64,000 nt of DNA from Halobacillus kuroshimensis DSM 18393. Lineage in GTDB: Bacteria; Bacillota; Bacilli; Bacillales; Halobacillaceae. Shown one piece after another: positions 1-64,000 of the stretch. Where the stretch lies: positions 124,001-188,000 of the forward strand of contig NZ_AUDY01000012.1 of assembly GCF_000425705.1 (NCBI RefSeq). The letters run 5' to 3'. The position numbers and the translations under genes are program-made. The notes beneath the pieces are model-generated. The model was given only the letters and a program-made list of their open reading frames with translations, was not told the DNA's origin and made no database searches. Every line of letters begins with the position of its first letter. Positions within the stretch are counted from its first letter, which is position 1.

Positions 1-84
1 CGTTTTCCTAGGAGCGGAAGAAAGGTTTATGAAATGATTTGCCGAGGTGATTTAGATGGTTTCACATCCTTCTGGAACAGCTGA
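1..84 (+). CDS. 3' end of an upstream gene, probably the McrB-like AAA+ GTPase
   Basis: An open frame enters from the left edge and ends at a TGA at 82-84, giving a short basic C-terminal tail of 27 residues. It overlaps the start of the DUF2357 gene by 29 bases, the tight coupling expected of co-translated subunits. DUF2357/DUF524 proteins are normally encoded just after an McrB-type AAA+ GTPase, so that identity is inferred from context; the visible tail carries no diagnostic motif. Confidence 0.45.
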   Translation, partial: RFPRSGRKVYEMICRGDLDGFTSFWNS

Positions 85-2515
85 CGAACGTGAACTGGTG
101 GAGATCGAGACGGATCAGTTTTCGCTCTATATAAAGGGCAAACCTTATCACACGCGCTATGAAAGCCTCAAGCAATATAAGGCCATTCAGCCTCACGAAA
201 CCATGCACTTTTCTGTTCATGGGTCAGGGATAGAGTCGATTAAGGTTTTTGATGTTCAGAAGGAGCAGCTTGTGCAGCATACCGCGGTTCCACCGTTGTT
301 TTTTGAAAATGGCGTGTATCAACTGGTTGTGACGCCAAAGGGAGAGACGGCTTTATCCTTTGATCATGAGCACCCTTCGTTAAAAAAAGCGATTAGTCAG
401 GTTGGAAAGTCCCCGCACCAATTGCTGATGGGGAATTTATCATTCATAAATGAAGTGGGCTATAGCACGTTTTCTATATATGCCAACGACAAAAAGCAGT
501 TGGATGTTACGTTAGAGATTTTTCCAACAAAGCTTTCCTATAAACAGGATTATCAGAAGCTATTAGAGGAAGTAAACGAAGAAGTATATAACCTCGCTTA
601 TCACTTTGTGAAGAAAACATATCTAGGAGCGACGACTACCCAAACCGTTGATTCTTCTTGGAGTGAGTTCTATCGTTTAGTGATGCAATATTTCCAACAG
701 TTCCAAAAGGCCGTTTCGCAAATCGAAAATCAACCTCACCATCAATTGAAAAAGGAACACCGGCTAGTCCGTGGGGATCAATTAAAGCGGCAGGATGCTA
801 AGGGGGTAAAGTATTTAAGGAAGCACCCAGGTTTGTTCGTGGAAGCCCAAAACGGAATCAACGTCTATCATAAAAATAGAATGCCTACGAAGGGGCTCAA
901 TGTAAAAAAAGAGGCCACCTACGATACGTTAGAGAATCGTTTCGTTAAATGGATGATGGTCAGACTTTCTCATAAACTGAACGGACTTCGGGGTGCTCTT
1001 GAGAGAGGATCGGATTATTTTACGGAAAAACCCTACCAAGACAAAGTAGAGATCGTGAAAGGAATGGAGAAGGATTTGCAACGAAAGCTTTCAAGCCCTT
1101 TTTGGAGAACCATCGGAAAGCTCGATCGCTCTGTCATGAGCTTGGTGCTGCAAATGGCCCCGGGTTATCGAGACGCCTATCAATCCTATTTAACATTATC
1201 CAGAGGCTTAGTTTTACATGGAGAGCTGTCCAAAATGTCTGTAAAGGACGTAGCTACGCTATATGAATATTGGACGTTCTTGAAGCTCGGACAAATGTTA
1301 GCTTTGAAATACCCGATGGTGAGTCAAGATATAGTCAAAGTAAACCGTGACGGGTTATTTGTGACGTTAGATCAGTCAAAAACAGCGAAAAGAGTATTTC
1401 GCCATCCTCACACAGATGAGAAAATTACGCTACAATTTCAAAAGCATTCCGGTCAGTTACCGACAGTTAGGCAAAAGCCCGATTCCATGCTTAGCATAGA
1501 GAAAGTTGGCAAAGATCATACTTATGAATATGTGTTTGATGCTAAGTACAGAGTGGACTTCGCTGCAGAGGGAAGCTATTACAGTCGTGTATATAAAAGC
1601 CCAGGACCACTGGAAGAGGACATCAACACGATGCACCGCTATCGGGATGCTCTTGTAGAGGGAAAGGGTGGAGAATTTGAACGTTATACATTCGGGGCAT
1701 ACGTGTTGTTTCCATGGGGAGAAGAACACGAGTATGAACAGCATGCCTTTTATCGGAGTATCCAGAGTGTAAATATTGGTGGCTTTCCTTTTCTTCCGCA
1801 ATCGACGTCACTTGTCGAACGTTTTCTAGACCGACTCATTGAATGCTCGCCCCAACAATTACAAGAAGAGGGCATATTACCGAGGGGAACGCTGGATGAA
1901 TGGAAGACTCGGCACGAAGAAAAAGTCCTCGTGGTGAAGATTAACAGTGAGGAAGAGTTAAAGAGAATGATTCAATCTGGTCATATATTCATTACGGATG
2001 AAAGACTGAGTAAGGATTGGAAGAACGCTAACTACGTGGCTTTATACAAGCCAAAAGCTACCTTTGATGATGGTGGAATATCCAGGTACGCAGCTATCAA
2101 GGATATGACCATTTCCTATAAGAACGGTGGAGTGGAGATTGCGGTTGGAAGTTGGCGAAAGCTTCGTACGATTAGACCTGTAGGCTACGGGATTCGTTCG
2201 TCGATCATAACTTCGCTTACCAATTTATTGGAGGCGGAAGAACTGCCTCAGTTATTTATGAAAAGCTCGTTGGAAAAACAACTGTGGCATGTGTTGCGAA
2301 GGTTTTCGAAGCAAGTGCATGTAGAGCTTGATCATAAAGAGATGGAAGAAGCTAAACACATTGCTTCATTTGAATCGCTCTCTAAAGGATTAAAGCTTGA
2401 TGTCGATGAAAAAGAAGTAAGGGTGAGCTCTGAAAAAGGAGCGTTTACTTTTTCGTATGAAGAATGTGTTTATCAAGTAAATAAAGTCTTCAAAGGAATG
2501 ATTAGTATTTTGTAA
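56..2515 (+). CDS. DUF2357/DUF524 protein, McrC-like PD-(D/E)XK nuclease subunit of a type IV restriction system
   Basis: This 819-residue protein has the layout of DUF2357 (N-terminal part) followed by a DUF524-type PD-(D/E)XK nuclease domain. The nuclease core is visible as Pro-Asp at about 475-476 and the Asp-Ala-Lys triplet at about 495-497 (FDAKYR), a classic PD-Xn-DXK active site. Such proteins are the McrC-like effector partners of McrB GTPases in modification-dependent (type IV) restriction. The ATG at 56 has a GAGGTGA site six bases upstream and overlaps the previous gene, so the two are probably one operon. The family assignment is good; the target (modified DNA, or RNA as proposed for some McrBC relatives) cannot be read from sequence. 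Confidence 0.82.
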   Translation: MVSHPSGTADERELVEIETDQFSLYIKGKPYHTRYESLKQYKAIQPHETMHFSVHGSGIESIKVFDVQKEQLVQHTAVPPLFFENGVYQLVVTPKGETALSFDHEHPSLKKAISQVGKSPHQLLMGNLSFINEVGYSTFSIYANDKKQLDVTLEIFPTKLSYKQDYQKLLEEVNEEVYNLAYHFVKKTYLGATTTQTVDSSWSEFYRLVMQYFQQFQKAVSQIENQPHHQLKKEHRLVRGDQLKRQDAKGVKYLRKHPGLFVEAQNGINVYHKNRMPTKGLNVKKEATYDTLENRFVKWMMVRLSHKLNGLRGALERGSDYFTEKPYQDKVEIVKGMEKDLQRKLSSPFWRTIGKLDRSVMSLVLQMAPGYRDAYQSYLTLSRGLVLHGELSKMSVKDVATLYEYWTFLKLGQMLALKYPMVSQDIVKVNRDGLFVTLDQSKTAKRVFRHPHTDEKITLQFQKHSGQLPTVRQKPDSMLSIEKVGKDHTYEYVFDAKYRVDFAAEGSYYSRVYKSPGPLEEDINTMHRYRDALVEGKGGEFERYTFGAYVLFPWGEEHEYEQHAFYRSIQSVNIGGFPFLPQSTSLVERFLDRLIECSPQQLQEEGILPRGTLDEWKTRHEEKVLVVKINSEEELKRMIQSGHIFITDERLSKDWKNANYVALYKPKATFDDGGISRYAAIKDMTISYKNGGVEIAVGSWRKLRTIRPVGYGIRSSIITSLTNLLEAEELPQLFMKSSLEKQLWHVLRRFSKQVHVELDHKEMEEAKHIASFESLSKGLKLDVDEKEVRVSSEKGAFTFSYEECVYQVNKVFKGMISIL

Positions 2516-2593
2516 TGTTGAAGTATCGCCATTCGTGTACTATGAAGGTACTTTTAGATAATCAGTATCGATGAAGAAATAAGATATAATGAA

Positions 2594-2621
2594 AAGCAGT
2601 CCGATGTGGGCTGTTTTTTTT
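2594..2621 (+). terminator. Hairpin terminator after the DUF2357 gene
   Basis: An eight-base-pair stem (AGCAGTCC with GGGCTGTT, two wobble pairs) and a five-base loop are followed by a run of T. It separates the DUF2357 gene from the small nuclease gene. Confidence 0.55.
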
Positions 2622-2642
2622 ATGTGAAAAGGATGATGCTCA

Positions 2643-3527
2643 GTGAACAAGCGGGAGTACGTAGTGAGAACCTTTGCTCGAACAAAAAAGAAAGACTATG
2701 AAAATTACATTCTGACAGCGATCTGGCACAAGCTGGACAACCTCAACCTCAAACCCGTCACCCAACAGTATGTGAAGCGTCGTGAGGGCTATGCACGGAT
2801 GGACTTGTATTTCCCACAGCTGCAGATCGGGATAGAAGTGGATGAAGCCTATCATAAAAACCATCAAACACAGGATCGACTGCGGATGGACGACATCTTA
2901 TCAGCGGTGAAGGCAGAGGAAATCGGGAATTTCCAAGTGTTCCGCTTGGATGCCACGCTGTCTATAGAAGCCTTACATAAGAGGATTGATGAAGTAACGG
3001 ATCGTATTCGTGAGCAGATGGAAAAAGAACCGCTGCATTGGCATACGTATGAAGAAGAGTTAGAGCTTTGCCGGGGGCAGTCGCATCTGTCCATTTATGA
3101 TTCCATCACCTTTCAAGATATTAAGGATATCGCCAATACGATTTTCGGGAAGAACGCGAAAAGGTACCAACGCAGTTATTTTCGGATACGTGAAAACATG
3201 TGGCTCTGGTGTCCCAAGCTTTCAATCGTTGACCAAGGGCAGACAAAATCGGCAGCGGCGGGCTGGCTGAATGTCCTTGCTGATGACTGGTCCTATATTG
3301 ATGAGTCGCATAAAGATGAGGAGATTGTAGCCGAGCGGAAAGAAACCTATCAAACAGAGGTAGAGTCGGGACAGGAACGGGCGGTGTTTGCGAAATATAA
3401 GGACAACCTCGGTTTTCACCGCTACCGGTTCGTGGGAGTCTACCGATTGACCGGGATTTCTCCGGATGACAGCCGGTTTATGCGTTATGAACGGGTGAGC
3501 GATAGGGTTGAAATTGGACGTAGATGA
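2643..3527 (+). CDS. Predicted Vsr/DUF559-like endonuclease, possible accessory of the restriction module
   Basis: This 294-residue protein starts at GTG 2643 after an AAGGATG site. Residues about 20-110 resemble the Vsr/DUF559 branch of the PD-(D/E)XK fold: Asp54 in the RMDLYF strand, then IEVDE (Glu65, Asp67) and His71. That spacing is typical of family members reading IEVDG followed by a histidine. The C-terminal half is not recognised. It lies 127 bases after the McrC-like gene, beyond a hairpin terminator, so it may be a separately expressed part of the same defence locus. The nuclease fold is likely; activity and partnership are inference. Confidence 0.6.
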   Translation: MNKREYVVRTFARTKKKDYENYILTAIWHKLDNLNLKPVTQQYVKRREGYARMDLYFPQLQIGIEVDEAYHKNHQTQDRLRMDDILSAVKAEEIGNFQVFRLDATLSIEALHKRIDEVTDRIREQMEKEPLHWHTYEEELELCRGQSHLSIYDSITFQDIKDIANTIFGKNAKRYQRSYFRIRENMWLWCPKLSIVDQGQTKSAAAGWLNVLADDWSYIDESHKDEEIVAERKETYQTEVESGQERAVFAKYKDNLGFHRYRFVGVYRLTGISPDDSRFMRYERVSDRVEIGRR

Positions 3528-3546
3528 TGGAGTTTAATTTCTGTAA

Positions 3547-3578
3547 GGGAAAAGCAGGGGATGCTTTTCCCTGTTTTA
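3547..3578 (+). terminator. Terminator after the Vsr-like gene
   Basis: A perfect ten-base-pair stem (GGGAAAAGCA with TGCTTTTCCC) and a five-base loop are followed by TGTTTTA. Between here and the operators at 3764 I see no gene. Confidence 0.75.
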
Positions 3579-3763
3579 TGTTAGTATGCGCTTTCTACCA
3601 AAGATTGGGTTCAAGCATCGGCCAATCAAGCATGTTCATGTCTCGTTACAATACCTTCTTTCCTACATACCTTTAAAGGGAGACTTAATACACAGTAATT
3701 GTGCACCCTAAAGATGAACTTAGAGTTAAGAACTAGAGTTCTTTTGCTTCATATAAAAATTAA

Positions 3764-3812
3764 GTAAAGGTACCTTGACGTAAAGGTTACTTTACTGTTA
3801 AGGTTACTTTAC
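3764..3812 (+). promoter_or_regulatory. Three tandem 16-bp palindromic operators upstream of the XRE gene
   Basis: Three copies of a dyad lie head to tail: GTAAAG-GTAC-CTTGAC (3764-3779), GTAAAG-GTTA-CTTTAC (3780-3795, perfect arms) and GTTAAG-GTTA-CTTTAC (3797-3812). A TTGACG -35-like hexamer overlaps the first copy and the last copy abuts the AGGAGGGG ribosome site. The arrangement suggests cooperative autoregulation by the XRE protein encoded just downstream; the binding protein is inferred. Confidence 0.7.
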
Positions 3813-3827
3813 AGGAGGGGTTAGAAT

Positions 3828-4034
3828 TTGAAAAATAGAGTCTCGGAATATAGGAAAAAGCATGGGATATCACAAGATGGTTTAGCGCAGAAAACTGGTG
3901 TTTCTAGACAAACTATTATTTCTATTGAAAAAGGTAAATATAATCCTTCGCTTCCATTAGCTATGATAATTGCACAGTTATTTAATGAAAGTGTGGAAAC
4001 AATATTTACTTTAGAAGAAAAAGACTATAAATGA
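3828..4034 (+). CDS. Small XRE-family HTH regulator
   Basis: A 68-residue Cro/CI-type protein consisting almost entirely of one helix-turn-helix domain (residues about 4-58, with the QKTGVSRQTIISIEKGKYNPS signature). It starts at TTG 3828 behind AGGAGGGG. Small XRE proteins of this kind are commonly paired with a downstream membrane protein that sets their activity or is their target, and that is the layout here: a membrane-protein gene begins 21 bases later. Triple dyads immediately upstream suggest autorepression. Codon use is clearly more AT-rich than in the metabolic operons nearby. Confidence 0.85.
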   Translation: MKNRVSEYRKKHGISQDGLAQKTGVSRQTIISIEKGKYNPSLPLAMIIAQLFNESVETIFTLEEKDYK

Positions 4035-4055
4035 AAATGGGAGGAATTGTGAGCG

Positions 4056-4433
4056 ATGAAAACAAGAATTGGAAATTTAATATTAGGTATTATTATGCTG
4101 GTTTTAGGGGCATATATAGGTGTTATTGAAATTTCTAAGAGTCAGGATCAAATGGAATTTTCATTTTTATTAATCCTATCCATAGCAATAATGTTTTTTA
4201 CGTTAGCTTATTTACATCCACAAATGAAAGTAAAGGATGAAAGAATAAAGAAAATACAGGAAAAAGGGATGTTCTTCTCATACTTTGCAATTATTGCTTA
4301 CTATTTTCTGTTCATTATGCTCCTGGGATTTAACTACATATCCTTAACAGCCTTAGAAGCTATTCAAATATTGGGAGCTTTAACTATAAGTACAGTATTT
4401 CTCATACAACTTATTTTGTCTAAAGTCTATTGA
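4056..4433 (+). CDS. Four-helix membrane protein paired with the XRE regulator (DUF2178-like)
   Basis: A 125-residue protein with about four membrane segments (residues about 6-26, 36-52, 72-95 and 100-121) and a short charged loop (VKDERIKKIQEK). In size and topology it resembles DUF2178-type proteins found beside small XRE regulators. It is 21 bases downstream of the regulator and has its own GGGAGG site, so the two are co-transcribed. No catalytic motif is visible. Possible roles are signal input to the regulator, immunity or envelope stress; none can be chosen from sequence alone. Confidence 0.7.
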   Translation: MKTRIGNLILGIIMLVLGAYIGVIEISKSQDQMEFSFLLILSIAIMFFTLAYLHPQMKVKDERIKKIQEKGMFFSYFAIIAYYFLFIMLLGFNYISLTALEAIQILGALTISTVFLIQLILSKVY

Positions 4434-4456
4434 AGTTAAATTTATGGAGGTTAACT

Positions 4457-4561
4457 ATGGTGCAAATTGATATGGTATATCAAATCCTTCCTTTCTTATT
4501 CTTATATATAATTAGTAAAAGAATATATTTAATGGCTAAAAATAAAAAGACGCAAGGGTAA
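4457..4561 (+). CDS. 34-residue membrane micro-ORF, third gene of the XRE cassette
   Basis: An ATG at 4457 stands seven bases after a TGGAGG site and opens a 34-codon frame ending at TAA 4559-4561. The product has a short polar start, one hydrophobic helix (ILPFLFLYIISKRIYL) and a lysine-rich tail. It follows the membrane-protein gene by 23 bases. Its last codons run into a hairpin that serves as terminator for the convergent gene. The ribosome site and membrane-helix pattern support a real gene, but it is short and I recognise no homologue. Confidence 0.5.
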   Translation: MVQIDMVYQILPFLFLYIISKRIYLMAKNKKTQG

Positions 4562-4574
4562 TGCCCATGCGTCT
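4540..4574 (-). terminator. Terminator of the secreted-protein gene, shared by the convergent cassette
   Basis: The stem AGACGCA/TGCGTCT, extended inside by GGG/CCC, is followed on the minus strand by a T-rich stretch (the complement of TAAAAATAAAAAG). Confidence 0.7.
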
Positions 4575-4583
4575 AATCAATTC

Positions 4584-5216
4584 TTATAAAGGTTCTACAT
4601 CAAAAATGTTAGCCCATGTCACCTGCACTAAGACTCCGTTACCATGGTTGTTAGCATCCACGCGTGTAGCTAATAGATACCAATATCCACCTGATACTGC
4701 TGCTAAACCGCCTACTGGAGGGAACCAAGCTCCTACTCCTGTTACCATTCCTGCACCTGCAGCTTGTGTGTTGAGTCGGTCTATGTATTGTTCTGTTTGA
4801 TAATCATTAAATTTTCTATCATAACCCCACCAATGATAAGTCCATTTACCATAAACCGCCATTGTGGTAAAGGCTGGAGTAACTTCTTCAACATTTAAGT
4901 TATTATCAACGGTTAGAGTACCATTGTGAACCCCTTTATTAATGGTTTGGAAATGCTTTTCTAATGATGACAAGTTATACCTATCATAGGTTTCTTGAGG
5001 CACATCTTTTAATTCAATAGTACCGTCGTCATTAAGGTGAACGTAGGGTTTTACATTTTTTATCATTTCACTTTGCTTTTGTTCCGCTGTATCTTCGGAA
5101 GATACCAGGTTCTGTTTTACATTACTATCTGTCGAGGCATATACAGAACTTACCTCTCCTAAGGTTGGTATTAAAGCCATTGTAGCTGCAGAAATCGTAA
5201 TCAAAGTTTTTTTCAT
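4584..5216 (-). CDS. Secreted bacteriocin-like protein of unknown activity
   Basis: A 210-residue preprotein with a Sec signal peptide (MKKTLITIS start, hydrophobic core, likely cleavage after SVYA near residue 27). An acidic, charged propeptide-like region follows to about residue 118. The C-terminal 90 residues are aromatic and glycine/alanine-rich (KWTYHWWGYDR, then a GAGMVTGVG stretch, then VDANNHGNGV). That pattern recalls large secreted Gram-positive bacteriocins such as geobacillin 26-like proteins, from memory only. It is divergent from an RRNPP-type quorum-sensing regulator, and the shared upstream region holds several dyads. No immunity gene is obvious beside it. Alternatives are a cell-surface protein or a developmental signal precursor. 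Confidence 0.55.
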   Translation of the reverse strand: MKKTLITISAATMALIPTLGEVSSVYASTDSNVKQNLVSSEDTAEQKQSEMIKNVKPYVHLNDDGTIELKDVPQETYDRYNLSSLEKHFQTINKGVHNGTLTVDNNLNVEEVTPAFTTMAVYGKWTYHWWGYDRKFNDYQTEQYIDRLNTQAAGAGMVTGVGAWFPPVGGLAAVSGGYWYLLATRVDANNHGNGVLVQVTWANIFDVEPL

Positions 5217-5242
5217 TGTCTACTCCCTTTTCTATATGTATT

Positions 5243-5329
5243 AAGTCTTAAGAAGGTTAAAGAACTAGATTGTTTTTTCACTTCCCCTTGTACATAACCT
5301 TATGTAGATTCTTAACCTTCCTTTGACTT
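5243..5329. promoter_or_regulatory. Nested dyads in front of the secreted-protein gene
   Basis: Two 18-base arms, AAGTCTTAAGAAGGTTAA at 5243-5260 and its inverted counterpart at 5312-5329, match at 14 of 18 positions. Between them sits a palindrome with perfect seven-base arms, TACATAACCTTATGTA (5291-5306). All lie within 115 bases upstream of the secreted protein's ATG. They are good candidates for binding sites of the neighbouring HTH/TPR regulator; the protein-site match is inference. Confidence 0.55.
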
Positions 5330-5448
5330 ATTCATACTATCATGGAAAATATATCATGTGTATTTCGCAATTTTAGTGATTCATATATTTATGAGTAATG
5401 ATATTTTGGAGGGGGTTGTTCAACAATTTTGAGTTGGGAGGGGTCCCT

Positions 5449-6711
5449 TTGTTAATTGGAACATTATTAAAGTATCATCGTAAAAGGCTAGGATTGACTC
5501 AAGAAACGTTGGCAGAGGCTCTAGTTTCTAAATCCTTTCTTTCTCGAATAGAAAACAATAAGGTAGAAGCCCATGAAGATACATTGACTTTATTGTTTAA
5601 GCGTTTAGAGGTCGATTATACATTTACAAAGAATTGGGAAGAGGGAATTAAGGAAGAACTAGGTGAATGGGAAGAATATTTAACGGAGAATGATCGCTTA
5701 TCATCGGAGCGGATGTATAAACAGTTAAATCATAAGTTAAATAAAATACTTAGTATTGATTTACTTCTTGAATATCATGAAAAATGTATCAGGCATTGCA
5801 AACTTCAAGGGCTTAGCTCGGTTATGCGTGATTCATTAAAGGTTCTAGAAGAATTCTTTCATTCCCTGGATAAAAAGAAGAAATTTTTTTATTTTAAGTA
5901 CTTAGGGGTACATGAATTATATAATGATAATTATGAAGAAGCAGAGAAGGCCTTGAGTTCTGCACTTCGTGAATTTGAAGCAGCATTTCTTCCTGAATTA
6001 GAACTTGCTGATGTTTATTATCTATATGGCAAAGCATTATATCTAAATCGTAAAGAAGCTAAAAGTCTTTATTTCACAAAATTAGCACTAAAGTTCTTTC
6101 AAGATAATTATAAGTTAAATATGTGTGCCTATGCCCATTTAATTCTAGGTTTGATTCATAATCGTCTCGGAAATAAAGATGGTTCTCATTCAAATATAGT
6201 TAAAGCTAAGGAATTAGCAGAGAGTCAAGATCTAACTACTCTATTAGGGGAGATTCATCATAATCTAGGGATTATAAACATTATAGACAAGGATATATGT
6301 GGGGCCACATATAATTTGAAAAAATCCATTGAATTGAATGAAAAGGTTAATACTAATAAATATATCGATTCTCTTCTGCTATTAACATATGTAAGGTATA
6401 CCTATGAGTCACCAGGTGAGGGATTGAGAATAGTGGAGAGTACACTGTATAATTCTGGAGATAAATCCATGAATCCCATTCAACGAGTAGAGGTTAAGTT
6501 TTGGGGTTTGTTTGCAGTGAATAAAAAAGAAGAATGGGAAGTTTATGTTGAAAAAAAACTTCTTCCCCTTTTACTAGAAGATCGTATAGATGAGAAGATC
6601 TTGATTTACTCTTTTTTGCTTGCTTCTTACTATGAACGAAATAGTTATTATAAAAAATCTACATATTACTACAAATTAATACTGAAAGTTTATAGTAATT
6701 ACAAGCTCTGA
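5449..6711 (+). CDS. RRNPP-type regulator: XRE HTH plus TPR peptide-sensing domain
   Basis: The N-terminal 60 residues form an XRE helix-turn-helix (KYHRKRLGLTQETLAEAL, then SFLSRIENNK). The remaining 350 residues are all-helical, with repeated tyrosine/alanine pairs typical of TPR units (for example YNDNYEEAEKALSSALREFE). Its length of 420 residues and architecture match the PlcR/NprR/Rap group, cytosolic regulators that bind imported signalling peptides. The frame is open from ATG 5398, but TTG 5449 has a GGGAGGGG site six bases upstream and gives the usual N-terminus. The divergent secreted protein is the likely target. I found no convincing signal-peptide-bearing pheromone gene directly downstream. 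Confidence 0.8.
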   Translation: MLIGTLLKYHRKRLGLTQETLAEALVSKSFLSRIENNKVEAHEDTLTLLFKRLEVDYTFTKNWEEGIKEELGEWEEYLTENDRLSSERMYKQLNHKLNKILSIDLLLEYHEKCIRHCKLQGLSSVMRDSLKVLEEFFHSLDKKKKFFYFKYLGVHELYNDNYEEAEKALSSALREFEAAFLPELELADVYYLYGKALYLNRKEAKSLYFTKLALKFFQDNYKLNMCAYAHLILGLIHNRLGNKDGSHSNIVKAKELAESQDLTTLLGEIHHNLGIINIIDKDICGATYNLKKSIELNEKVNTNKYIDSLLLLTYVRYTYESPGEGLRIVESTLYNSGDKSMNPIQRVEVKFWGLFAVNKKEEWEVYVEKKLLPLLLEDRIDEKILIYSFLLASYYERNSYYKKSTYYYKLILKVYSNYKL

Positions 6712-6785
6712 AAATTGGTAAACCTGAGTAATCATGAGAAACATTAATTGGAAATATACAAGTATATCTATGTTTAATTAATATT

Positions 6786-6814
6786 CCTCTTCTTTTATAT
6801 AGAAGGGGATTTTT
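6786..6814 (+). terminator. Terminator of the RRNPP regulator
   Basis: The stem CCTCTTCT/AGAAGGGG (one wobble) with a seven-base loop is followed by ATTTTT. Confidence 0.65.
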
Positions 6815-6879
6815 CCCTTTAGCTTATAATGCAGATAAGTGAATGATTATGGAGTCATACTCGGAAGTATGATCTATGT

Positions 6880-7085
6880 TTACATCTTGAGTTTGAATTT
6901 CACGGGGTAACTTAATGTTTCTTGAAATTCCCGTTCAATTACTTCTTACAAATTTTCATCGTCCTCTACTTTCCCACCGGGAACTCCCACGTGTTTGGGG
7001 GGCAACATTTCTTTTGAACGAAAAGGGAGATATTGAATTTCGTTTTCTTCATTGAAGAACGTTCTTGTAGAAGAAGATGTAGTTA
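6880..7085 (-). pseudogene. Remnant of a Nudix hydrolase gene
   Basis: On the minus strand one frame reads TFFNEENEIQYLPFRSKE, then HVGVPGGKVEDDENL, a stop codon, then EVIEREFQETLSYP. This is a Nudix box (GX5EX7REXXEE pattern) with TAA in the middle. The frame ends soon after the box and I see no start upstream. Nudix enzymes hydrolyse nucleoside diphosphate derivatives; this copy cannot make the full domain. The rest of the 6815-7312 interval shows no other gene. Confidence 0.75.
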
Positions 7086-7312
7086 CAGTTTATAGATGAT
7101 TTTTAGGTTTTTATACCTATGAGTCTACTGCTGTTTAACAAATTACGCTTTCTTTTTAGAAGCAGAAACCAGTTGTTTTCTACACAATTGGTTTTTTTAT
7201 CTTTTATTACTTAATAATGCTCTCTATTCTAAATATAATTACACACTCTTTCATCATTTTGCTTAGTACACAGGTAATTTTCAATAAATTTAGATAAATA
7301 TCCATAAACCCC

Positions 7313-7372
7313 TTGTAAAACGCTTACACAAAATCTATAATACAACTAAATCGATTTACTAAACCGATTTAG
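7313..7372 (+). promoter_or_regulatory. Promoter, LacI operators and cre-like site of the sugar-acid operon
   Basis: TTGTAA (7313-7318), a 17-base spacer and TATAAT (7336-7341) form a strong sigma-A promoter. A near-cre sequence, TGTAAAACGCTTACA (7314-7328), overlaps it; it has one base more than the usual 14-base CcpA site. Just downstream lie two LacI-type dyads with central CG: TAAATCGATTTA (7347-7358, perfect) and CTAAACCGATTTAG (7359-7372). The layout suggests autorepression by the LacI protein, with catabolite control possible. Confidence 0.75.
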
Positions 7373-7396
7373 TAATAAAGAAATGTGGAGATTCCA

Positions 7397-8398
7397 ATGA
7401 AAAAGATAACCATCGCAGACGTTGCGAAACAAGCAGAAGTATCTAAAAGTACCGTTTCGCAGTATTTGAATAAACGCTATGACTATATGGGAGAAAAAAC
7501 AAAGAAACGCATCCAGGAGGCCATTGAGGAGCTTGGCTATCAGCCGAACTTCGTCGCACGGAGCCTGAAGCAGAAATCGACGAAGACGATCGGCGTCATC
7601 GTGGCGAACATCCTGCACAACTTCACGACAGAAGTGACGAGGGCGATTGAAGACGCCTGCCACGGTGCAGATTTTCACACGATCATCTGTAATGCGGATG
7701 ATGATCCGGTGAAGGAGAAGCACTACATTGAAATGCTCCGGGCCAAGCAGGTGGACGGGCTCATCATTTTCCCTACCGGAGATAACCGCGACTTGTACCA
7801 ACAGATGCTGGACGCGTCCTTTCCGGTCGTCTTTTTGGACAGGAAGGTGGAGGAGATGCCGGTGACCGCCGTTATGCTGGATAACGAAAGAGCGGCAGAG
7901 CTTGCGGTCGACCACTTCGCTGAGAAGGGGTACGAGCGGGTCAGCCTGATGACGACATCGATTTTCAATCATGTCACACCGAGGATGGAGCGGATTGAAG
8001 GGTATAGAAGCGCCCTCCGCAAAAACGGTCTGGCCGTTGAGGAGGAATACATCGTCAGCGCCGATCAGGATGAGATGCAGGAGGCGCTGGAGAAGCTCCT
8101 TCAGTTAGAACAGCCGCCAGAAGCGATTCTCGCCGGAAACGATCTCGTGCTGATCGAAGTATTGAAATATGTGAAGCACAAAGGTCTACGCGTGCCGGAG
8201 GATCTGGCCATCATCGGCATCGATGACGTATCCTTCGCAAGCTTCTATACGCCGTCGATTACAACGGTCGCCCAGCCGACGTTCAAAATGGGACGCATGG
8301 GCGCGGAGCTTCTGCTGGATAAGATTGAGAAGAAGGATAAACAGATGAGTCCGTTCTACCGCTTCGAGCCGAAGCTGATGGTCCGGGATTCCGTCTAA
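7397..8398 (+). CDS. LacI-family repressor of the sugar-acid operon (KdgR-like)
   Basis: A 333-residue LacI/GalR protein. The HTH with hinge lies at residues 1-60 (ITIADVAKQAEVSKSTVSQYLN), followed by a periplasmic-binding-protein-like sensor domain containing GVIVANI, DGLIIFPT and AIIGIDDVSFAS. The ATG at 7397 is preceded by GTGGAG six bases upstream; an in-frame GTG at 7385 is less likely. It is the first gene of an eight-gene operon and its own promoter carries two LacI-type dyads. By context the inducer should be a sugar acid or its phosphorylated catabolite. KdgR is the closest functional label, not proven. Confidence 0.88.
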   Translation: MKKITIADVAKQAEVSKSTVSQYLNKRYDYMGEKTKKRIQEAIEELGYQPNFVARSLKQKSTKTIGVIVANILHNFTTEVTRAIEDACHGADFHTIICNADDDPVKEKHYIEMLRAKQVDGLIIFPTGDNRDLYQQMLDASFPVVFLDRKVEEMPVTAVMLDNERAAELAVDHFAEKGYERVSLMTTSIFNHVTPRMERIEGYRSALRKNGLAVEEEYIVSADQDEMQEALEKLLQLEQPPEAILAGNDLVLIEVLKYVKHKGLRVPEDLAIIGIDDVSFASFYTPSITTVAQPTFKMGRMGAELLLDKIEKKDKQMSPFYRFEPKLMVRDSV

Positions 8399-8424
8399 CG
8401 AGTCTACAGGGAGGAGGAATGGAC

Positions 8425-9378
8425 ATGAACGACGTGATGACGATCGGGGATGCGATGATCACCTTCGATCCATCGAAGAACGGCCCGCTGCGGCATGTGC
8501 ATACATTCGAACGAAAAGCAGGAGGGGCGGAATTCAATGTCGCCATCGGCTGTGCCCGTCTTGGTTTGAAAACGGGGTGGATCAGCCGCCTCGGAAATGA
8601 CGAGTTCGGCCGGTACATCCGCAACACGGCCCGTGGGGAAGGCATCGATATCTCCGCGGTCAAGCTGATGGACGGCTATCCAACGTCCTTGAACTTCAAG
8701 GAAATCAAGGAGGATGGCAGTGGGAGCACATTTTATTACAGGCAGAACTCGCCGACGAAGACACTGACTGAGCAGACGCTCGACATTGAAGCCCTCCGCA
8801 GGACGAAGGTGTTACATATTACTGGGGTGTTTGCGGCCATTGAGCCGGAGAAAAACATTCCATTGTTGAAACGGGCAGTGACCGTCGCCAAGGATCACGG
8901 CGCGCTCATTTCCTTCGATCCGAATATCCGCCTTAAATTATGGAGCCGGGAAGAAGCAAAGCGAGCGCTGACACAGCTGCTGCCTTACGTCGATATTATG
9001 CTGACGGGCGTAGAGGAAGCGGAACTGCTGCTTGGTGTGGAGCGTGAGGAAGAGATCGTTGCCGCGTGCCAGCGCTACGGCATTTCAACGGTTGCGATCA
9101 AGCAGGGGAGTGAAGGAGCTTTCGCTTCGATGGACGGAGAATCGCTGCGGCTGGCCGCGGTCCCTCCGAAAAAGGTCGTCGATACGGTTGGTGCAGGAGA
9201 CGGGTTTGATGCCGGCTTCATCTACGGCGTCCTGCACGGCTGGTCGTTGAAGCGGACGCTGCAGTTCGCCAACACGATTGGATCGATGGTCGTCAGTGTG
9301 TACGGAGATAATGAAGGGCTACCGGAACTGGAAGATGTCCTTATTCAATTAGGTGAACGGGAATTAGTCGAAAGATGA
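8425..9378 (+). CDS. kdgK: PfkB-family sugar kinase, probably 2-keto-3-deoxygluconate kinase
   Basis: A 317-residue ribokinase-like enzyme. It has the N-terminal glycine-rich GGAEFNVA motif and the C-terminal DTVGAGDGFDAGF signature, with the catalytic aspartate near residue 259. It would phosphorylate 2-keto-3-deoxygluconate to KDPG with ATP. GGAGGAGG at 8410-8417 is too close to the ATG at 8419 but seven bases from ATG 8425, so the latter start is preferred. The KDPG aldolase two genes downstream supports the substrate. Other PfkB sugars, such as a keto-hexose or tagatose-type substrate, cannot be excluded because of the unusual HPS/PHI pair between them. Confidence 0.8.
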   Translation: MNDVMTIGDAMITFDPSKNGPLRHVHTFERKAGGAEFNVAIGCARLGLKTGWISRLGNDEFGRYIRNTARGEGIDISAVKLMDGYPTSLNFKEIKEDGSGSTFYYRQNSPTKTLTEQTLDIEALRRTKVLHITGVFAAIEPEKNIPLLKRAVTVAKDHGALISFDPNIRLKLWSREEAKRALTQLLPYVDIMLTGVEEAELLLGVEREEEIVAACQRYGISTVAIKQGSEGAFASMDGESLRLAAVPPKKVVDTVGAGDGFDAGFIYGVLHGWSLKRTLQFANTIGSMVVSVYGDNEGLPELEDVLIQLGERELVER

Positions 9379-9387
9379 GGTGAGAAG

Positions 9388-10044
9388 ATGAACCTGCAGC
9401 TGGCCCTTGACCGCCTGACAAGGGAAGAATGCTTTCACATTCTTGATGAAACCGCTTCAACTATCGACTGGATCGAAGTTGGAACAGGGGTCATCAAGGA
9501 ATACGGGATGGCGGTCGTTCGTGAGATTAAAGACAGATACCCGGATAAAACGCTCGTCGCAGATATGAAAACGTGTGATGCAGGAAAACATGAAGCTGCC
9601 CAGGCGTTCCGCGCCGGTGCTGACATGACGACAGTCATGGCGTTTTCCGCCGATCAGACGATCGTCGATACGCTGAAGGTAGCGGAAGAAACAGGAGGTA
9701 GAATCATGATTGATCTGCTTGGCGTCACCGACCCGGGACGGATTGAGGAGCTGACCGGACTGGGTGTCGATCTAGTCAGCCTCCACTTCGGTAAAGACAT
9801 GCAGCAGACCGGTGATATGAAAAAAGAGGATCTGTTTTCGCTCGTAAAGGAACACCCCGATTTGGAAGTCGCGATTGCCGGCGGGATTAACGCCGATTCC
9901 CTTCCCGGGATTTTAAAGGAGGGACTGGATACGATTATTGTGGGTAGTGCGATTACGAAACAGTCCAACACGAAAAAAGCAGCGGAGTCCCTGAAAGGAG
10001 CCATGAATGACTATGAAAACCACCATCAGTACAGTCAGCGGTGA
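9388..10044 (+). CDS. 3-hexulose-6-phosphate synthase-like enzyme
   Basis: A 218-residue member of the orotidine-monophosphate-decarboxylase suprafamily. The metal and catalytic motif DMKTCDAG lies at residues 59-66, Glu30 at the end of an early strand, and AGGI and IIVGSAI near the C-terminal phosphate site. It aligns by eye with HxlA, which interconverts D-ribulose-5-phosphate plus formaldehyde and hexulose-6-phosphate. 3-keto-L-gulonate-6-phosphate decarboxylases share the fold. It overlaps the following PHI gene by 38 bases, so the two are translationally coupled. Its place in a KDG-type operon makes the physiological substrate uncertain. Confidence 0.78.
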   Translation: MNLQLALDRLTREECFHILDETASTIDWIEVGTGVIKEYGMAVVREIKDRYPDKTLVADMKTCDAGKHEAAQAFRAGADMTTVMAFSADQTIVDTLKVAEETGGRIMIDLLGVTDPGRIEELTGLGVDLVSLHFGKDMQQTGDMKKEDLFSLVKEHPDLEVAIAGGINADSLPGILKEGLDTIIVGSAITKQSNTKKAAESLKGAMNDYENHHQYSQR

Positions 10045-10564
10045 AATCCAGGAAGTGCTGGCCAATGTAGATGAATCCCAGGCCGGAAACCTGGCGGATC
10101 AGTTGAAGAAAGCGAAGCGGATTTTCGTTTCCGGAGAAGGGCGGTCCGGCTTGATGGGCAAAGCCTTCGCGATGCGTCTCATGCACGCCGGCTATACCGT
10201 CTACGTTACCGGTGAAACGATTACACCGAACATCGAAGCAGATGACCTGCTTGTCGTCATTTCCGGATCTGGAACGACCGGGTCCTTGAAATCCTTTGCC
10301 GAAAAAGCGAAGGAAGCAGGGGCAGCCATTGCCGCCGTGACAACCAATCCAACGTCCCCCATCGCTGAGCTCAGTGACTCAACGCTCGTCATCCCGGCAG
10401 CTACGAAGAAACGGCTTCCGGATGAACCGGGAACCATTCAGCCGCTCGGCAACCAGTTCGATCAATCGGTACACCTGTTGCTGGATGCCGTGATCATTCA
10501 GGCGGTATCGGATCAGGCCGATTCCAACGAACAAATGACGGCACGCCACGCGAATTTGGAATAG
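10007..10564 (+). CDS. 6-phospho-3-hexuloisomerase-like SIS-domain protein
   Basis: A 185-residue SIS-domain sugar-phosphate isomerase of the HxlB type. The phosphate-binding segments are SGEGRSGLMGKAFAMRL (residues about 42-58) and ISGSGTTGS. It would interconvert hexulose-6-phosphate and fructose-6-phosphate. The ATG at 10007 has AAAGGAG six bases upstream, inside the HPS gene. The tight coupling with HPS is as in ribulose-monophosphate modules, but here it is framed by KDG kinase and KDPG aldolase. Confidence 0.8.
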   Translation: MTMKTTISTVSGEIQEVLANVDESQAGNLADQLKKAKRIFVSGEGRSGLMGKAFAMRLMHAGYTVYVTGETITPNIEADDLLVVISGSGTTGSLKSFAEKAKEAGAAIAAVTTNPTSPIAELSDSTLVIPAATKKRLPDEPGTIQPLGNQFDQSVHLLLDAVIIQAVSDQADSNEQMTARHANLE

Positions 10565-10576
10565 GAGGGAAAGCCA

Positions 10577-11233
10577 ATGAATACAGCAGAACGTTTGAAG
10601 CAGGCCAGGGTCATCCCGGTCATCCGCCAGGCAGATGAAACGAATATCCTGAAGATCGCTGAAGCTCTCGCCAACGGCGGTATCCAGGCGATTGAAATCA
10701 CCGCAGAAACGAAGGATGCGGCGAAGCTCATCCGTAAAACCGCCGATGCTTTTGAAGGGAAGCTGCTCGTTGGGGCAGGCACGGTGCTTGATCCGGAGAC
10801 AGCGAGAGAAATGATTACAGCCGGTGCGGCCTTTGTCGTTGCTCCGACACTGAATGTGAAAACCATCGAGCTCGTCCATCGCTACGGGCTGCCGTGTATT
10901 CCGGGCGTTTTGACACCAACGGAAATCCAGACCGCACTGGAAGCAGGAGCCGGAACGGTGAAAATTTTCCCCGCGGGTACCGTCGGACCTTCCTATATCA
11001 AAAATGTGCTCGGACCGCTCCCGCAAGTGTCCATCATGGCGACCGGCGGCATCCATCTCGATAATATGGAAGAGTACTTCGCCAATGGAGCTGAAATCGT
11101 CGGCATCGGAAGCCAGCTTGTGAAAGCTTCTGCACTGAACACCGACAGCGATTATCAGGCACTCCAGGAAAAAGCGGAAATGTATGTGGATCGGGCCCAG
11201 CAGTTTCACGAGCAATTGTCACTTCATGTGTAA
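10577..11233 (+). CDS. kdgA: KDPG/KHG aldolase
   Basis: A 218-residue class I aldolase. The Schiff-base lysine is Lys129 in GTVKIFPA and the catalytic glutamate is Glu40 in QAIEIT, with GAGTV and a phosphate-binding MATGGI segment. It splits 2-keto-3-deoxy-6-phosphogluconate into pyruvate and glyceraldehyde-3-phosphate. It starts 12 bases after the PHI gene behind AGGAGGG. Together with the kinase it completes the lower Entner-Doudoroff branch. Confidence 0.9.
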   Translation: MNTAERLKQARVIPVIRQADETNILKIAEALANGGIQAIEITAETKDAAKLIRKTADAFEGKLLVGAGTVLDPETAREMITAGAAFVVAPTLNVKTIELVHRYGLPCIPGVLTPTEIQTALEAGAGTVKIFPAGTVGPSYIKNVLGPLPQVSIMATGGIHLDNMEEYFANGAEIVGIGSQLVKASALNTDSDYQALQEKAEMYVDRAQQFHEQLSLHV

Positions 11234-11263
11234 GCGGATTCAACTAAAAAGGAGGAAGTAAAA

Positions 11264-12295
11264 GTGAAAAAGACCTTATCTCTATTGTTGTTCATGTTGT
11301 TCGCCGGGGTATTCGTTTTAGCGGGATGCAGTGGTGGCGAGGAGGAAGCGAGCGGAGAGACGGGTGACGGAGACAAGCTGAAAATCGTCGCCGCCCACAA
11401 CCAGACGTCTCCGGAGAACCCGTATCAAGTGGGAATGGAAGCCTTTAAGGAAACGGCTGAAAGCGCGGACGCCAACATCGAAGTGGAAGTTCACGCCGGA
11501 ACTCTTGGAACGAGTGAATCGGAACTTGTGGAAAAATTGAAGCTCGGTGCAGCTGATGTCGTGCTCGTATCTCCAGGCTTCATGTCCAAGACGGGCATCG
11601 AGGAAATCGATCTTTTCGCCCTTCCTTACGTCTTCGAAAACTATGACCACTGGGAAAGTGTTGTGGACGGGGAAATCGGTGAAACGATGGCTCAGACGAT
11701 CAATGAGAAATCCAACAACGACTTCAAACTGCTCGGTTACTGGTCCGCGGGTGTCCGTCACTACTACGGCAAAAAACCGCTCGAATCCATGGCTGATCTG
11801 GAAGGCATGAAATACCGCACACAGACGTCCGGGGCTGTCGCGAACTACTGGGAAGAAACCGGTGCTGTTCCGACATCTGTCGCCTGGGGTGAATTGTATC
11901 AAGGTCTTCAGCAGGGGGTTGTCGATGCAGCGGAAAACTCCTATCCATACTTCGTTCAGCAGAACCATCACAAAACAGATAACGGCAAATACATCACAGA
12001 AACCGGCCACGACTATACGACACGTTTTCTTTTGATCAACGGCAAGAAGTTCGAGAACTATAGTGACGAGCAGAAGCAGGCAATTATGGATGCCGCAGAG
12101 GCGTCTGTAGAAAAAGAACGTGCCGAGGTGAATGAGCAGGAAGAAGAATACAAACAACAGGCGATCGATGATGGAGCAGAAGTCAACGAAATCGACCGCG
12201 AGCCGTTCATGGAGATTGCTGAACCGATCCAGGATACACGTGCCGAAGAAATCGGCGTGACCGATCTTTTAGAGAAAATTAGAGAAATGAAGTAA
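11264..12295 (+). CDS. TRAP transporter solute-binding lipoprotein (DctP type)
   Basis: A 343-residue DctP-family protein with a lipoprotein signal (VFVLAGC, lipid-bearing Cys22) and an acidic mature N-terminus. Family features include the KYRTQTSG segment carrying the substrate carboxylate-binding arginine and AWGELYQGLQQGVVDAAENS. Such proteins bind carboxylated sugars or organic acids outside the membrane and deliver them to the DctQM permease. It starts at GTG 11264 behind AAGGAGG. A hairpin after the gene would favour an excess of binding protein over permease. The substrate is inferred to be a hexuronate or a related sugar acid. Confidence 0.9.
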   Translation: MKKTLSLLLFMLFAGVFVLAGCSGGEEEASGETGDGDKLKIVAAHNQTSPENPYQVGMEAFKETAESADANIEVEVHAGTLGTSESELVEKLKLGAADVVLVSPGFMSKTGIEEIDLFALPYVFENYDHWESVVDGEIGETMAQTINEKSNNDFKLLGYWSAGVRHYYGKKPLESMADLEGMKYRTQTSGAVANYWEETGAVPTSVAWGELYQGLQQGVVDAAENSYPYFVQQNHHKTDNGKYITETGHDYTTRFLLINGKKFENYSDEQKQAIMDAAEASVEKERAEVNEQEEEYKQQAIDDGAEVNEIDREPFMEIAEPIQDTRAEEIGVTDLLEKIREMK

Positions 12296-12297
12296 AG

Positions 12298-12335
12298 AAG
12301 GAAAGCCCGGGCACGGTCGCTGTGCCCTTTCCTTT
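12298..12335 (+). terminator. Intercistronic attenuator between binding protein and permease
   Basis: GGAAAG and GGGCAC pair with GTGCCC and TTTCC around a short loop, leaving a small bulge, and TTTTATCTT follows. Partial termination here would set expression of the binding protein above that of the permease. Confidence 0.6.
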
Positions 12336-12365
12336 TATCTTCTTTGAACCAAGGAGGTTCTGACA

Positions 12366-12842
12366 TTGATTAAATGGTTAGAAAGAATTCAGCTGACCGT
12401 CGGCGTTCTGTTTCTGATCACCTTTTTCGTCACCATCATCATCCAGGTGGCCACCCGGTTCATGGGCGTTTCCGCTGTCTGGACAGAAGAAGTCGCCACG
12501 TATTCATTCATTTGGTCCGTCTTTATGGGAGCAGCTGTCATGTTGAACAGAAGAGAGCATTTCCAATTCGACTTCCTGTTGAAGAAGCTGAAAGGAAAGG
12601 GGAAAAACAGCCTTTATCTGCTTAATGATCTTATTCTACTCGTATTCAGTATTGCGATTTTCTATTACGGCATCGAAGCGTGCCAGAACTTCTGGAACTA
12701 CAACTGGGTCTCCCTTCCACAGGTGAAAATGGGCTACGTCTGGATATCTGTTCCGATCATGGGTGGTACGATGGCCATCTACACGCTTGCCCATATCATC
12801 CGCAACGTTAAAAACTTCAGCACAGAGGAGGTGGCAGAATGA
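12366..12842 (+). CDS. TRAP transporter small permease (DctQ type)
   Basis: A 158-residue protein with four membrane helices and the family's conserved R(F/Y)...WTEE segment (RFMGVSAVWTEEVATYSF). It starts at TTG 12366 behind AAGGAGG and overlaps the DctM gene by four bases (ATGA). It pairs with DctM in the sodium-coupled importer. Confidence 0.9.
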   Translation: MIKWLERIQLTVGVLFLITFFVTIIIQVATRFMGVSAVWTEEVATYSFIWSVFMGAAVMLNRREHFQFDFLLKKLKGKGKNSLYLLNDLILLVFSIAIFYYGIEACQNFWNYNWVSLPQVKMGYVWISVPIMGGTMAIYTLAHIIRNVKNFSTEEVAE

Positions 12843-14128
12843 TTGGTCCTATCTTAGTCTTATTGTTCGTCCTGTTGATGATCATTGGCATTCCGATCGC
12901 CTTTGTCATCGGAATCGTTGCCATGACCGGGATCATCAACGTGCCTTACATTCCTGAAGTCACCGTCCCTGTCAAAATGCTGAACGGACTCGATTCCTTC
13001 GTGCTGCTGGCGGTTCCGTTATTTATTCTCGCCGCGAACTTGATGAACAGCGGCCAGATCTCGCAGAAGCTCATCGACTTTTCGCTGTCGATGGTCGGCC
13101 ACATCCGCGGAGGACTTGCCCACGCCAATATTCTAGTATCGATGCTGTTCGCCGGTGTTTCCGGAGCATCCCAGGCGGATACTGCGGGTGTCGGAAAAAT
13201 TTTGATTCCGAATATGAAAAAGCAGGGGTATGACACAGGGACCGCAGTCGGTGTGACCGCTGCCTCCTCAACAATCGGAGTCATCATCCCGCCAAGTATT
13301 CCGATGATCATTTATGCAGGGCTGACGAACGTGTCGGTCGGAGCTTTGTTCCTTGTCGGGATCATTCCAGGCGTGCTTATCGGGATCAGCATGATGGTCA
13401 TCGTCTACATACTGGCGCTGAAACGCGGGTATCCGACGTATCAGAAAGCATCGATGTCCAATTTCATGAAACAGTTTCTCGACGCTATTCCTGCACTGAT
13501 GACGCCGGTCATTCTGATTGGCGGAATCATCACAGGGATTTTCACAGCGACCGAAGCGGCTGCGTTCGCTTCCATCTATACGGTCATCGTCGGGATGTTC
13601 TATTATAAGACGTTGAAGCTGAAGGACTTCCCGAAAATCTTAGTCGATACGCTCACATTGAGTTCCTTGTCCCTGTTCGCTCTGGCGGCTGCCAACGCCC
13701 TCGGAGAATTGATGAGCTACTACCAGTTGTCCATGTGGGCCGAGCAGTTCTTTGCCAATAACATCGACAGCAAGTGGGTCTTCCTGCTGATCGTCATCGC
13801 TTTCTTCCTGTTCGTCGGTACGTTCATGGATGCGATACCAGCGATGATCCTGTTCATTCCTGTTGTGCTTCCAGTGGCGCTGACGTTTGATATCAGCCCT
13901 GTCCTGCTAGGGATCATAACAATTATGACGCTCGCCGTCGGCCTGGTGACACCACCGTATGGGCTGTGTCTGCTGTTGGCAGCGAAAATCGGAAAACTGC
14001 CGATTGAACGGTCGTTTAAGGCTGTCGTTCCGTATATTACGGTCGTCGTCATTGTCCTGCTCGTCGTCGCATTTATTCCGAGTGTCGCGTTCTATATTCC
14101 GGAAATGATTAACCCGGGGATGTTTTGA
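12839..14128 (+). CDS. TRAP transporter large permease (DctM type)
   Basis: A 429-residue membrane protein with about 12 helices. It carries the DctM signatures GASQADTAGVGKILIP and PPSIPMIIYA and a second inverted half with TPPYGLCLL. It forms the transport channel, driven by a sodium gradient. It is the last gene of the operon and is followed by a strong terminator. Confidence 0.92.
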   Translation: MIGPILVLLFVLLMIIGIPIAFVIGIVAMTGIINVPYIPEVTVPVKMLNGLDSFVLLAVPLFILAANLMNSGQISQKLIDFSLSMVGHIRGGLAHANILVSMLFAGVSGASQADTAGVGKILIPNMKKQGYDTGTAVGVTAASSTIGVIIPPSIPMIIYAGLTNVSVGALFLVGIIPGVLIGISMMVIVYILALKRGYPTYQKASMSNFMKQFLDAIPALMTPVILIGGIITGIFTATEAAAFASIYTVIVGMFYYKTLKLKDFPKILVDTLTLSSLSLFALAAANALGELMSYYQLSMWAEQFFANNIDSKWVFLLIVIAFFLFVGTFMDAIPAMILFIPVVLPVALTFDISPVLLGIITIMTLAVGLVTPPYGLCLLLAAKIGKLPIERSFKAVVPYITVVVIVLLVVAFIPSVAFYIPEMINPGMF

Positions 14129-14132
14129 ATGA

Positions 14133-14163
14133 AGAGGTGGAGAATTTTCTCCACCTCTTTTTT
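14133..14163 (+). terminator. Terminator of the sugar-acid/TRAP operon
   Basis: A perfect ten-base-pair stem (AGAGGTGGAG/CTCCACCTCT) with a six-base loop, then TTTTTT. The next 100 bases hold no gene. Confidence 0.92.
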
Positions 14164-14261
14164 ATGGACAAATATCTATCTTTGATGGGATATCACGTTT
14201 TGTTTATCGTTGGATGCCGGCCCTGAAGGCGTCACACATCGGCCGGTCTTCTGGCGGAAAA

Positions 14262-15191
14262 TTAAGCACTTTGTTTATTTTCACCTGTGCTTAAGAATAT
14301 CTCTTCCAATGTAGGTTCATTAACTTCTATTCTGAATATATCAATATCCTTTTTTAAGTAAAGCCTGTTGATTGCAGCAATGGTCTGCTCACTTGATACG
14401 ACAAGGTCCGTATGTTTACTGGATACTTCAACATCTGAACCATAGGCTTTAAGCTCTTGGTTGAGAGATGTTTCCACATCAGCCTGTATTTCACTATGTT
14501 TGATATGGACCGTGATGTTACTTTGATAATCGTGCCTTAACTGTGCCATAGTTCCCTGAGTTTTTATCGTTCCTTGATCCATAATCGCGATTTCATCACA
14601 TAACTTTTCTACCTCATCGAGATTATGAGAGGTTAGAAAGATGGTGGTTCCCTGGGCCGCAATATCTTGAATGATTTCGTGGATATTCAGAATGGCGTTC
14701 GCATCGACACCTGAAGTCGGCTCATCTAAAAAAAGCAGGTCGGGTTCATTGATTAAAGCCTGCGCAAGACCGAGTTTCTTTTTCATACCGAATGAGAACT
14801 TCTTCGCTTTTTGGTTGATTGCATCCTCCAGTCCCACTTTTTTTAATAAGTCTTCCATGTGGCTTTTGCTTACCTTCAGTCCTAATATTCTGCTGAAGTA
14901 TTTCAAGTGTCCCAGGGCTGTTAAATCATCGTAAAACGTCGAGTAGTCAGGTAATACCCCGATCCTGCTGCGTAATTTATCTGCACTGGACCCTTGGTCT
15001 GGCAGGAGAGTATAAGAACCTGAAGTAGGGTTGGTTAATCCGGTTATCATATTAATAAAAGTAGATTTACCGGCTCCGTTTTTACCTAAAAAACCGAAGA
15101 TACTTCCCTTTTTCACCTGTAAGTTGATTTCATTTACGACTTTTTTATCTCCATAGACTTTCGACAATTGGTAGGTTTCAACCGCGTACAT
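14262..15191 (-). CDS. ABC-2 type exporter ATPase
   Basis: A 309-residue NatA/BcrA-type ABC ATPase with Walker A GKNGAGKS (36-43), signature FSFGMKKKLGLAQAL, Walker B LLFLDEPTSG and the H-loop TSHNLDE. The C-terminal 90 residues are the usual regulatory extension of this class. Its ATG shares one base with the end of the permease gene upstream, so the two form one transcript and one complex. The substrate is unknown; such pairs export peptides, drugs, lipids or sodium. Confidence 0.88.
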   Translation of the reverse strand: MYAVETYQLSKVYGDKKVVNEINLQVKKGSIFGFLGKNGAGKSTFINMITGLTNPTSGSYTLLPDQGSSADKLRSRIGVLPDYSTFYDDLTALGHLKYFSRILGLKVSKSHMEDLLKKVGLEDAINQKAKKFSFGMKKKLGLAQALINEPDLLFLDEPTSGVDANAILNIHEIIQDIAAQGTTIFLTSHNLDEVEKLCDEIAIMDQGTIKTQGTMAQLRHDYQSNITVHIKHSEIQADVETSLNQELKAYGSDVEVSSKHTDLVVSSEQTIAAINRLYLKKDIDIFRIEVNEPTLEEIFLSTGENKQSA

Positions 15192-15880
15192 TACAAATCT
15201 CTCCTCTTAAAAACAAATAGGCTGATAGCTAGAAATATAATCGGGAACAAAAGGACAGGAAACGCCATATACGCCTCCGCATGACTATAGTAGAAATAAG
15301 GAGTAATAAAGCTGAATATTTTTAGAAAAATGTTATCGGTTGCCATGCTCCAGAACCCCAGCACAGTAAAAGCGACAGCACTGCTAACCCCTATAAACAT
15401 GGTTAAGGAAGGTTTAGGAATCAGCGTCGATAACAGAATCGACAGACCGACGAAATATAAGATGAAAATAAAGGTTTGAGCGAATTCCAGGAAAAAGAAT
15501 GCTTTGGAAAACGGAATGATAAGGAGGAAAGCTATGAGTAAGCAGGTGATCCAAAAAAGGGTAACGCCCAGCATTTTACCTGTTACAAAGTTAAACCTCG
15601 TCGTTTTAGTAGCTATAAACCTTATTGTTCTGGAACTGAGCTCTTGATTGATCACATTATGCGATAAGCTTAAAACGAAAAGCGGTCCGGCAAGGAGCAC
15701 AATGATCATAGCTCCAGTGGCATATGCATTGTTACCCAGACCTAGTTGATCAAGCTGACCTTGAAAATTACTGACTATTTTGGCGGCTCCTAAGGTGACT
15801 CCAAAGAGGATGCAGATGATTATGATGGAACGTATGCTTTGAAATAGGTTTTTAAATTCTTTCAGACTAATGGTCAGCAT
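15191..15880 (-). CDS. ABC-2 type permease
   Basis: A 229-residue protein with six predicted membrane segments. The N-terminal helix is followed by a long extracytoplasmic loop, and NQELSSRTIRFIATKTTR is a typical coupling region of ABC-2 permeases. Its SD site is GAAGGAGA. It is the first gene of a two-gene exporter transcribed leftwards. Confidence 0.85.
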   Translation of the reverse strand: MLTISLKEFKNLFQSIRSIIIICILFGVTLGAAKIVSNFQGQLDQLGLGNNAYATGAMIIVLLAGPLFVLSLSHNVINQELSSRTIRFIATKTTRFNFVTGKMLGVTLFWITCLLIAFLLIIPFSKAFFFLEFAQTFIFILYFVGLSILLSTLIPKPSLTMFIGVSSAVAFTVLGFWSMATDNIFLKIFSFITPYFYYSHAEAYMAFPVLLFPIIFLAISLFVFKRRDL

Positions 15881-15899
15881 AAGGGCAAATCTCCTTCGT

Positions 15900-15928
15900 T
15901 AACTACAATGGGTAGAATTTCTTTTCAA
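15900..15928 (-). promoter_or_regulatory. Predicted sigma-A promoter of the ABC-2 exporter
   Basis: On the minus strand TTGAAA (15923-15928) and TAGTTA (15900-15905) are separated by exactly 17 bases, directly upstream of the permease ribosome site. Confidence 0.5.
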
Positions 15929-15970
15929 TACTCTTCTTATGTAAAAATGACCGCCTGCTTTTTCTTTTGA

Positions 15971-16270
15971 TTACGCAGGAACAGCGGACTTTTTCCTACG
16001 TAAAATGCTTGCTCCAACGACGATGAACGTCAGCATGATCAACACCCACATCGTGTCGCGGTATATAGACAGGGTGAGGCTCTGGATGATGGAGTGATAA
16101 CTCTCGAGCAGCAGCCAGCCAATCGGCAGAATAGGAGCGGCGGTGGCCATCGACTTGTTGAGGACTTTCTTTCCCTGTTCGGTTCTTCCTGTTTTTCCCC
16201 ACGCAAACGTAAACAAAATGACAAGAAAATAGACGAAAATCGGAATCAATATTACACCTGTAATGAACAT
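15971..16270 (-). CDS. Small three-helix membrane protein, unknown function
   Basis: A 99-residue protein with hydrophobic segments near residues 3-25, 44-62 and 74-91 and a basic C-terminus (RRKKSAVPA). It has AAGGAGG eight bases before its ATG. It lies upstream of the ABC-2 exporter, transcribed the same way, but a separate promoter appears between them. I do not recognise a family. The 16271-16438 interval upstream shows no other gene. Confidence 0.6.
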   Translation of the reverse strand: MFITGVILIPIFVYFLVILFTFAWGKTGRTEQGKKVLNKSMATAAPILPIGWLLLESYHSIIQSLTLSIYRDTMWVLIMLTFIVVGASILRRKKSAVPA

Positions 16271-16438
16271 CCTTCAGCCTCCTTACTACGTATACGGACG
16301 ATTATCTTTTTCGTTTCAATAAATTCCCAACATCAAACAATGCTTATACGATGATCCGAACCCAGCCCTTCACGCCTATGAATCTTGATGATACGGTTTG
16401 GAGAGTTTCATACATAAGATTCAGGGAGGCATCAACGT

Positions 16439-16679
16439 TTGAAATCCAATGTCCTATTATCAGCCTTTATATTTATTCCGCTCACGGGTTGTCAGCATCA
16501 ATCTGTGGAAGAAGTGATTGAAGCTGGACACAGCTCGTCTAGGGAAGTCGCGGATGTGACAGACTTTGGGAACGCGAAAATGGTTTTGTATTTTACCGAT
16601 CAGGAAGATGACCATGCCATCAGTGAGGGCACTTGATCAAGAGGGAAATGTTCTTTACGAGGAAGACTTATCCGTGTGA
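16439..16679 (+). pseudogene. Frameshifted small lipoprotein gene
   Basis: TTG 16439, nine bases after GGGAGG, opens a frame with a lipoprotein signal (IPLTGC, Cys18). It reads to a TGA at 16634-16636, ending in DDHAISEGT. In the +1 frame the reading continues as ALDQEGNVLYEEDLSV to a stop at 16677-16679. The second part looks like genuine protein sequence, so a frameshift near 16613-16630 is likely. A terminator follows the downstream stop, not the first one, which supports the idea. A sequencing error is the alternative. Confidence 0.6.
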
Positions 16680-16696
16680 CCCCATTTGTATGGAGG

Positions 16697-16721
16697 TCGG
16701 GGCTTAGAGTCCCGATTTTTT
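16697..16721 (+). terminator. Terminator after the lipoprotein remnant
   Basis: The arms TCGGG/CCCGA enclose a nine-base interior and are followed by TTTTTT. Confidence 0.6.
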
Positions 16722-16882
16722 ACGAAGACTCTGTTAGTGGCCTGGATTATACAATCCTCTTCTCTAACACCTAAGAATTTTAGTTCATGATTCTATACAA
16801 AAGATAAAGAGGTTCTGCAACTTGAGAATCGAATCATAACAACCAATATTCATTTACAGTGATAGCAATGGAGGTACAGACC

Positions 16883-17239
16883 TTGAAAAAAATAATATTA
16901 TATTTGTTTATAGTTACGTTAGTCTTAGCTGGGTGTGCAAATGAAAGTATTATGTTGTCAGGTGAATCCAGCAACTGGGAGGGAGAATACTTGGCAGATA
17001 ACGGACCTGATACAGAATATGGAGAATTTACGTTCCATTACAAGAAAGATGAAGAATTGAAAAACTTAAAAATTACGATCAGCGAAGAAGAAACCATTCA
17101 AACATGGGAAAAATTAGATAAAAGAACAGTGACGATATCTTCTCAATGTTCAGGCTGCACGCCTGAAACAGGTGAACCTATACAAGTAGAAATTCAATGG
17201 GGCCGTCCACAGCAAACAGAAAAACTAACACTGGAGTAG
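16883..17239 (+). CDS. Small lipoprotein of unknown function
   Basis: The TTG at 16883 lies seven bases after GGAGGT and gives a 118-residue lipoprotein (LVLAGC lipobox). An in-frame GTG at 16859 is possible but has no ribosome site. The mature part is acidic with probable beta-strands and a CSGC pair (SSQCSGCTPETG) near residue 90. I recognise no family. It sits alone between terminator-like hairpins in an AT-rich zone. Confidence 0.65.
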   Translation: MKKIILYLFIVTLVLAGCANESIMLSGESSNWEGEYLADNGPDTEYGEFTFHYKKDEELKNLKITISEEETIQTWEKLDKRTVTISSQCSGCTPETGEPIQVEIQWGRPQQTEKLTLE

Positions 17240-17322
17240 ATTTTAGCGAGCGCAATTTCATAATTATGGATATTAGAATCATATGTTAATTGTTTTGCAT
17301 CTTTAACTAATGAAATTGACCT

Positions 17323-17378
17323 TTGAACCCCCATCAGCATCGAATGCTTACAAGCCGTTGATGCTGATGGGGGTTCAA
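17323..17378. repeat. Perfect 19-bp inverted repeat (large hairpin)
   Basis: TTGAACCCCCATCAGCATC at 17323-17341 is repeated exactly in inverse orientation at 17360-17378 around an 18-base loop. Neither strand has a T-run directly after it, so it is not a standard terminator. It occupies the middle of the 17240-17650 gap, where I see no gene. It could be a processing signal, a regulatory RNA stem or the trace of a small mobile element. Confidence 0.85.
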
Positions 17379-17650
17379 TATTGGTAAGTGTCTAATGTTC
17401 TAACACCACTGGTTCTTTGCTAATCTTGAAGACTTAACTTCCTTATATTGGGTATTTTGAAACTAAATCGGAGAAGTATCGTATGAGTAATATGAGGAAT
17501 CTCAATATAGGTGAACGAGGATAACTATCGTACTTCTAAAATGGAGGTGTTGGAACGTTATGAATACTGGAATCCAACATAAACTGTTCAATATTTCTAT
17601 AGCCAACAAACAAAACATTGAAGGTTATCCTATTGAGAGGGGGAAAGAAA

Positions 17651-17914
17651 ATGAACATTAAGGTGGTACTCTTAACGGTTCTTCTTTTCCAACTCTTATA
17701 TTTATCGGTAAAAGTTAAAAATGATAAACATATCAAACATATCAAACATTATATACCTGCCTTTATTATAAGTGTAATTACAGCTTGGTCTATTTATAAA
17801 ACCTTTACTCTGAGTGGGTTTGAAGGTATCAACTCAGCTATTTTTTCTGCTGTTGGACTATTCGTTTCATTTGTCTTTACTAAACATCCTCCGTTTTTAA
17901 AAGCCAAAATATAA
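17651..17914 (+). CDS. Small three-helix membrane protein
   Basis: The ATG at 17651 is preceded by GAGAGGGGG nine bases upstream and encodes 87 residues with hydrophobic segments near 3-19, 33-48 and 57-75. A histidine/lysine-rich loop (KNDKHIKHIKHY) lies between the first two. No family is recognised. Earlier in-frame starts exist but have no ribosome site. Confidence 0.6.
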   Translation: MNIKVVLLTVLLFQLLYLSVKVKNDKHIKHIKHYIPAFIISVITAWSIYKTFTLSGFEGINSAIFSAVGLFVSFVFTKHPPFLKAKI

Positions 17915-17924
17915 TGTCTTGAAA

Positions 17925-17979
17925 CTGACCCTAAAAGAAGCGTTTTTTCAATATGAGCAATCGATTCTTTAAGGGTCAG
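17925..17979. repeat. Imperfect 18-bp inverted repeat downstream of the small membrane protein
   Basis: The arms at 17925-17942 (CTGACCCTAAAAGAAGCG) and 17962-17979 match in inverse orientation at 16 of 18 positions. The loop begins with six T. It may end the gene before it, or belong to the same hairpin class as 17323-17378, since both are flanked by GAAAYTGACC-like bases. Confidence 0.65.
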
Positions 17980-18114
17980 GTTATTTGAAGAGCCTGATTC
18001 CAGATATTCTTTTTAGATGTATTTCGTATAAACTTGAGTTGAAAATAATTATTTGAAATAATTGGAATTGGTTTAGAAGTTGCTCATTCTCTACATATGG
18101 GGAGGTAGAAGAAG

Positions 18115-18300
18115 TTGCTAAAGTCTGAGTTTGCCAATAGATTCATAAGTTTACTTGCTCTTTGGGGGTTAGTGACTTTTGTGTTAGTAAATGATAACGG
18201 TATATCTGTAGATAACACGGCTTTACTAATCCTTACTATTGTTTTAGCGGTTTTGGGCACAACTTATCATTTATATAAATTATTTCTGAACAAGGAATAA
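18115..18300 (+). CDS. 61-residue membrane protein
   Basis: It starts at TTG 18115, nine bases after GGGGAGG, and encodes two hydrophobic segments (about 10-25 and 35-53) with a short acidic loop (NDNGISVDN). No family is recognised. It belongs to a run of small membrane-protein genes in this AT-rich zone. Confidence 0.55.
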   Translation: MLKSEFANRFISLLALWGLVTFVLVNDNGISVDNTALLILTIVLAVLGTTYHLYKLFLNKE

Positions 18301-18418
18301 GTAATGAACATCTTGAAACCAAACCTTCCTGTTACGTCGGATTTACTGTAGCAAAGGAAAACGTCTCTTTTACCAAAGCCAGAATGTATAACTCAACTGT
18401 TAACTGGGGGAGATCAAG

Positions 18419-18856
18419 CTGAAAGTACAAAGGATAAAAGCAGAACAAACTTATAATCTCCGACACAAAATACTTAGACCACATCAACCGTTCGAGGCAT
18501 GTCAATATCATACAGATCATGACGATGATGCTTTCCATATCGGGGCGTTTAGTGATAAAGGTTTGATAAGTGTAGCTTCTTTTTATCTTGAATCCCATCC
18601 TGAATTTAAAAGTTCTCATCAATATAGATTAAGGGCTATGGCTACTGTGGAAGAGTTTAGATGTATGGGAGCGGGGAGGGAGGTAGTGAATTTCGCTGAG
18701 AGGGATTTGAAAGAACGTAAAGCTGACTTTCTTTGGTGTAAAGGAAGAACTTCTGTCCATAAATATTATGAAAGGCTGGACTTTAAGCCTTTTGGAGAAG
18801 TTTTTGATTACCATCCAATTGGTCCCCATGTCATTATGTATAAAGTTATAAAATAG
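18419..18856 (+). CDS. GNAT-family acetyltransferase, apparent CTG start
   Basis: The frame from 18419 gives 145 residues of a GNAT N-acetyltransferase: an N-terminal strand and helix (KVQRIKAEQTYNLRHKIL), a strand (DAFHIGAFSDKGLISVASFY), the acetyl-CoA-binding region (RAMATVEEFRCMGAGREVV) and a C-terminal YERLDFKPFGEVFD. Domain similarity extends upstream of the first in-frame ATG, GTG or TTG codon (TTG 18563). The only candidate at the expected place is CTG 18419, with GGGGGAGA six bases upstream and an in-frame stop just before (18401). Either CTG is used or the gene has lost its start by mutation. Confidence 0.7.
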   Translation: MKVQRIKAEQTYNLRHKILRPHQPFEACQYHTDHDDDAFHIGAFSDKGLISVASFYLESHPEFKSSHQYRLRAMATVEEFRCMGAGREVVNFAERDLKERKADFLWCKGRTSVHKYYERLDFKPFGEVFDYHPIGPHVIMYKVIK

Positions 18857-18920
18857 AAAGTTAAGAACTGTTTATCCAATATTTACCTCTAATTTAAGTC
18901 TTAAGCTGACGGGTGATCGT

Positions 18921-19094
18921 ATGTCTGAAGAGAATGAAAAAGAAACCTTACATGAATTGAAGAAAATGAATGAAAAGCTTGATAAATTAAATGAACCCAG
19001 TCCATTCACAACGCCGGTTATAATTGTAGTCGGCATTGCCGGACTTTTACTTTTGGCACCACTGTTAGTCGATGTGCTCGTATCTATCCTATAG
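18921..19094 (+). CDS. 57-residue tail-anchored-like membrane protein
   Basis: The ATG at 18921, after GGGTGA, opens a frame with a highly charged N-terminal helix (about 30 residues, Glu/Lys-rich, heptad-like) and one C-terminal membrane helix (VIIVVGIAGLLLLAPLL). The layout resembles small coiled-coil, single-helix membrane proteins. No family is recognised. Confidence 0.55.
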   Translation: MSEENEKETLHELKKMNEKLDKLNEPSPFTTPVIIVVGIAGLLLLAPLLVDVLVSIL

Positions 19095-19175
19095 AATGGA
19101 GTACCGCAGCGATGGAAGTATCGCGAATTCTATTCTCCCTGTAACAGGGACGTTTGTTCAATAAAAGCCATTGTC

Positions 19176-19367
19176 CTATATTCTTAGAATGAATTGACTC
19201 AGTATAAACATTACAAGTAATAGACCAATGCCTAACACACTGTATCCAAGATGTTTACGTTCTGACAAGTACTCCCCTTTAACAGCTTTCCAATCTGGAT
19301 AAAAAAAGCTGATCACTCGGACAGCTATTATACCAATCATAACTAAAACGACAGCTAATACTTCCAC
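19176..19367 (-). CDS. 63-residue two-helix membrane protein
   Basis: GTG 19367 follows AAAGGAGGT at good spacing. The product has hydrophobic segments at about 2-22 and 43-60 joined by a charged loop (YPDWKAVKGEYLSERKH). No family is recognised. Confidence 0.6.
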   Translation of the reverse strand: MEVLAVVLVMIGIIAVRVISFFYPDWKAVKGEYLSERKHLGYSVLGIGLLLVMFILSQFILRI

Positions 19368-19481
19368 TCATTTACCTCCTTTTATATATCCAGTATCCTT
19401 TTCCTTTCTGTGTAAAACTAAGTGGGGGATGTTTGTTGTCGTTTATAAATGTATCTTGTAATGGAGTTTTATAAAAACGGG

Positions 19482-19511
19482 GCGATTATTGAAAATATAA
19501 TCGCTTTTTTT
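19482..19511 (+). terminator. Orphan rho-independent terminator
   Basis: GCGATTAT/ATAATCGC with a seven-base loop and seven T. No convincing gene precedes it on this strand between 19381 and 19481, so it may end a short untranslated RNA or be left over from a lost gene. Confidence 0.75.
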
Positions 19512-19697
19512 AAACTGAAAATAGGCCAGGGTTGTGCAAGACTCGGTGGCGGGAAGATTAAGCATGCAATTAATATGGGTGATTTTTCCATAAAACTGCA
19601 TACTTGGTATGATTCATTTACATCTTATTGATTCATTCGTCAAATCACTTAAAGAAAAATGAAGTGTAACTCACAATAGCTGAGAGAGGGAATGCAG

Positions 19698-19910
19698 ATG
19701 TTTTCAAAGAGGCAAACCACAACGGGGAAATGGCTGGCTTATTTAGGGTTATGGATTTTTGCTGCGGGATTTGCATTTAGTGAAATTATAGGAATTGAAG
19801 GTACTCCAAGTTTGCTAAGGTCTGCATCTATCCCAATGATTGTAATAGGAATATTGATGTTAATCATATCAAACTTCTTCAATGAGGAACGTTATAAAAA
19901 TGAAGGATAG
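19698..19910 (+). CDS. 70-residue two-helix membrane protein
   Basis: ATG 19698 lies seven bases after GAGAGGG; the in-frame ATG at 19692 is too close to that site. Two hydrophobic helices (about 12-31 and 44-60) are separated by a short loop (GIEGTPSLLR). No family is recognised. Confidence 0.6.
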   Translation: MFSKRQTTTGKWLAYLGLWIFAAGFAFSEIIGIEGTPSLLRSASIPMIVIGILMLIISNFFNEERYKNEG

Positions 19911-19973
19911 CAAAAGGTGGGATTTCTCACGACTAAGTCTTCAAGGATTGGAGGCATTAGTTGAATAAGCCAA

Positions 19974-20009
19974 ATAATAAAAGAGGAGAACCTGTAAGGC
20001 TCTCCTCTT
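19974..20009 (-). terminator. Terminator of the dihydrouridine synthase gene
   Basis: AAGAGGAGA/TCTCCTCTT is extended inside by CCT/AGG and followed on the minus strand by TTATTATTTGG. Confidence 0.7.
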
Positions 20010-20017
20010 TCGTCTGA

Positions 20018-21016
20018 TTAAGAAATCGTGAATCCTTCTTCTTCCTTTATGCCGCCTTTTTCCTCGAACTCATCAAGCAGCGCACGCACTTCATCCGTGG
20101 AATGGGTGCCCATCAGCTGATTTCTCAGCTCACCGGCTCCACGGAAGCCGCGGACATAAATTTTGAAGAAGCGGCGGAGCGGTTTGAAAAGACGCGGCTC
20201 CAGCTCTTCAGAGTACTTGTCGTGAAGATCCAGCTGCAGACGTAGAAGATCAAGCAGTTCATCACTTGTGTGTTCCTTCTTCTCCACTTCGAAGCAGAAC
20301 GGATTGTGGAACACACCGCGTCCGATCATGATGCCGTCGACGCCGTATTTTTCAACGAGCTCCAGTCCCTTTTGACGGTCAGGGATGTCTCCGTTGATCG
20401 TGATCAGCGTGTTCGGGGCCACTTCATCGCGAAGCGCCACAATATCAGGGATCAGCTCCCAGTGGGCATCGAAGTTACTCATTTCCTTCTTCGTACGAAG
20501 GTGGATGGACAGGTTGACGATGTCCTGTTCCAGCAGGTGCTTCAGCCATGGACGCCATTCGTCGAGGTTTGTGTAACCAAGACGGGTCTTCACGCTGACA
20601 GGCAGTCCGCCGGCTTTCGCTGCATCAATGATTTCAGCAGCCACTTCCGGACGGCGGATCAGGCCGGAGCCCTTTCCGTTTCCAGCTACGTTCTGAACCG
20701 GGCAGCCCATGTTGATATCAATCCCACGGTAGCCCATCTCCGCCATGCCGATACTCATCTCGCGGAAGTATTCGGGTTTATCTCCCCAAATGTGGGCGAC
20801 AATCGGCTGTTCATCCTCTGTGAACGTCAGGCGGCCGCGCACGCTGTCCTTCCCTTTCGGATGGCAGTAGCTTTCTGTATTTGTAAATTCAGTGAAAAAC
20901 ACATCAGGTCGTGCCGCTTCCGTCACCACATGACGGAACACAACATCTGTCACGGCTTCCATCGGCGCTAGAATGAAAAATGGCCGGGGCAGCTCATGCC
21001 AAAAATTATCTTTCAT
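20018..21016 (-). CDS. dus: tRNA-dihydrouridine synthase
   Basis: A 332-residue FMN-dependent Dus enzyme that reduces uridine in tRNA D-loops. The N-terminal [12 protein letters not shown], catalytic-cysteine segment [38 protein letters not shown] and GIMIGRGVF are family hallmarks. The ATG at 21016 gives the usual N-terminus ([14 protein letters not shown]). A TTG 42 bases further upstream would add residues with no family match. It is a stand-alone gene with its own terminator. Confidence 0.9.
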
Positions 21017-21316
21017 AATATATCTGAACCCTTTCTTTATGAGAAGTTTGATTCCCAAAGCTAAAAAGCGACGCTATCTATATCCATTACCATATTGAAT
21101 GAATTTCAACCAGTATATACTTTAATAGTATCTTACGAAAAGTGCAAGGGAACGAGTTGGTTTGGCTGGGTATAAATGCACATGAAGTCATATTCTGTGT
21201 AATGGGTAGAGGGGTTCTTTTTTATGGAATAGGTCTTACTCAAAATTCCGGCACACCAAATTCCTTAATATGGTAAAATTTACACATGAGTAATCCAGAG
21301 GGGCAGGAGGAGACTT
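21017..21316. other. Intergenic region without a recognisable gene
   Basis: Three hundred bases between the divergent dus gene and the 21317 gene. It must hold two promoters. I see no clear hexamer pair, conserved RNA motif or open frame with a ribosome site. Confidence 0.6.
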
Positions 21317-21946
21317 ATGAATAAAGCGGGGAAATGGATTCTAATCACGATTGGTTCTATTGCAGCCTGTATCGGGATCATGATCGTTATCTTTATTATC
21401 GATATGACACCAGATTCATCAGAAGAAGAAAAGGTGAAGGAAAAAGCAGCCGATTACTTGGAAGAGACGTATTCCGGTCAAATGGAAATCTTCGATACGC
21501 TGTACGATAACATGGGAAACTTCGCTGGATTTGAGTACGCCGCCAAGGTAACGAATAACGATAACGACGTGAGCTTTTTAGTCTATGAAGATAGAAGTAC
21601 GGGAAGGATGGTCGACGACTATGCGGTCAGATATTACGAAGATCAATTGTATGACATGATCATTGACGATATAGAACAGAGGTTTACTCCTATTGGGATG
21701 GTCACGGTTTCATACGATGAAGGGATTGACCGAAAATTTCAGGGTGAAGTAGACCTGCCGGAGATTCGTGAACTGGAAGCTTCTCCGTCCATCATCGTCT
21801 GGCTTGATCGGGAAGCGGAAGAGGGCGATCAAAGAAGAGTGGATGAGTTAATGGATATCTTGAAAAATGATCTCGAAATCCCTCATGCCGGATTGAAAGT
21901 GGATGATCAAAGTTTCGAAAAGGATAATATTATAGAAGAGTATTGA
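21317..21946 (+). CDS. Single-pass membrane protein with acidic extracytoplasmic domain (YfjL-like)
   Basis: A 209-residue protein with one N-terminal membrane helix (residues about 7-29) and a 180-residue, very acidic outside domain. A GGGGCAGGAGGAG site precedes the ATG. The domain alternates strands and helices and resembles YfjL-like extracellular proteins of Bacillus in general layout, from memory only. No catalytic motif is seen. The high Asp/Glu content fits a halophilic host. Confidence 0.65.
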   Translation: MNKAGKWILITIGSIAACIGIMIVIFIIDMTPDSSEEEKVKEKAADYLEETYSGQMEIFDTLYDNMGNFAGFEYAAKVTNNDNDVSFLVYEDRSTGRMVDDYAVRYYEDQLYDMIIDDIEQRFTPIGMVTVSYDEGIDRKFQGEVDLPEIRELEASPSIIVWLDREAEEGDQRRVDELMDILKNDLEIPHAGLKVDDQSFEKDNIIEEY

Positions 21947-21991
21947 GAACGTTTGAAAGCAGAACAGGAAGAGGACGCATCTGTTCTGCTT

Positions 21992-22351
21992 TTACTTCGA
22001 AGAATAATCTTCCTTCTGCTTTTTTCTTATCATAATAACCTCGATCATTTTAAATACAATATAGGCACTATACGTTATAAGAAATACGCCCTTCCACATG
22101 GTGTTTGTTACAAAATCGAAGTTTCGGAGCATCCCGGTCGTCAGAATGATGAGCGCACTGATCTGAAAGATGTGGATCCAGTGCGTTCTTTTGCCAAAGG
22201 GATCAAAGGCTTCGGAGCACATATAGACAGCACAAAAGCCTAGAAAATAGTAGTTTAAGGCTATCGTTTCCTCAGGCAGATAGTCATAATACAAAATAAA
22301 AGGTATTTCCACCATTCCAACACTAAGCAATCGAAGAATCACGTTACCCAT
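21992..22351 (-). CDS. Small four-helix membrane protein, unknown
   Basis: From ATG 22351 this is a 119-residue protein with four membrane helices (about 2-20, 28-44, 57-76 and 84-105) and a basic C-terminus. AAGGAG lies 13 bases upstream, rather far. The frame remains open upstream, but that part is not protein-like and runs into the opposite PadR promoter. It shows some TMEM-like or YgaP-sized layout but no known family signature. Confidence 0.5.
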   Translation of the reverse strand: MGNVILRLLSVGMVEIPFILYYDYLPEETIALNYYFLGFCAVYMCSEAFDPFGKRTHWIHIFQISALIILTTGMLRNFDFVTNTMWKGVFLITYSAYIVFKMIEVIMIRKKQKEDYSSK

Positions 22352-22515
22352 ATCATTTCTGAAACTCCTTCCATTCTTAGAGTAGTACCTGTGAAGGTTG
22401 TATAAAAGTGTTTTGAGGAAATTTTTACAAATATCCTTGAAATAAGTGGGTTGAACCATTAAGCTTAAACTAACTTGCATAACAATATAGAACATTTTTA
22501 TTTTTTGCCTAACTA

Positions 22516-22530
22516 CCTTGCAATGCAAGG
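22516..22530 (+). promoter_or_regulatory. Palindrome in the PadR promoter region
   Basis: CCTTGCAATGCAAGG is a 15-base near-perfect dyad 24 bases before the PadR ATG, a probable autoregulatory operator. Confidence 0.6.
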
Positions 22531-22553
22531 ATGCTGGAGAGGGGAACGTCTGG

Positions 22554-22886
22554 ATGTCGTCGAGCCAAATGTTGAAAGGAATTCTTGAAGGCTGTCTGCT
22601 CGCCATTATCGGAAAAGGGGAGACCTACGGCTATGAAATGATCGAAAAACTGAACGGCTATGGCTTTTCCATGGTCAAGGAGGGGAGCATTTACCCGCTG
22701 CTTCTCCGGATGAAAAAAGAAGGGCTGGTCACCACGACGAAGAAAAAGCATCCGTCCGGCGGCCCGCAGCGGAAATACTACGCCATTACCGAAGAAGGCC
22801 GACACGAACTGGAAGCCTTTAAAATCCGATGGAAAAGCATTTCCGGTGGCGTGGAGAATTTACTGGAAGGGGAAGAGCGTATATGA
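22554..22886 (+). CDS. PadR-family transcriptional regulator
   Basis: A 110-residue PadR protein with a winged helix (MLKGILEGCLLAIIGKGETY, then GSIYPLLLRMKKEGLV) and the wing GGPQRKYYAITEEGRHEL. ATG 22554 is nine bases after GAGAGGGG and gives the standard N-terminus. It overlaps the next gene by four bases. PadR/HAAS pairs are usually autoregulated two-gene units controlling membrane functions. Confidence 0.9.
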   Translation: MSSSQMLKGILEGCLLAIIGKGETYGYEMIEKLNGYGFSMVKEGSIYPLLLRMKKEGLVTTTKKKHPSGGPQRKYYAITEEGRHELEAFKIRWKSISGGVENLLEGEERI

Positions 22887-23632
22887 CTTTATCAGAGGAA
22901 AGCCGGGAATTTGTCGATCATCTAAGGCTGTATCTGCTTACGAGTGGCAGGAATGAAGCCGAGGTGGAGGAGATTACAGAAGAGCTTGAGGATCATCTCC
23001 TTGAAGCTGAACAAGAAGGAAAAAGCACGGAGCATATCACCGGAAAGTCTCCGGAAAAGTATATGAAGGAACTGGCGGGGGAGATGCCTTTGGATAAGAA
23101 ACAGATCGCCGGGTGGATCCAGGGGTTTATCCTCGGTATCGTCGCCTTCCTACTGCTTGGAGATGCTTTGGAAGGGGAGTTGTCGTATTCGCTTCTCGAA
23201 CTGATCGGCTATCCTGTCATCGCCCTGCTTTATTTAGGAGCCATAATTTTGTCCTTCCGCTACGTATCCTCTAAGCGTCCGACGAAGAAAAAGGAATTCA
23301 CCTTCTATGCGGTTATCAGTGGCGGGTTCATGCTGTTGTTCATGGGATTGATTTTCATGGATCAAATGCTTTCGATACCGGCTGTATGGACGGCTGGACC
23401 GACAGCGGAATGGGTCATCCTCGTTTTATCCGCTCTGACCCTTGTGGCGCTCGCATGGAAGTGGAAAAGCTTCTTCTTGGTTTTTGTGGCGCTGGTCTAC
23501 TATGTGCCGCCTTTGCTCCTGGAAGCAGCAGGCGTCCAGGCCGATACGAGTCTGATGGTTGAGGCGTTCCTTCCTTTAGGGCTGATCTTTTTGTATATCG
23601 TGATTCATACCTTTATGGAAAAAAGAAAGTAG
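22883..23632 (+). CDS. HAAS-domain membrane protein partnered with PadR
   Basis: From ATG 22883 (ATGA overlap with PadR) this is a 249-residue protein. The first 65 residues form a helical HAAS domain (FVDHLRLYLLTSGRNEAEVE, EELEDHLLEAEQEG), followed by six or seven membrane helices. HAAS modules are known neighbours of PadR and are thought to relay membrane signals to it. The substrate or signal is unknown. Confidence 0.8.
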   Translation: MTLSEESREFVDHLRLYLLTSGRNEAEVEEITEELEDHLLEAEQEGKSTEHITGKSPEKYMKELAGEMPLDKKQIAGWIQGFILGIVAFLLLGDALEGELSYSLLELIGYPVIALLYLGAIILSFRYVSSKRPTKKKEFTFYAVISGGFMLLFMGLIFMDQMLSIPAVWTAGPTAEWVILVLSALTLVALAWKWKSFFLVFVALVYYVPPLLLEAAGVQADTSLMVEAFLPLGLIFLYIVIHTFMEKRK

Positions 23633-23642
23633 ACGACATAAA

Positions 23643-23680
23643 GAAACCGCCCGTGCCGGAGCAGGCAGGGGCGGTTTTTA
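23643..23680. terminator. Bidirectional terminator between the HAAS gene and adhP
   Basis: AACCGCCC/GGGGCGGTT is extended by TGCC/GGCA, with TTTTT on the plus side and a TTTCTTT stretch on the minus side. Confidence 0.85.
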
Positions 23681-24706
23681 TCATGCGTGCTGATGGAAAT
23701 CGATCACCATTCGGCCTTGGATTTTACCTTGTTCCATTTCCTCGAAGACGTCCTGAACTTCGTGAAGGTGGCGTGTCTGCACGACAGGAACGACTTTTCC
23801 TTCGGCTCCGAATTGGAAAGCCTCTTCTAAATCCTTACGCGTACCGACGAGAGAGCCGATCACTTCAATGCCATCAAGGACGAGTCTTGGAATGTTCAAA
23901 TCCATCGTTTCAGACGGCAGTCCGACCGCTACGACTTTACCACAGGCGCGGACAGCATCGACAGCAGAGTTGAAGGCTTTTTTAGAAACCGCCGTAACGA
24001 CAGAGGCGTGCGCACCGCCGAGCTGTTCCTGGATGATTTTCTCTGCATCTCCGTCCGTTGTTGGATTGATTGTCATGTCGGCGCCGATCTCTTTGGCGAG
24101 GGCGAGCTTATCGTCATTGATATCGACCGCAATCACTTTGGCGTTGAAGACGTGCTTGGCATACTGGATAGCAAGGTTGCCCAAGCCGCCGCAGCCGTAG
24201 ATGGCGATCCACTGACCGGCTTTCACATCAGATACTTTGATCGCTTTATACGTCGTCACGCCGGCGCAGGTGATGCTGCTCGCCTGAGCCGGATCGAGTC
24301 CGTCGGGTACTTTTACCGCATAATCAGCTGTCACGATGCACTGCTCGGCCATACCGCCGTCGACGCTGTAACCGGCGTTCTGGACATTCCGGCAGAACGT
24401 TTCCCGTCCGGTCGTGCAGTATTCGCAGCGCCCGCAGGCATGGAACATCCAGGCGATGCTCACCCGGTCGCCGACCTTCAAGCTTGTGACATCATCAGCG
24501 ATTTGTGAAACAACGCCGATGCATTCATGCCCAAGAACACGCCCTTCGACATCACCGAAATCACCAGCAGCGACGTGCAGGTCCGTATGGCAGACCCCGC
24601 AGTATTCCACATCGACGAGGGCTTCCCCGGATTGCAGTGGACGGACATCCTTTTCGATAACCTCAACATTTGCTTTCGCATGTGGATTGACTACAACAGC
24701 TTTCAT
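23681..24706 (-). CDS. adhP: Zinc-dependent alcohol dehydrogenase
   Basis: A 341-residue medium-chain dehydrogenase. Catalytic-zinc ligands are Cys36 in EYCGVCHTD and His60 in GHE; structural-zinc cysteines lie in HACGRCEYC and the following TFC. The NAD-binding [10 protein letters not shown] turn is present. It would interconvert primary alcohols such as ethanol and aldehydes with NAD(H). AAGGGGGA precedes the ATG. The family match is strong; the symbol follows the AdhP/AdhT type. Confidence 0.88.
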
Positions 24707-24845
24707 ATGCGTTTCCCCCTTATATTCAATGAATAATGAAATGGTATGTGGAGAAGATCTTCCTTACATATTCATCATAGCACTAGTAACGAAGGAAACT
24801 TTGTGAAATATTGAACAAAGTATGAACGTTGAGGAGAACCAATCA

Positions 24846-24885
24846 GAAACGCCCTGCTTCCGTGTAAAAGCAGGGCGTTTCTTTT
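24846..24885. terminator. Hairpin after the LacI-SBP fusion gene
   Basis: GAAACGCCCTGC/GCAGGGCGTTTC is a perfect 12-base-pair stem with a 12-base loop. The T-run is better on the plus side (CTTTTCTT), but the gene that ends here is on the minus strand. Confidence 0.65.
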
Positions 24886-24891
24886 CTTCAG

Positions 24892-27066
24892 TTATGATCG
24901 GACAAAAGTATCCGCATAGTTTTCGAGCTTGGCGTTGATTTCCGCAATGATGTCGGAAACCGCGTGTTTTTGACTGAGGGAACGCTGCAGGGACGTCCCG
25001 ATAATTTCTTCGACCGCTTTCGTATTGAAATAGGAGCCGTCTTTGAACTGCTTCTCCCGGATCCCTTTGAACTTCGTATCATACGAATTGGACAGCCACG
25101 GGTACAGTGAGTGAATGGTCTGGTTGTCGCACACTTCAAGCTTTGCTGTCGTACCTCCGAGCATCGTGATCTGTTCGGCGACGGAATCTTCATGGATCCA
25201 TTTCAAAAAGGTGAGAGCCGCGTCGGTTTTTCTACTCTGCTTGGAAAGACCGATAACACCGCCGCCTAAAATCGGAGAGCCTCCTGGCGGGAGGGCGGAA
25301 CCGACCAGCGGACCGACTTCACTCAGGGAAATTTTCGAAGCATGGTTGATAAATCCTATGATCATCGCCATCTCGCCGCGGGCGAAACTGCTTACCTCCT
25401 CGGTCCACCACTGGTTCAGGAACGGCTTAGCCATTTTCACCGTTTCCAAGTAGTTCTCCAGCGCCGCTTCTGCTTTAGCTGGATCGAGCATCAAATGATT
25501 CTCCTGGACGAGGCGTCCGCCTCGCTCGTAATAGCGGGCGAGGAAATCGAGCGCCATGATTGAAGGCTTGCCTAAGATCATCCCTGTCCCGTATTCGATC
25601 GGTGAATCGCTGTAAGCTGCGCGAGAGAAGAAATGGACGATCTCATTCATCGACTCGAAGTCTTCCGGAATCGTCAGCTGTTTTTTATACGTTTCATAAA
25701 ACATCCGCTTGATTTTCGGGTCCTCAAATAAATCCTTCCGGTAAAAGAGCATCTGCAGGCTTGGATCAAAAGGAAGGACGAGCGCCTGGCCGTTCACTTC
25801 TGAATAGTTGCGCTTCAAATACTTGGGCAGTGACGCGAGTCTGTCGTCGATTTCTCCATCCAGCCCTTGAAGGGGGGTGAACAGTTCTTCCCCGAGCCAA
25901 GGAAGCCAGGCCATATCGAGACGGATCAAGTCATGATCCCTCTCCTGCGATTTGGACATTAACTCCTCGTACATCTGGTCGAACGACTGGATATCCACCT
26001 CGACATGGATCCCGGTCTGCTTCTGGAAATGGGGCAGGATCTTCTGCAGAGCATCTGTAGTCGGACTGGGCAGGGTCAGCAGCTTGATCGTATCGGAATC
26101 GTTTTTAGATGCCGTAACCTCCGTATCTACAAACCCTTTATTTGAAAGAATTACGTGAGGCTCCATCGTCTTCACATCATGGACATGATCCAGCAGCCAG
26201 CCGGCCGTCTTTTTTCCGAGAAGCTGATAGTTTTGGAGATAAGAAACTGTATCCGCCCCCGCTCCACGTGTGGACGGGTCCAGGGTAATCAGTGCGGGCA
26301 TAGGATGTAGTGACCCGAACGTGTGCGCCTTCCGTAAGTGATCGGCAAAGTTCGGGCTGCTTGTTACGAGAACATCGAAGGACTGGTCCTTGAAAAAGGA
26401 AAACGCCGCGCTATGCGCCTGCTGCAACGTTGTCCGTTCAATACGGGTCGGAAGAAAACTGAGGTCTCTCGCCAGCACGTCTGTAAAGCTGCGCTCATTG
26501 GAGTGTTTTTCCTCCCCTGTAAACAGACCGACGGACTCAAAGCCCTGATCTAAAATGTAGGCGGCGATATCTCTGCCCGCCTCGGTGAAGTCAAACGATA
26601 CAGACGCCCGGCTGTTCCGGACCTGGCGGTTGATGAACACGACGTGATCTTCCGGAATGTGCAGTTTTTCATAATAGGTACGGGCATCATCAAGGCAGGA
26701 AACGGCCAGAACCCCTGTCGCCCGTTCGGCGGCGATTTCCTCAAGAATCTTTTCCTCATAGTGGGGGAGGTCATAGGTGATATACAGGTGGACGGAGTAG
26801 CCCTGTTCACGTAAGGCTTTTTTTACGCCTTCATAAAATTGGACATACTCCGTCTGCTCGAGGCTCGGCAGGATAAGGGAAACGGCATGGTTCGTCCCTG
26901 AGCGCAGCGTATGGGCTTTCCGGTTCAGGTTATAACCGAGGGCGCGGGCCGCCTCTTCCACCATCTTGATTTTTTTTACACTCACATTGCCTCTTTTGTT
27001 CAATACGTTTGAAACCGTCCCGTGTGAAACGCCGGCTTTTCTAGCGATATCTTTAATTGTTGTCAC
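24892..27066 (-). CDS. LacI-type repressor fused to an ABC solute-binding-protein domain
   Basis: This 724-residue protein is about twice the length of a LacI regulator. Residues 1-60 are a LacI HTH with hinge (TTIKDIARKAGVSHGTVSNV). Residues about 62-320 form the LacI-type sensor (AVSLILPS, GVLAVS, VGLFTGEE). Residues about 325-724 look like a family-1 extracellular solute-binding protein (TDALQKILPHFQKQTGIHVE, LPFDPSLQMLFYRKDLFEDP, GGGVIGLSKQSRKTDAALTF). It has no signal peptide, so the binding-protein domain must act in the cytosol as a second sensor. It starts at GTG 27066 behind GGAGG and is divergent from the GDPD gene, whose promoter carries the proposed operator. Confidence 0.85.
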   Translation of the reverse strand: MTTIKDIARKAGVSHGTVSNVLNKRGNVSVKKIKMVEEAARALGYNLNRKAHTLRSGTNHAVSLILPSLEQTEYVQFYEGVKKALREQGYSVHLYITYDLPHYEEKILEEIAAERATGVLAVSCLDDARTYYEKLHIPEDHVVFINRQVRNSRASVSFDFTEAGRDIAAYILDQGFESVGLFTGEEKHSNERSFTDVLARDLSFLPTRIERTTLQQAHSAAFSFFKDQSFDVLVTSSPNFADHLRKAHTFGSLHPMPALITLDPSTRGAGADTVSYLQNYQLLGKKTAGWLLDHVHDVKTMEPHVILSNKGFVDTEVTASKNDSDTIKLLTLPSPTTDALQKILPHFQKQTGIHVEVDIQSFDQMYEELMSKSQERDHDLIRLDMAWLPWLGEELFTPLQGLDGEIDDRLASLPKYLKRNYSEVNGQALVLPFDPSLQMLFYRKDLFEDPKIKRMFYETYKKQLTIPEDFESMNEIVHFFSRAAYSDSPIEYGTGMILGKPSIMALDFLARYYERGGRLVQENHLMLDPAKAEAALENYLETVKMAKPFLNQWWTEEVSSFARGEMAMIIGFINHASKISLSEVGPLVGSALPPGGSPILGGGVIGLSKQSRKTDAALTFLKWIHEDSVAEQITMLGGTTAKLEVCDNQTIHSLYPWLSNSYDTKFKGIREKQFKDGSYFNTKAVEEIIGTSLQRSLSQKHAVSDIIAEINAKLENYADTFVRS

Positions 27067-27134
27067 TCTTACAAACCTCCATTACTGCGGTGTATCCGTA
27101 TGTATCTTTTTCTAATATAACATGGGATTTCAGT

Positions 27135-27164
27135 ATTGACACGTTCCAATATCATGTATATATT
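27135..27164 (+). promoter_or_regulatory. Promoter and operator of the GDPD gene
   Basis: TTGACA (27136-27141), 17 bases, then TATATT (27159-27164) form a sigma-A promoter. The dyad ATTGACACGTTCCAAT (27135-27150; pattern ATTGNNACGTNNCAAT) overlaps the -35. The same operator recurs at 28185-28200, so it probably binds the LacI-SBP fusion protein. Confidence 0.75.
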
Positions 27165-27202
27165 TATCCGTGAAAATAGTAAGACGATGGAGGAGGGGTT
27201 TT

Positions 27203-28060
27203 GTGGCAGGAAAAAAGGAGTATCAGCACATCAACGGGCTGCTGAGCCGGAAGCTGGAGGAAAAGCAGGTGCTTACAGCGGTACATAGAGGGCTGCCTGG
27301 AGGAAACATCATTGAGAATACGATTCCGGCCTTTCAGGCTGCGCTCCGTCTGCGGAGTGACGCGTTGGAAATCGACGTCTCCAGGACAGCTGATGGGGAT
27401 TTTTATCTTTTCCATGATGGTGAGGAAAAGCGTCTTTTCGGCGTGGATCAGAATATAAGAGAGATGACGACGGAGGCGGTGGCCGCCATGACGTATTACA
27501 ACAGCCTTTCGCTGCCTGTGAGCTATCGGGTCGAGAGTCTGGATGACGGCCTGCGCTTTCTGAAAGGGGATACGCTCCTGAACATCGACCGCTCCTGGCA
27601 GGACTGGGCAGAGCTTCTGCCGCTGCTGGATGGCTATGACATGATGGATCAGCTCATTTTGAAGAGTCCTGTCCACCGCGATTATCTCGGGCAGCTGCAG
27701 AACCATGAGCGGAAATACATGTACATGCCGATTGTTCAGACGGTGGAAGAGCTGGAGGTGGTCATGAGCAGTCCCGGCATCAATCTTGTCGGCATCGAGC
27801 TGATTGCAGATTCTGAGGACCACCCGCTGTTTGACGATGCTGTCATCCGCCGGGTGCATGACGCCGGCTTGTTCGTCTGGGCGAATGCCATTACCCTCGA
27901 TGATGAAAAAATATTGTATGCTGGTCTGGATGACAACACGTCATTGATCCACGGCCCTGAGCACGGCTGGGGCAGACTGATCGATAAGGGTGTCGACATG
28001 ATTCAAACCGACTGGCCGTCTCTTCTCGTTCCGTACATCGATGGAAAATTGAATCGATAA
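27203..28060 (+). CDS. Glycerophosphodiester phosphodiesterase
   Basis: From GTG 27203 (six bases after GGAGGAGG) the product is 285 residues with a GDPD TIM barrel: HRG (28-30), Glu39-Asn40, Glu57 and Asp59 as metal ligands, and His71-Asp72. It hydrolyses glycerophosphodiesters to glycerol-3-phosphate and an alcohol. No signal peptide is present, so it acts in the cytosol on imported substrate. It is followed by a terminator but shares an operator with the downstream ABC importer operon, which suggests a joint uptake-and-hydrolysis pathway. Confidence 0.88.
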   Translation: MAGKKEYQHINGLLSRKLEEKQVLTAVHRGLPGGNIIENTIPAFQAALRLRSDALEIDVSRTADGDFYLFHDGEEKRLFGVDQNIREMTTEAVAAMTYYNSLSLPVSYRVESLDDGLRFLKGDTLLNIDRSWQDWAELLPLLDGYDMMDQLILKSPVHRDYLGQLQNHERKYMYMPIVQTVEELEVVMSSPGINLVGIELIADSEDHPLFDDAVIRRVHDAGLFVWANAITLDDEKILYAGLDDNTSLIHGPEHGWGRLIDKGVDMIQTDWPSLLVPYIDGKLNR

Positions 28061-28071
28061 ACCATACCAGG

Positions 28072-28104
28072 CACCCGCTGCATTTTTTGCAGCGGGTGTT
28101 TTTT
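28072..28104 (+). terminator. Terminator of the GDPD gene
   Basis: A perfect 11-base-pair stem (CACCCGCTGCA/TGCAGCGGGTG), a five-base loop and six T. Confidence 0.92.
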
Positions 28105-28151
28105 GTTTGTAAATGGATTGCTAAGAGTATGTAAAGAAGTTGTTTTTGGTA

Positions 28152-28200
28152 TTTACCGCAGGGGTTTTTGGTTCTAGAATCAAAATTGACACGTTCCAAA
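28152..28200 (+). promoter_or_regulatory. Promoter and operator of the ABC importer operon
   Basis: A weak TTTACC (28152-28157), 17 bases and TAGAAT (28175-28180) precede ATTGACACGTTCCAAA (28185-28200). That is the same operator as at 27135 with one end mismatch, here placed at the transcription start where binding would block initiation. Confidence 0.65.
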
Positions 28201-28270
28201 AACGAGAGGAAGGACGAAAACAAGGAAGGACCGCTTTTATTTCATATGGATACTTAAGGAGATGGATGAG

Positions 28271-29326
28271 ATGAAATTAAAGAACATGATGTTGACGACA
28301 GGCTTGGCTTTGACGACGCTTCTTGCGGAGTGTGGAGGAACAGAGGAATCGGCAGCGGAAGGGGAGTCGGCGAAGGAGCCGCTGGTGGTCTATACGAACT
28401 CCGCTTCTGACGGGCGTGGCGACTGGCTGAAGGAACAGGCGTCTGAACAGGGCTTTGATATTGAAATCGTTGAGGGTGGCGGCGGAGATATCGCCAATCG
28501 TCTTGTCGCAGAAAAGAACAACCCGGTCGCCGACGTCGTTTACGGCTTGTCCACGATGGACTATGAAAATTTCAAAAAGCAGGACATGCTTGCTGAGTAC
28601 GTTCCATCCTGGGCAGGAGAGATCCAGGGTGACATCAATGACCCGGAAGGCTACTATCATTCCATCGTCAAACAGGCGATTCTTATGATTTACAATACGG
28701 AGAACTATGACGCTTCCTCTGCGCCGGCAGACTGGCCGGAGCTTTGGAACAACGAGGAGTACCACGGACAGTATGCCATCCTGGGTCATGAAGGTGGAAC
28801 CGGCCGGGCGATCATCGCTGGCATCTTGAACCGCTATAAGGATGAGAACGGCGAGTACGGGATTTCCCAGGAAGGCTGGGACGAGCTTGAAAAATACTTA
28901 ACGAACGGCTACCACCCGGCAGAAGGGGAAGACTTTTTCGCGAAGGTCGCTGATGGAAGTGTACCGATTTCAGGCATCTGGTCGAGCGGCATCGTGCCGA
29001 AAGAGGAAGAGTTCGGTGTGGATGTAGCGTATGCCACGCCGGAAGTGGGCGTTCCACACGTCGTTGAGCAGGTGGCCATTGTAGAAGGTACAGAACAGCA
29101 GGACACGGCGGAAGCGTTCGTCGATTGGTTCGGCAGCAGTGAAGTCCAAGGAAAGTGGACGGAGGAATTCTCCACCCTGCCGGCGAATGAAGGAGCCTTG
29201 GAATATGCAGATGAAGCGACGAAGGAGCTTGCTGAGTCCGTGACTGTTCAGGATATTGACTGGGGATTCGTTTCAGAAAACATAGATCAATGGGTCGAAA
29301 AGGTTGAACTGCAGCTGCTTCCTTAA
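28271..29326 (+). CDS. ABC importer solute-binding protein (Fe3+/2-AEP/polyamine class)
   Basis: From ATG 28271 (nine bases after AAGGAG) this is a 351-residue family-1 binding protein with PLVVYTNSASDGR, ADVVYGLS and an acidic surface. The expected lipobox reads LLAEC: Cys21 is present, but glutamate occupies the -1 position where Gly or Ala is normal. Processing may be poor, or signal peptidase II may tolerate it here. Co-regulation with GDPD suggests glycerophosphodiesters or a related phosphorylated alcohol as ligand (inference). Phosphonate or iron compounds are alternatives. Confidence 0.8.
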   Translation: MKLKNMMLTTGLALTTLLAECGGTEESAAEGESAKEPLVVYTNSASDGRGDWLKEQASEQGFDIEIVEGGGGDIANRLVAEKNNPVADVVYGLSTMDYENFKKQDMLAEYVPSWAGEIQGDINDPEGYYHSIVKQAILMIYNTENYDASSAPADWPELWNNEEYHGQYAILGHEGGTGRAIIAGILNRYKDENGEYGISQEGWDELEKYLTNGYHPAEGEDFFAKVADGSVPISGIWSSGIVPKEEEFGVDVAYATPEVGVPHVVEQVAIVEGTEQQDTAEAFVDWFGSSEVQGKWTEEFSTLPANEGALEYADEATKELAESVTVQDIDWGFVSENIDQWVEKVELQLLP

Positions 29327-29413
29327 GAAGGAATAGCATGGGGGACAGTCCAATACTTGGGCTGTTCCTCTTTCCATGAGTGAGGGAATTTTATAGAGAG
29401 AGGATAAGCGATT

Positions 29414-30463
29414 GTGATTGAATTCAAAAATGTGCAGATCAACTATGGAGATTTCGTAGCAGTAAAGAATTTGAACCTGAACGTGCGCGAAAGGGAATTT
29501 TTCACCCTTCTCGGTCCGTCCGGGTGCGGGAAAACGACGACGCTGCGCAGTCTCGTCGGCTTTGTCCATCCGTCACAAGGCGAGATTTTCCTGAACGGCG
29601 AGAACATTACATCGCTGCCTGTAGAAAAACGGGAAGTCAGCATGGTCTTCCAAAGCTATGCCTTGTTTCCGACGCTTGATGTCTATGAAAATATCGCCTT
29701 TGGCTTGAAGGTGAAGAAAGTGCCGAAGCAGGAGATCGATCGGGAGGTCCGCGATATGGCGGCCAAGGTCGACCTCAGTGAAGAACAGCTGAAAAAGAAG
29801 GTGTCCGAGCTATCCGGTGGGCAGCAGCAGCGGGTGGCGATTGCGAGAGCGCTCGTCCTTAAGCCCCGTATCCTCGTGCTGGATGAACCCTTGTCCAACC
29901 TCGACGCCCGCCTGCGTGTCCAGTTGAGGAGAGAGTTGAAAAATCTGCAGAAACAGTTCGGGATCACCGCCATTTATGTGACGCATGATCAGGAGGAGGC
30001 GCTCACGCTTTCGGACCGGATTGCCGTTTTCAATAAGGGTGTCGTAGAGCAGGTCGGAACACCCAAGGAAATTTACAGCCACTCCGAAACCGAGTTCGTC
30101 TGCAATTTCATCGGCGACATCAACCGCCTGGAGACTCCTGTCGTCAAAGAGCTGAATGAGCAGATGGGCGGCGGTTATCTGGAACATGACCGTCACTATG
30201 TCCGGATGGAACGGGTTCATACCCGTCAGTGGCAGGGCGGAAAGGAAGCGTCTGTCCTCAAACTGACAGGCCGGGTGGAGGATGCGGAATTCTACGGCGT
30301 GTATACGAAATACTCGTTTCTCGTTAACGGCACCGTTATAAAGAATATTGAGAGGGAAGATGGAAGAGCCCCTCACAACATTGGGGACGAAGTGGATATT
30401 TATATCGATATCCATGATGTGATGACTTATCGGGAGAGACACAGCTATGCAGTGGATCAATAA
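29414..30463 (+). CDS. ABC importer ATPase (FbpC/PotA type)
   Basis: A 349-residue importer ATPase with Walker A GPSGCGKT, Q-loop VFQSYALF, signature LSGGQQQR, Walker B ILVLDEPLSN and H-loop VTHDQEE. A C-terminal TOBE-like domain (residues about 240-349) is typical of the Fe3+/polyamine/2-AEP group. It starts at GTG 29414 and overlaps the permease gene by 17 bases. Confidence 0.92.
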   Translation: MIEFKNVQINYGDFVAVKNLNLNVREREFFTLLGPSGCGKTTTLRSLVGFVHPSQGEIFLNGENITSLPVEKREVSMVFQSYALFPTLDVYENIAFGLKVKKVPKQEIDREVRDMAAKVDLSEEQLKKKVSELSGGQQQRVAIARALVLKPRILVLDEPLSNLDARLRVQLRRELKNLQKQFGITAIYVTHDQEEALTLSDRIAVFNKGVVEQVGTPKEIYSHSETEFVCNFIGDINRLETPVVKELNEQMGGGYLEHDRHYVRMERVHTRQWQGGKEASVLKLTGRVEDAEFYGVYTKYSFLVNGTVIKNIEREDGRAPHNIGDEVDIYIDIHDVMTYRERHSYAVDQ

Positions 30464-32153
30464 ATGGAAGGGGGCGGCTTCAACCAAACTCGCCGGCCTG
30501 CTCATCGCTTTGTTCTTTGCGTGGTTCATCGTCTCTTTTCTGATCTATCCGAATGTGAACCTGTTGAAAACGACCTTCATCATTGACGGATCGCTGTCTC
30601 TGGAGGCGGTCAATAAGCTGGTGAGCTCCAGCCGGGCCGTGCAGAGTCTGATCAACAGCTTCCTGCTGGCGGTTTCGCTTGTCATGACGGTGAACATCGT
30701 CGGGATTTTCCTCGTCCTTGTGATGAATTACTTTGATATCAAAGGCATCCGGGTGCTTTCGCTCGGATACTACACGACGCTCATCTACAGTGGTGTGGTG
30801 CTTGTGGCCGGCTATAAATTCCTTTACGGGGAGCAGGGATTTTTGACCAACCTGCTGGCGGGAATCTTCCCGGGCTTTGATACAGGGTGGTTTACGGGGT
30901 ATGGGGCGGTTCTTTTCGTCATGACGTTCGCGATCACCTCCAACCACGTCATTTTCCTGTCGAACGCGATCAAAAAGGTGGATTATCAGACGATTGAAGC
31001 AGCAAAAAGCATGGGAGCCTCCGATTTTTATATTATCCGGAGAGTGGTGCTTCCTGCCTTAAAACCGACAATATTTGCCGTGACCATCCTCATCTTTCTG
31101 ATTGGATTGAGTGCGACGTCCGCTCCATTGATTGTCGGCGGACAGGAGTTTCAGACGATCAACCCGATGATCCTGACCTTTGCCAAAAGCGTCACCTCCC
31201 GGGATATCGCGGCCATCCTCTCCATTGTTCTTGGTATTGCGACGATGGTGCTGCTTATGTTCATGCAGCGGATGGAGAACAACGGCAATTTCATTTCCGT
31301 ATCGAAGGTGAAGTCGACAATCAAAAAGCAGAAGATCGAAAACAAATGGGCCAATGCGCTTGTTCATATCGCTGCCTATCTGTTATTCGTCATTTATGCG
31401 CTGCCTGTTGTGCTGATCATCATTTTTTCCTTTACCGATACGTTCAGCATCGAAAATGCGACACTGGCTCTCGACCATTTCACCTTGGACAATTATCTGC
31501 TGCTGTTTACGGACTTTTCCGCTTTCCGCCCGTACTTCATCAGTATCGCGTATTCGGCGGCGTCCGCTTTCATCGTGGTGATGATCACACTGCTCGTTTC
31601 CCGGATTCTGCAGCGGCATAAGAACATCTACACCCAGCTGTTGGAATATTCGATGATGATTCCCTGGCTGCTGCCATCAACATTGATTGCGCTCGGTCTG
31701 ATTCTTACGTATGATAAACCGAACAGCCTGCTCGGAAACCAGGTGCTGACCGGATCGGTATGGATGCTGCTGGTCGCTTATATCATCGTCCAGCTTCCGT
31801 TCACTCTGCGCATGCTGAAGGCGGCGTTCTTCACCATCGATCATTCCCTTGAAGAAGCAGCAAAAAATTTAGGAGCTTCTTCTATGTATACGTTCCGTAG
31901 AATCCTGCTTCCCGTCATCCTTCCGTCCACGCTTGCGGTTATGGTGTTGAACTTCAACAACATGCTGGCAGATTATGATTTGACGGTATTCCTGTTCCAG
32001 CCGCTGCTTGAACCTTTAGGCATCGTCATCAAAAGTAGTACCGATCCGCAGGCGTCCACGGATGCAAAGGCGCTTATGCTCGTCTATTCGGTCGTATTGA
32101 TGGTGATTTCATCCGTGGCGCTGTACTTTGTGTACGGCAGGAAATCCAAGTAG
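30447..32153 (+). CDS. Double-length ABC importer permease
   Basis: A 568-residue protein with two complete permease modules of about six helices each. EAA loops occur in both halves (IEAAKSMGASDFY and LEEAAKNLGASSMY), as in FbpB-type transporters. It would form the entire membrane channel as a single chain with the preceding ATPase and the lipoprotein. Confidence 0.9.
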   Translation: MQWINKWKGAASTKLAGLLIALFFAWFIVSFLIYPNVNLLKTTFIIDGSLSLEAVNKLVSSSRAVQSLINSFLLAVSLVMTVNIVGIFLVLVMNYFDIKGIRVLSLGYYTTLIYSGVVLVAGYKFLYGEQGFLTNLLAGIFPGFDTGWFTGYGAVLFVMTFAITSNHVIFLSNAIKKVDYQTIEAAKSMGASDFYIIRRVVLPALKPTIFAVTILIFLIGLSATSAPLIVGGQEFQTINPMILTFAKSVTSRDIAAILSIVLGIATMVLLMFMQRMENNGNFISVSKVKSTIKKQKIENKWANALVHIAAYLLFVIYALPVVLIIIFSFTDTFSIENATLALDHFTLDNYLLLFTDFSAFRPYFISIAYSAASAFIVVMITLLVSRILQRHKNIYTQLLEYSMMIPWLLPSTLIALGLILTYDKPNSLLGNQVLTGSVWMLLVAYIIVQLPFTLRMLKAAFFTIDHSLEEAAKNLGASSMYTFRRILLPVILPSTLAVMVLNFNNMLADYDLTVFLFQPLLEPLGIVIKSSTDPQASTDAKALMLVYSVVLMVISSVALYFVYGRKSK

Positions 32154-32171
32154 TAGAAGGAGAGTGGCCAC

Positions 32172-32996
32172 ATGGAGATGGTAGAAGCACTGACCCTGTC
32201 CAAAACAGGGAGGGAAGAAAACAATGAAGACGCTTATATGGTGACGGATGACTTTGCCGCCGTCATAGATGGGATGACGCCAAAAGAAAAGGATTTATAC
32301 GGGGGCGTCTCTCCGGCAAGAATCGCTGTGAAGCAGATCGTGGAGACCATCCGGCATTTTCAGGCGGACGTTTCCATGGAAGAAGCGGCAGAGCAATTAG
32401 AAGCTGCTTTGAACGCCTATTACGTTGAGCACCAGCTTGTTGAAGAAGTCACAGTCCATCCTCACAAACGGATGGGAGCGAACCTGATTCTTTATTCAAA
32501 GCATCACATGGAAGTATGGATGATCGGTGACTGTCAGTGTATGCTGGACGGCCGGGTGGAGACGAATGAAAAACTGGTGGACCAGCTCCTTGCTGACATG
32601 CGCGTCCAGCTTCTGGACCGCTATCTCCAATCTTATTCAGTCGAGGACCTTGTGGAGCGCGACCTCAGCGCCCGTGATCTTGCACCGTTTCAAAAACAGC
32701 AGTACCTCTATCAAAACCTGCCGTCGGAATCACCGCTCGCTTACACGGTTGCCGACGGCTTTCCGATGAACAAAAGCGACATCAAAATTGTTCCGGCGGA
32801 GGGGGTGGAGGAGTTGGTTCTGGCCAGTGACGGATATCCTTCATTACTTCCAACCCTTGAAAAAACAGAACAACGACTGGCGGAGACTCTTGAGGAAGAT
32901 CCGTTGTGCCATCGGGTTTTCCAATCCACCAAAGGGGTGCAGTCCCCACATATCTCCTACGATGACCGGACGTACGTAAGGATGAAGCTGTCATGA
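32172..32996 (+). CDS. PP2C-like phosphatase in the ABC importer operon
   Basis: A 274-residue protein with PP2C-fold landmarks: NNEDAYMV near the N-terminus, FAAVIDGM as the metal-binding DG strand, VWMIGDCQCML, LVLASDGYPSLL and a C-terminal YDDRTYV. It starts 18 bases after the permease behind AAGGAGAG. PP2C proteins use two metals to hydrolyse phosphoserine/threonine or small phosphate esters. Here it could dephosphorylate a transported metabolite or modulate the system. The fold is likely, the substrate unknown. Confidence 0.72.
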   Translation: MEMVEALTLSKTGREENNEDAYMVTDDFAAVIDGMTPKEKDLYGGVSPARIAVKQIVETIRHFQADVSMEEAAEQLEAALNAYYVEHQLVEEVTVHPHKRMGANLILYSKHHMEVWMIGDCQCMLDGRVETNEKLVDQLLADMRVQLLDRYLQSYSVEDLVERDLSARDLAPFQKQQYLYQNLPSESPLAYTVADGFPMNKSDIKIVPAEGVEELVLASDGYPSLLPTLEKTEQRLAETLEEDPLCHRVFQSTKGVQSPHISYDDRTYVRMKLS

Positions 32997-32998
32997 CA

Positions 32999-33039
32999 AG
33001 AGCACCTGTGTCGATCGGCACAGGTGCTCTTCTTTTTTT
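32999..33039 (+). terminator. Terminator of the ABC importer operon
   Basis: A perfect 12-base-pair stem (AGAGCACCTGTG/CACAGGTGCTCT), an eight-base loop and TCTTTTTTT. Confidence 0.93.
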
Positions 33040-33292
33040 ATGAAGGAATGACGTTCCGCTTCTTTTTTCTAAAGGAAAAGAAAAAGGATAGGAGGATATA
33101 CAAAACAACTCCAAGAAGAAAGGAAAGGCTGATTCCCGTCGCTGTTGCTGTTGCATACATTTCATGTTCATTTACTTCAATGAACCAAAGATTTCCGCCC
33201 ATCCATTCAGGATCGGACAGGACATTTCGCCTCCCGGTCAGATGGAGGATGAAAGGGGACAGGAGGGTAAGAATGATATAAAGAATGGCCAT
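33038..33292 (-). CDS. Small two-helix membrane protein
   Basis: From ATG 33292 (GGAGGTGGG six bases upstream) the protein has 84 residues with a helix at each end, a tryptophan-containing outside loop and a lysine/arginine-rich C-terminus. ATG 33328 is an alternative with AAGGAG ten bases upstream, adding 12 residues. It follows a second small membrane-protein gene on the same strand. No family is recognised. Confidence 0.6.
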   Translation of the reverse strand: MAILYIILTLLSPFILHLTGRRNVLSDPEWMGGNLWFIEVNEHEMYATATATGISLSFLLGVVLYILLSFFFSFRKKKRNVIPS

Positions 33293-33348
33293 TTTGAGCC
33301 CACCTCCACCGATCCTAAGCAGCTTCATTTACGATCAACTCCTTACCA

Positions 33349-33519
33349 TCAGGATTTGAAATAGTGATAGGTGCGTATCATCCCTATCACAAGGAGAACG
33401 ACTAAAGCGGTACCGTAAAAGAACGATTTAAATGTTTGGCTGAGCGAATGGATACGACTAATTGCAGCGGATCCTAAGACGAAAAAGATCAGGATGGGTA
33501 TCAAGTATTTTTCTTTCAT
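33349..33519 (-). CDS. 56-residue two-helix membrane protein
   Basis: ATG 33519 lies behind GGAGG and opens a 56-codon frame. It encodes a hydrophobic helix (YLIPILIFFVLGSAAI), a short polar turn (SRIHSLSQTFKS) and a second helix (YGTALVVLLVIGMI). It is 57 bases upstream of the next small membrane-protein gene, probably one transcript. No family is recognised. Confidence 0.55.
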   Translation of the reverse strand: MKEKYLIPILIFFVLGSAAISRIHSLSQTFKSFFYGTALVVLLVIGMIRTYHYFKS

Positions 33520-33644
33520 AAGCGGGCCTCCAGTGGCTGGGTTCCATCATCGACTTCGGTAATCTTAGTGTATCATAGGCTGCTTATAATGGAATTAAAT
33601 CCCATTAAAGTTCTTTGGATGAGATAAAAAGTATTCCCCGCTCC

Positions 33645-33822
33645 TTATTAAAAAAGGTAGCGGGGGTTATCCTTACATCGCTTTTTTTGCTGGCGGAGAT
33701 TCGATGCTTTCACCTGTTTCTGCTTCCGGAAGAAAACCTTCTAAGTTGTCTTCGTTACTGTAATTCCCTATCCTGCCATAGAAAACATCCCGGAAGTTAG
33801 ATTTTTCGTTCTAACTTCCGGG
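33645..33822. other. Two hairpins in a gene-free stretch
   Basis: The 33520-33848 interval has no convincing gene. It holds an imperfect hairpin with CCCCGCT/AGCGGGG arms near 33645-33668, and a strong one at 33789-33822 (CCCGGAAGTTAGA and its exact inverse around an eight-base loop). The second may terminate the convergent 44-residue gene or be a free-standing element. Confidence 0.6.
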
Positions 33823-33848
33823 GTGTACTACCAAAGAGCACTCTTTTA

Positions 33849-33983
33849 TTAAAACAGTCTTTCGATACCCTGAGAAACTATGGCATAAAGGGGAATAACG
33901 ACAGCAATCGTGCCACCGAACACTACATAAAATCGTTTTTTACTCATGTTGATTTCATTGGAATTGTCTCTTTTATCGCTCAT
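33849..33983 (-). CDS. 44-residue single-helix membrane protein
   Basis: ATG 33983 stands behind AAGGTGG. The product has a charged N-terminal half (MSDKRDNSNEINMSKKR) and one membrane helix (FYVVFGGTIAVVIPLYAIV). No family is recognised. Confidence 0.5.
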   Translation of the reverse strand: MSDKRDNSNEINMSKKRFYVVFGGTIAVVIPLYAIVSQGIERLF

Positions 33984-34202
33984 TACAAAACCACCTTGTA
34001 TAGAATTCCACCACCAGCAGGTGCCAAAGTGATGCACGTCACCAACGGCGATTCCACCGATAGCTCCAGATCTCCTTTGTATCTATTTATTTGGTCATTT
34101 TTTCATACTTAGATACTCTTTATAAAGTTTTTAGTAAAAAAATTATGATTTAATAACGAACGAAATTATCGAAGTTTAAGCAAAATAAGCCACATGATAA
34201 AA

Positions 34203-34233
34203 GAACCCGCAGACCTCAAAGGCCTGCGGGTTC
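34203..34233 (-). terminator. Terminator of the RND exporter gene
   Basis: GAACCCGCAG/CTGCGGGTTC with CC/GG inside and TTCTTTTATC on the minus strand. Confidence 0.85.
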
Positions 34234-34239
34234 CATCAT

Positions 34240-37200
34240 CTATTCCATTCTCCGGAACTTCCCAACCGCATAATAGAAGACCGGTACAAAAATCAAGGTG
34301 AGCAGCGTCGATGTCGTCAGTCCACCGATGACCGTAATCGCAAGTCCTTTGGAAATCAGCCCGGAAGCCGAGTTCGAAAGGGCGAGCGGCACGAGAGCGA
34401 AAATCGTGGCCAGGGCGGTCATGAGAATCGGCCGGAGACGCGTACGGGACGCTTCGACGATCGCTTCTGTGAGCTCGTGTCCTTCGCGGCGGTTGCTTTC
34501 AACACGGTCAAGCAGCACGACGGCGTTGGTGACGACGATTCCGATCAGCATCAGCATTCCGATCATTGCGCTCATCGACAACGTCTGGCCGGATAGGAAC
34601 AAGCCGGCGAGCGAGCCGATCGGGATGAAGATCAAGGAGGACAGGATGACAATCGGTGTCAGGATGCCTCCGAACGTAATGCTGAGTACAAGGAACACGA
34701 GTCCGACAGCAGCGGCCATGGCAAGCCCGAGGTCGGCAAAGCCTTCGTTGATCATTTCCAGTCCTCCGGTCAGATCCACTTCCACGCTGTCCGGCAGGGT
34801 GAGGGAATCGACATCGGCCTCCACGTCACGGGAAACGGCAGCGGTGTCGTCTCCGATGATCGTCGCGGAGACCGTGCTTGCCGTTTCACCATCCTGGTGC
34901 TTGATGGATTTCGGCACTTCTACTTCTTCAATCGAAGCGATTTCCTGCAGCTCTTTGGCACCGTCCTGTGTCATGATGGTATACGTTTCGATATCTGCCT
35001 TCGTTGTGAAGGCTTCATCGAAGGCAAGCTCCATCTCCCATTCCTCAGTGAGGGTGAGCGTGCCCCCATCAAGGGGCTGAAGCCGTTCGCGGATCGGCTG
35101 CATCAGCTGATACGGGCTCACGCCAAGCTCTCTGCCATCCTCATTAAGGGAGATATCGTATTTCGTCTGCGTATCCTCCATATCGTTGGATACATTCTTT
35201 AATTGATCGTTTTGTTCAAAAAGCTGGGCGACCTGGTTGGCGGCCTCTCTCAAATCTTCATTCTCATCACTGTACAGATTCACATCAATCGTATTGCCCG
35301 ATGGCGGTCCATCCTGCTGGACTTCCGCAGCATTCACAACAGCATCCGGGTAGGCATCCTGCGCCTGGGCAAGCAGATCTTTCTCATAGTCGTTCATTAC
35401 TTCATCGGCTTGGACGTCCTCCTGAAGCTGGACGTAGAAGCGGGCGATGTTTTCAGAAACCGATGCATTCATGCCTGGAAGCTGCCGCTGACTGGAAAAG
35501 CCGATGGATACCTGCGTGTAGTCGATCTGATCGTCATCCAGAAGGGTGGCTTCCATCGACTGCGCAAGCGCTGTCGTTTCTTCAAACGTCGTCTCATCCG
35601 GAAGGGTCAGTTCGACTTCGAACGTTTCACTGCCTTCACTCGGCAGGAACGATACTCCGAGTGCCGGAATGAAGGAGAACGATCCGAACAACAGAACAAA
35701 CGAAAGGGTGAAGACGAGTCCTTTCTTCTTCAAGGATCCTCTTAGGAATTTCTCATACCATGTGGCCAGCCGGCTCGTTTTTTCCTCGTGCTTCACGTCC
35801 TTGAAGAAGAACTTGCCGAGTACAGGGATAAGCATGAGAGCGACCAGCAGGGAGATGGTGATCGAGAACACAACGGCGAGGCTGAACGGTCGGAAAAATT
35901 CGCCGAGAATACCGCCGACAAAGGCGAGCGGCAGGAAGACGATCAGGGTCGCAATCGTGGAAGAGGCGACAGCGCCGAGCACTTCCTTCGTCGCCTTGAA
36001 GACGACATCCCGCTGCTTCATTTCCGGATACTGCTGTTTCCAGCGGTAGATGTTCTCGATGACGACAATACTGTCATCGACGATTCGTCCGACGGCGACG
36101 GCCATACCACCGAGCGTCATAATGTTCAAGGTGTAATCAAATGTTTCAAGCAGGGCGATCGATCCGAGAATCGAAATCGGAAGCGACAGAATTGCGATGA
36201 TCGTCGCCCGGATGTTTCTCAGGAAAAGCAGGATGACGATGACGGTGAACAAGGCACCGAATCCGCCTTCCTTCAACAGCGCGGAGATGGATTTGTTCAC
36301 TTCTTCACCCTGGTCGAGGACGGTGTACAGCTCATAGCCGCTGTCATCCACTTCTTCATTCAAATGGGACTTCACCGCATCGGCAACGTCGGCTGTGTTG
36401 GCGTCCTGGGTTTTTGTTACTTCAATCAATACACTGTCTTCCCCGTTGAAGCGGGAGACTTCGCTGCGCTCGGTCACTTGAGTGATATCGGCGATTTCCC
36501 CGAGGGTCACTTCCTGAGGGGCTTCCGGCTGTGCAGCTGCATTTGCTTGTGCTCCTGCGGCAGCCTCAGACCCTGCATTTTGTGGTGGCTGCTGCTGTTG
36601 AGCACCGGCCGATGTAACCGGAATGGTGAGGTCTTCAAGAGCGGTCACATCATCAAGTGTTCCTGTGATTTCCACCGGTGTGGACAAACCGTCCTGTTGG
36701 AGGGATCCGGCGGGAAGCTTGTATTCGGACTGCTCAACAGCATCAAGGATGGAAGATAGTGTGAGTCCGTACGTGGTAGCTTCTTCTTCATCCACTTCGA
36801 TCTGCAGCTTCGACTCCTCACTTCCCGTCACCTGGACACCTGCTACACCTTCAAGGTTTTCAAGCGTCGGAACGATCGTATCTTCTACATCAGCCTGAAG
36901 CGCCTGCAGGTCATCGGAGGAAAGCGCGGCCTGGTAGACTGGTGTCGAGTTGATCGACAGAGCGGTCACCTCGGTTTCGGCATCCTCCGGTGTCGTTACA
37001 TCGGCGATTGCATTGGTGATGTCTGATTGAGCTTCTTCGATATCTTCACCGAATGGATAGGTGATGGTAATAAAAGACGCGTTCTCCTGAGATGTACTCG
37101 TAATCGCATCATAGTCCTCCATGTTCAGAAGGGCTTCCTCAAGAGGGGTGGTCACGTTTTCCTCCACTTCCTCCGTCGAGGCGTTCGGATAGACTGTCTG

Positions 37201-37344
37201 GACCGTCAGAACAGGAAAGCTGACGTCCGGGAAGGTTTCCACTTTGATTTTGTTCGTCGCAAAGATTCCCATGGCGATCACAAGGACCGTCAGAATCAGG
37301 ATGGCGACCGTATTTTTCAAGCTGAATTTTGTTAACCAGTTCAT
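34240..37344 (-). CDS. RND-family efflux permease (SwrC/YerP-like)
   Basis: A 1034-residue hydrophobe/amphiphile exporter of the AcrB superfamily. It has an N-terminal helix, a large extracytoplasmic domain, six helices including GGMAVAVGRIVDDSIVVIEN, then a second repeat ending with IGIVVTNAVVLLDRVE. Asp-Asp in helix 4 is the proton-relay pair. A Gln/Ala/Pro-rich insert (near residue 245) interrupts the first outside domain. Bacillus SwrC exports surfactin and other amphiphiles. The upstream direct repeat and neighbouring HssRS-like system suggest induction by heme or another membrane-active compound. Confidence 0.88.
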   Translation of the reverse strand: MNWLTKFSLKNTVAILILTVLVIAMGIFATNKIKVETFPDVSFPVLTVQTVYPNASTEEVEENVTTPLEEALLNMEDYDAITSTSQENASFITITYPFGEDIEEAQSDITNAIADVTTPEDAETEVTALSINSTPVYQAALSSDDLQALQADVEDTIVPTLENLEGVAGVQVTGSEESKLQIEVDEEEATTYGLTLSSILDAVEQSEYKLPAGSLQQDGLSTPVEITGTLDDVTALEDLTIPVTSAGAQQQQPPQNAGSEAAAGAQANAAAQPEAPQEVTLGEIADITQVTERSEVSRFNGEDSVLIEVTKTQDANTADVADAVKSHLNEEVDDSGYELYTVLDQGEEVNKSISALLKEGGFGALFTVIVILLFLRNIRATIIAILSLPISILGSIALLETFDYTLNIMTLGGMAVAVGRIVDDSIVVIENIYRWKQQYPEMKQRDVVFKATKEVLGAVASSTIATLIVFLPLAFVGGILGEFFRPFSLAVVFSITISLLVALMLIPVLGKFFFKDVKHEEKTSRLATWYEKFLRGSLKKKGLVFTLSFVLLFGSFSFIPALGVSFLPSEGSETFEVELTLPDETTFEETTALAQSMEATLLDDDQIDYTQVSIGFSSQRQLPGMNASVSENIARFYVQLQEDVQADEVMNDYEKDLLAQAQDAYPDAVVNAAEVQQDGPPSGNTIDVNLYSDENEDLREAANQVAQLFEQNDQLKNVSNDMEDTQTKYDISLNEDGRELGVSPYQLMQPIRERLQPLDGGTLTLTEEWEMELAFDEAFTTKADIETYTIMTQDGAKELQEIASIEEVEVPKSIKHQDGETASTVSATIIGDDTAAVSRDVEADVDSLTLPDSVEVDLTGGLEMINEGFADLGLAMAAAVGLVFLVLSITFGGILTPIVILSSLIFIPIGSLAGLFLSGQTLSMSAMIGMLMLIGIVVTNAVVLLDRVESNRREGHELTEAIVEASRTRLRPILMTALATIFALVPLALSNSASGLISKGLAITVIGGLTTSTLLTLIFVPVFYYAVGKFRRME

Positions 37345-37377
37345 ACATCATGGCTCCTTTTTCAAGATGGTAGCCTC

Positions 37378-37410
37378 ATCATAAAACCGTTGTATGAACT
37401 GAATATGAAC
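37378..37410 (-). promoter_or_regulatory. HssR-like direct repeat and promoter of the RND gene
   Basis: Read on the minus strand, GTTCATATT, two bases, GTTCATACA (37391-37410) form a direct repeat, followed seven bases later by a TATGAT -10 hexamer (37378-37383). The repeat sits where the -35 should be, typical for activation by an OmpR-type regulator. The HssR site in front of staphylococcal hrtAB is, from memory, GTTCATATT-N2-GTTCATATT. Confidence 0.7.
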
Positions 37411-37423
37411 AACCAAAATTTTT

Positions 37424-38767
37424 TCAGCGGCGGGGGAGATGGATAGTGAAAGCTGCGCCCTCTCCGGGACGGCTCGTCACTTGGATGGTTCCGTCGTGAA
37501 GCTGGACGATTCTTTCGGCGATCGATAAGCCGAGGCCGCTTCCGCCTTGTTTTCTCGTCCTTGATTTGTCCGCTTTGTAAAAACGCTCGAAAATCCGCTG
37601 CTGATCCTCGGGGCTCATGCCTTCACCGTCATCTATGATGGTCACTTCCGCACCATCTTCATCGGCCTTCAAACGGACGGCAATCGTCCCTTCCGTCTGT
37701 GTATGGCGGATAGCGTTGCTGAGGATGTTCACCCACACCTGCTCGAGCTGGTCGGCATCTCCATAAAGGCTGCAATCCTCAAGATCTGCGTCGATGGTGA
37801 TTTTTTTATCCGACCACTGCGGCTCCATGTGGGCGAGCACCCGGCGGAGCTGTTCATCCAGCTTGTAGAAGGATGGCTCATACGGCGGGTGGTCGCTGTC
37901 GAGAGTGGCAAGCTTCAATAAATTGTGACTGAGGACTGACAGACGGCGGCTTTCCTTTTCGATGATGTCGTAGTAGGCCTGCCTGCTTTCCTCGTCCGTA
38001 ACAACGCCATCCTTCAAAGCCCGGGCAAAGCCTTGGATGGATGTGAGCGGTGACTGGATTTCATGCGAGACGTTGGAAACGAACTGCTGGCGCATGCCGT
38101 CCAGTTCACCGAGGCCGTGGGCCATCTGATTGAAGCTGTGGGCCAGGCTGCCGAGCTCATCCTTCCGCTTTGTCTCCACTTGGACATCGAAGTTGCCTTT
38201 GGCAAGCTCGCCAGCCGTTTCCGTCATCGCTTTGATCGGTCTGACAATCCAGCGTGTCGAAAGAATGAATACGAAGCTTCCAATCAATAGAACGGTCAGG
38301 AAAAGGATTAGGACGATCTGACGGAAGCCTTCGAAAAAGAATTCAAAATCCGGCCGTAGGAACAACGCGTAGGAGCTGCCGTCCTTTTCAAAAGGGAGTC
38401 CGATGTTGATCCGTGGAGGAAGAAGGTACTCATTGTGGACGTCGCCGTTCAGAACGCGCTCGACGTCGGCCTGATCGATATCCCAGTCCTGTCCTTCCTC
38501 GTAATAAAGGCTTTCCTCCGCATCGTCCTTAAACAGCAACACTTCAAAACTGCCCGAGCTCATAGCGTCGAGATAGAGGTCGGCATCGGTGTCGGGCTCT
38601 TTTTTATACAGCTCGATGAACTCCTTCCCGATATTCACCATCTGGGTTTCCAGTTTCTCTGCCACCTGCAGGGCGTGGAGCCGTCCGGAAATCGAAAACG
38701 TGATGACGAGCCCGATGACGATGGCAGCGATGAATGTAACGACAATTTGAGCATACAAGCTTTTCAA
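37424..38767 (-). CDS. Sensor histidine kinase, HssS-like
   Basis: A 447-residue kinase with membrane helices at about 7-28 and 151-173 flanking a 120-residue outside sensor. Then come HAMP (174-225), the phospho-accepting His235 in NVSHEIQSPLTS, and the ATPase boxes (NILSNAIRHTQTEG, DDGEGMSPEDQQRIFERFYK, GGSGLGLSIA). It starts at TTG 38767, overlapping the response-regulator gene by four bases. Size, partner type and the downstream site favour an HssS-like heme or membrane-stress sensor. That specificity is inferred. Confidence 0.82.
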   Translation of the reverse strand: MKSLYAQIVVTFIAAIVIGLVITFSISGRLHALQVAEKLETQMVNIGKEFIELYKKEPDTDADLYLDAMSSGSFEVLLFKDDAEESLYYEEGQDWDIDQADVERVLNGDVHNEYLLPPRINIGLPFEKDGSSYALFLRPDFEFFFEGFRQIVLILFLTVLLIGSFVFILSTRWIVRPIKAMTETAGELAKGNFDVQVETKRKDELGSLAHSFNQMAHGLGELDGMRQQFVSNVSHEIQSPLTSIQGFARALKDGVVTDEESRQAYYDIIEKESRRLSVLSHNLLKLATLDSDHPPYEPSFYKLDEQLRRVLAHMEPQWSDKKITIDADLEDCSLYGDADQLEQVWVNILSNAIRHTQTEGTIAVRLKADEDGAEVTIIDDGEGMSPEDQQRIFERFYKADKSRTRKQGGSGLGLSIAERIVQLHDGTIQVTSRPGEGAAFTIHLPRR

Positions 38768-39441
38768 GACGTGACCTCCTCCATCCGGTAGCCGACACCG
38801 CGGATCGTCTTCACGGATATGCGGGCGCCTTTTTTCTTCAGTTTGTCGCGGATCCGTTTGATATGAACGTCAACGGTGCGGTCATCGCCCTCGTACTCGA
38901 ATCCCCATATCCGCTCTATCAGCTGGTTGCGGGTGAAAATCTGCTCCGGATAGGACGCGAGGGTATACAGCAGCTCGAATTCCTTCAGCGGCCACAGTTC
39001 ACTCTCTCCGTTGATGGTGATCGTTTTGTTCGTTTCGTTGAGCGTGACATTGCCGGCTTCAATGGTTTGGGAGGCACGGATGTGGTAGCGTCGCAGCAGG
39101 GCTTTGATCCGCATCATCAGCTCCACGGGCTCGAACGGCTTCACGATGTAATCGTCGGTCCCGAGTTCGAATCCTTTCACTTTATCCTGGACTTCGCCCT
39201 TTGCTGTCACCATAAGAACCGGGATTTCATAGAAACGGCGGATTTCTGTGCACAGCTCATAGCCGTCCATGTTCGGCATCATCACGTCGATGACAGCGAG
39301 GTCGACGGCGGTGGAGCCGAGCACGTCAAGCGCCTGCTCGCCATCATCAGCGGTCAGCGCTTCGTACCCTTCGTTTTTTATGTACATGGTGATCAGCTGC
39401 TGAATATGCGGATCGTCGTCGACGACGAGAATATGGATCAT
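38764..39441 (-). CDS. OmpR-family response regulator, HssR-like
   Basis: A 225-residue regulator. The receiver has Asp9-Asp10, phospho-accepting Asp52, the TAKGEVQDK switch and Lys102 in VKPF. The winged-helix output contains FTRNQLIERIWGFEY and RTVDVHIKRIRDKLKK, very close by eye to staphylococcal HssR. It is first in a two-gene unit with the kinase. Its predicted site precedes the RND exporter gene. Confidence 0.85.
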   Translation of the reverse strand: MIHILVVDDDPHIQQLITMYIKNEGYEALTADDGEQALDVLGSTAVDLAVIDVMMPNMDGYELCTEIRRFYEIPVLMVTAKGEVQDKVKGFELGTDDYIVKPFEPVELMMRIKALLRRYHIRASQTIEAGNVTLNETNKTITINGESELWPLKEFELLYTLASYPEQIFTRNQLIERIWGFEYEGDDRTVDVHIKRIRDKLKKKGARISVKTIRGVGYRMEEVTS

Positions 39442-39555
39442 CAGCCGTCCTCCTTGCTTCCTTTTTTAGTTGTAGTGTACCACAGCCGTCTCATCTGCTT
39501 CCGCCTTCTTTTGGAAGGATCTTCATTTTTTCTGCCATCGATTGGGAAAAGGGGC

Positions 39556-39604
39556 TTGCAAAATCTATGAATGTGAAATACAATAATATGAATAAAAATT
39601 CATA
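39556..39604 (+). promoter_or_regulatory. Sigma-A promoter with ARG boxes
   Basis: TTGCAA (39556-39561), 17 bases, TACAAT (39579-39584). TATGAATAAAAATTCATA (39587-39604) is a perfect dyad matching the Bacillus AhrC/ArgR box (CATGAATAAAAATTCAAG type). A weaker half-similar box, TATGAATGTGAAATACA, lies 21 bases upstream. This suggests control by arginine through ArgR/AhrC; operator position fits repression, though AhrC can also activate catabolic genes. Confidence 0.75.
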
Positions 39605-39700
39605 GATTCACACATCAGGACAAACAGACAGCCAGACACTCAGTGGTAGGATACAAGCGAAGCGTGAATTCAATATGTATAGAGGAAATGAGTATGGTTC

Positions 39701-39726
39701 AGCAGCGGGTCCTCGCTGCTTTTTTG
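39701..39726 (+). terminator. Terminator-like hairpin in the leader of the YfcC-type gene
   Basis: AGCAGCG/CGCTGCT with a six-base loop and six T sits between the promoter and the ribosome site. It would stop most transcripts unless an antiterminator forms. No T-box or known riboswitch core was recognised. Confidence 0.7.
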
Positions 39727-39755
39727 TTTGGATAGAAAAAGAGGGGGAGCACAAC

Positions 39756-41177
39756 ATGTTACAGAATGAAAAACAGACCGCCCGGGAGCCACAGCAGAAA
39801 CAGGAGAACAAAGGCATCAACATCAATGCTTTTGTACTGATTTTCTCTGTGATCGTCCTGGCCGCCATCTTGACGTACATCGTACCGGCAGGAGAGTATG
39901 AAAGGGTCGACCAGGACGGCCGTACTGTCGTCGTACCCGATTCATTCCAATTCACTGACCAGTCGCCGGTCGGATTTTTTGAAATTTTCACAAGCGTTCA
40001 TACAGGGCTCGTCAATAGCGCGGGCATCATCTTTTTCGTATTGATCGTCGGAGGATCTTTCGGGATCTTAAGTGCGACAGGAGCGCTTGATGCGTTGATC
40101 CATACGCTGACGAAGAAGCTTGGCGACAAGGAACTGCTTTTGATTCCGGTACTGACGCTTTTGTTTGCGGTAATGGGTTCTTTGATGGGGCTTGCAGAGG
40201 AGACCATCATATACATAGCCATCATCGTGCCGCTGGCGATGTCGCTCGGATTTGATGCGATCGTCGGTTATGCGGTGGTCGCCCTGGGGGCGAACATCGG
40301 CTTTATGAGTGCCTTGACCAATCCGTTCAACGTCGGTGTGGCCCAGAGTGTCGCAGAACTGCCGGTGTTTTCCGGGATGGGGCTGCGTCTCGTGCTGCTG
40401 GCCACCTTTTACGTAGCTGCCGTGCTTTATATTTACCGCTATGCGAGAAAAGTGAAGAAAAATCCGGAGCTCCGCTACATGGGGACGTTTTCGGAGAACA
40501 AGCCGAAAATGGCCGGGCCGGCGAAGCTTGAAACGCGGCACAAAGTGATTTTGACCATTTTCCTATTGAACTTCGTCGTGCTGATTTACGGCGTACTTGA
40601 GCTTGGCTGGTACATTACGGAAATCGCTGCTTTATTCCTGTTGTTCGGGATCATCGTGGGGGCAATCGGAAAATTGAAGCCGAACGAAATGGCCGACAGC
40701 TTGATGGACGGGGCGAAGAAAGTGATGACAGGAGCCTTAATCATCGGGTTCGCTCAGGCGATTCTCGTTGTCTTCCAGGAAGGACTGCTGATGGATTCGG
40801 TCCTTTATTTTGCATCTTCCGTATTGAACCAGCTGCCTCCGGTATTCAACGCAGCCGGCATGTTTTTCGTCCAGCTGTTCTTGAATTTCCTGATCCCATC
40901 CGGAAGCGGGCAGGCGGCGCTTACGATGCCGATCATGGCGCCGCTCGCCGACCTTGTTGGAGTAACGAGGCAGACAGCTGTTCTCGCTTTCCAGCTCGGG
41001 GACGGGATTTCCAATACGATCTTCCCGACCTCCGGCGTCTTGATTGCCGGCCTTGCGATGGCGGGGATTCCTTATACGAAGTGGGCGAAATGGGTCTTCC
41101 CATTCATCCTTATTGAAGTGGGACTCGCGCTTGTATTTTTATTCATCGCCCACGTCATCCAGTACGGTCCATTCTGA
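39756..41177 (+). CDS. YfcC-family transporter (ArcD/C4-dicarboxylate-like)
   Basis: A 473-residue membrane protein with about 12 helices, starting at ATG 39756 behind GAGGGGGAG. The N-terminal FVLIFSVIVLAAILTYIVPAGEYER and the re-entrant-type segment SGSGQAALTMPIMAPLADLVG are marks of YfcC family proteins, relatives of arginine/ornithine antiporters and short-chain-acid carriers. The ARG box at its promoter suggests an arginine-related amino acid or peptide-like conjugate. The amidohydrolase downstream would process the cargo. Confidence 0.82.
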   Translation: MLQNEKQTAREPQQKQENKGININAFVLIFSVIVLAAILTYIVPAGEYERVDQDGRTVVVPDSFQFTDQSPVGFFEIFTSVHTGLVNSAGIIFFVLIVGGSFGILSATGALDALIHTLTKKLGDKELLLIPVLTLLFAVMGSLMGLAEETIIYIAIIVPLAMSLGFDAIVGYAVVALGANIGFMSALTNPFNVGVAQSVAELPVFSGMGLRLVLLATFYVAAVLYIYRYARKVKKNPELRYMGTFSENKPKMAGPAKLETRHKVILTIFLLNFVVLIYGVLELGWYITEIAALFLLFGIIVGAIGKLKPNEMADSLMDGAKKVMTGALIIGFAQAILVVFQEGLLMDSVLYFASSVLNQLPPVFNAAGMFFVQLFLNFLIPSGSGQAALTMPIMAPLADLVGVTRQTAVLAFQLGDGISNTIFPTSGVLIAGLAMAGIPYTKWAKWVFPFILIEVGLALVFLFIAHVIQYGPF

Positions 41178-41205
41178 TCAGTCTTATTAACGGGAGGAAG
41201 ATATC

Positions 41206-42354
41206 ATGACACATACGACAGCTGAATTGAGCCAATGGACGGTCGAACAGCGCCGTCATTTCCATAAACATCCGGAGCTTTCCGGGCAAGAACACAACAC
41301 CGCCGCCTATGTGAAGGAGCTTCTTGAGGAGTTCGGCATTCCCCTGCTTGACGGCTTCACAGCACCGAACGTCGTGGCGTTCTTCAAAGGAACCGAAGGG
41401 AGCCGGACGGTGGCCTTGAGAGCCGACATGGACGCCCTGCCGGTTCACGAGCAGGTGGAAAAGCCGTTCTCTTCCACCGTTCCCGGCGTGATGCACGCCT
41501 GCGGTCACGATGCCCACACGGCGACACTGCTTGGAGCAGCGAAGTGGATGAGTGAGCATCCGGAGCTTGTGAAAAACAATATTGTGCTCATTTTCCAAAG
41601 CTCCGAGGAGGAATCGCCGAGTGGTGCCCAGCAGCTCGTCAAAGACGGAGTGCTCCAAGGCGTGGATGCCATCTACGGCCTGCACTACATGTCCAATGTA
41701 GCATTGGGGAAAGTCGGCTTTGCGGAAGGCTTTTCGATGGCTTCCAGTGACGATTTTGACATCGTCATCGAAGGAAACGGCGGCCACGGCGGCATTCCGC
41801 AGGATACGGTCGATCCGATTTATGTTGCGACACACTTGATCCAGAGCTTTCAGTCGATCATCAGCCGGAACCTGAATCCTTTTCACCCGGGCGTCATTTC
41901 GTTCGGCAAGATGGAATCGGGAAATTCCTATAATGTTATCCCCGATCAGGTGACACTGAAAGGGACGATCCGTGCACTCAGCTTTGAAGGTCAGGAGCTG
42001 ATGTACAAGCGGACGGTCGAGCTGACAGAAAAAATCAGCGACAGCTTCGGCGCTGTCGGCCACTACCATTACATCGAAGGCACGCCGCCGGTGTACAACC
42101 ATCCGGAAGCCTGTGCTACGGCCCGCGACATCATCCAGTCGACGTTCGGAGACGATGTGTTCACAGAGGTCGAACCGACGATGGGAGCGGAAGACTTCGG
42201 CTATTACTTGAAGGAGAAAACCGGAGCTTTCATTAATGTCGGGATGGAAGGGGAGAAGAGTGCGTATCCCCATCACCATCCAAAGTTTGATGTGGATGAA
42301 GATACCATTCCGACAGGGCTTGAGCTGATGATTCAGCTGGCTTTGAGAGGATAA
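41206..42354 (+). CDS. M20-family amidohydrolase (hippurate/N-acyl-amino-acid hydrolase type)
   Basis: A 382-residue dinuclear-metal amidohydrolase with RRHFHKHPELSGQE, VALRADMDALPV, HACGHDAHTATLLG, SSEEESPSGA, a dimerisation domain with GNGGHGGIPQ and the C-terminal TMGAEDFGYY. It removes acyl groups from amino acids or related amides. It is 28 bases after the transporter and shares its ARG-box promoter, so an N-acyl derivative linked to arginine metabolism is a plausible substrate. Confidence 0.88.
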   Translation: MTHTTAELSQWTVEQRRHFHKHPELSGQEHNTAAYVKELLEEFGIPLLDGFTAPNVVAFFKGTEGSRTVALRADMDALPVHEQVEKPFSSTVPGVMHACGHDAHTATLLGAAKWMSEHPELVKNNIVLIFQSSEEESPSGAQQLVKDGVLQGVDAIYGLHYMSNVALGKVGFAEGFSMASSDDFDIVIEGNGGHGGIPQDTVDPIYVATHLIQSFQSIISRNLNPFHPGVISFGKMESGNSYNVIPDQVTLKGTIRALSFEGQELMYKRTVELTEKISDSFGAVGHYHYIEGTPPVYNHPEACATARDIIQSTFGDDVFTEVEPTMGAEDFGYYLKEKTGAFINVGMEGEKSAYPHHHPKFDVDEDTIPTGLELMIQLALRG

Positions 42355-42396
42355 TAGAAACGTATTCTCTAATCCTGCTGAAGGTGAGGAGTGAGA

Positions 42397-42439
42397 AAAA
42401 GGGATGACCCTCTGTTTAAACAGAAGGTCATCCCTTTTT
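42397..42439. terminator. Bidirectional terminator
   Basis: AAAAGGGATGACC pairs with GGTCATCCCTTTT, extended by TCTG/CAGA around TTTAAA. T-runs are on both sides. Confidence 0.9.
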
Positions 42440-42462
42440 ACTCTATAATACTGGAAGAAGTA

Positions 42463-43248
42463 TCACTGTTGAGGCTTCGCTTTTTCCGCATGCTTGGCTG
42501 CCAGAACATCTTCAGCTGTGCGTTTATTTTCCTCGGCTTCTTTTTTCGTCGCTTCATCTCCACCGACGACTTGATCCACTTTGTTTTTTAGTGCTTCATA
42601 TCCCTGCTTGGCGACTAGTTCTTTATCATTTTTGTTGTTCTCGTCTCCGAAGTACGTAGAATCCATACCGGCATTGTGGTGGAAGCTTGTGTTTGTGGCA
42701 CCAGGAAGCATGGCGGTCACATTGACGCCGGTTTCTTTCAGCTCTTCTCTTAATGCTTCGGCAAACATGAATCCGAATGCTTTGGATGGACCGTAGACCG
42801 TTTCGTAAGGGGTAGGCAGTGTCGCCGATACCGAAGAAACGATCATGATGTCGCCTGCTTGATTCGGAACCATATGCTGAACGACGCGCTTAGCCATATG
42901 GACGGTTCCCGAAACATTGATGTCGATGAGCTTCAACTCTTCTTGTAGATCATTTTCCAAGAAGGAGCCTCCCATGCCGATGCCGACATTGAGAACAGCC
43001 GCATCCAGGTTTCTTCCCTTGTTTTTCACAAACTGCCAGAAAGCCTCCACCCCATCATACGTCGATGCATCCGCCTGGAATGGATAAGCTTCCACTCCTA
43101 ATTCTTCAATTTCCTCTGCGGATTGATAGATGGTTTCACTGGACCCGGACATAGCCACGTCATAGCCATCATTCGCAAATAATTTAGCCAGTTCAAAACC
43201 GAGCCCTGATGTAGATCCTGTGATCATTACTAATTTTCTATCTGTCAT
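42463..43248 (-). CDS. Short-chain dehydrogenase/reductase
   Basis: A 261-residue classical SDR with nucleotide-binding TGSTSGLG (10-17), NVGIGMGG, the catalytic serine in VSSVSATLPT and the YGPSK active site. The last 50 residues are a charged, lysine/glutamate-rich tail beyond the fold, unusual for the family. ATG 43248 is eight bases after AGGAG. The substrate is unknown. The 43249-43545 region upstream holds no gene. Confidence 0.85.
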   Translation of the reverse strand: MTDRKLVMITGSTSGLGFELAKLFANDGYDVAMSGSSETIYQSAEEIEELGVEAYPFQADASTYDGVEAFWQFVKNKGRNLDAAVLNVGIGMGGSFLENDLQEELKLIDINVSGTVHMAKRVVQHMVPNQAGDIMIVSSVSATLPTPYETVYGPSKAFGFMFAEALREELKETGVNVTAMLPGATNTSFHHNAGMDSTYFGDENNKNDKELVAKQGYEALKNKVDQVVGGDEATKKEAEENKRTAEDVLAAKHAEKAKPQQ

Positions 43249-43545
43249 TCTCATCACTCCTCATCAATAAATCCTTACTCTATCAGCTTTTATATACGGC
43301 AAGCTTCTGCATATGAAAGGTAGTTTCCCACAGTCTGGCTGTATCAAACATAAAGGAGCGACTTGGAGCGAGGGTGAATGGACATGTACAGGGAAGGCAT
43401 TTGGACCCGTTTTGACTTTCTTTTGAAAAATTAAGGAAATTTAAGTAAGAAGATGGTAGAATATTTCTCATATCCTGAAAATCTATTCAGGTAAGAACGC
43501 TATTTTGAAAGCGTTTCATCATTATGGAGAAAAGGTGAAGCACAC

Positions 43546-44181
43546 GTGAATTTGCAAGTGAAAGAAGTATCTATTTTCGATCATACGGGAAACCGAATTG
43601 TAACCGACGACCGCGAGATTTCTGTGATTGCGAAGATGGAGGATCCGAAAATCGTCATTCTGGGAAATGTGGTCAGTGATGAAGAATGCGAGAACCTCAT
43701 CCAGCTGTCGAAGGACCGGATGGATCGTTCCAAAATCGGCTCCAGCCGTGATGTGAGCGAGATCCGGACGAGCAGCAGCACATTTATTCCGGAAGACGAT
43801 GTGAAGGCACGAGTCGAGAAGCGGATTGCGCAGATCATGAATGTACCCGTCGAACATGGAGAAGGACTTCACATGTTGAACTATAAACCGGGCCAGGAAT
43901 ATAAGGCCCACTATGATTATTTCCGTGCCAGCTCAAGAGCGGCGGCCAACCCGCGCATTTCAACGCTCGTGATTTACTTGAACGATGTTGAGGAAGGCGG
44001 AGAGACGTATTTTCCGCATATGAATCTATCGGTATCCCCGCAAAAAGGGATGGCGGTCTACTTTGAATATTTCTACAATGATATGGAGCTCAATGAACGG
44101 ACGCTTCACGGTGGATCGCCGGTGATTGAAGGAGAAAAGTGGGCGGCAACGATGTGGGTGAGACGTAAGCAGTATAAATAA
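43546..44181 (+). CDS. 2-oxoglutarate/Fe(II) dioxygenase, prolyl-4-hydroxylase-like
   Basis: A 211-residue protein very like the Bacillus anthracis-type prolyl 4-hydroxylase. Iron ligands are His122 and Asp124 (AHYDYF) and His188 (RTLHGGSPV), and Lys198 binds 2-oxoglutarate. It hydroxylates peptidyl or free proline with O2 and 2-oxoglutarate; the bacterial targets are little known. It starts at GTG 43546 and ends with its own terminator. Confidence 0.85.
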   Translation: MNLQVKEVSIFDHTGNRIVTDDREISVIAKMEDPKIVILGNVVSDEECENLIQLSKDRMDRSKIGSSRDVSEIRTSSSTFIPEDDVKARVEKRIAQIMNVPVEHGEGLHMLNYKPGQEYKAHYDYFRASSRAAANPRISTLVIYLNDVEEGGETYFPHMNLSVSPQKGMAVYFEYFYNDMELNERTLHGGSPVIEGEKWAATMWVRRKQYK

Positions 44182-44186
44182 ACCAG

Positions 44187-44217
44187 ACACCTTCCTAATA
44201 CAGGAGGGTGTTTTTTT
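44187..44217 (+). terminator. Terminator of the dioxygenase gene
   Basis: ACACCTTCCT/AGGAGGGTGT (one wobble) with a five-base loop and seven T. Confidence 0.88.
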
Positions 44218-44325
44218 AACCTTTTTGTTCATTATAATGCTTTGACGAGTCTGAATTTTCGGAGTATGATATAGAAAAATAGGCGGAAAGCACCACGAAA
44301 GGCATAGAAAAAGAGGAGCAGGGTG

Positions 44326-45435
44326 ATGGACTATTTTGTACAGTTCCAGTTGAACGTATTTGCGCTTCTTTGTCTGGCTGTCCTGTATGTCATAATGAGA
44401 ACGAAATCCAAGGTGGAAAGTTTCGGAAAACGCCTGCTCCGGATGATTATGGCCGCGACTGCCGCGGCTGTCATCCTTGAACCGCTGACGTGGATCTTCG
44501 ACCGGAAGCTTTTTTTCGGAGCGTATCTGCTGGAGTACTGGACGAACTTCGGCTTGTTTCTCATCGGCCCTGTCCTCGGTGGTCTGATGCTTTCGTATGT
44601 CGATTATCATCTCTTCAAAGCCCCTTCGCGTGTGTATAAGAAGCTGTTTTATCAGCACATGACCATCTTCACGTTCGTTGTTCTCCTGATCAATGTATTT
44701 TACCCTGTTTACTTTGATGTGGACCCTGTCGTCAACGGTTTCAGCAGCGGACCGCTCAAAGAATTTCACTACCTCATCCTTGCGGGCATTTACATCTCCA
44801 TGTTCCGGTTATTGATTAAAAACAAACCAAGAGTCAGCCGCTCGACGTACTGGATTTTCACGGTTTTCTTCGCGCTGCCGATTGCCGGCATGGTTGTCCA
44901 GCTGTTCGATTCCAAGCTGTACTTTTCGTGGACCTCGATTGTACTTGGAATTCTCGTCGCCTATACGTTTTTGGAATCGACGACGTCAGAACAGGATTTC
45001 CTCACCAAACTGTACAACCGGCAGAGCTATGAAATCTACCTCAATCATATGATCGAAATCCGCCGGCCTTTCGGGATCATTCTCATCGATCTCGACCATT
45101 TTAAGGAAATCAATGACCATTTCGGCCACCAGCAGGGCGACCAGGTGCTCCTCGAGTTTGCGAGGGTGCTGGAGAAAACGTTCAAAAACCATGGGCTGCC
45201 GGCACGAATCGGAGGCGATGAGTTCGTGATCGTGCTTCATGATGAGGGGCGTCCGGTCAGGGATTACGTGAAGGAGATGTCTGCCCGGCTGAAGACGTAC
45301 GAGGATCCGTTCATCCGAAACCTTCAGTTCAGCTATGGATGGTCCTGTTATGAAGAGGGCATGTCGATGGAAGAACTGTATACGTCAGCCGATCAGAAGA
45401 TGTATAAGGATAAGCGGGAAGGGCGCCTCATGTGA
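44326..45435 (+). CDS. Membrane-bound diguanylate cyclase
   Basis: A 369-residue protein with six or more N-terminal membrane helices (to about residue 205) and a GGDEF domain. The active site GGDEF lies at about 296-300, with LIDLDHFKEINDHFGHQQGD before it. It makes cyclic di-GMP from two GTP. The RXXD inhibitory site normally five residues before GGDEF is absent, so product inhibition is probably weak. ATG 44326 follows GAGGAG. Confidence 0.9.
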   Translation: MDYFVQFQLNVFALLCLAVLYVIMRTKSKVESFGKRLLRMIMAATAAAVILEPLTWIFDRKLFFGAYLLEYWTNFGLFLIGPVLGGLMLSYVDYHLFKAPSRVYKKLFYQHMTIFTFVVLLINVFYPVYFDVDPVVNGFSSGPLKEFHYLILAGIYISMFRLLIKNKPRVSRSTYWIFTVFFALPIAGMVVQLFDSKLYFSWTSIVLGILVAYTFLESTTSEQDFLTKLYNRQSYEIYLNHMIEIRRPFGIILIDLDHFKEINDHFGHQQGDQVLLEFARVLEKTFKNHGLPARIGGDEFVIVLHDEGRPVRDYVKEMSARLKTYEDPFIRNLQFSYGWSCYEEGMSMEELYTSADQKMYKDKREGRLM

Positions 45436-45451
45436 GCCCTCCTGCTTTTTT
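45420..45451 (+). terminator. Terminator of the diguanylate cyclase gene
   Basis: GGGC and GCCC arms around the stop-codon region, followed by a long T-run (CTTTTTTTTA). The stem overlaps the last codons. Confidence 0.55.
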
Positions 45452-45484
45452 TATATTGCATAATCCAGAGCAGTTGGTGTAACA

Positions 45485-45500
45485 TTGATAATCATTATCA
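45485..45500 (+). promoter_or_regulatory. Fur box
   Basis: TGATAATCATTATCA (45486-45500) is a near-perfect match to the Bacillus Fur core TGATAATNATTATCA, 23 bases before the siderophore-binding protein's ATG. Confidence 0.9.
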
Positions 45501-45522
45501 GTTTACATAAGGAGGAAGTTAT

Positions 45523-46461
45523 ATGAAATCGTGGTTGAAGTGGTTTGGGATCGTTCTCATCCTTGTCGTGGCAGCTGCCTGCTCCCAGCAGGATGAAGAA
45601 TCTGCTGCATCAGAAGAAACAGAAGGAATCGAGGTTCAGCATGAGCTTGGTACGACGACTGTACCTGAAAACGCTGAAGATGTCGTCACTCTGGAGCTTG
45701 GAGTGACAGAAACGGTCGCTGCACTGGGGATAAAACCTGTCGGGGTTGCGGATGATGACCGCCCGGAACGGATTGCCGCATCAACGATGGAAGTCATTGA
45801 AGGCTACAAATCTGTAGGCGCGCGCTCTGAGCCCAGCTTGGAACTGATCCGTACGCTTCAGCCGGATGTGATTATTGCGGATGTGGACCGCCATGAGGCC
45901 ATTTACGAAGAACTGAGCGCGATTGCACCAACCGTGGCCGTCGTGAACGATACAGCCGATTATCAGGATGTGTTAACGGCTACAGAAACGATTGGGAAAG
46001 CGCTGGATCGTGAAGATGAAACGGAAGTGCTTCTCGATGAGCACCAGACGATGCTCAATGATTTGCAGGAAATCCTCGAGGGTGTGGAAGGAACTGTCCT
46101 GCAGGCGCAGTATACGGAAAGCAATATCTTCGGAGCTCCGACATCCTCCTTCTTTATGCCGAGCTTCATGGAGGAAGCCGGACTGAATTATGCGCTCCAG
46201 AACGAAGAGGAGACTTCTGAGGATCTGACTATTGAACAGCTTTTGAAAATAGATCCGGACACGCTTCTTTTGACGAAGAACGAAGATGATCCTTCCGTGA
46301 AGGAACAACTGAAGGATGATAAGCTGTGGAACCAGCTGACAGCCGTGAAGGAAGACCGTGTCTTTGAGCTGGACCACAATGATTGGTCCCGCCGCCGCAG
46401 TATTCCAGCAGTCAACGAGCAGATGGACCAACTGAAGGAAATAATTGCGTCCCAGAAGTGA
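45523..46461 (+). CDS. Iron-siderophore ABC importer binding lipoprotein (YfiY-like)
   Basis: A 312-residue class III binding protein. The lipobox is VAAAC (cysteine near residue 22), then a two-lobe FecB/FhuD fold with VVTLELGVTETVAALG, SLELIRTLQPDVIIAD and PSFMEEAGL. It captures ferric siderophores, probably hydroxamate/carboxylate types by similarity to YfiY. AAGGAGG precedes the ATG and a Fur box controls it. No ATPase gene is in the operon, so one encoded elsewhere must energise it. Confidence 0.88.
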   Translation: MKSWLKWFGIVLILVVAAACSQQDEESAASEETEGIEVQHELGTTTVPENAEDVVTLELGVTETVAALGIKPVGVADDDRPERIAASTMEVIEGYKSVGARSEPSLELIRTLQPDVIIADVDRHEAIYEELSAIAPTVAVVNDTADYQDVLTATETIGKALDREDETEVLLDEHQTMLNDLQEILEGVEGTVLQAQYTESNIFGAPTSSFFMPSFMEEAGLNYALQNEEETSEDLTIEQLLKIDPDTLLLTKNEDDPSVKEQLKDDKLWNQLTAVKEDRVFELDHNDWSRRRSIPAVNEQMDQLKEIIASQK

Positions 46462-46494
46462 CCGCATTGAAATTTTTAAACCGTAGGTGAGTAT

Positions 46495-47484
46495 ATGCGT
46501 GCCCGGAAACTCATGCTTGTATATGGAACATCTTTTTTACTATTGCTGGCGGGGGCCTGGTTTTCCTTGAAGATCGGCGCCTTCTCCTTTAAAACCGAAG
46601 AGCTTGTTCGCTTCCTGCAGGAAGGTGGCTCAACGAATGAAGCACTCGTCTTATACGATGTGCGTCTTCCGCGACTGATCACCGCTGTTCTTGTAGGAGC
46701 CAACATGGCCGTCGCCGGGGCGCTTGTCCAGAGTCTCACTCAGAACCCGCTGGCCTCTCCGAGTGTCCTCGGTATTAATGCCGGTGCATCGTTTTTCGTG
46801 GTCGCCGGCATCCTTTTCATGCCGTCTCTGACAGGACTATCTCTTGTCGGTGCCGGCTTTTTAGGTGGAGCGCTCGCTGCCGGTGTCATTTTCCTGATGA
46901 GTGCTATTCTTCAGGGCGGGCGGATGCTTGTGAAAATAGCCCTCGTCGGTGTCGTCATCCAGTCGCTGTTCGCCTCCGGGACACAGTCGTTGATGCTGTT
47001 CAATGAAGAGTCGATCCACCAGATACTCGTCTGGCTCACAGGGACCGTCGCGGGTTCCACTTGGGAGGATGTGAGGATTCTTCTTCCGTTGACGCTCCTT
47101 GGTCTGATTACGGCAGTCATCATGTCAAAAGCCTTGTCCGTGATGTCACTGGGAGAGGATGTCGCCCGCGGTCTTGGACAGCAGGTACGCCTTCAGAAAA
47201 CTGCTGTTACCCTCCTCGTCGTCGTGCTGGCAGGAGCGTCCGTAGCTTTTACAGGACCGATCGGATTTGTCGGGCTGATCGTTCCGCACATCGTCCGTTA
47301 CCTTGTCGGGCCCCGGCATGCGCTGGTTCTTCCGGCAAGTGCCCTGATCGGAGCAGCTCTTCTCGTCCTGGCCGATGTAGGGTCGCGGTTTATTTCCTTC
47401 CCGTCTGAAACACCGGTCGGAATCGTTACAGCCTTGATTGGTGCTCCTTATTTTATTTATCTCGCCCGAAAGACTCAACGTTAG
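46495..47484 (+). CDS. Iron-siderophore ABC permease (YfiZ-like)
   Basis: A 329-residue FecCD/BtuC-type permease with about nine helices. It has the family's RLPRLITAVLVGANMAVAGA, NPLASPSVLGINAGA and GLIVPHIVRYLVGP segments. It pairs with the next gene product as a heterodimeric channel. Confidence 0.9.
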   Translation: MRARKLMLVYGTSFLLLLAGAWFSLKIGAFSFKTEELVRFLQEGGSTNEALVLYDVRLPRLITAVLVGANMAVAGALVQSLTQNPLASPSVLGINAGASFFVVAGILFMPSLTGLSLVGAGFLGGALAAGVIFLMSAILQGGRMLVKIALVGVVIQSLFASGTQSLMLFNEESIHQILVWLTGTVAGSTWEDVRILLPLTLLGLITAVIMSKALSVMSLGEDVARGLGQQVRLQKTAVTLLVVVLAGASVAFTGPIGFVGLIVPHIVRYLVGPRHALVLPASALIGAALLVLADVGSRFISFPSETPVGIVTALIGAPYFIYLARKTQR

Positions 47485-47499
47485 AAAGGAAACCCATGT

Positions 47500-48501
47500 A
47501 TGCTGAGACGTCATCCATCTTTTATTCTTACCGTTACGACTACAGCTGTCTTGATCCTCGCCATCATCAACGTCGGAATCGGTGATGTTTTTATCCCGCC
47601 TTTGGAAATCGTGCAGATGCTGATTGGACAGGGAGACGCAGATCTTCGATATATCGTGTTCAACTATCGGGCACCGCGGATCGTTCTTGCTGTGCTGGTG
47701 GGTGGGTCTCTGGCTGTAGCCGGTGTGATCATGCAGACGATATTGAATAACTCACTGGCGGCCCCCGATACGCTCGGAGTTTCCGGAGGAGCGGCGGTGA
47801 CAGCACTTGTTACAGCGAGCCTTCTTCCGTCTATGTCGATCACGTCTGTGAGTTTAGCGGCCTTCATCGGGGGAGCAGCTGCCGCATTTATCGTCTATGC
47901 CTTGGCTTATAAAGACGGAGCCAATCCAGTCCGGCTCGCCCTTGTCGGCGTCTCGGTCAGCGCCCTCTGCAGCTCCGGCGTCGAGCTTAGTCTATTGAAG
48001 CTCGACGCCAACGCCCAGACGTCCCTGCTCTGGCTTAACGGAAGCCTGTTCGGTCGCACATGGGATCAAGTGCTGACGCTTGCACCAATCACATTCGGCA
48101 TCGTTATAGTCCTGCTGTTGTTTACAAAAACGCTGGACTCCTTGAAGCTCGGCGGACAAATCGCGATGGGCCTTGGCGTGTCCGTGGAAAAAATGAAGAT
48201 GCTCCTGCTCGGATTGAGCACCCTGCTGACGGGTGTCAGCGTGTCAGCTGTTGGGATGATCGGCTTCGTCGGTCTCATCAGCCCCCATATTACGAGGCAG
48301 CTTGTCGGCCTGCAGCACCGCTATGTTCTGCCTGGAGCGGCCCTCGTCGGAAGTTTTCTTCTCCTGTTGGCGGATACGATCGGCCGCAGTGTGCTGCAGC
48401 CGCTGGAAATCCCAGCCGGCATCGTCATTTCCCTGATTGGAGCCCCATACTTTTTGTTTCTGCTTTATCAGGAATCTAGACAAGGGAAAAGAGGAGCCTG
48501 A
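47500..48501 (+). CDS. Iron-siderophore ABC permease (YfhA-like)
   Basis: A 333-residue FecCD permease with RAPRIVLAVLVGGSLAVAGV, NNSLAAPDTLGVSGGA and GLISPHITRQLVG. It starts 16 bases after the first permease behind GAAAGGA and is the last gene of the Fur-controlled operon. Confidence 0.9.
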   Translation: MLRRHPSFILTVTTTAVLILAIINVGIGDVFIPPLEIVQMLIGQGDADLRYIVFNYRAPRIVLAVLVGGSLAVAGVIMQTILNNSLAAPDTLGVSGGAAVTALVTASLLPSMSITSVSLAAFIGGAAAAFIVYALAYKDGANPVRLALVGVSVSALCSSGVELSLLKLDANAQTSLLWLNGSLFGRTWDQVLTLAPITFGIVIVLLLFTKTLDSLKLGGQIAMGLGVSVEKMKMLLLGLSTLLTGVSVSAVGMIGFVGLISPHITRQLVGLQHRYVLPGAALVGSFLLLLADTIGRSVLQPLEIPAGIVISLIGAPYFLFLLYQESRQGKRGA

Positions 48502-48529
48502 AGGACTGGTCATACACAGTCCTTTTTTC
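48501..48529 (+). terminator. Terminator of the siderophore operon
   Basis: AAGGACTG/CAGTCCTT with an eight-base loop and six T. Confidence 0.9.
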
Positions 48530-48638
48530 TTGGGTTTTAATTCCTATTTTTCCAAATCCGCTGCCTTCTCGTTTGTGAAATTCATCCAAGAGGCGTAATG
48601 TGTCTCGATGATAGAATGTTCAGAAAGGGTGGATAGCG

Positions 48639-49508
48639 ATGTGGAAAGAAGATTACGTCACCATCAATGACGTGGACCTGCACTATGTTACAGCCGGAGA
48701 GGGGGAGCTCATGCTGTTTCTGCACGGCTTTCCTTACTTCTGGTACAACTGGCACCATCAGATCGAAGAATTCTCCAAGGATTATAAAGTGGTAGCTGTC
48801 GATATGCGTGGCTACAACCTGTCGGACAAACCGGAGGATATGGCTTCCTATGACATGTCGATCCTCGTGGATGATGTGAAAAAGCTGATTGAAGCGTTTG
48901 GGGAAAAGGAATGCATTCTCGTCGGCCATGACTGGGGCGGAGCGGTCGCATGGACACTTGCCTACACAAGTCCGGGATACATCAGCAGACTGATCATGTT
49001 TGATGCGCCGCACCCGTACACATTCCGCCGTGAGCTGGCTGAAAACCCGGCGCAGCGAGAGGCCTCAAGCTATATGGGTTATTTCCAGCGCCCGGATTCC
49101 CACGAGCGTCTGTTAGCCAACGATGGAGAGAAACTGCGCAAGATGCTGTTTGATCCACTCGTGGCAAAAGGGGCGATGACCGAGGCGGAGGTCGAGAAGT
49201 ACATAGAGGCTTGGAAGCAGCCCGGCGCTATGAAGGCGATGCTTCATTATTACCGCGCCATCTCGTTCTATCCGTTTGAAGATCATGTGAAGCAGCCGGT
49301 ACAGCTGCCTTATGAACAGTTTGATCAACCGGTGCTCCAGTTCTGGGGTGATGCAGACGCCGCTTTTGAAAACAGCAACCTCGACGGGATGGAAAACTAC
49401 CTGTCTGATCTCACCATCCACCGCTTCCCAGGTGTCGGCCATGCGCCGCATCTTGAAAAACCGGAGGAAGTGAACCGGTTGATGCGTGAATTTTTAGCGG
49501 AGAAATAA
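48639..49508 (+). CDS. Alpha/beta hydrolase, epoxide hydrolase/haloalkane dehalogenase type
   Basis: A 289-residue hydrolase with oxyanion motif HGFPYFW (29-35) and nucleophile Asp98 in VGHDWGGA. The catalytic His is in VGHAPH and a cap domain lies at about 130-210. An aspartate nucleophile points to epoxide hydrolase or dehalogenase chemistry. The aromatic HGFP environment favours epoxide hydrolase. AAAGGGTGG lies before the ATG; it is a single-gene unit. Confidence 0.82.
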   Translation: MWKEDYVTINDVDLHYVTAGEGELMLFLHGFPYFWYNWHHQIEEFSKDYKVVAVDMRGYNLSDKPEDMASYDMSILVDDVKKLIEAFGEKECILVGHDWGGAVAWTLAYTSPGYISRLIMFDAPHPYTFRRELAENPAQREASSYMGYFQRPDSHERLLANDGEKLRKMLFDPLVAKGAMTEAEVEKYIEAWKQPGAMKAMLHYYRAISFYPFEDHVKQPVQLPYEQFDQPVLQFWGDADAAFENSNLDGMENYLSDLTIHRFPGVGHAPHLEKPEEVNRLMREFLAEK

Positions 49509-49512
49509 CAGA

Positions 49513-49542
49513 AAGGCCGTTCCTGCATGGGACGGCCTTTTG
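49513..49542 (+). terminator. Terminator of the hydrolase gene
   Basis: AAAGGCCGT/ACGGCCTTT around an 11-base loop, then TT. Confidence 0.75.
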
Positions 49543-49578
49543 GCTTTAGAGGTTTCTCTACAAGCTTTTTTCTTTCTT

Positions 49579-49710
49579 GCCGCCAGGAGCGTTCGGTGGT
49601 GATGCCTGCGGGAACAGCACGGGCCGAAGATCCACTTGGGCAGGCGGCCTTCCTGATCAAGTTAGCTGAGGGAGTGCCCGCGGCAAGCATCCACCGATAA
49701 GCGGAACGTG
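49579..49710. repeat. Bacillaceae-type interspersed intergenic repeat
   Basis: A GC-rich, non-coding block with the phrases GCGGGAACAGCACGGGCC, AGTTAGCTGAGG and GTGCCCGCGGCAAGCATCC. From memory, close variants of these phrases recur between genes in many Bacillus and halophilic Bacillaceae genomes. CGGG-rich ends can pair with each other, so a folded RNA is likely. It lies in the 49509-49825 gap between convergent genes; nothing else but two terminators is seen there. Confidence 0.6.
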
Positions 49711-49769
49711 ACCCTCCACACGACAAATGGCCAACTCTAACTGGTTAACACAGGCTTTTTCTACAGCCA

Positions 49770-49798
49770 AAGGAGCTGCCCACGATAGACAGCTCCTT
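49770..49798 (-). terminator. Terminator of the small membrane protein
   Basis: AAGGAGCTG/CAGCTCCTT with an 11-base loop; on the minus strand TTTGG follows. Confidence 0.65.
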
Positions 49799-49825
49799 AC
49801 ACTTATACACCACTATGCTGTGTAA

Positions 49826-50059
49826 CTATCGATTTTCTTTGATGATCTGGTAGATGCCTAATGCGATCAACACCATTGCAATTCCAATTTCTACTTTGAA
49901 AATCAAGGAGAATCCAGGGAAAACTTCTGCTTCCAGCGGGCCTGCAGATCCTGCTATGTCTAATCTTTGTAACATGATCCATTGGGTATACATCATCACC
50001 AAGGTGTAATGAGCAAAAGCACCTATCAAAAGAAATAAGCCATACTTTATAAAAACCAC
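49826..50059 (-). CDS. 77-residue two-helix membrane protein
   Basis: GTG 50059 lies eight bases after AGGAGTGG; TTG 50065 is a less well-spaced alternative. Two helices (about 2-24 and 50-70) flank an acidic, glycine-rich loop. No family is recognised. Confidence 0.6.
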   Translation of the reverse strand: MVFIKYGLFLLIGAFAHYTLVMMYTQWIMLQRLDIAGSAGPLEAEVFPGFSLIFKVEIGIAMVLIALGIYQIIKENR

Positions 50060-50190
50060 GTTCAAACCACTCCTCTGCTAAATGATCCCCCCTGCTCATT
50101 ATTTATGGTTGATCCCGCACATTCAACCTTACGTTTCAATCGATTAAAATCCAGCTCTTTCCATAACGGTTTTGCTTCGATCAATGGATT

Positions 50191-50391
50191 TCAATTTCGC
50201 CCGTTCACAGTCCATTTTATCGTCAACGATGAAAATAGATAGGCGGCCATAATCAGTATAGGAACCACCAGAAGGGCAATCAGGTTCGTTTTCCAAGTTA
50301 AAGGCACCACTCGTTCCCAGATCTCCCCTGTGATTTTCCATAAAACAGAGAAGTAGAAGAAAAAAACAATGATAGAAGCGATTGTCTTCAT
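50191..50391 (-). CDS. 66-residue two-helix membrane protein
   Basis: The ATG lies behind GGAGG and the protein has helices at about 3-20 and 34-55 with a tryptophan-bearing connector. It is 131 bases upstream of the other small membrane-protein gene on the same strand. No family is recognised. Confidence 0.6.
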   Translation of the reverse strand: MKTIASIIVFFFYFSVLWKITGEIWERVVPLTWKTNLIALLVVPILIMAAYLFSSLTIKWTVNGRN

Positions 50392-50502
50392 GGGAGCTTC
50401 CGCCTCCTTTATGTATCCGTGCTCTCTCTAGTAGAGCATACGTGTGTGGTTTTTTCCAAATAAGGGAAACCGTTAGTAACACGTGTGAGGGAGGGATGGA
50501 GT

Positions 50503-50688
50503 TTGAATAAAACGCAGCAGATCATTTTCGGACTTGCGATAGGAACAGCGCTGTTTATTGGGGTGCTCGCCGGGATGTCTTTCTCGGAAAACATTTTTGT
50601 CGTGATGGGTACCGGACTGGCAGCAGGATTCATCGTCCGGTTCGTTGTCCAGCGTGCGTTTACGGAGATGAATAAAAACAAGTCCTGA
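50503..50688 (+). CDS. 61-residue two-helix membrane protein
   Basis: TTG 50503 lies seven bases after GGGAGGG. Two glycine-rich helices (IIFGLAIGTALFIGVLAG and IFVVMGTGLAAGFIVRF) form a hairpin. No family is recognised. An in-frame GTG at 50485 overlaps the ribosome site and is less likely. Confidence 0.6.
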   Translation: MNKTQQIIFGLAIGTALFIGVLAGMSFSENIFVVMGTGLAAGFIVRFVVQRAFTEMNKNKS

Positions 50689-50776
50689 GGTCTTTCTTCC
50701 ATGGTTGGCCGCCTGTTTTTCCTGAAATAGTGTTATCATGATGAAAGATTCTAACCATGGGAAAGAAGGATGTACG

Positions 50777-51142
50777 TTGAATAGAGTTTTTATTGTCATG
50801 TTGCAGGTTGCCGGTCTTTACGGGATCTATCTTGCCGGGTCATGGATCCAGCAGGCGCTCGGCTTGTTCATTCCGGGCAGTGTGATCGGCATGCTGCTGC
50901 TGTTTGTGCTTCTATCTTTAAAAATAATTCCGGAGTGGCTGCTTCAGCAGGGCGTCGCCTTTATGATCCGCCATCTGCCGTTCTTTTTCATACCAGCGAC
51001 CGTCGGAATTATCAGCTATGCCCACGTCTTTAAAGGGAAAGGGATGCTGCTCATCGTCATAGGCCTCTTCAGTACAGCGCTTGTCATGGCCGTCTCCGGA
51101 CGGGTGACACAGATGCTTGTCAAAAGGAGGGAGGAGGCATGA
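50777..51142 (+). CDS. CidA/LrgA-family holin-like protein
   Basis: From TTG 50777 (behind GAAGGATG) a 121-residue protein with four helices and the CidA/LrgA signature FIPGSVIGMLLLFVLL, then RHLPFFFIPATVGI. Such proteins oligomerise in the membrane and modulate murein hydrolase release or, in newer work, pyruvate and by-product transport. It overlaps the CidB-like gene by four bases. Confidence 0.88.
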   Translation: MNRVFIVMLQVAGLYGIYLAGSWIQQALGLFIPGSVIGMLLLFVLLSLKIIPEWLLQQGVAFMIRHLPFFFIPATVGIISYAHVFKGKGMLLIVIGLFSTALVMAVSGRVTQMLVKRREEA

Positions 51143-51819
51143 GTACCGCTCTTTTGATGATGGTGTTGACGATTGCCATTTACCTGGCGACCCTGTTCGT
51201 CTACCGCAGACACAGGCGGCTGTACACAACACCCGTCATCGTTTCCACTGCTTTGATTGTCATCATTCTATTAGTCTTTCATCTGCCGTATGAAACGTAT
51301 ATGACCGGCGGAAAATGGATTGACCGGCTGCTCGGGCCTGCGGTCGTTGCACTCGCCTACCCGCTTTATCAGTTCCGGGATATTTTGAAAAAGATGTTCG
51401 TTCCGATTATGACAGGAACGGTAATTGGTGCAGTTGTTGGAATCGTTTCCGGACTGCTGCTCAGCAAATGGGCAGGATTCAGTGACCTGATCATCCATTC
51501 GATTGTGCCAAAATCGGTAACGACGCCTGTTGCGATGTCGATTTCAGAATCGACGGGCGGGGTCATGCCGCTCACAGCCGTATTCGTTATGATTGCCGGC
51601 ATTGGCGGCCTTTTGATTCACCCGTTCGTGTTGAAAGTGAGCGGTCTGACCCACCGGATCGGCCGTGGTGTGGGCATGGGCAGCGCCTCCCACGCCATCG
51701 GCACATCCGCTTCGATGGAGCGCGATACGCTGGAAGGATCGATCAGCACGGTGGCGATGGTGCTGAGTGCTGTGATCGTCTCCATCATCGCTCCCGGTCT
51801 TACGCTTCTATTTATGTAA
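51139..51819 (+). CDS. CidB/LrgB-family membrane protein
   Basis: A 226-residue protein with six or seven helices and the LrgB signature PKSVTTPVAMSISESTGG, later GMGSASHAIGTSASME. It starts within the CidA-like gene (ATGA) and acts together with it. Confidence 0.9.
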   Translation: MSTALLMMVLTIAIYLATLFVYRRHRRLYTTPVIVSTALIVIILLVFHLPYETYMTGGKWIDRLLGPAVVALAYPLYQFRDILKKMFVPIMTGTVIGAVVGIVSGLLLSKWAGFSDLIIHSIVPKSVTTPVAMSISESTGGVMPLTAVFVMIAGIGGLLIHPFVLKVSGLTHRIGRGVGMGSASHAIGTSASMERDTLEGSISTVAMVLSAVIVSIIAPGLTLLFM

Positions 51820-51835
51820 CAAAGAACCAGTTATA

Positions 51836-51869
51836 AAAGCCCTCCCATGTTAATGGGAGGGCTTTTTTT
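51836..51869 (+). terminator. Terminator of the cidAB-like operon
   Basis: AAAGCCCTCCCAT/ATGGGAGGGCTTT with a four-base loop and seven T. Confidence 0.93.
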
Positions 51870-51920
51870 ACAGGAAGATGGCTATAAGCTACATAGTGTC
51901 CTGAATCCATCTATAAAGCC

Positions 51921-52682
51921 TTAAACTTCCTCTACTTTTATGGTCATCAAAAAGGGGAGCTGCCCATTTTCAAATTTAACAAAGTCTGCAGCGACGTCTT
52001 GTAAAAAGAACGGACCACACAACTGATGCCCATGGTTATGAAGCATTGACATGGCTTTGACGGCATTTGAAAGAATATTATGATCTTGCGCAGTAAAATA
52101 AACTCCGGCATACGTCCCTTTCTCTTTTCGATCATTTCCTTTCGTACAATGATCCACTTTTTGATATTTCCTCATCTCAATTTCTTCACTTGAGCTTGAT
52201 ACATTCAGGATCATCCCGAAGTGATAACCATCCAATAAAAAGTTCGTCATTGATCCTTCCGTTGATGTGGTTTGATCAAGATAGAGGTACTCTTCATCAT
52301 AGTCCTGCAAAAATACACGATGGTTCCCTGTAGTATCGTAATGTTCTAACTCCATAATTTTTTGATATAGGTGATTTTCTGTTCTTACTAATTCATTGAT
52401 TTTTTCCCTGATCTTACCCTTTTGTTGGTGAAGCGTGGCGATCCCGCTCGAAATATCATGGGCAGAGAGCTGCTTTTTGATCTCTAACAATGTAAATCCT
52501 ACGCTTTGCAGTGCTTTGATTTTACTCAATAGATCGATTTGGTCAGCTGTATAGTATCGGTATCCATTACTTTCTATGACGGCAGGCTTGAGTAAATCAA
52601 TCTGATCGTAATAAAACAGTGTTTTTTTGTTTATCTGGCACAGCTTTGCGATTTCTCCAGTTGATAATCTTTGTTTATTCAT
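51921..52682 (-). CDS. MerR-family multidrug-responsive regulator (BmrR-like)
   Basis: A 253-residue MerR protein. The N-terminal winged HTH (STGEIAKLCQINKKTLFYYD, IDLLKPA, GYRYYTADQIDLLSKIKALQ) is followed by a coiled coil (about 75-110) and a C-terminal drug-binding-like domain of about 130 residues. ATG 52682 follows AAGGAG. It is divergent from an MFS drug exporter, which it likely activates on drug binding. Confidence 0.88.
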   Translation of the reverse strand: MNKQRLSTGEIAKLCQINKKTLFYYDQIDLLKPAVIESNGYRYYTADQIDLLSKIKALQSVGFTLLEIKKQLSAHDISSGIATLHQQKGKIREKINELVRTENHLYQKIMELEHYDTTGNHRVFLQDYDEEYLYLDQTTSTEGSMTNFLLDGYHFGMILNVSSSSEEIEMRKYQKVDHCTKGNDRKEKGTYAGVYFTAQDHNILSNAVKAMSMLHNHGHQLCGPFFLQDVAADFVKFENGQLPFLMTIKVEEV

Positions 52683-52729
52683 TATTTTCTCCTTGAGTGT
52701 GCAGTAGGTGGATACTTTAATTTTATAGG

Positions 52730-52794
52730 AGCAGCTCAAAAAAGCAATTCAGAATGGAATCTGCTGAGCTTTCTTGTCGCTTTTTTGAGCTGCT
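52730..52794. repeat. 16-bp perfect inverted repeat between the MerR and MFS genes
   Basis: AGCAGCTCAAAAAAGC (52730-52745) recurs exactly inverted at 52779-52794 around a 33-base centre. AGTGTG and CACACT flank it more distantly. It fills most of the shared promoter region. It could be a MerR operator pair or an RNA stem in the exporter leader. Confidence 0.75.
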
Positions 52795-52827
52795 GTCCAT
52801 CTTCACTCACACTAAAGGAGAATGTTT

Positions 52828-54222
52828 ATGAAAAAACAACGAAGCAGCACGGATTCCTCATCAACTAATAAAAAGATGGTGGTTTTGACTTGTACTCTCC
52901 TCGCTTTTGCTGTGATGAACGGTACCATGTTTAATGTTGCGCTGCCGGATATAGCCGCAGATTTTCACATTTCTACAGCGGAAGTGAGCTGGGTGGTGAC
53001 GAGTTTTATCATCGTATTTGCTTTAGGTACTTTAGTTTATGGGAAATTGGCGGATCTTTATTCAATACGCTCCCTCTATACGGCGGGGATTACCTTTTTT
53101 TCTCTTGGAGCTTTGCTGGGTGTGTTTTCTACAAATATGGTGACACTTATTTTTGCACGAATTCTTCAAGCCATAGGCGCTTCATCAATCCCCTCCTTAT
53201 CTTTTATTATTCCCGCTCGTTTTTTTCCTGAGGAGCGAGGGAGAATGTTTGGTTATCTTGCTTCCACTATAGCTTTTGCATCGGGAATCGGGCCTTTGGT
53301 AGGAGGCGTTATCGGGGGTGTCTTTCATTGGAGGTATATTTTTCTGGTCTCGGTCATTCCTATTCTTTTCATTCCTCTCTTTAGAAAATGGCTTCCTTAT
53401 GAACTGAAAAAAGAAGGCAGAGTAGACATTGTGGGAGCTGTCCTTGTAGGGATAGTGGTGACGGGCCTTTTATTTTTCATCACAAATTCCAACTGGATAT
53501 TACTGGTGACCGCATTTGCCTGTTTCCCTATACTGGTCAGCAGAATGAAGAGGATAGACCAACCCTTTATTGATCCTGCGATTTTAACGATCAGACCTTA
53601 TGCATTAATCATGCTGGTCAGCTTCACTACGACAACCATTATTATGGGGATAACGTTCCTTATTCCACTCATGTTGAGGGATCTTTACGGGTTATCCACC
53701 TTATCTATTGGACTGGTCCTTTTCCCCGGTGCCTTTATCTCAGGCATTCTGGGAAAATGGACAGGGGAAATGATCAGTCATAGAGGTGGGGCGCCGGTGT
53801 TTAAGCTTGGCATTCTGATCATGGTCCTTGGTACCTTTTTACTGTGTATAACATCAGGGAACGGAATAGTCCTCTTATCATTTGGGTTGTTTACAGCTTA
53901 TCTAAGTTTTCCTCTTCTTCAAAGTTCAACAGCAGACTTGATCAGCACTTATCTCTCCGAAGAGCAGAATGGAACAGGGTTTGGTTTGTTTCATTTATCA
54001 AATTTTTTAGCTGGAGCCTTCAGCAGTGCGTTATTCGGGAGGCTGCTTCAGGCTGAATATGTAAGTTTTCAACGCAATCCCTTCTCCGCAACAGGGGAAG
54101 GTTTAATTTATAGTCAATTGTTTTTGGGTTGTATGATTCTTGCGTTATGTTCTTATTATACTTTCAAAACAAAGCTGCAAAAAGAAAAGACCATACCTGG
54201 ACGATCATCTCACAGTTTATGA
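52828..54222 (+). CDS. MFS multidrug exporter (DHA2, 14-helix type)
   Basis: From ATG 52828 (eight bases after AAAGGAG) a 464-residue transporter with 14 helices. It has the loop-2/3 motif GKLADLYSIRSLY and antiporter motif C (ASGIGPLVGGVIGG). It exports drugs or dyes with proton exchange. Its AT-rich codon use differs from the neighbouring mqo gene, hinting at acquisition together with the MerR gene. Confidence 0.9.
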   Translation: MKKQRSSTDSSSTNKKMVVLTCTLLAFAVMNGTMFNVALPDIAADFHISTAEVSWVVTSFIIVFALGTLVYGKLADLYSIRSLYTAGITFFSLGALLGVFSTNMVTLIFARILQAIGASSIPSLSFIIPARFFPEERGRMFGYLASTIAFASGIGPLVGGVIGGVFHWRYIFLVSVIPILFIPLFRKWLPYELKKEGRVDIVGAVLVGIVVTGLLFFITNSNWILLVTAFACFPILVSRMKRIDQPFIDPAILTIRPYALIMLVSFTTTTIIMGITFLIPLMLRDLYGLSTLSIGLVLFPGAFISGILGKWTGEMISHRGGAPVFKLGILIMVLGTFLLCITSGNGIVLLSFGLFTAYLSFPLLQSSTADLISTYLSEEQNGTGFGLFHLSNFLAGAFSSALFGRLLQAEYVSFQRNPFSATGEGLIYSQLFLGCMILALCSYYTFKTKLQKEKTIPGRSSHSL

Positions 54223-54246
54223 ATGGAAAAGGCATCCATTCGTTTT
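54221..54246 (+). terminator. Probable terminator of the MFS gene
   Basis: GAATGGA/TCCATTC with a seven-base loop, then GTTTT. Confidence 0.55.
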
Positions 54247-54396
54247 GGAATAAACCGGACAGGTTATAAGAAGAATAAGGAAGGAATGAAAAATTTTCCG
54301 GGTATGCTCGTCCGAATCGTCACGGATTGAGGCGGTTTTTCTTACATTATTCGTGTGGGGAATTTTTAGATTATCGTGACTTTTCCATCTATAAAG

Positions 54397-54415
54397 CGTT
54401 ATCATAGAGATAACG
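54397..54415. promoter_or_regulatory. Dyad upstream of mqo
   Basis: CGTTATC-ATAGA-GATAACG is a perfect seven-base dyad about 75 bases before the mqo ATG, just after a TATAAA -10-like hexamer. It is a candidate operator of unknown regulator. Confidence 0.5.
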
Positions 54416-54490
54416 AGTATATCTTAACAGAAAAGCGGCTGCATCCGGCGGTGGTTTTTCTGCAAAATCATAGTTATAAGGATGGTAAAC

Positions 54491-55990
54491 ATGAGCAACA
54501 GAGCAATCGAAACAGACGTGATCTTGATTGGCGCTGGAATCATGAGCGCGACACTTGGGTCGCTGCTCCACGAGCTTGCCCCGGACTGGAAGGTGACCGT
54601 GTTTGAAAAGCTCGGCCGCACAGGTGAGGAAAGCTCAAACGAATGGAATAACGCAGGCACTGGACACGCCGCCCTTTGTGAATTGAATTACACAAGCGAA
54701 AAGCCGGACGGCTCGATTGATATGACGAAAGCCGTAAAAATCAATGAACAGTTTCAAGTTTCCAAGCAGTTCTGGTCCTATCTCGTGAACAACCGCCGTA
54801 TAGAAAAGCCGGAGGACTTCATCCGGCCGCTTCCGCACATGAGTCTCGTATACGGAATCGAGAACATCAAGTTTTTGAAAAAACGCCATGAAACGATGGA
54901 GCAGAACCCACTTTTCAAAGATATGAAGTTTTCTGATGATCCGGAAACCTTGAAAAAATGGATGCCGTTGATTATGCAGGAGCGCACGTCGGAAGAGCCT
55001 GCAGCCGCAACGAAAGTTGATGCCGGTACGGATGTGAATTTCGGCGCCCTCACACGCAAAATGTTCGACCACCTGGAGCATCAGAACGTAACGATGAACT
55101 ACAACCACAGCGTCGAAAACCTCGAGCAGACGAGCGGGGGGACGTGGAGTGTGAAGGTAAAAAATGCCAACGGGGAGACAACCCGCTATTTAACGAAGTT
55201 CGTCTTCATCGGAGGAGGAGGAGGCAGTCTCCATCTGCTTCAGAAATCCGGCATTCCAGAAGGCAAAGGTATCGGAGGTTTTCCTGTCAGTGGACAGTTC
55301 CTCGTCTGCAACAAACCGGAGGTCGCAGAAAAGCACCACGCCAAAGTGTACGGCAAAGCACCGGTCGGGGCACCGCCGATGAGTGTGCCGCACCTTGATA
55401 CCCGCTACATCGGTGATAAGAAGACCCTTCTTTTCGGACCGTTCGCCGGTTTTTCACCGAAATTCCTGAAAACGGGCTCCAATATGGACCTGCTGACATC
55501 GGTCAATGCCAATAACGTCATGACGATGCTGGCTGCCGGTATGAAGGAAATGGCCTTGACGAAGTATTTGATCCAGCAGGTGCTCCAGTCCAAGGAGCAG
55601 CGGATGGAAGCATTGAGGGAATTCGTTCCCGATGCGAAAAGTGAAGACTGGGAGCTTGTCGTTGCCGGTCAGCGCGTGCAGGTGATCAAGGATACCGAGG
55701 ATGGCGGCAAAGGAACGCTTCAGTTCGGTACAGAAGTCGTCAGTTCCGCCGATGGAACCGTCGCCTGCCTGCTTGGTGCATCCCCGGGGGCATCCACCGC
55801 TGTCCATGTCATGATTGACGTGCTGCAGCGCTGCTTCCCGGACCAGTTCGCCCAGTGGGAGCCGAAGCTGAAGGAAATGATTCCGAGCTACGGCACATCC
55901 CTTCAAAACGACCCGTCTCTCGTTGAGAAAATCCATGCCGAGACAGGCGAAGCGCTCGGACTGACGGAAAAAAAGCTCGTACTGAATTGA
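54491..55990 (+). CDS. mqo: Malate:quinone oxidoreductase
   Basis: A 499-residue FAD enzyme. The N-terminal dinucleotide fold is [14 protein letters not shown], followed by family blocks [30 protein letters not shown] and [14 protein letters not shown]. It oxidises malate to oxaloacetate and passes electrons to quinone at the membrane face. ATG 54491 is eight bases after AAGGATG. Confidence 0.93.
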
Positions 55991-56025
55991 GAAGAGGTGA
56001 CCGCCTCAGCAGTTGAATAAAAACG

Positions 56026-56061
56026 AAAGCCCTTCATCTTTTTCGGATGAAGGGCTTTTTT
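56026..56061 (+). terminator. Terminator of mqo
   Basis: AAAGCCCTTCATC/GATGAAGGGCTTT with a seven-base loop and six T. Confidence 0.92.
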
Positions 56062-56082
56062 GTATGTAGAAAAGTCACTTTT

Positions 56083-56112
56083 ATTGTAAAAATATCAGAA
56101 TACTTTTACAAT
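56083..56112. promoter_or_regulatory. Nine-base dyad upstream of the amidase gene
   Basis: ATTGTAAAA (56083-56091) and TTTTACAAT (56104-56112) are exact inverse arms 12 bases apart, 21 bases before the GTG start. Spacing does not fit TnrA (TGTNA-N7-TNACA), so another regulator is likelier. Confidence 0.55.
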
Positions 56113-56133
56113 TTTAGAAAAGGAGGAGATCAT

Positions 56134-57429
56134 GTGGAAGCGAAACAGACGGTGTATGTGAATACCTTTACAGACGGAGTGCTGGATCCCGGTAAAGCTA
56201 TGGAATATAAAGTGAAGGACGGCGGACATATTATCGCCAATACAACACCGGGGTGCTGGGGGCCGATGATTACGCCCGCCCTAAAGGGCGGGCATGAAGT
56301 GACGAAGCCTGTGTATGTCGAAGGGGCTGAGGTGGGGGACGCCGTTGTCATTCATATCCAATCGATAGAAGTGACGTCAATCGCCACAGCCTCCGGCAAT
56401 GATCAGCCGGTGGAAGGAAGGTTCACAGGCGACCCCTTCGTCGATGGCCGATGCCCGAGCTGCGGAACGAAAAATCCGGATACGTATATCGAAGGAATCG
56501 GCCAGCAGGCGGTCCGCTGTCAAGTTTGTGGAGAAGACGTCACCCCCTTTGTATTTACGAATGCGTACACGATTGCTTTTGATGAACAGAAAGGACTCGG
56601 ACTCACGCTCCACCGGGAAGCCGCTGAAAAAGTGGCCCGCGATGCCAAGGGTTACATGCGGACACCAGAGGAATCCATCCAAAACCCGGTCGTGACGTTC
56701 GCTCCCCATGATCTCATCGGGGCCGTGGCCCGTCTGCGTCCATTTTTAGGACAGCTTGGAACTACACCTTCCCGGCCGATTCCGGATTCTCACAATGCCG
56801 GTGACTTTGGACAATTTTTGATTGATGCCCCGCACGATTTCGGCTTAACGGCTGAAGAACTCGAGGAGAGGACAGACGGACATATGGACATCAATCGTGT
56901 CCGTGAAGGGGCTGTCATCATCTGCCCCGTAAAGGTCGAAGGTGGAGGTGTGTATGTGGGGGATATGCATGCGATGCAGGGCAACGGCGAAATTGCCGGC
57001 CACACGACAGATGTTTCCGGTATCGTCAGCTTGAAGGTCGATGTGTTGAAAGGTGTAAATCTGGAGGGTCCGGTGCTGCTTCCGGTGGAGGAAGACCTGC
57101 CTTACCTCGCGAAGCCTTTCACAGAAAAAGAAAAACAGCAGGCTATGAAGTTAGCTGAAAAATGGCAGGTGGAACAGCTGGAGGACTCCTACCCAGTTTC
57201 CTTCATCGGGACAGGGGCGGATTTGAATGAAGCGACGACGAATGGCATGGAGCGGGCAGCCAGGGCTTTTGGGATCGATGTTCCTGAAGTGATGAACCGC
57301 TCCACGATTACCGGCTCGGTCGATATCGGCCGGCACCCTGGTGTGGTCACGGTGACGTTTCTTGCACCGGCCCATTACCTGGAAAAAATAAAACTGGAGA
57401 GGCTTGTAAGGGATTATTACAAGCTTTAA
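56134..57429 (+). CDS. Acetamidase/formamidase family protein with zinc-ribbon insert
   Basis: From GTG 56134 (AAGGAGGAG upstream) a 431-residue FmdA/AmdA family member with PGCWGPMITPAL, DAVVIHI, EGAVIICPVKVEGGGVYVGD and MHAMQGNGEIAGHTTDVSG. It differs from the next paralogue by a four-cysteine insert at about residues 108-132 (CPSCGTK, then CQVCGED), which should bind zinc. It hydrolyses a short amide to ammonia and an acid; the exact amide is unknown. Both formamidases sit in a nitrogen-scavenging cluster. Confidence 0.82.
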   Translation: MEAKQTVYVNTFTDGVLDPGKAMEYKVKDGGHIIANTTPGCWGPMITPALKGGHEVTKPVYVEGAEVGDAVVIHIQSIEVTSIATASGNDQPVEGRFTGDPFVDGRCPSCGTKNPDTYIEGIGQQAVRCQVCGEDVTPFVFTNAYTIAFDEQKGLGLTLHREAAEKVARDAKGYMRTPEESIQNPVVTFAPHDLIGAVARLRPFLGQLGTTPSRPIPDSHNAGDFGQFLIDAPHDFGLTAEELEERTDGHMDINRVREGAVIICPVKVEGGGVYVGDMHAMQGNGEIAGHTTDVSGIVSLKVDVLKGVNLEGPVLLPVEEDLPYLAKPFTEKEKQQAMKLAEKWQVEQLEDSYPVSFIGTGADLNEATTNGMERAARAFGIDVPEVMNRSTITGSVDIGRHPGVVTVTFLAPAHYLEKIKLERLVRDYYKL

Positions 57430-57581
57430 AGCAGATCAACAGGTCATTTGTTACAAAATCTTCCGTTTAACTTTCCTGGAGCAGGGGAAGAGGTGTAATA
57501 ATTTGTGGTATAGGGGAGGTGTATGTCCTATTTCCGGAAGTCACTGGCGCTCGAACCGATCTATGAAGAGAGGATGAGTCG

Positions 57582-58760
57582 ATGACGAAACAGATCTTTC
57601 AAGTCGATTTGAACAAGCGTATGGATGAACAGGACGTTGTAGGACATAATCGCTGGCACCCGGATATTCCCGCTGTCTTTTCCGTCAATCCCGGAGAATC
57701 GTTCCGTATGGAATGCCTCGACTGGACGGACGGACAGATTAAGAACAATGATGACCCTTCAGATATCAGGGACGTCCATCTCGACCGGGTGCATGTACTT
57801 AGTGGGCCGGTCCACGTCAATAGCGTGGAGCCGGGAGATTTATTAGTCGTCGATATTCTCGATATCGGCACGTTTTCCTCCCATGAGTGGGGCTTTAACG
57901 GGATTTTTGCCAAGGAAAACGGCGGCAGCTTTTTGACGGATCACTATCCGGAAGCCGCTAAGTCAATCTGGGATTTTGAAGGGATTTACGCCACCTCCCG
58001 CCACGTACCGAACGTCAAATTTGCCGGCATCATCCACCCGGGGCTGATCGGTGTAGCCCCGTCTCAGGAGATGCTGGATGAATGGAACAGAAGAGAAGAG
58101 GAGCTTGTCAGCCAGGATCCGGACCGCGTTCCTCCGCTCGCCAACCTGCCGACTAAGGAGAATGCCGTTGCAGGCAGTCTGAAGGGAGCCGATTTTGACC
58201 GTGTGGCCAGGGAAGGGGCACGGACAGTTCCCCCGCGTGAAAACGGAGGAAACTGCGACATTAAAAACCTCTCTAAGGGTTCGAAAATCTATTTTCCTGT
58301 CTTTGTGGACGGGGCAAAGCTGTCTGTTGGTGATCTGCACTTCTCTCAGGGAGACGGAGAAATCACCTTCTGCGGCGGAATAGAGATGCCTGGATGGATC
58401 GATTTGAAGGTCGAAGTTATTAAGGACGGCATGAACAAATACCAGATTAAGAGAAATCCGGCGTTCCGCCCCGGTCCCGTGATGCCACACTATAACGAAT
58501 TCCTCGTCTTTGAGGGCGTGTCCGTCAACGAGTTTTCCGGGAAGCAGACGTATTTGGACGCCAATACGGCTTATCGCAATGCCTGCTTGAACGCTATCGA
58601 GTTTTTGAAAACATTCGGATTCACGGGTGAACAGGCTTACATGCTGCTTGGAACGGCACCTGTGCAGGGGCATCTGGCCGGCGTCGTCGATATACCGAAC
58701 TCCTGCTGTACACTTGCCCTGCCGAAGGAAATTTTCACAAAAGATATTCTGCCGAAGTAG
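57582..58760 (+). CDS. fmdA: Formamidase
   Basis: A 392-residue FmdA protein with GHNRWHPDIP, SVEPGDLLVVDILD, SSHEWGFNGIF, HPGLIGVAPS, the SVGDLHFSQGDGEITFCGGI block and VVDIPNSCCTLALP near the end. It hydrolyses formamide to formate and ammonia. The gene starts behind GAGAGGATG and is followed after 12 bases by the FmdB-type zinc-ribbon gene. Confidence 0.88.
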   Translation: MTKQIFQVDLNKRMDEQDVVGHNRWHPDIPAVFSVNPGESFRMECLDWTDGQIKNNDDPSDIRDVHLDRVHVLSGPVHVNSVEPGDLLVVDILDIGTFSSHEWGFNGIFAKENGGSFLTDHYPEAAKSIWDFEGIYATSRHVPNVKFAGIIHPGLIGVAPSQEMLDEWNRREEELVSQDPDRVPPLANLPTKENAVAGSLKGADFDRVAREGARTVPPRENGGNCDIKNLSKGSKIYFPVFVDGAKLSVGDLHFSQGDGEITFCGGIEMPGWIDLKVEVIKDGMNKYQIKRNPAFRPGPVMPHYNEFLVFEGVSVNEFSGKQTYLDANTAYRNACLNAIEFLKTFGFTGEQAYMLLGTAPVQGHLAGVVDIPNSCCTLALPKEIFTKDILPK

Positions 58761-58772
58761 AGGAGCGGATGC

Positions 58773-59045
58773 ATGTTGGCCCATTTTTCTTTTTTATGTG
58801 AAGCGTGCGGAGAATTCACAATCTGGATGACCGGCATGAAGGAAAGCAGGAGGGAGGCCTCCTGTCCGGATTGTCAGGGCGTTTCGAAGCGGGTCTTCAA
58901 GCCGCCGATGACGTCCAGGATGGACAGCCGCGTCAAGCAGCGGATCGAAAACGGCATGGAGCCGCGGACCGTAAGGCGTGAGGATCTTCCAGCTTCGCGC
59001 CCGCAGCGCCAAACAACAGCCCGGCCGTGGCAGGCTGGTCATTAA
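58773..59045 (+). CDS. fmdB: FmdB-type zinc-ribbon protein
   Basis: A 90-residue protein with two CXXC knuckles (CEAC near residue 9 and CPDC near 31) and a basic, disordered C-terminus. It resembles FmdB, the small regulator or accessory protein found after formamidase. GAGGAG precedes the ATG. Confidence 0.8.
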   Translation: MLAHFSFLCEACGEFTIWMTGMKESRREASCPDCQGVSKRVFKPPMTSRMDSRVKQRIENGMEPRTVRREDLPASRPQRQTTARPWQAGH

Positions 59046-59050
59046 GTCAA

Positions 59051-59085
59051 AAAAGCAGCTGGACGCTTTCCGTCGGCTGCTTTTT
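59051..59085 (+). terminator. Terminator of the formamidase operon
   Basis: AAAAGCAGC/GCTGCTTTT with an internal GGACG/CGTC step and five T. Confidence 0.85.
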
Positions 59086-59141
59086 CAGGCTTTCCTTCTT
59101 CGGAATCCTTCCCATGGGGAGGGTTCTTTCCATGCCCTTGC

Positions 59142-59429
59142 TTAAGTCAGAAACGGAGTCAATAGAGAGAGGGAGATGAATCCCGCGGCGGCTCCGAATC
59201 CGTAAAACGATCCGGGCAGCCCGAATGTGATTTTCAAGATTACGAGGACGATAGGAAGAAAAATGAAGAGCAGAAAAACGGAATCGTCCAGTCTCACGTA
59301 TTGTTCAAAAGCGCAGTGGGGACAGGCAGCCTTTCTCTCCTGCAGCAGGAGTGGCTGCTGTCTGAACGCTGCACGAAAGCTCCATCGCTGCTTACACTGG
59401 ATGCAGGTCGTCACGGTGTTCTCCTCCAT
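59142..59429 (-). CDS. Membrane zinc-ribbon protein (TIGR04104-like)
   Basis: A 95-residue protein with CIQC (9-12), CPHC (36-39) and two membrane helices (about 50-66 and 72-91). CXXC-N23-CXXC plus two helices is the layout of the TIGR04104 family. AAGGATGG lies before the ATG. Function is unknown. Confidence 0.75.
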   Translation of the reverse strand: MEENTVTTCIQCKQRWSFRAAFRQQPLLLQERKAACPHCAFEQYVRLDDSVFLLFIFLPIVLVILKITFGLPGSFYGFGAAAGFISLSLLTPFLT

Positions 59430-59554
59430 TTCACCATCCTTTTTTTATCTATACCTCTTCCGCCTCAAGTGGAAACCTTTGCTCTTGAAGGTTTGTTTGA
59501 AATAAGATAGGAACGGATATAGAAATATAGTCTTCTAAAGGAGGAATCTTCATT

Positions 59555-60541
59555 ATGAAAACGTTGGAAAACGCATTAAAACATAGAGTAGGTCTTGGAA
59601 CCGCGCCACTTGGGAACATGTTCCGCAATGTCCCGGAGGAAGAAGCACGGGAAACGATTCAGACTGCCTGGAATCAGGGTGTGCGCTATTTTGATACAGC
59701 ACCTTTTTACGGCGCGGGTCTGGCGGAAAGCCGTCTTGGGGATGTCTTGTCCCAATATGACCGTGATGAGTACGTGATAAGTACGAAGGTCGGCCGCTAC
59801 ATGACGCAGGAGGAAGAAGACAAAGATGGGTTGTTTGCGCATGGGCGTAACAACAAAGTCATCACGGACTATTCCGCAGAGGCAACGAGAAAATCGATTG
59901 AACAGAGCCTGGAACGTCTGAAGACGGACCGCCTCGATATCGTCTATGTGCACGATTTATCACCGGACTTTCACGGGGACGAATGGATTTCCAAGTTCGA
60001 AGAAGCGCGCACAGGAGCTTTCCGTGTGCTGTCCGAGATGCGTGAAAAAGGTATCATTAAAGGCTGGGGCCTTGGCGTGAATACGACCGAGCCGATCGAG
60101 ATTGCGATGGAGCTTGAGGAAAACCGTCCGGACATCAACCTGTCAGCCATCCAGTATACCCTTCTTCAGCACGATCGTGCGCTTGAGCGTATGATGAAGA
60201 CGGCGGAGGAAAAAGGCATTGATATCGTCGTCGGCGGCCCTTACAACTCCGGTGCCTTGTTCGGCGGGGACCACTTTAACTATGAAAAAGCGGGCGCTGA
60301 CATCATCGGTCGTGTGAATCAGTTGAAGGAAATCGGTGATAAGCATGGCGTTCATCTGAAAGCGGCGGCCCTGCAGTTTTCTACCGCCCATCCGGCTGTG
60401 AAATCCGTCATTCCCGGGTCCACACGTCCGGAACGTATTAAAGAGGATCTTGATATGATCCAGCGCGACATTCCAGAAGCATTCTGGCAGGAACTCGTGG
60501 AGCGCGGCTTCATTTCTCCACAGGCACCACTGCCTAATTAA
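59555..60541 (+). CDS. Aldo/keto reductase
   Basis: A 328-residue AKR TIM barrel with catalytic Asp47, Tyr52 and Lys78, and His in YVHDLSP. It resembles D-threo-aldose/L-fucose dehydrogenase-type enzymes (AWNQGVRYFDTAPFYGAG). It reduces or oxidises a sugar or aldehyde with NAD(P)H. A strong AAAGGAGG precedes the ATG. Confidence 0.88.
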   Translation: MKTLENALKHRVGLGTAPLGNMFRNVPEEEARETIQTAWNQGVRYFDTAPFYGAGLAESRLGDVLSQYDRDEYVISTKVGRYMTQEEEDKDGLFAHGRNNKVITDYSAEATRKSIEQSLERLKTDRLDIVYVHDLSPDFHGDEWISKFEEARTGAFRVLSEMREKGIIKGWGLGVNTTEPIEIAMELEENRPDINLSAIQYTLLQHDRALERMMKTAEEKGIDIVVGGPYNSGALFGGDHFNYEKAGADIIGRVNQLKEIGDKHGVHLKAAALQFSTAHPAVKSVIPGSTRPERIKEDLDMIQRDIPEAFWQELVERGFISPQAPLPN

Positions 60542-60578
60542 ACGAAAAGGGACCATGATGTTCTTTTCGGAACTAAAA

Positions 60579-60638
60579 AAAGCTGTCGCTATTTTTATCG
60601 ACAGCCTTGGGAAACCGCATCGGCGGTTTCCTTTTTTT
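60579..60638 (+). terminator. Tandem hairpins and terminator after the AKR gene
   Basis: A first stem AGCTGTCG/CGACAGCC is followed by GGAAACCGC/GCGGTTTCC (60610-60631) and seven T. Confidence 0.88.
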
Positions 60639-60657
60639 ATTGGAAGAAAGAAAATAA

Positions 60658-61539
60658 TTACATTTTTTCAACCTCAGTAATCTTCGACATAACAGTGTTC
60701 AAAAAGGCTTCGACGGCTGGAGACAGCCATTTCTTGTTTCGAATCAGCATATGGGAATACAGAGGTGAAAAGGATTCCTCATGGGCGACTTTTTTCACCC
60801 GGCCGTTTTTGATTTCCTGCTGAACCGTCCGACTGGGAAGAGCTGCAAAGCCGAGGCCGCTCATCACCATCTGTTTGATGGCTTCAATGCTCCATAATTC
60901 CATCGTGGGAAACTCCAGACCCTGTTTCATCAGATGCTTCTCATACATCATCCGGTAACTGCATCCCTTCTCATTGGTTAGATAAACAGGCTTCATCTGC
61001 TTTATTTCACTAAAGTGATCCGGGCCGTCGGGATGGGTGACAAGCACAATGTCCTCCAGCCCTAAAGAATAATGGAGGCATTTCTCCTGCTGGAAATCCG
61101 GGTAAATCATGAAAGCAATATCTACGCGGCCGCTGAGAACATCACTCTGGTTTTCGCCGCATGTGCCGTTGGTGACGACAAGCTTCACCTCCGGATACTG
61201 GAGCGAGTAGTCCTGAAGGATGGGACCGAGCATGGAAATGGTCAGCGATTCCGGGGCCGCTATGGTCAAGGTGCCGCTCATCTTTTTGCTGTGCTTCATA
61301 TTCCGGATTTGATCACGGGTGGAGAGCAGGTCTTCGGCAAGTGGGATCAGCTCCCGGCCCAGCGGAGTCAGCTGAAGCTTTCGTTCAACGTACGTGAACA
61401 ACGGACCACCGATTTCGCTTTCAAGTGCCTGGATGTGTGCGGTAAGAGTGGATTGTGTATAGCCGAGGTTCACGGCGGCTCCGGTATAACTGCCTGTTTC
61501 CAATATCGCTTGAAAAGTGACGAGATGCCTGATTTCCAT
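60658..61539 (-). CDS. LysR-family regulator
   Basis: A 293-residue LysR protein. The HTH is at 1-60 (MEIRHLVTFQAILETGSYTG, then LGYTQSTLTAHIQALE) and the effector domain at 90-290. ATG 61539 follows AAGGAG; upstream codons in frame are not protein-like. It is divergent from a LysE-type exporter, its probable target. Confidence 0.88.
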   Translation of the reverse strand: MEIRHLVTFQAILETGSYTGAAVNLGYTQSTLTAHIQALESEIGGPLFTYVERKLQLTPLGRELIPLAEDLLSTRDQIRNMKHSKKMSGTLTIAAPESLTISMLGPILQDYSLQYPEVKLVVTNGTCGENQSDVLSGRVDIAFMIYPDFQQEKCLHYSLGLEDIVLVTHPDGPDHFSEIKQMKPVYLTNEKGCSYRMMYEKHLMKQGLEFPTMELWSIEAIKQMVMSGLGFAALPSRTVQQEIKNGRVKKVAHEESFSPLYSHMLIRNKKWLSPAVEAFLNTVMSKITEVEKM

Positions 61540-61656
61540 GACAGACTCCTTCCTGTTATCGAAAAAAATGATCGTGGATTCTTTTATTTCAATTTTATTT
61601 ATAACTATTCTCACTCTACAATAGAATCATCTGCACGTAAATCAAGGAGTGAGTTT

Positions 61657-62235
61657 ATGAATATAGCTGCCTTTTTATCTTATATCATCATTACATCGGT
61701 GACGCCCGGACCGAGTAATTTATTGATGATGAATGAGGCACGTCGATACGGGTTTAAAGGAGCCTGGAAGTTTAATAGTGGGATCTTAACAGGTTTTGCG
61801 CTGCTTGGGATCGTCAGCGGGTTGTTTACCGCTGGTCTCTATCAGTGGATTCCAGTCATTGAGCCGTACTTCAAAGCGGCCGGCGCTCTCTATCTTTTCT
61901 ATTTAGCCTGGAAGATCGGATTTCCTAAAGCCGGCAGCAGTCAAGCGTCAGAGCTGGAGTCCTCCTTCTATACAGGACTTCTTTTTCAATTGATTAATGT
62001 GAAAAGCATTCTGTTCTTCCTGACGGTGATGAGTGTATTCATTATGCCGGCTGCACAGTCTGTATCCATAATGATCTTCTATATTGCCGTCACGATTGTC
62101 CTGGGGTGGACAGCACTGCTGCTTTGGTCGATGTTTGGCTCCTTGTTAAAAAATGTCTGGCACCGCTATGACCGGATTTTCCGGGTCGTGATGGCGACTT
62201 TACTCATCTACGCGGCTTCAGCTATTCTTTTTTAG
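61657..62235 (+). CDS. LysE/RhtB-family amino acid exporter
   Basis: A 192-residue protein with six helices and the LysE signature ITSVTPGPSNLLMMNEARRYG. ATG 61657 follows AAGGAG. It exports an amino acid or derivative. The frame extends far upstream, antisense to lysR, but the ribosome site fixes the start here. Confidence 0.88.
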   Translation: MNIAAFLSYIIITSVTPGPSNLLMMNEARRYGFKGAWKFNSGILTGFALLGIVSGLFTAGLYQWIPVIEPYFKAAGALYLFYLAWKIGFPKAGSSQASELESSFYTGLLFQLINVKSILFFLTVMSVFIMPAAQSVSIMIFYIAVTIVLGWTALLLWSMFGSLLKNVWHRYDRIFRVVMATLLIYAASAILF

Positions 62236-62280
62236 TGAATCGTGTAAAATTGATAATCACCTGTTTTGAAACGAATCATT

Positions 62281-62318
62281 AAAAAAATCCCGCATCCAAT
62301 AAAGGATGCGGGATTTTT
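62281..62318. terminator. Bidirectional terminator between lysE and ahpF
   Basis: AAAAAATCCCGCATCC/GGATGCGGGATTTTTT with a six-base loop; A- and T-runs allow use from both sides. Confidence 0.93.
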
Positions 62319-62328
62319 TATAGAAAGA

Positions 62329-63864
62329 TCAGTTGCGGATCAGATAATCGAAGGCGCCAAGCGCTGCGTTGGCCCCGTCTCCCATGGAGATGATGATCTG
62401 GTTATGCGGGCTGTCGGTAACGTCACCGGCAGCAAACAAACCAGGAATGCTTGTAGATCCGTGTTTATCTGTAATGATTTCACCAATCTTATTCGTTTCA
62501 ACATCTGTGCTGAGCCATTCGGTGTTCGGCACGAGACCGATCTGGACGAAGACGCCCTCAAGGTCCACGTGCTGCTCTTCGCCGGAAGCACGGTCGATGT
62601 ACGTGATGCCGTTCACATTCTCATCGCCGGTAATTTCCGTCGTCTGGGCACCTGTCTTCACTTCGACGTTCGGCAGGCTGTGCAGACGTTCCTGCAGGAC
62701 ATCGTCCGCTTTCAATGTGTCTGCGAATTCAAGGACTGTGACGTTCTGGACGATACCAGCAAGATCGATCGCTGCTTCCACGCCGGAGTTTCCGCCGCCG
62801 ATGACCGCTACGTCTTTGCCTTCAAATAGAGGACCGTCACAGTGCGGACAGAATGCGACACCTTTGTTTTTAAACTCGTCTTCTCCCGGAACACCGGTTT
62901 CGCGCCAGCGGGCACCCGTGGAAAGGATGACGGTTTTACTTTTCAGTACGCCGCCGTTATCGAGTTTAAGTTCAAACATGCCTTCTTCATTTTTGCGCAG
63001 GTCCTTGGCACGCTGCAGATTCATGATATCGATATCATAGTCTTTGACGTGTTCTTCAAGGCTTGCGGCAAACTTCGGTCCTTCCGTGCTTTTTACACTG
63101 ATGAAGTTTTCAATCGTCATCGTATCCAGCACCTGGCCGCCGAATCGTTCGGCTACGATGCCGGTACGGATTCCCTTACGGGCGGAGTAGATGGCAGAAC
63201 TCGCGCCAGCTGGTCCACCACCGACGACAAGAACGTCATAAGGCTCACGCTCTGTAAACTCTTCAGCAGATGGGCCTTCACTGATTTTGGCAACGATCTC
63301 TTCAAGGCTGATGCGACCGCCATTGAAGAATTCACCGTTCAGGAAGGCGGATGGAACAGCCATGATGTTGCGGCTCTCTGCTTCTTCTTTAAAGGCAGAA
63401 CCGTCCACCATTGTATGGGTGATGCCCGGGTTCAGCACGCTCATGATATTCAAGGCCTGCACCACGTCCGGACAGTTGTGGCAGCTCAGGCTGACAAATG
63501 TTTCAAAATGAAACTCGCCCTTGATGTTCTGGATTTTCTCAATCATCGTGTCATCCACTTTCGGAGCACGGCCGCTCACTTGAAGGAGGGCGAGGACGAG
63601 AGAGGTGAATTCATGACCGAGAGGAATGCCGGCAAACGTGATGCCCGTTTCTTCCTGAGGGCGGTTTACGCTGAAGCTTGGTGTACGTTTAAGTGTTGTG
63701 TTCTGGACAGTAATCTTAGGTGACATGGCAGAAAGCTCATCGGTGAGAGCCAGCATGTCACGGGAGACCTTATCGTCTCCCGCGCTGACTTTCAGTTCGA
63801 TGTCACCTTCTAAAAGCTGCAGGTACTGTTCCAGTTGTGCTTTTATTTGTGCATCGAGAACCAT
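62329..63864 (-). CDS. ahpF: Alkyl hydroperoxide reductase subunit F
   Basis: A 511-residue flavoprotein. The N-terminal thioredoxin-like pair has CHNC (Cys128/Cys131), the FAD domain [19 protein letters not shown], redox-active CPHC near residue 340 and NADH-binding [12 protein letters not shown]. It transfers electrons from NADH to AhpC for peroxide reduction. ahpC lies 15 bases upstream on the same strand, one operon. Confidence 0.95.
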
Positions 63865-63879
63865 GGATTAAGACACTCC

Positions 63880-64000
63880 TTAGATTTTACCTACGAGATC
63901 AAGGCTTGGTGTAAGGGTTTCTTCGCCTTCTTCCCATTTTGCAGGGCATACCTCGCCTGGGTTGTTGCGAACGTATTGAGCGGCTTTGATTTTGCCGATC
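63880..64000 (-). CDS. ahpC: Alkyl hydroperoxide reductase subunit C, 3' end
   Basis: The last 40 codons of a peroxiredoxin run off the right edge. The resolving-cysteine segment [20 protein letters not shown] and the LVGKI ending are typical of AhpC. It is upstream of ahpF in the same operon. Confidence 0.93.

Follow-up and report, generated by a model that had tools for sequence, protein, structure and literature searches.

The locus and the fused protein

The window, by which we mean the whole stretch of 64,000 nucleotides analysed here, contains an 8.2-kb module (24831..33061) that was delimited by comparison with a sister species of the same genus (G014). In that species 81 bp stand in place of window positions 24831–33061 (8231 bp), between flanks that match those of the window at 94.6% and 96.0%. 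The module holds the fusion gene, a GDPD gene, an importer and a PP2C-like gene, and a scan found terminator-like hairpins at both ends. The fusion gene lies on the reverse strand (24892..27066) and is followed by one of these hairpins (24845..24882, reverse strand). All other genes of the module are on the forward strand. The first, divergent from the fusion gene, encodes a GDPD-DUF4996 phosphodiesterase (27170..28060; Pfam, structure-profile search, motif) with the HR..EN..ExD..HD motif and no visible signal peptide, and has a terminator-like hairpin of its own (28069..28101, forward). The importer operon, assigned by Pfam, consists of a solute-binding protein (SBP) of the PhnT/Fe type (SBP_bac_8/6; 28262..29326) with an imperfect lipobox motif (LAEC) near its N-terminus, a PhnT2/PotA-like ABC ATPase (29414..30463), a double-domain permease resembling PhnU/PhnV/PhnU2 (30447..32153) and, as its last gene, a PP2C-like phosphatase (32172..32996), of which the remaining 82 loci show no relative at E 1e-3. 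The final hairpin (32998..33031, forward) marks the module end. Because the fusion gene is absent from close relatives (0/60 at E 1e-20), we infer that the module, which moves as a unit, was gained rather than lost.

The fusion protein is a single frame of 724 residues. It begins with a LacI-type helix-turn-helix (HTH) and hinge helix (residues 1–57; 26896..27066), continues with a type I periplasmic-binding (LacI effector) core (residues 58–318; 26113..26895) and ends with a complete CUT1-type, that is type II, solute-binding half (residues 326–724; 24895..26091), all on the reverse strand. The HTH rests on Pfam, alignment and model, the core on profile, alignment and model, and the SBP half on Pfam, profile, model and fold search. 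PF00356 (LacI HTH) matches the N-terminus at 1e-13 and is found in 59 of 59 core members of the family. The recognition helix of the window protein reads SHGTVSNV, and its hinge Leu54 is invariant in the alignment of these 59 proteins; the hinge-helix Leu of LacI/GalR proteins enters the DNA minor groove. A LacI-type profile spans residues ~2–319, with CcpA chains as the top solved relatives, and the AlphaFold model (mean pLDDT 91.6) places the hinge helix at 49–55 and the core at 61–307. Peripla_BP_3 is recognised in just 2 of the 59. The list of structural neighbours took in the SBP half alone, so the evidence for the fold of the LacI core is its sequence profile and the topology of the model. 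The 724 residues show neither a signal peptide nor a membrane segment, and with an HTH at its N-terminus the protein should be SBP-like in its working without being a transport SBP. Conservation is highest in the HTH (0.64), followed by the SBP half (0.45) and the LacI core (0.36).

Judged by its sequence, that is by HTH, hinge, core and predicted operator type, the fusion is a member of the LacI/GalR family, with an architecture that is new within it. It shares with LacI, PurR and CcpA the HTH, the hinge helix with its Leu, the type I core and a palindrome with central CG, but it has an extra SBP half of ~400 residues and has lost the pocket anchors of LacI and PurR. A census of the LacI family from 2014 called the domain structure rigid, and in the available part of its text the words 'fusion', 'fused', 'solute' and 'SBP' do not occur (PMC4052901). 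The same portion of the census describes AraR of B. subtilis, a GntR HTH on a LacI-type effector core (PMC4052901). There, too, a LacI-type core is recombined with another domain; AraR differs in its HTH, the fusion by its added SBP. In the transcription factors SgrR and DsvR, according to the accessible part of one account, an HTH stands at the N-terminus and an SBP_bac5 domain at the C-terminus; SgrR responds to glucose-phosphate stress (PMC13060122). They differ from the fusion in lacking a LacI-type HTH and core and in carrying SBP_bac_5 in place of SBP_bac_1/8; SBP_bac_5 is absent from the Pfam matches of the fusion at E 0.01, while SBP_bac_8/1 is present. Hence, cytosolic SBP domains on transcription factors are already known from SgrR, and it is the combination of LacI with a CUT1 SBP that is new. 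Btr of Bacillus subtilis likewise carries an SBP-like domain, but one of the siderophore type and on an AraC-type HTH. Like the predicted role of the fusion, that of Btr is to regulate an importer operon, feuABC, as stated in the part of the source available (PMC6529636). Among the papers listed by a literature search that covered subscription journals thinly, we found no description of the LacI and CUT1 SBP fusion, its operator or its regulon. For biosensor work, the protein could also be of use as a LacI switch that comes with an SBP sensor already attached.

Spread and origin of the family

Besides the window protein, both halves align in 74 homologues. Bacillota, Spirochaetota and Gammaproteobacteria all have full-length ones, some of them on E. 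coli plasmids. Because full-length homologues exist, a sequencing or assembly artefact that joined two genes is ruled out; the form found in E. coli recurs over at least 80% of its length in 46 of 5426 E. coli genomes (44 of the 46 places are on plasmids), no supporting point was found, and we give this explanation practically no weight. The preliminary description had proposed, from the letters of the DNA, a LacI regulator joined to a full SBP domain without a signal peptide, and had named structure prediction and a domain search as checks. Reading frame, Pfam, homologues and model confirm the proposal: the C-terminal half is SBP_bac_1/8 by sequence and in the model has the binding-protein fold with two complete lobes, and other LacI and SBP fusions exist in several phyla.

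A search of plasmids at E 1e-15 returned 51 records, 50 of them with at least 80% coverage, from Escherichia (48/51), Proteus (2) and Rhizobium (1). A scan of species genomes found at least 435 relatives; the best 80 loci, which were kept, come from Paenibacillus, Bacillus, Clostridia, Spirochaetes and Erysipelothrix, and from Klebsiella, Proteus, Budvicia, Gilliamella, Haemophilus and others. Among closer genomes the fusion is rare: apart from the window's own genome, at least one of 396 in the order sample has it and at least one of 397 in the phylum sample (a distant member), both counts being lower bounds with two candidates scored per genome. Viral contigs contained no relatives, and a genome-contig scan with the fusion as single-protein query gave no matches. 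All ten E. coli members among the matches listed of the 46 are annotated as 'extracellular solute-binding protein', a name that hides what would be a cytosolic regulator. The E. coli plasmid form (L004, 8849–14175) is divergent from genes for a PhnP-like hydrolase, a nucleoside-symporter-type MFS protein and MgtC.

A branch (99/98) in a tree of 54 proteins has all 39 fused SBP halves on the same side and the importer SBPs on the other; the tree comes with a warning about long branches meeting. The tree's four Gammaproteobacteria form a seven-member set (100/100) with two Paenibacillus proteins and that of the window. Since the fused halves share one side and the Gammaproteobacteria group with Paenibacillus and the window, the tree suggests one fusion event with later transfer between phyla.

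A recent duplication of the importer SBP in the window is rejected as the source of the regulator's SBP half, since the two are unrelated by sequence: BLASTP between them gives E 0.53, and the fused-SBP profile matches none of the 28 SBPs of that class (c3), none of five in c18 and none of six in c19. Eight SBPs encoded near the fusion, each in a different locus other than the window, are matched by the profile: five belong to cluster c15 (4e-21 to 1.5e-23), two are unclustered (1e-23 and 2e-19) and the eighth, the c15 member at L008, matches more weakly (2e-4). In the tree the seven and that of L008 split from the fused halves at 99/98, with the same warning about long branches.

A predicted operator and the genes under it

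Palindromes common to the upstream regions of fusion and transport genes gave a predicted operator, TTGRNACGTNYCAA, with central CG. A palindrome search places two in the window, both predicted sites reading TTGACACGTTCCAA: O1 (27136..27149), in the intergenic stretch from which the fusion and GDPD genes diverge, covers a −35 box, and O2 (28186..28199) lies upstream of the importer operon. The 83 loci (1.50 Mb), which are also those that the motif was derived from, have 58 exact sites; the number expected from shuffled DNA is 0.2. Upstream of transport or enzyme genes lie 51 of them, five are upstream of a fusion gene with no named transport gene, and two are elsewhere. An exact operator stands near a gene start in 50 of the 83 loci; the other 33 have none, which weighs against the interpretation that we favour below. 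Members with the recognition pair HG/QG have an exact operator in 42 of 57 cases, those without the pair in 5 of 18 (Fisher p 7e-4, not corrected for kinship). The 15 of 57 HG/QG members without an exact operator in the DNA examined again weigh against the favoured interpretation, as do the five that have an operator but no such pair. The only new genome met after derivation of the motif (G417, of a distant subgroup) has no operator of this kind, in line with its SVA recognition helix; this is no positive test of the motif.

The motif is not private to the fusion. In 60 relatives without the fusion there are 0–7 exact sites per genome (0–3 for the reversed pattern), so other LacI proteins may use similar sites. 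The whole host genome has one exact operator beyond the two of the window, inside a coding frame, and this third copy is probably due to chance. The gene in which it lies (G000:C1:387142–387155, L086) encodes a product with an N-terminus like that of secreted proteins, and a LacI-family gene ends ~250 bp from the site. Two known sites were considered and rejected. The cre site of CcpA is TG-N4-CG-N4-CA; because the spacing here is TG-N3-CG-N3-CA, the operator is not a cre. The operator also resembles a site of Cra/FruR, of which TTGACACGTTCCAA is presumably not a consensus; the motif occurs in Bacillota, and this assignment was dropped as well.

How would the operator act? Of the promoter-like sites in the region the best one, TTGACA-17-TATATT (11/12 matches; 27136..27164, forward), begins in O1 and would serve GDPD. 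A second, GTGTCA-17-TATATT (9/12, with TG before the −10; 27114..27142, reverse), would serve the fusion gene and also overlaps O1. The region has five promoter-like sites in all, where shuffled sequences have a mean of 7.4. The position of O1, over the −35 box and overlapped by the divergent promoter-like site, fits repression by covering the −35 box and, in addition, self-control. One half of the operator frequently reads TTGACA. Among 46 asymmetric sites, a −10 of at least 5/6 follows at 16–18 bp on the side of this half-site in 19 and on the opposite side in 2, the background rate being 4% of positions. A weaker promoter-like site (28152–28180, 9/12) stands just ahead of O2. One could argue instead that the protein activates the importer genes, since O2, upstream of the importer gene, has no good −10 at TTGACA spacing; this lack also weighs against the favoured interpretation. 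The place of O1 on the 11/12 site and the 19 asymmetric sites argue against activation, which we regard as very unlikely. We infer repression, for which the sequence gives support, and likewise the ligand and the role given below to the LacI pocket.

The predicted regulon is GDPD, the PhnT-like ABC importer and the PP2C-like gene. The preliminary description had supposed that the protein controls the importer; with exact, predicted operators at 27136 and 28186, GDPD and importer genes are very probably under the fusion. Operator and regulon make this function directly testable.

Operator pairs recur in other loci. A spacing of 98–99 bp is found at L010, L017, L019, L028, L047 and L048, and one of 109 bp at L008, L035 and L059. 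These recurring spacings are one helical turn apart and extend across genera and operon types; a post hoc test gives P 0.002 or 0.014, by assumed range, and ≤8e-5 with the helical-turn partner. LacI is a known DNA looper, and the spacing hints at looping. Conceivably, the SBP half serves mostly for oligomerisation or for docking to a transporter, with induction through the LacI core, as the same spacings are what a looping tetramer might need. Yet conservation is higher in the SBP half than in the core, and the model shows it with a complete two-lobed fold; we find this explanation rather improbable.

Ligand and mode of action

Three kinds of transporter are encoded within five genes of the fusion in the 57 core loci: PhnT-like ABC importers in 24, CUT1 importers in 16 and MFS transporters in 10. 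A GDPD or a metallo-hydrolase (PhnP/RNase-Z-like) is encoded in the same range in 41 of the 57; L022, L030 and L066 could not be placed. The 16 core loci without either enzyme weigh against the favoured interpretation. MgtC-family membrane proteins (c5) lie within five genes in 20 of the 57. For each hydrolase cluster, a single representative was compared with solved structures. That of the first cluster is PhnP-like; that of the second is similar to 7fct and, to a lesser degree, to Apyc1 and RNase Z; and the window GDPD resembles other solved GDPDs. Hence, the hydrolase folds near the fusion are mostly phosphodiesterase folds. All 25 metallo-hydrolases retain the metal motif HxHxDH. The strict GDPD catalytic pattern is kept in 6 of 29 members of the GDPD cluster, window and G111 included, and this low count weighs against the favoured interpretation. 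In the E. coli plasmid locus L004 an exact operator stands 73 bp ahead of the PhnP-like hydrolase gene.

By fold the SBP half comes closest to sugar-type binders, a point against the favoured interpretation; its neighbours also include, ranked below many of these, UgpB in complex with glycerophosphocholine and an SBP that binds a dinucleotide. The fusion half shares the SBP_bac_1/8 sequence and fold of UgpB and other CUT1 SBPs, but has no export signal or Trp clamp and is joined to a LacI regulator. Of the nine contacts of UgpB to glycerol phosphate, four are found in the regulator half of the core family (Tyr, an acid as Asp, Ser and Gly), with Phe in the window fusion at the Tyr position kept elsewhere in the family. 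Missing are the Trp clamp, Ser270, Tyr346 and Arg397, and so low a share of retained contacts is a further point against the favoured interpretation. In the SBPs of the c15 CUT1 importers, Tyr65, Ser144, Gly307 and Tyr346 are kept in 5 of 5. GpxB, an SBP of the PhnT type, and UgpB, of the CUT1 type, both bind glycerol phosphates according to the available part of one report (PMC12718374). GpxB belongs to the class that the window importer SBP resembles, a likeness of class and not of compared sequences. The phosphodiesterase-fold neighbours, the UgpB contacts, the ligands of GpxB and UgpB and the fold neighbours favour a phosphodiester or phosphoester as ligand. We put the chances of this at about even, with a sugar also possible, and consider a phosphodiester-type ligand a sensible guess. 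The predicted operator and regulon point to an uptake pathway for such solutes common to soil, gut and enteric bacteria.

The interpretation that we favour, with moderate confidence, is a conserved and horizontally moving repressor family whose cytosolic SBP half senses an imported phosphodiester-type solute. The fusion would bind the operators at 27136–27149 and 28186–28199, possibly as a looping tetramer, and repress the GDPD gene and the PhnT-like importer operon, probably also itself. Occupied O1 would cover the −35 box and occupied O2 the importer promoter region. The importer would take up a small phosphodiester or phosphoester, and in the cytosol the SBP half would bind the solute or a close product and close. 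Closure would free the operator via the LacI core, and GDPD would then cleave the imported solute. Support at the level of sequence comes from the architecture, the family's conservation, conserved palindromes over the promoter and the gene neighbourhood.

The preliminary description had also suggested two pockets that integrate two signals. This was not borne out. The anchors LacI R197 and D274 (PurR R196 and D275) are lost; their positions hold Phe in 48 of 59 core members and mixed residues, the alignment of the D274 equivalent being uncertain by 1–2 positions. Part of the N-subdomain pocket wall is kept (Y74 in 54/59, C/S124 in 51/59, R147 in 47/59, with D159 also conserved), so the LacI core may bind a second ligand. 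Were the core to bind one ligand, such as a phosphate ester or a sugar, and the SBP half another, their combination could switch the operon. The core is complete in the model and, on reading its sequence, more canonical-looking in the distant member G417. Given the replaced anchors and a core that is the least conserved of the three domains, we think a two-signal repressor unlikely. The other suggestion of the preliminary description, that the repressor senses the solute of the importer it controls, may hold; its SBP half is unrelated in sequence to the SBP of that importer. Returning to the favoured repressor with its SBP sensor, a broader version is possible but more tentative. It would be an apparently unnamed, widespread class with type I and type II folds on one DNA-binding head and one operator code from Paenibacillus to E. 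coli plasmids; the sensor would be kept while the transporter is swapped among three kinds, and an SBP tetramer would loop operators ~98 or 109 bp apart.

A distant subgroup of LacI-SBP proteins (L058, L063–L066, L069, L071–L073, L075–L080 and L082; also L092) probably senses another ligand. Among its 16 members in the alignment the HG/QG pair is missing in 12, and 2 of the 16 loci have an exact operator. None of 15 has a GDPD or metallo-hydrolase within five genes; their neighbours include Rbs-type ABC genes (9/15) and URO-D proteins (8/15).
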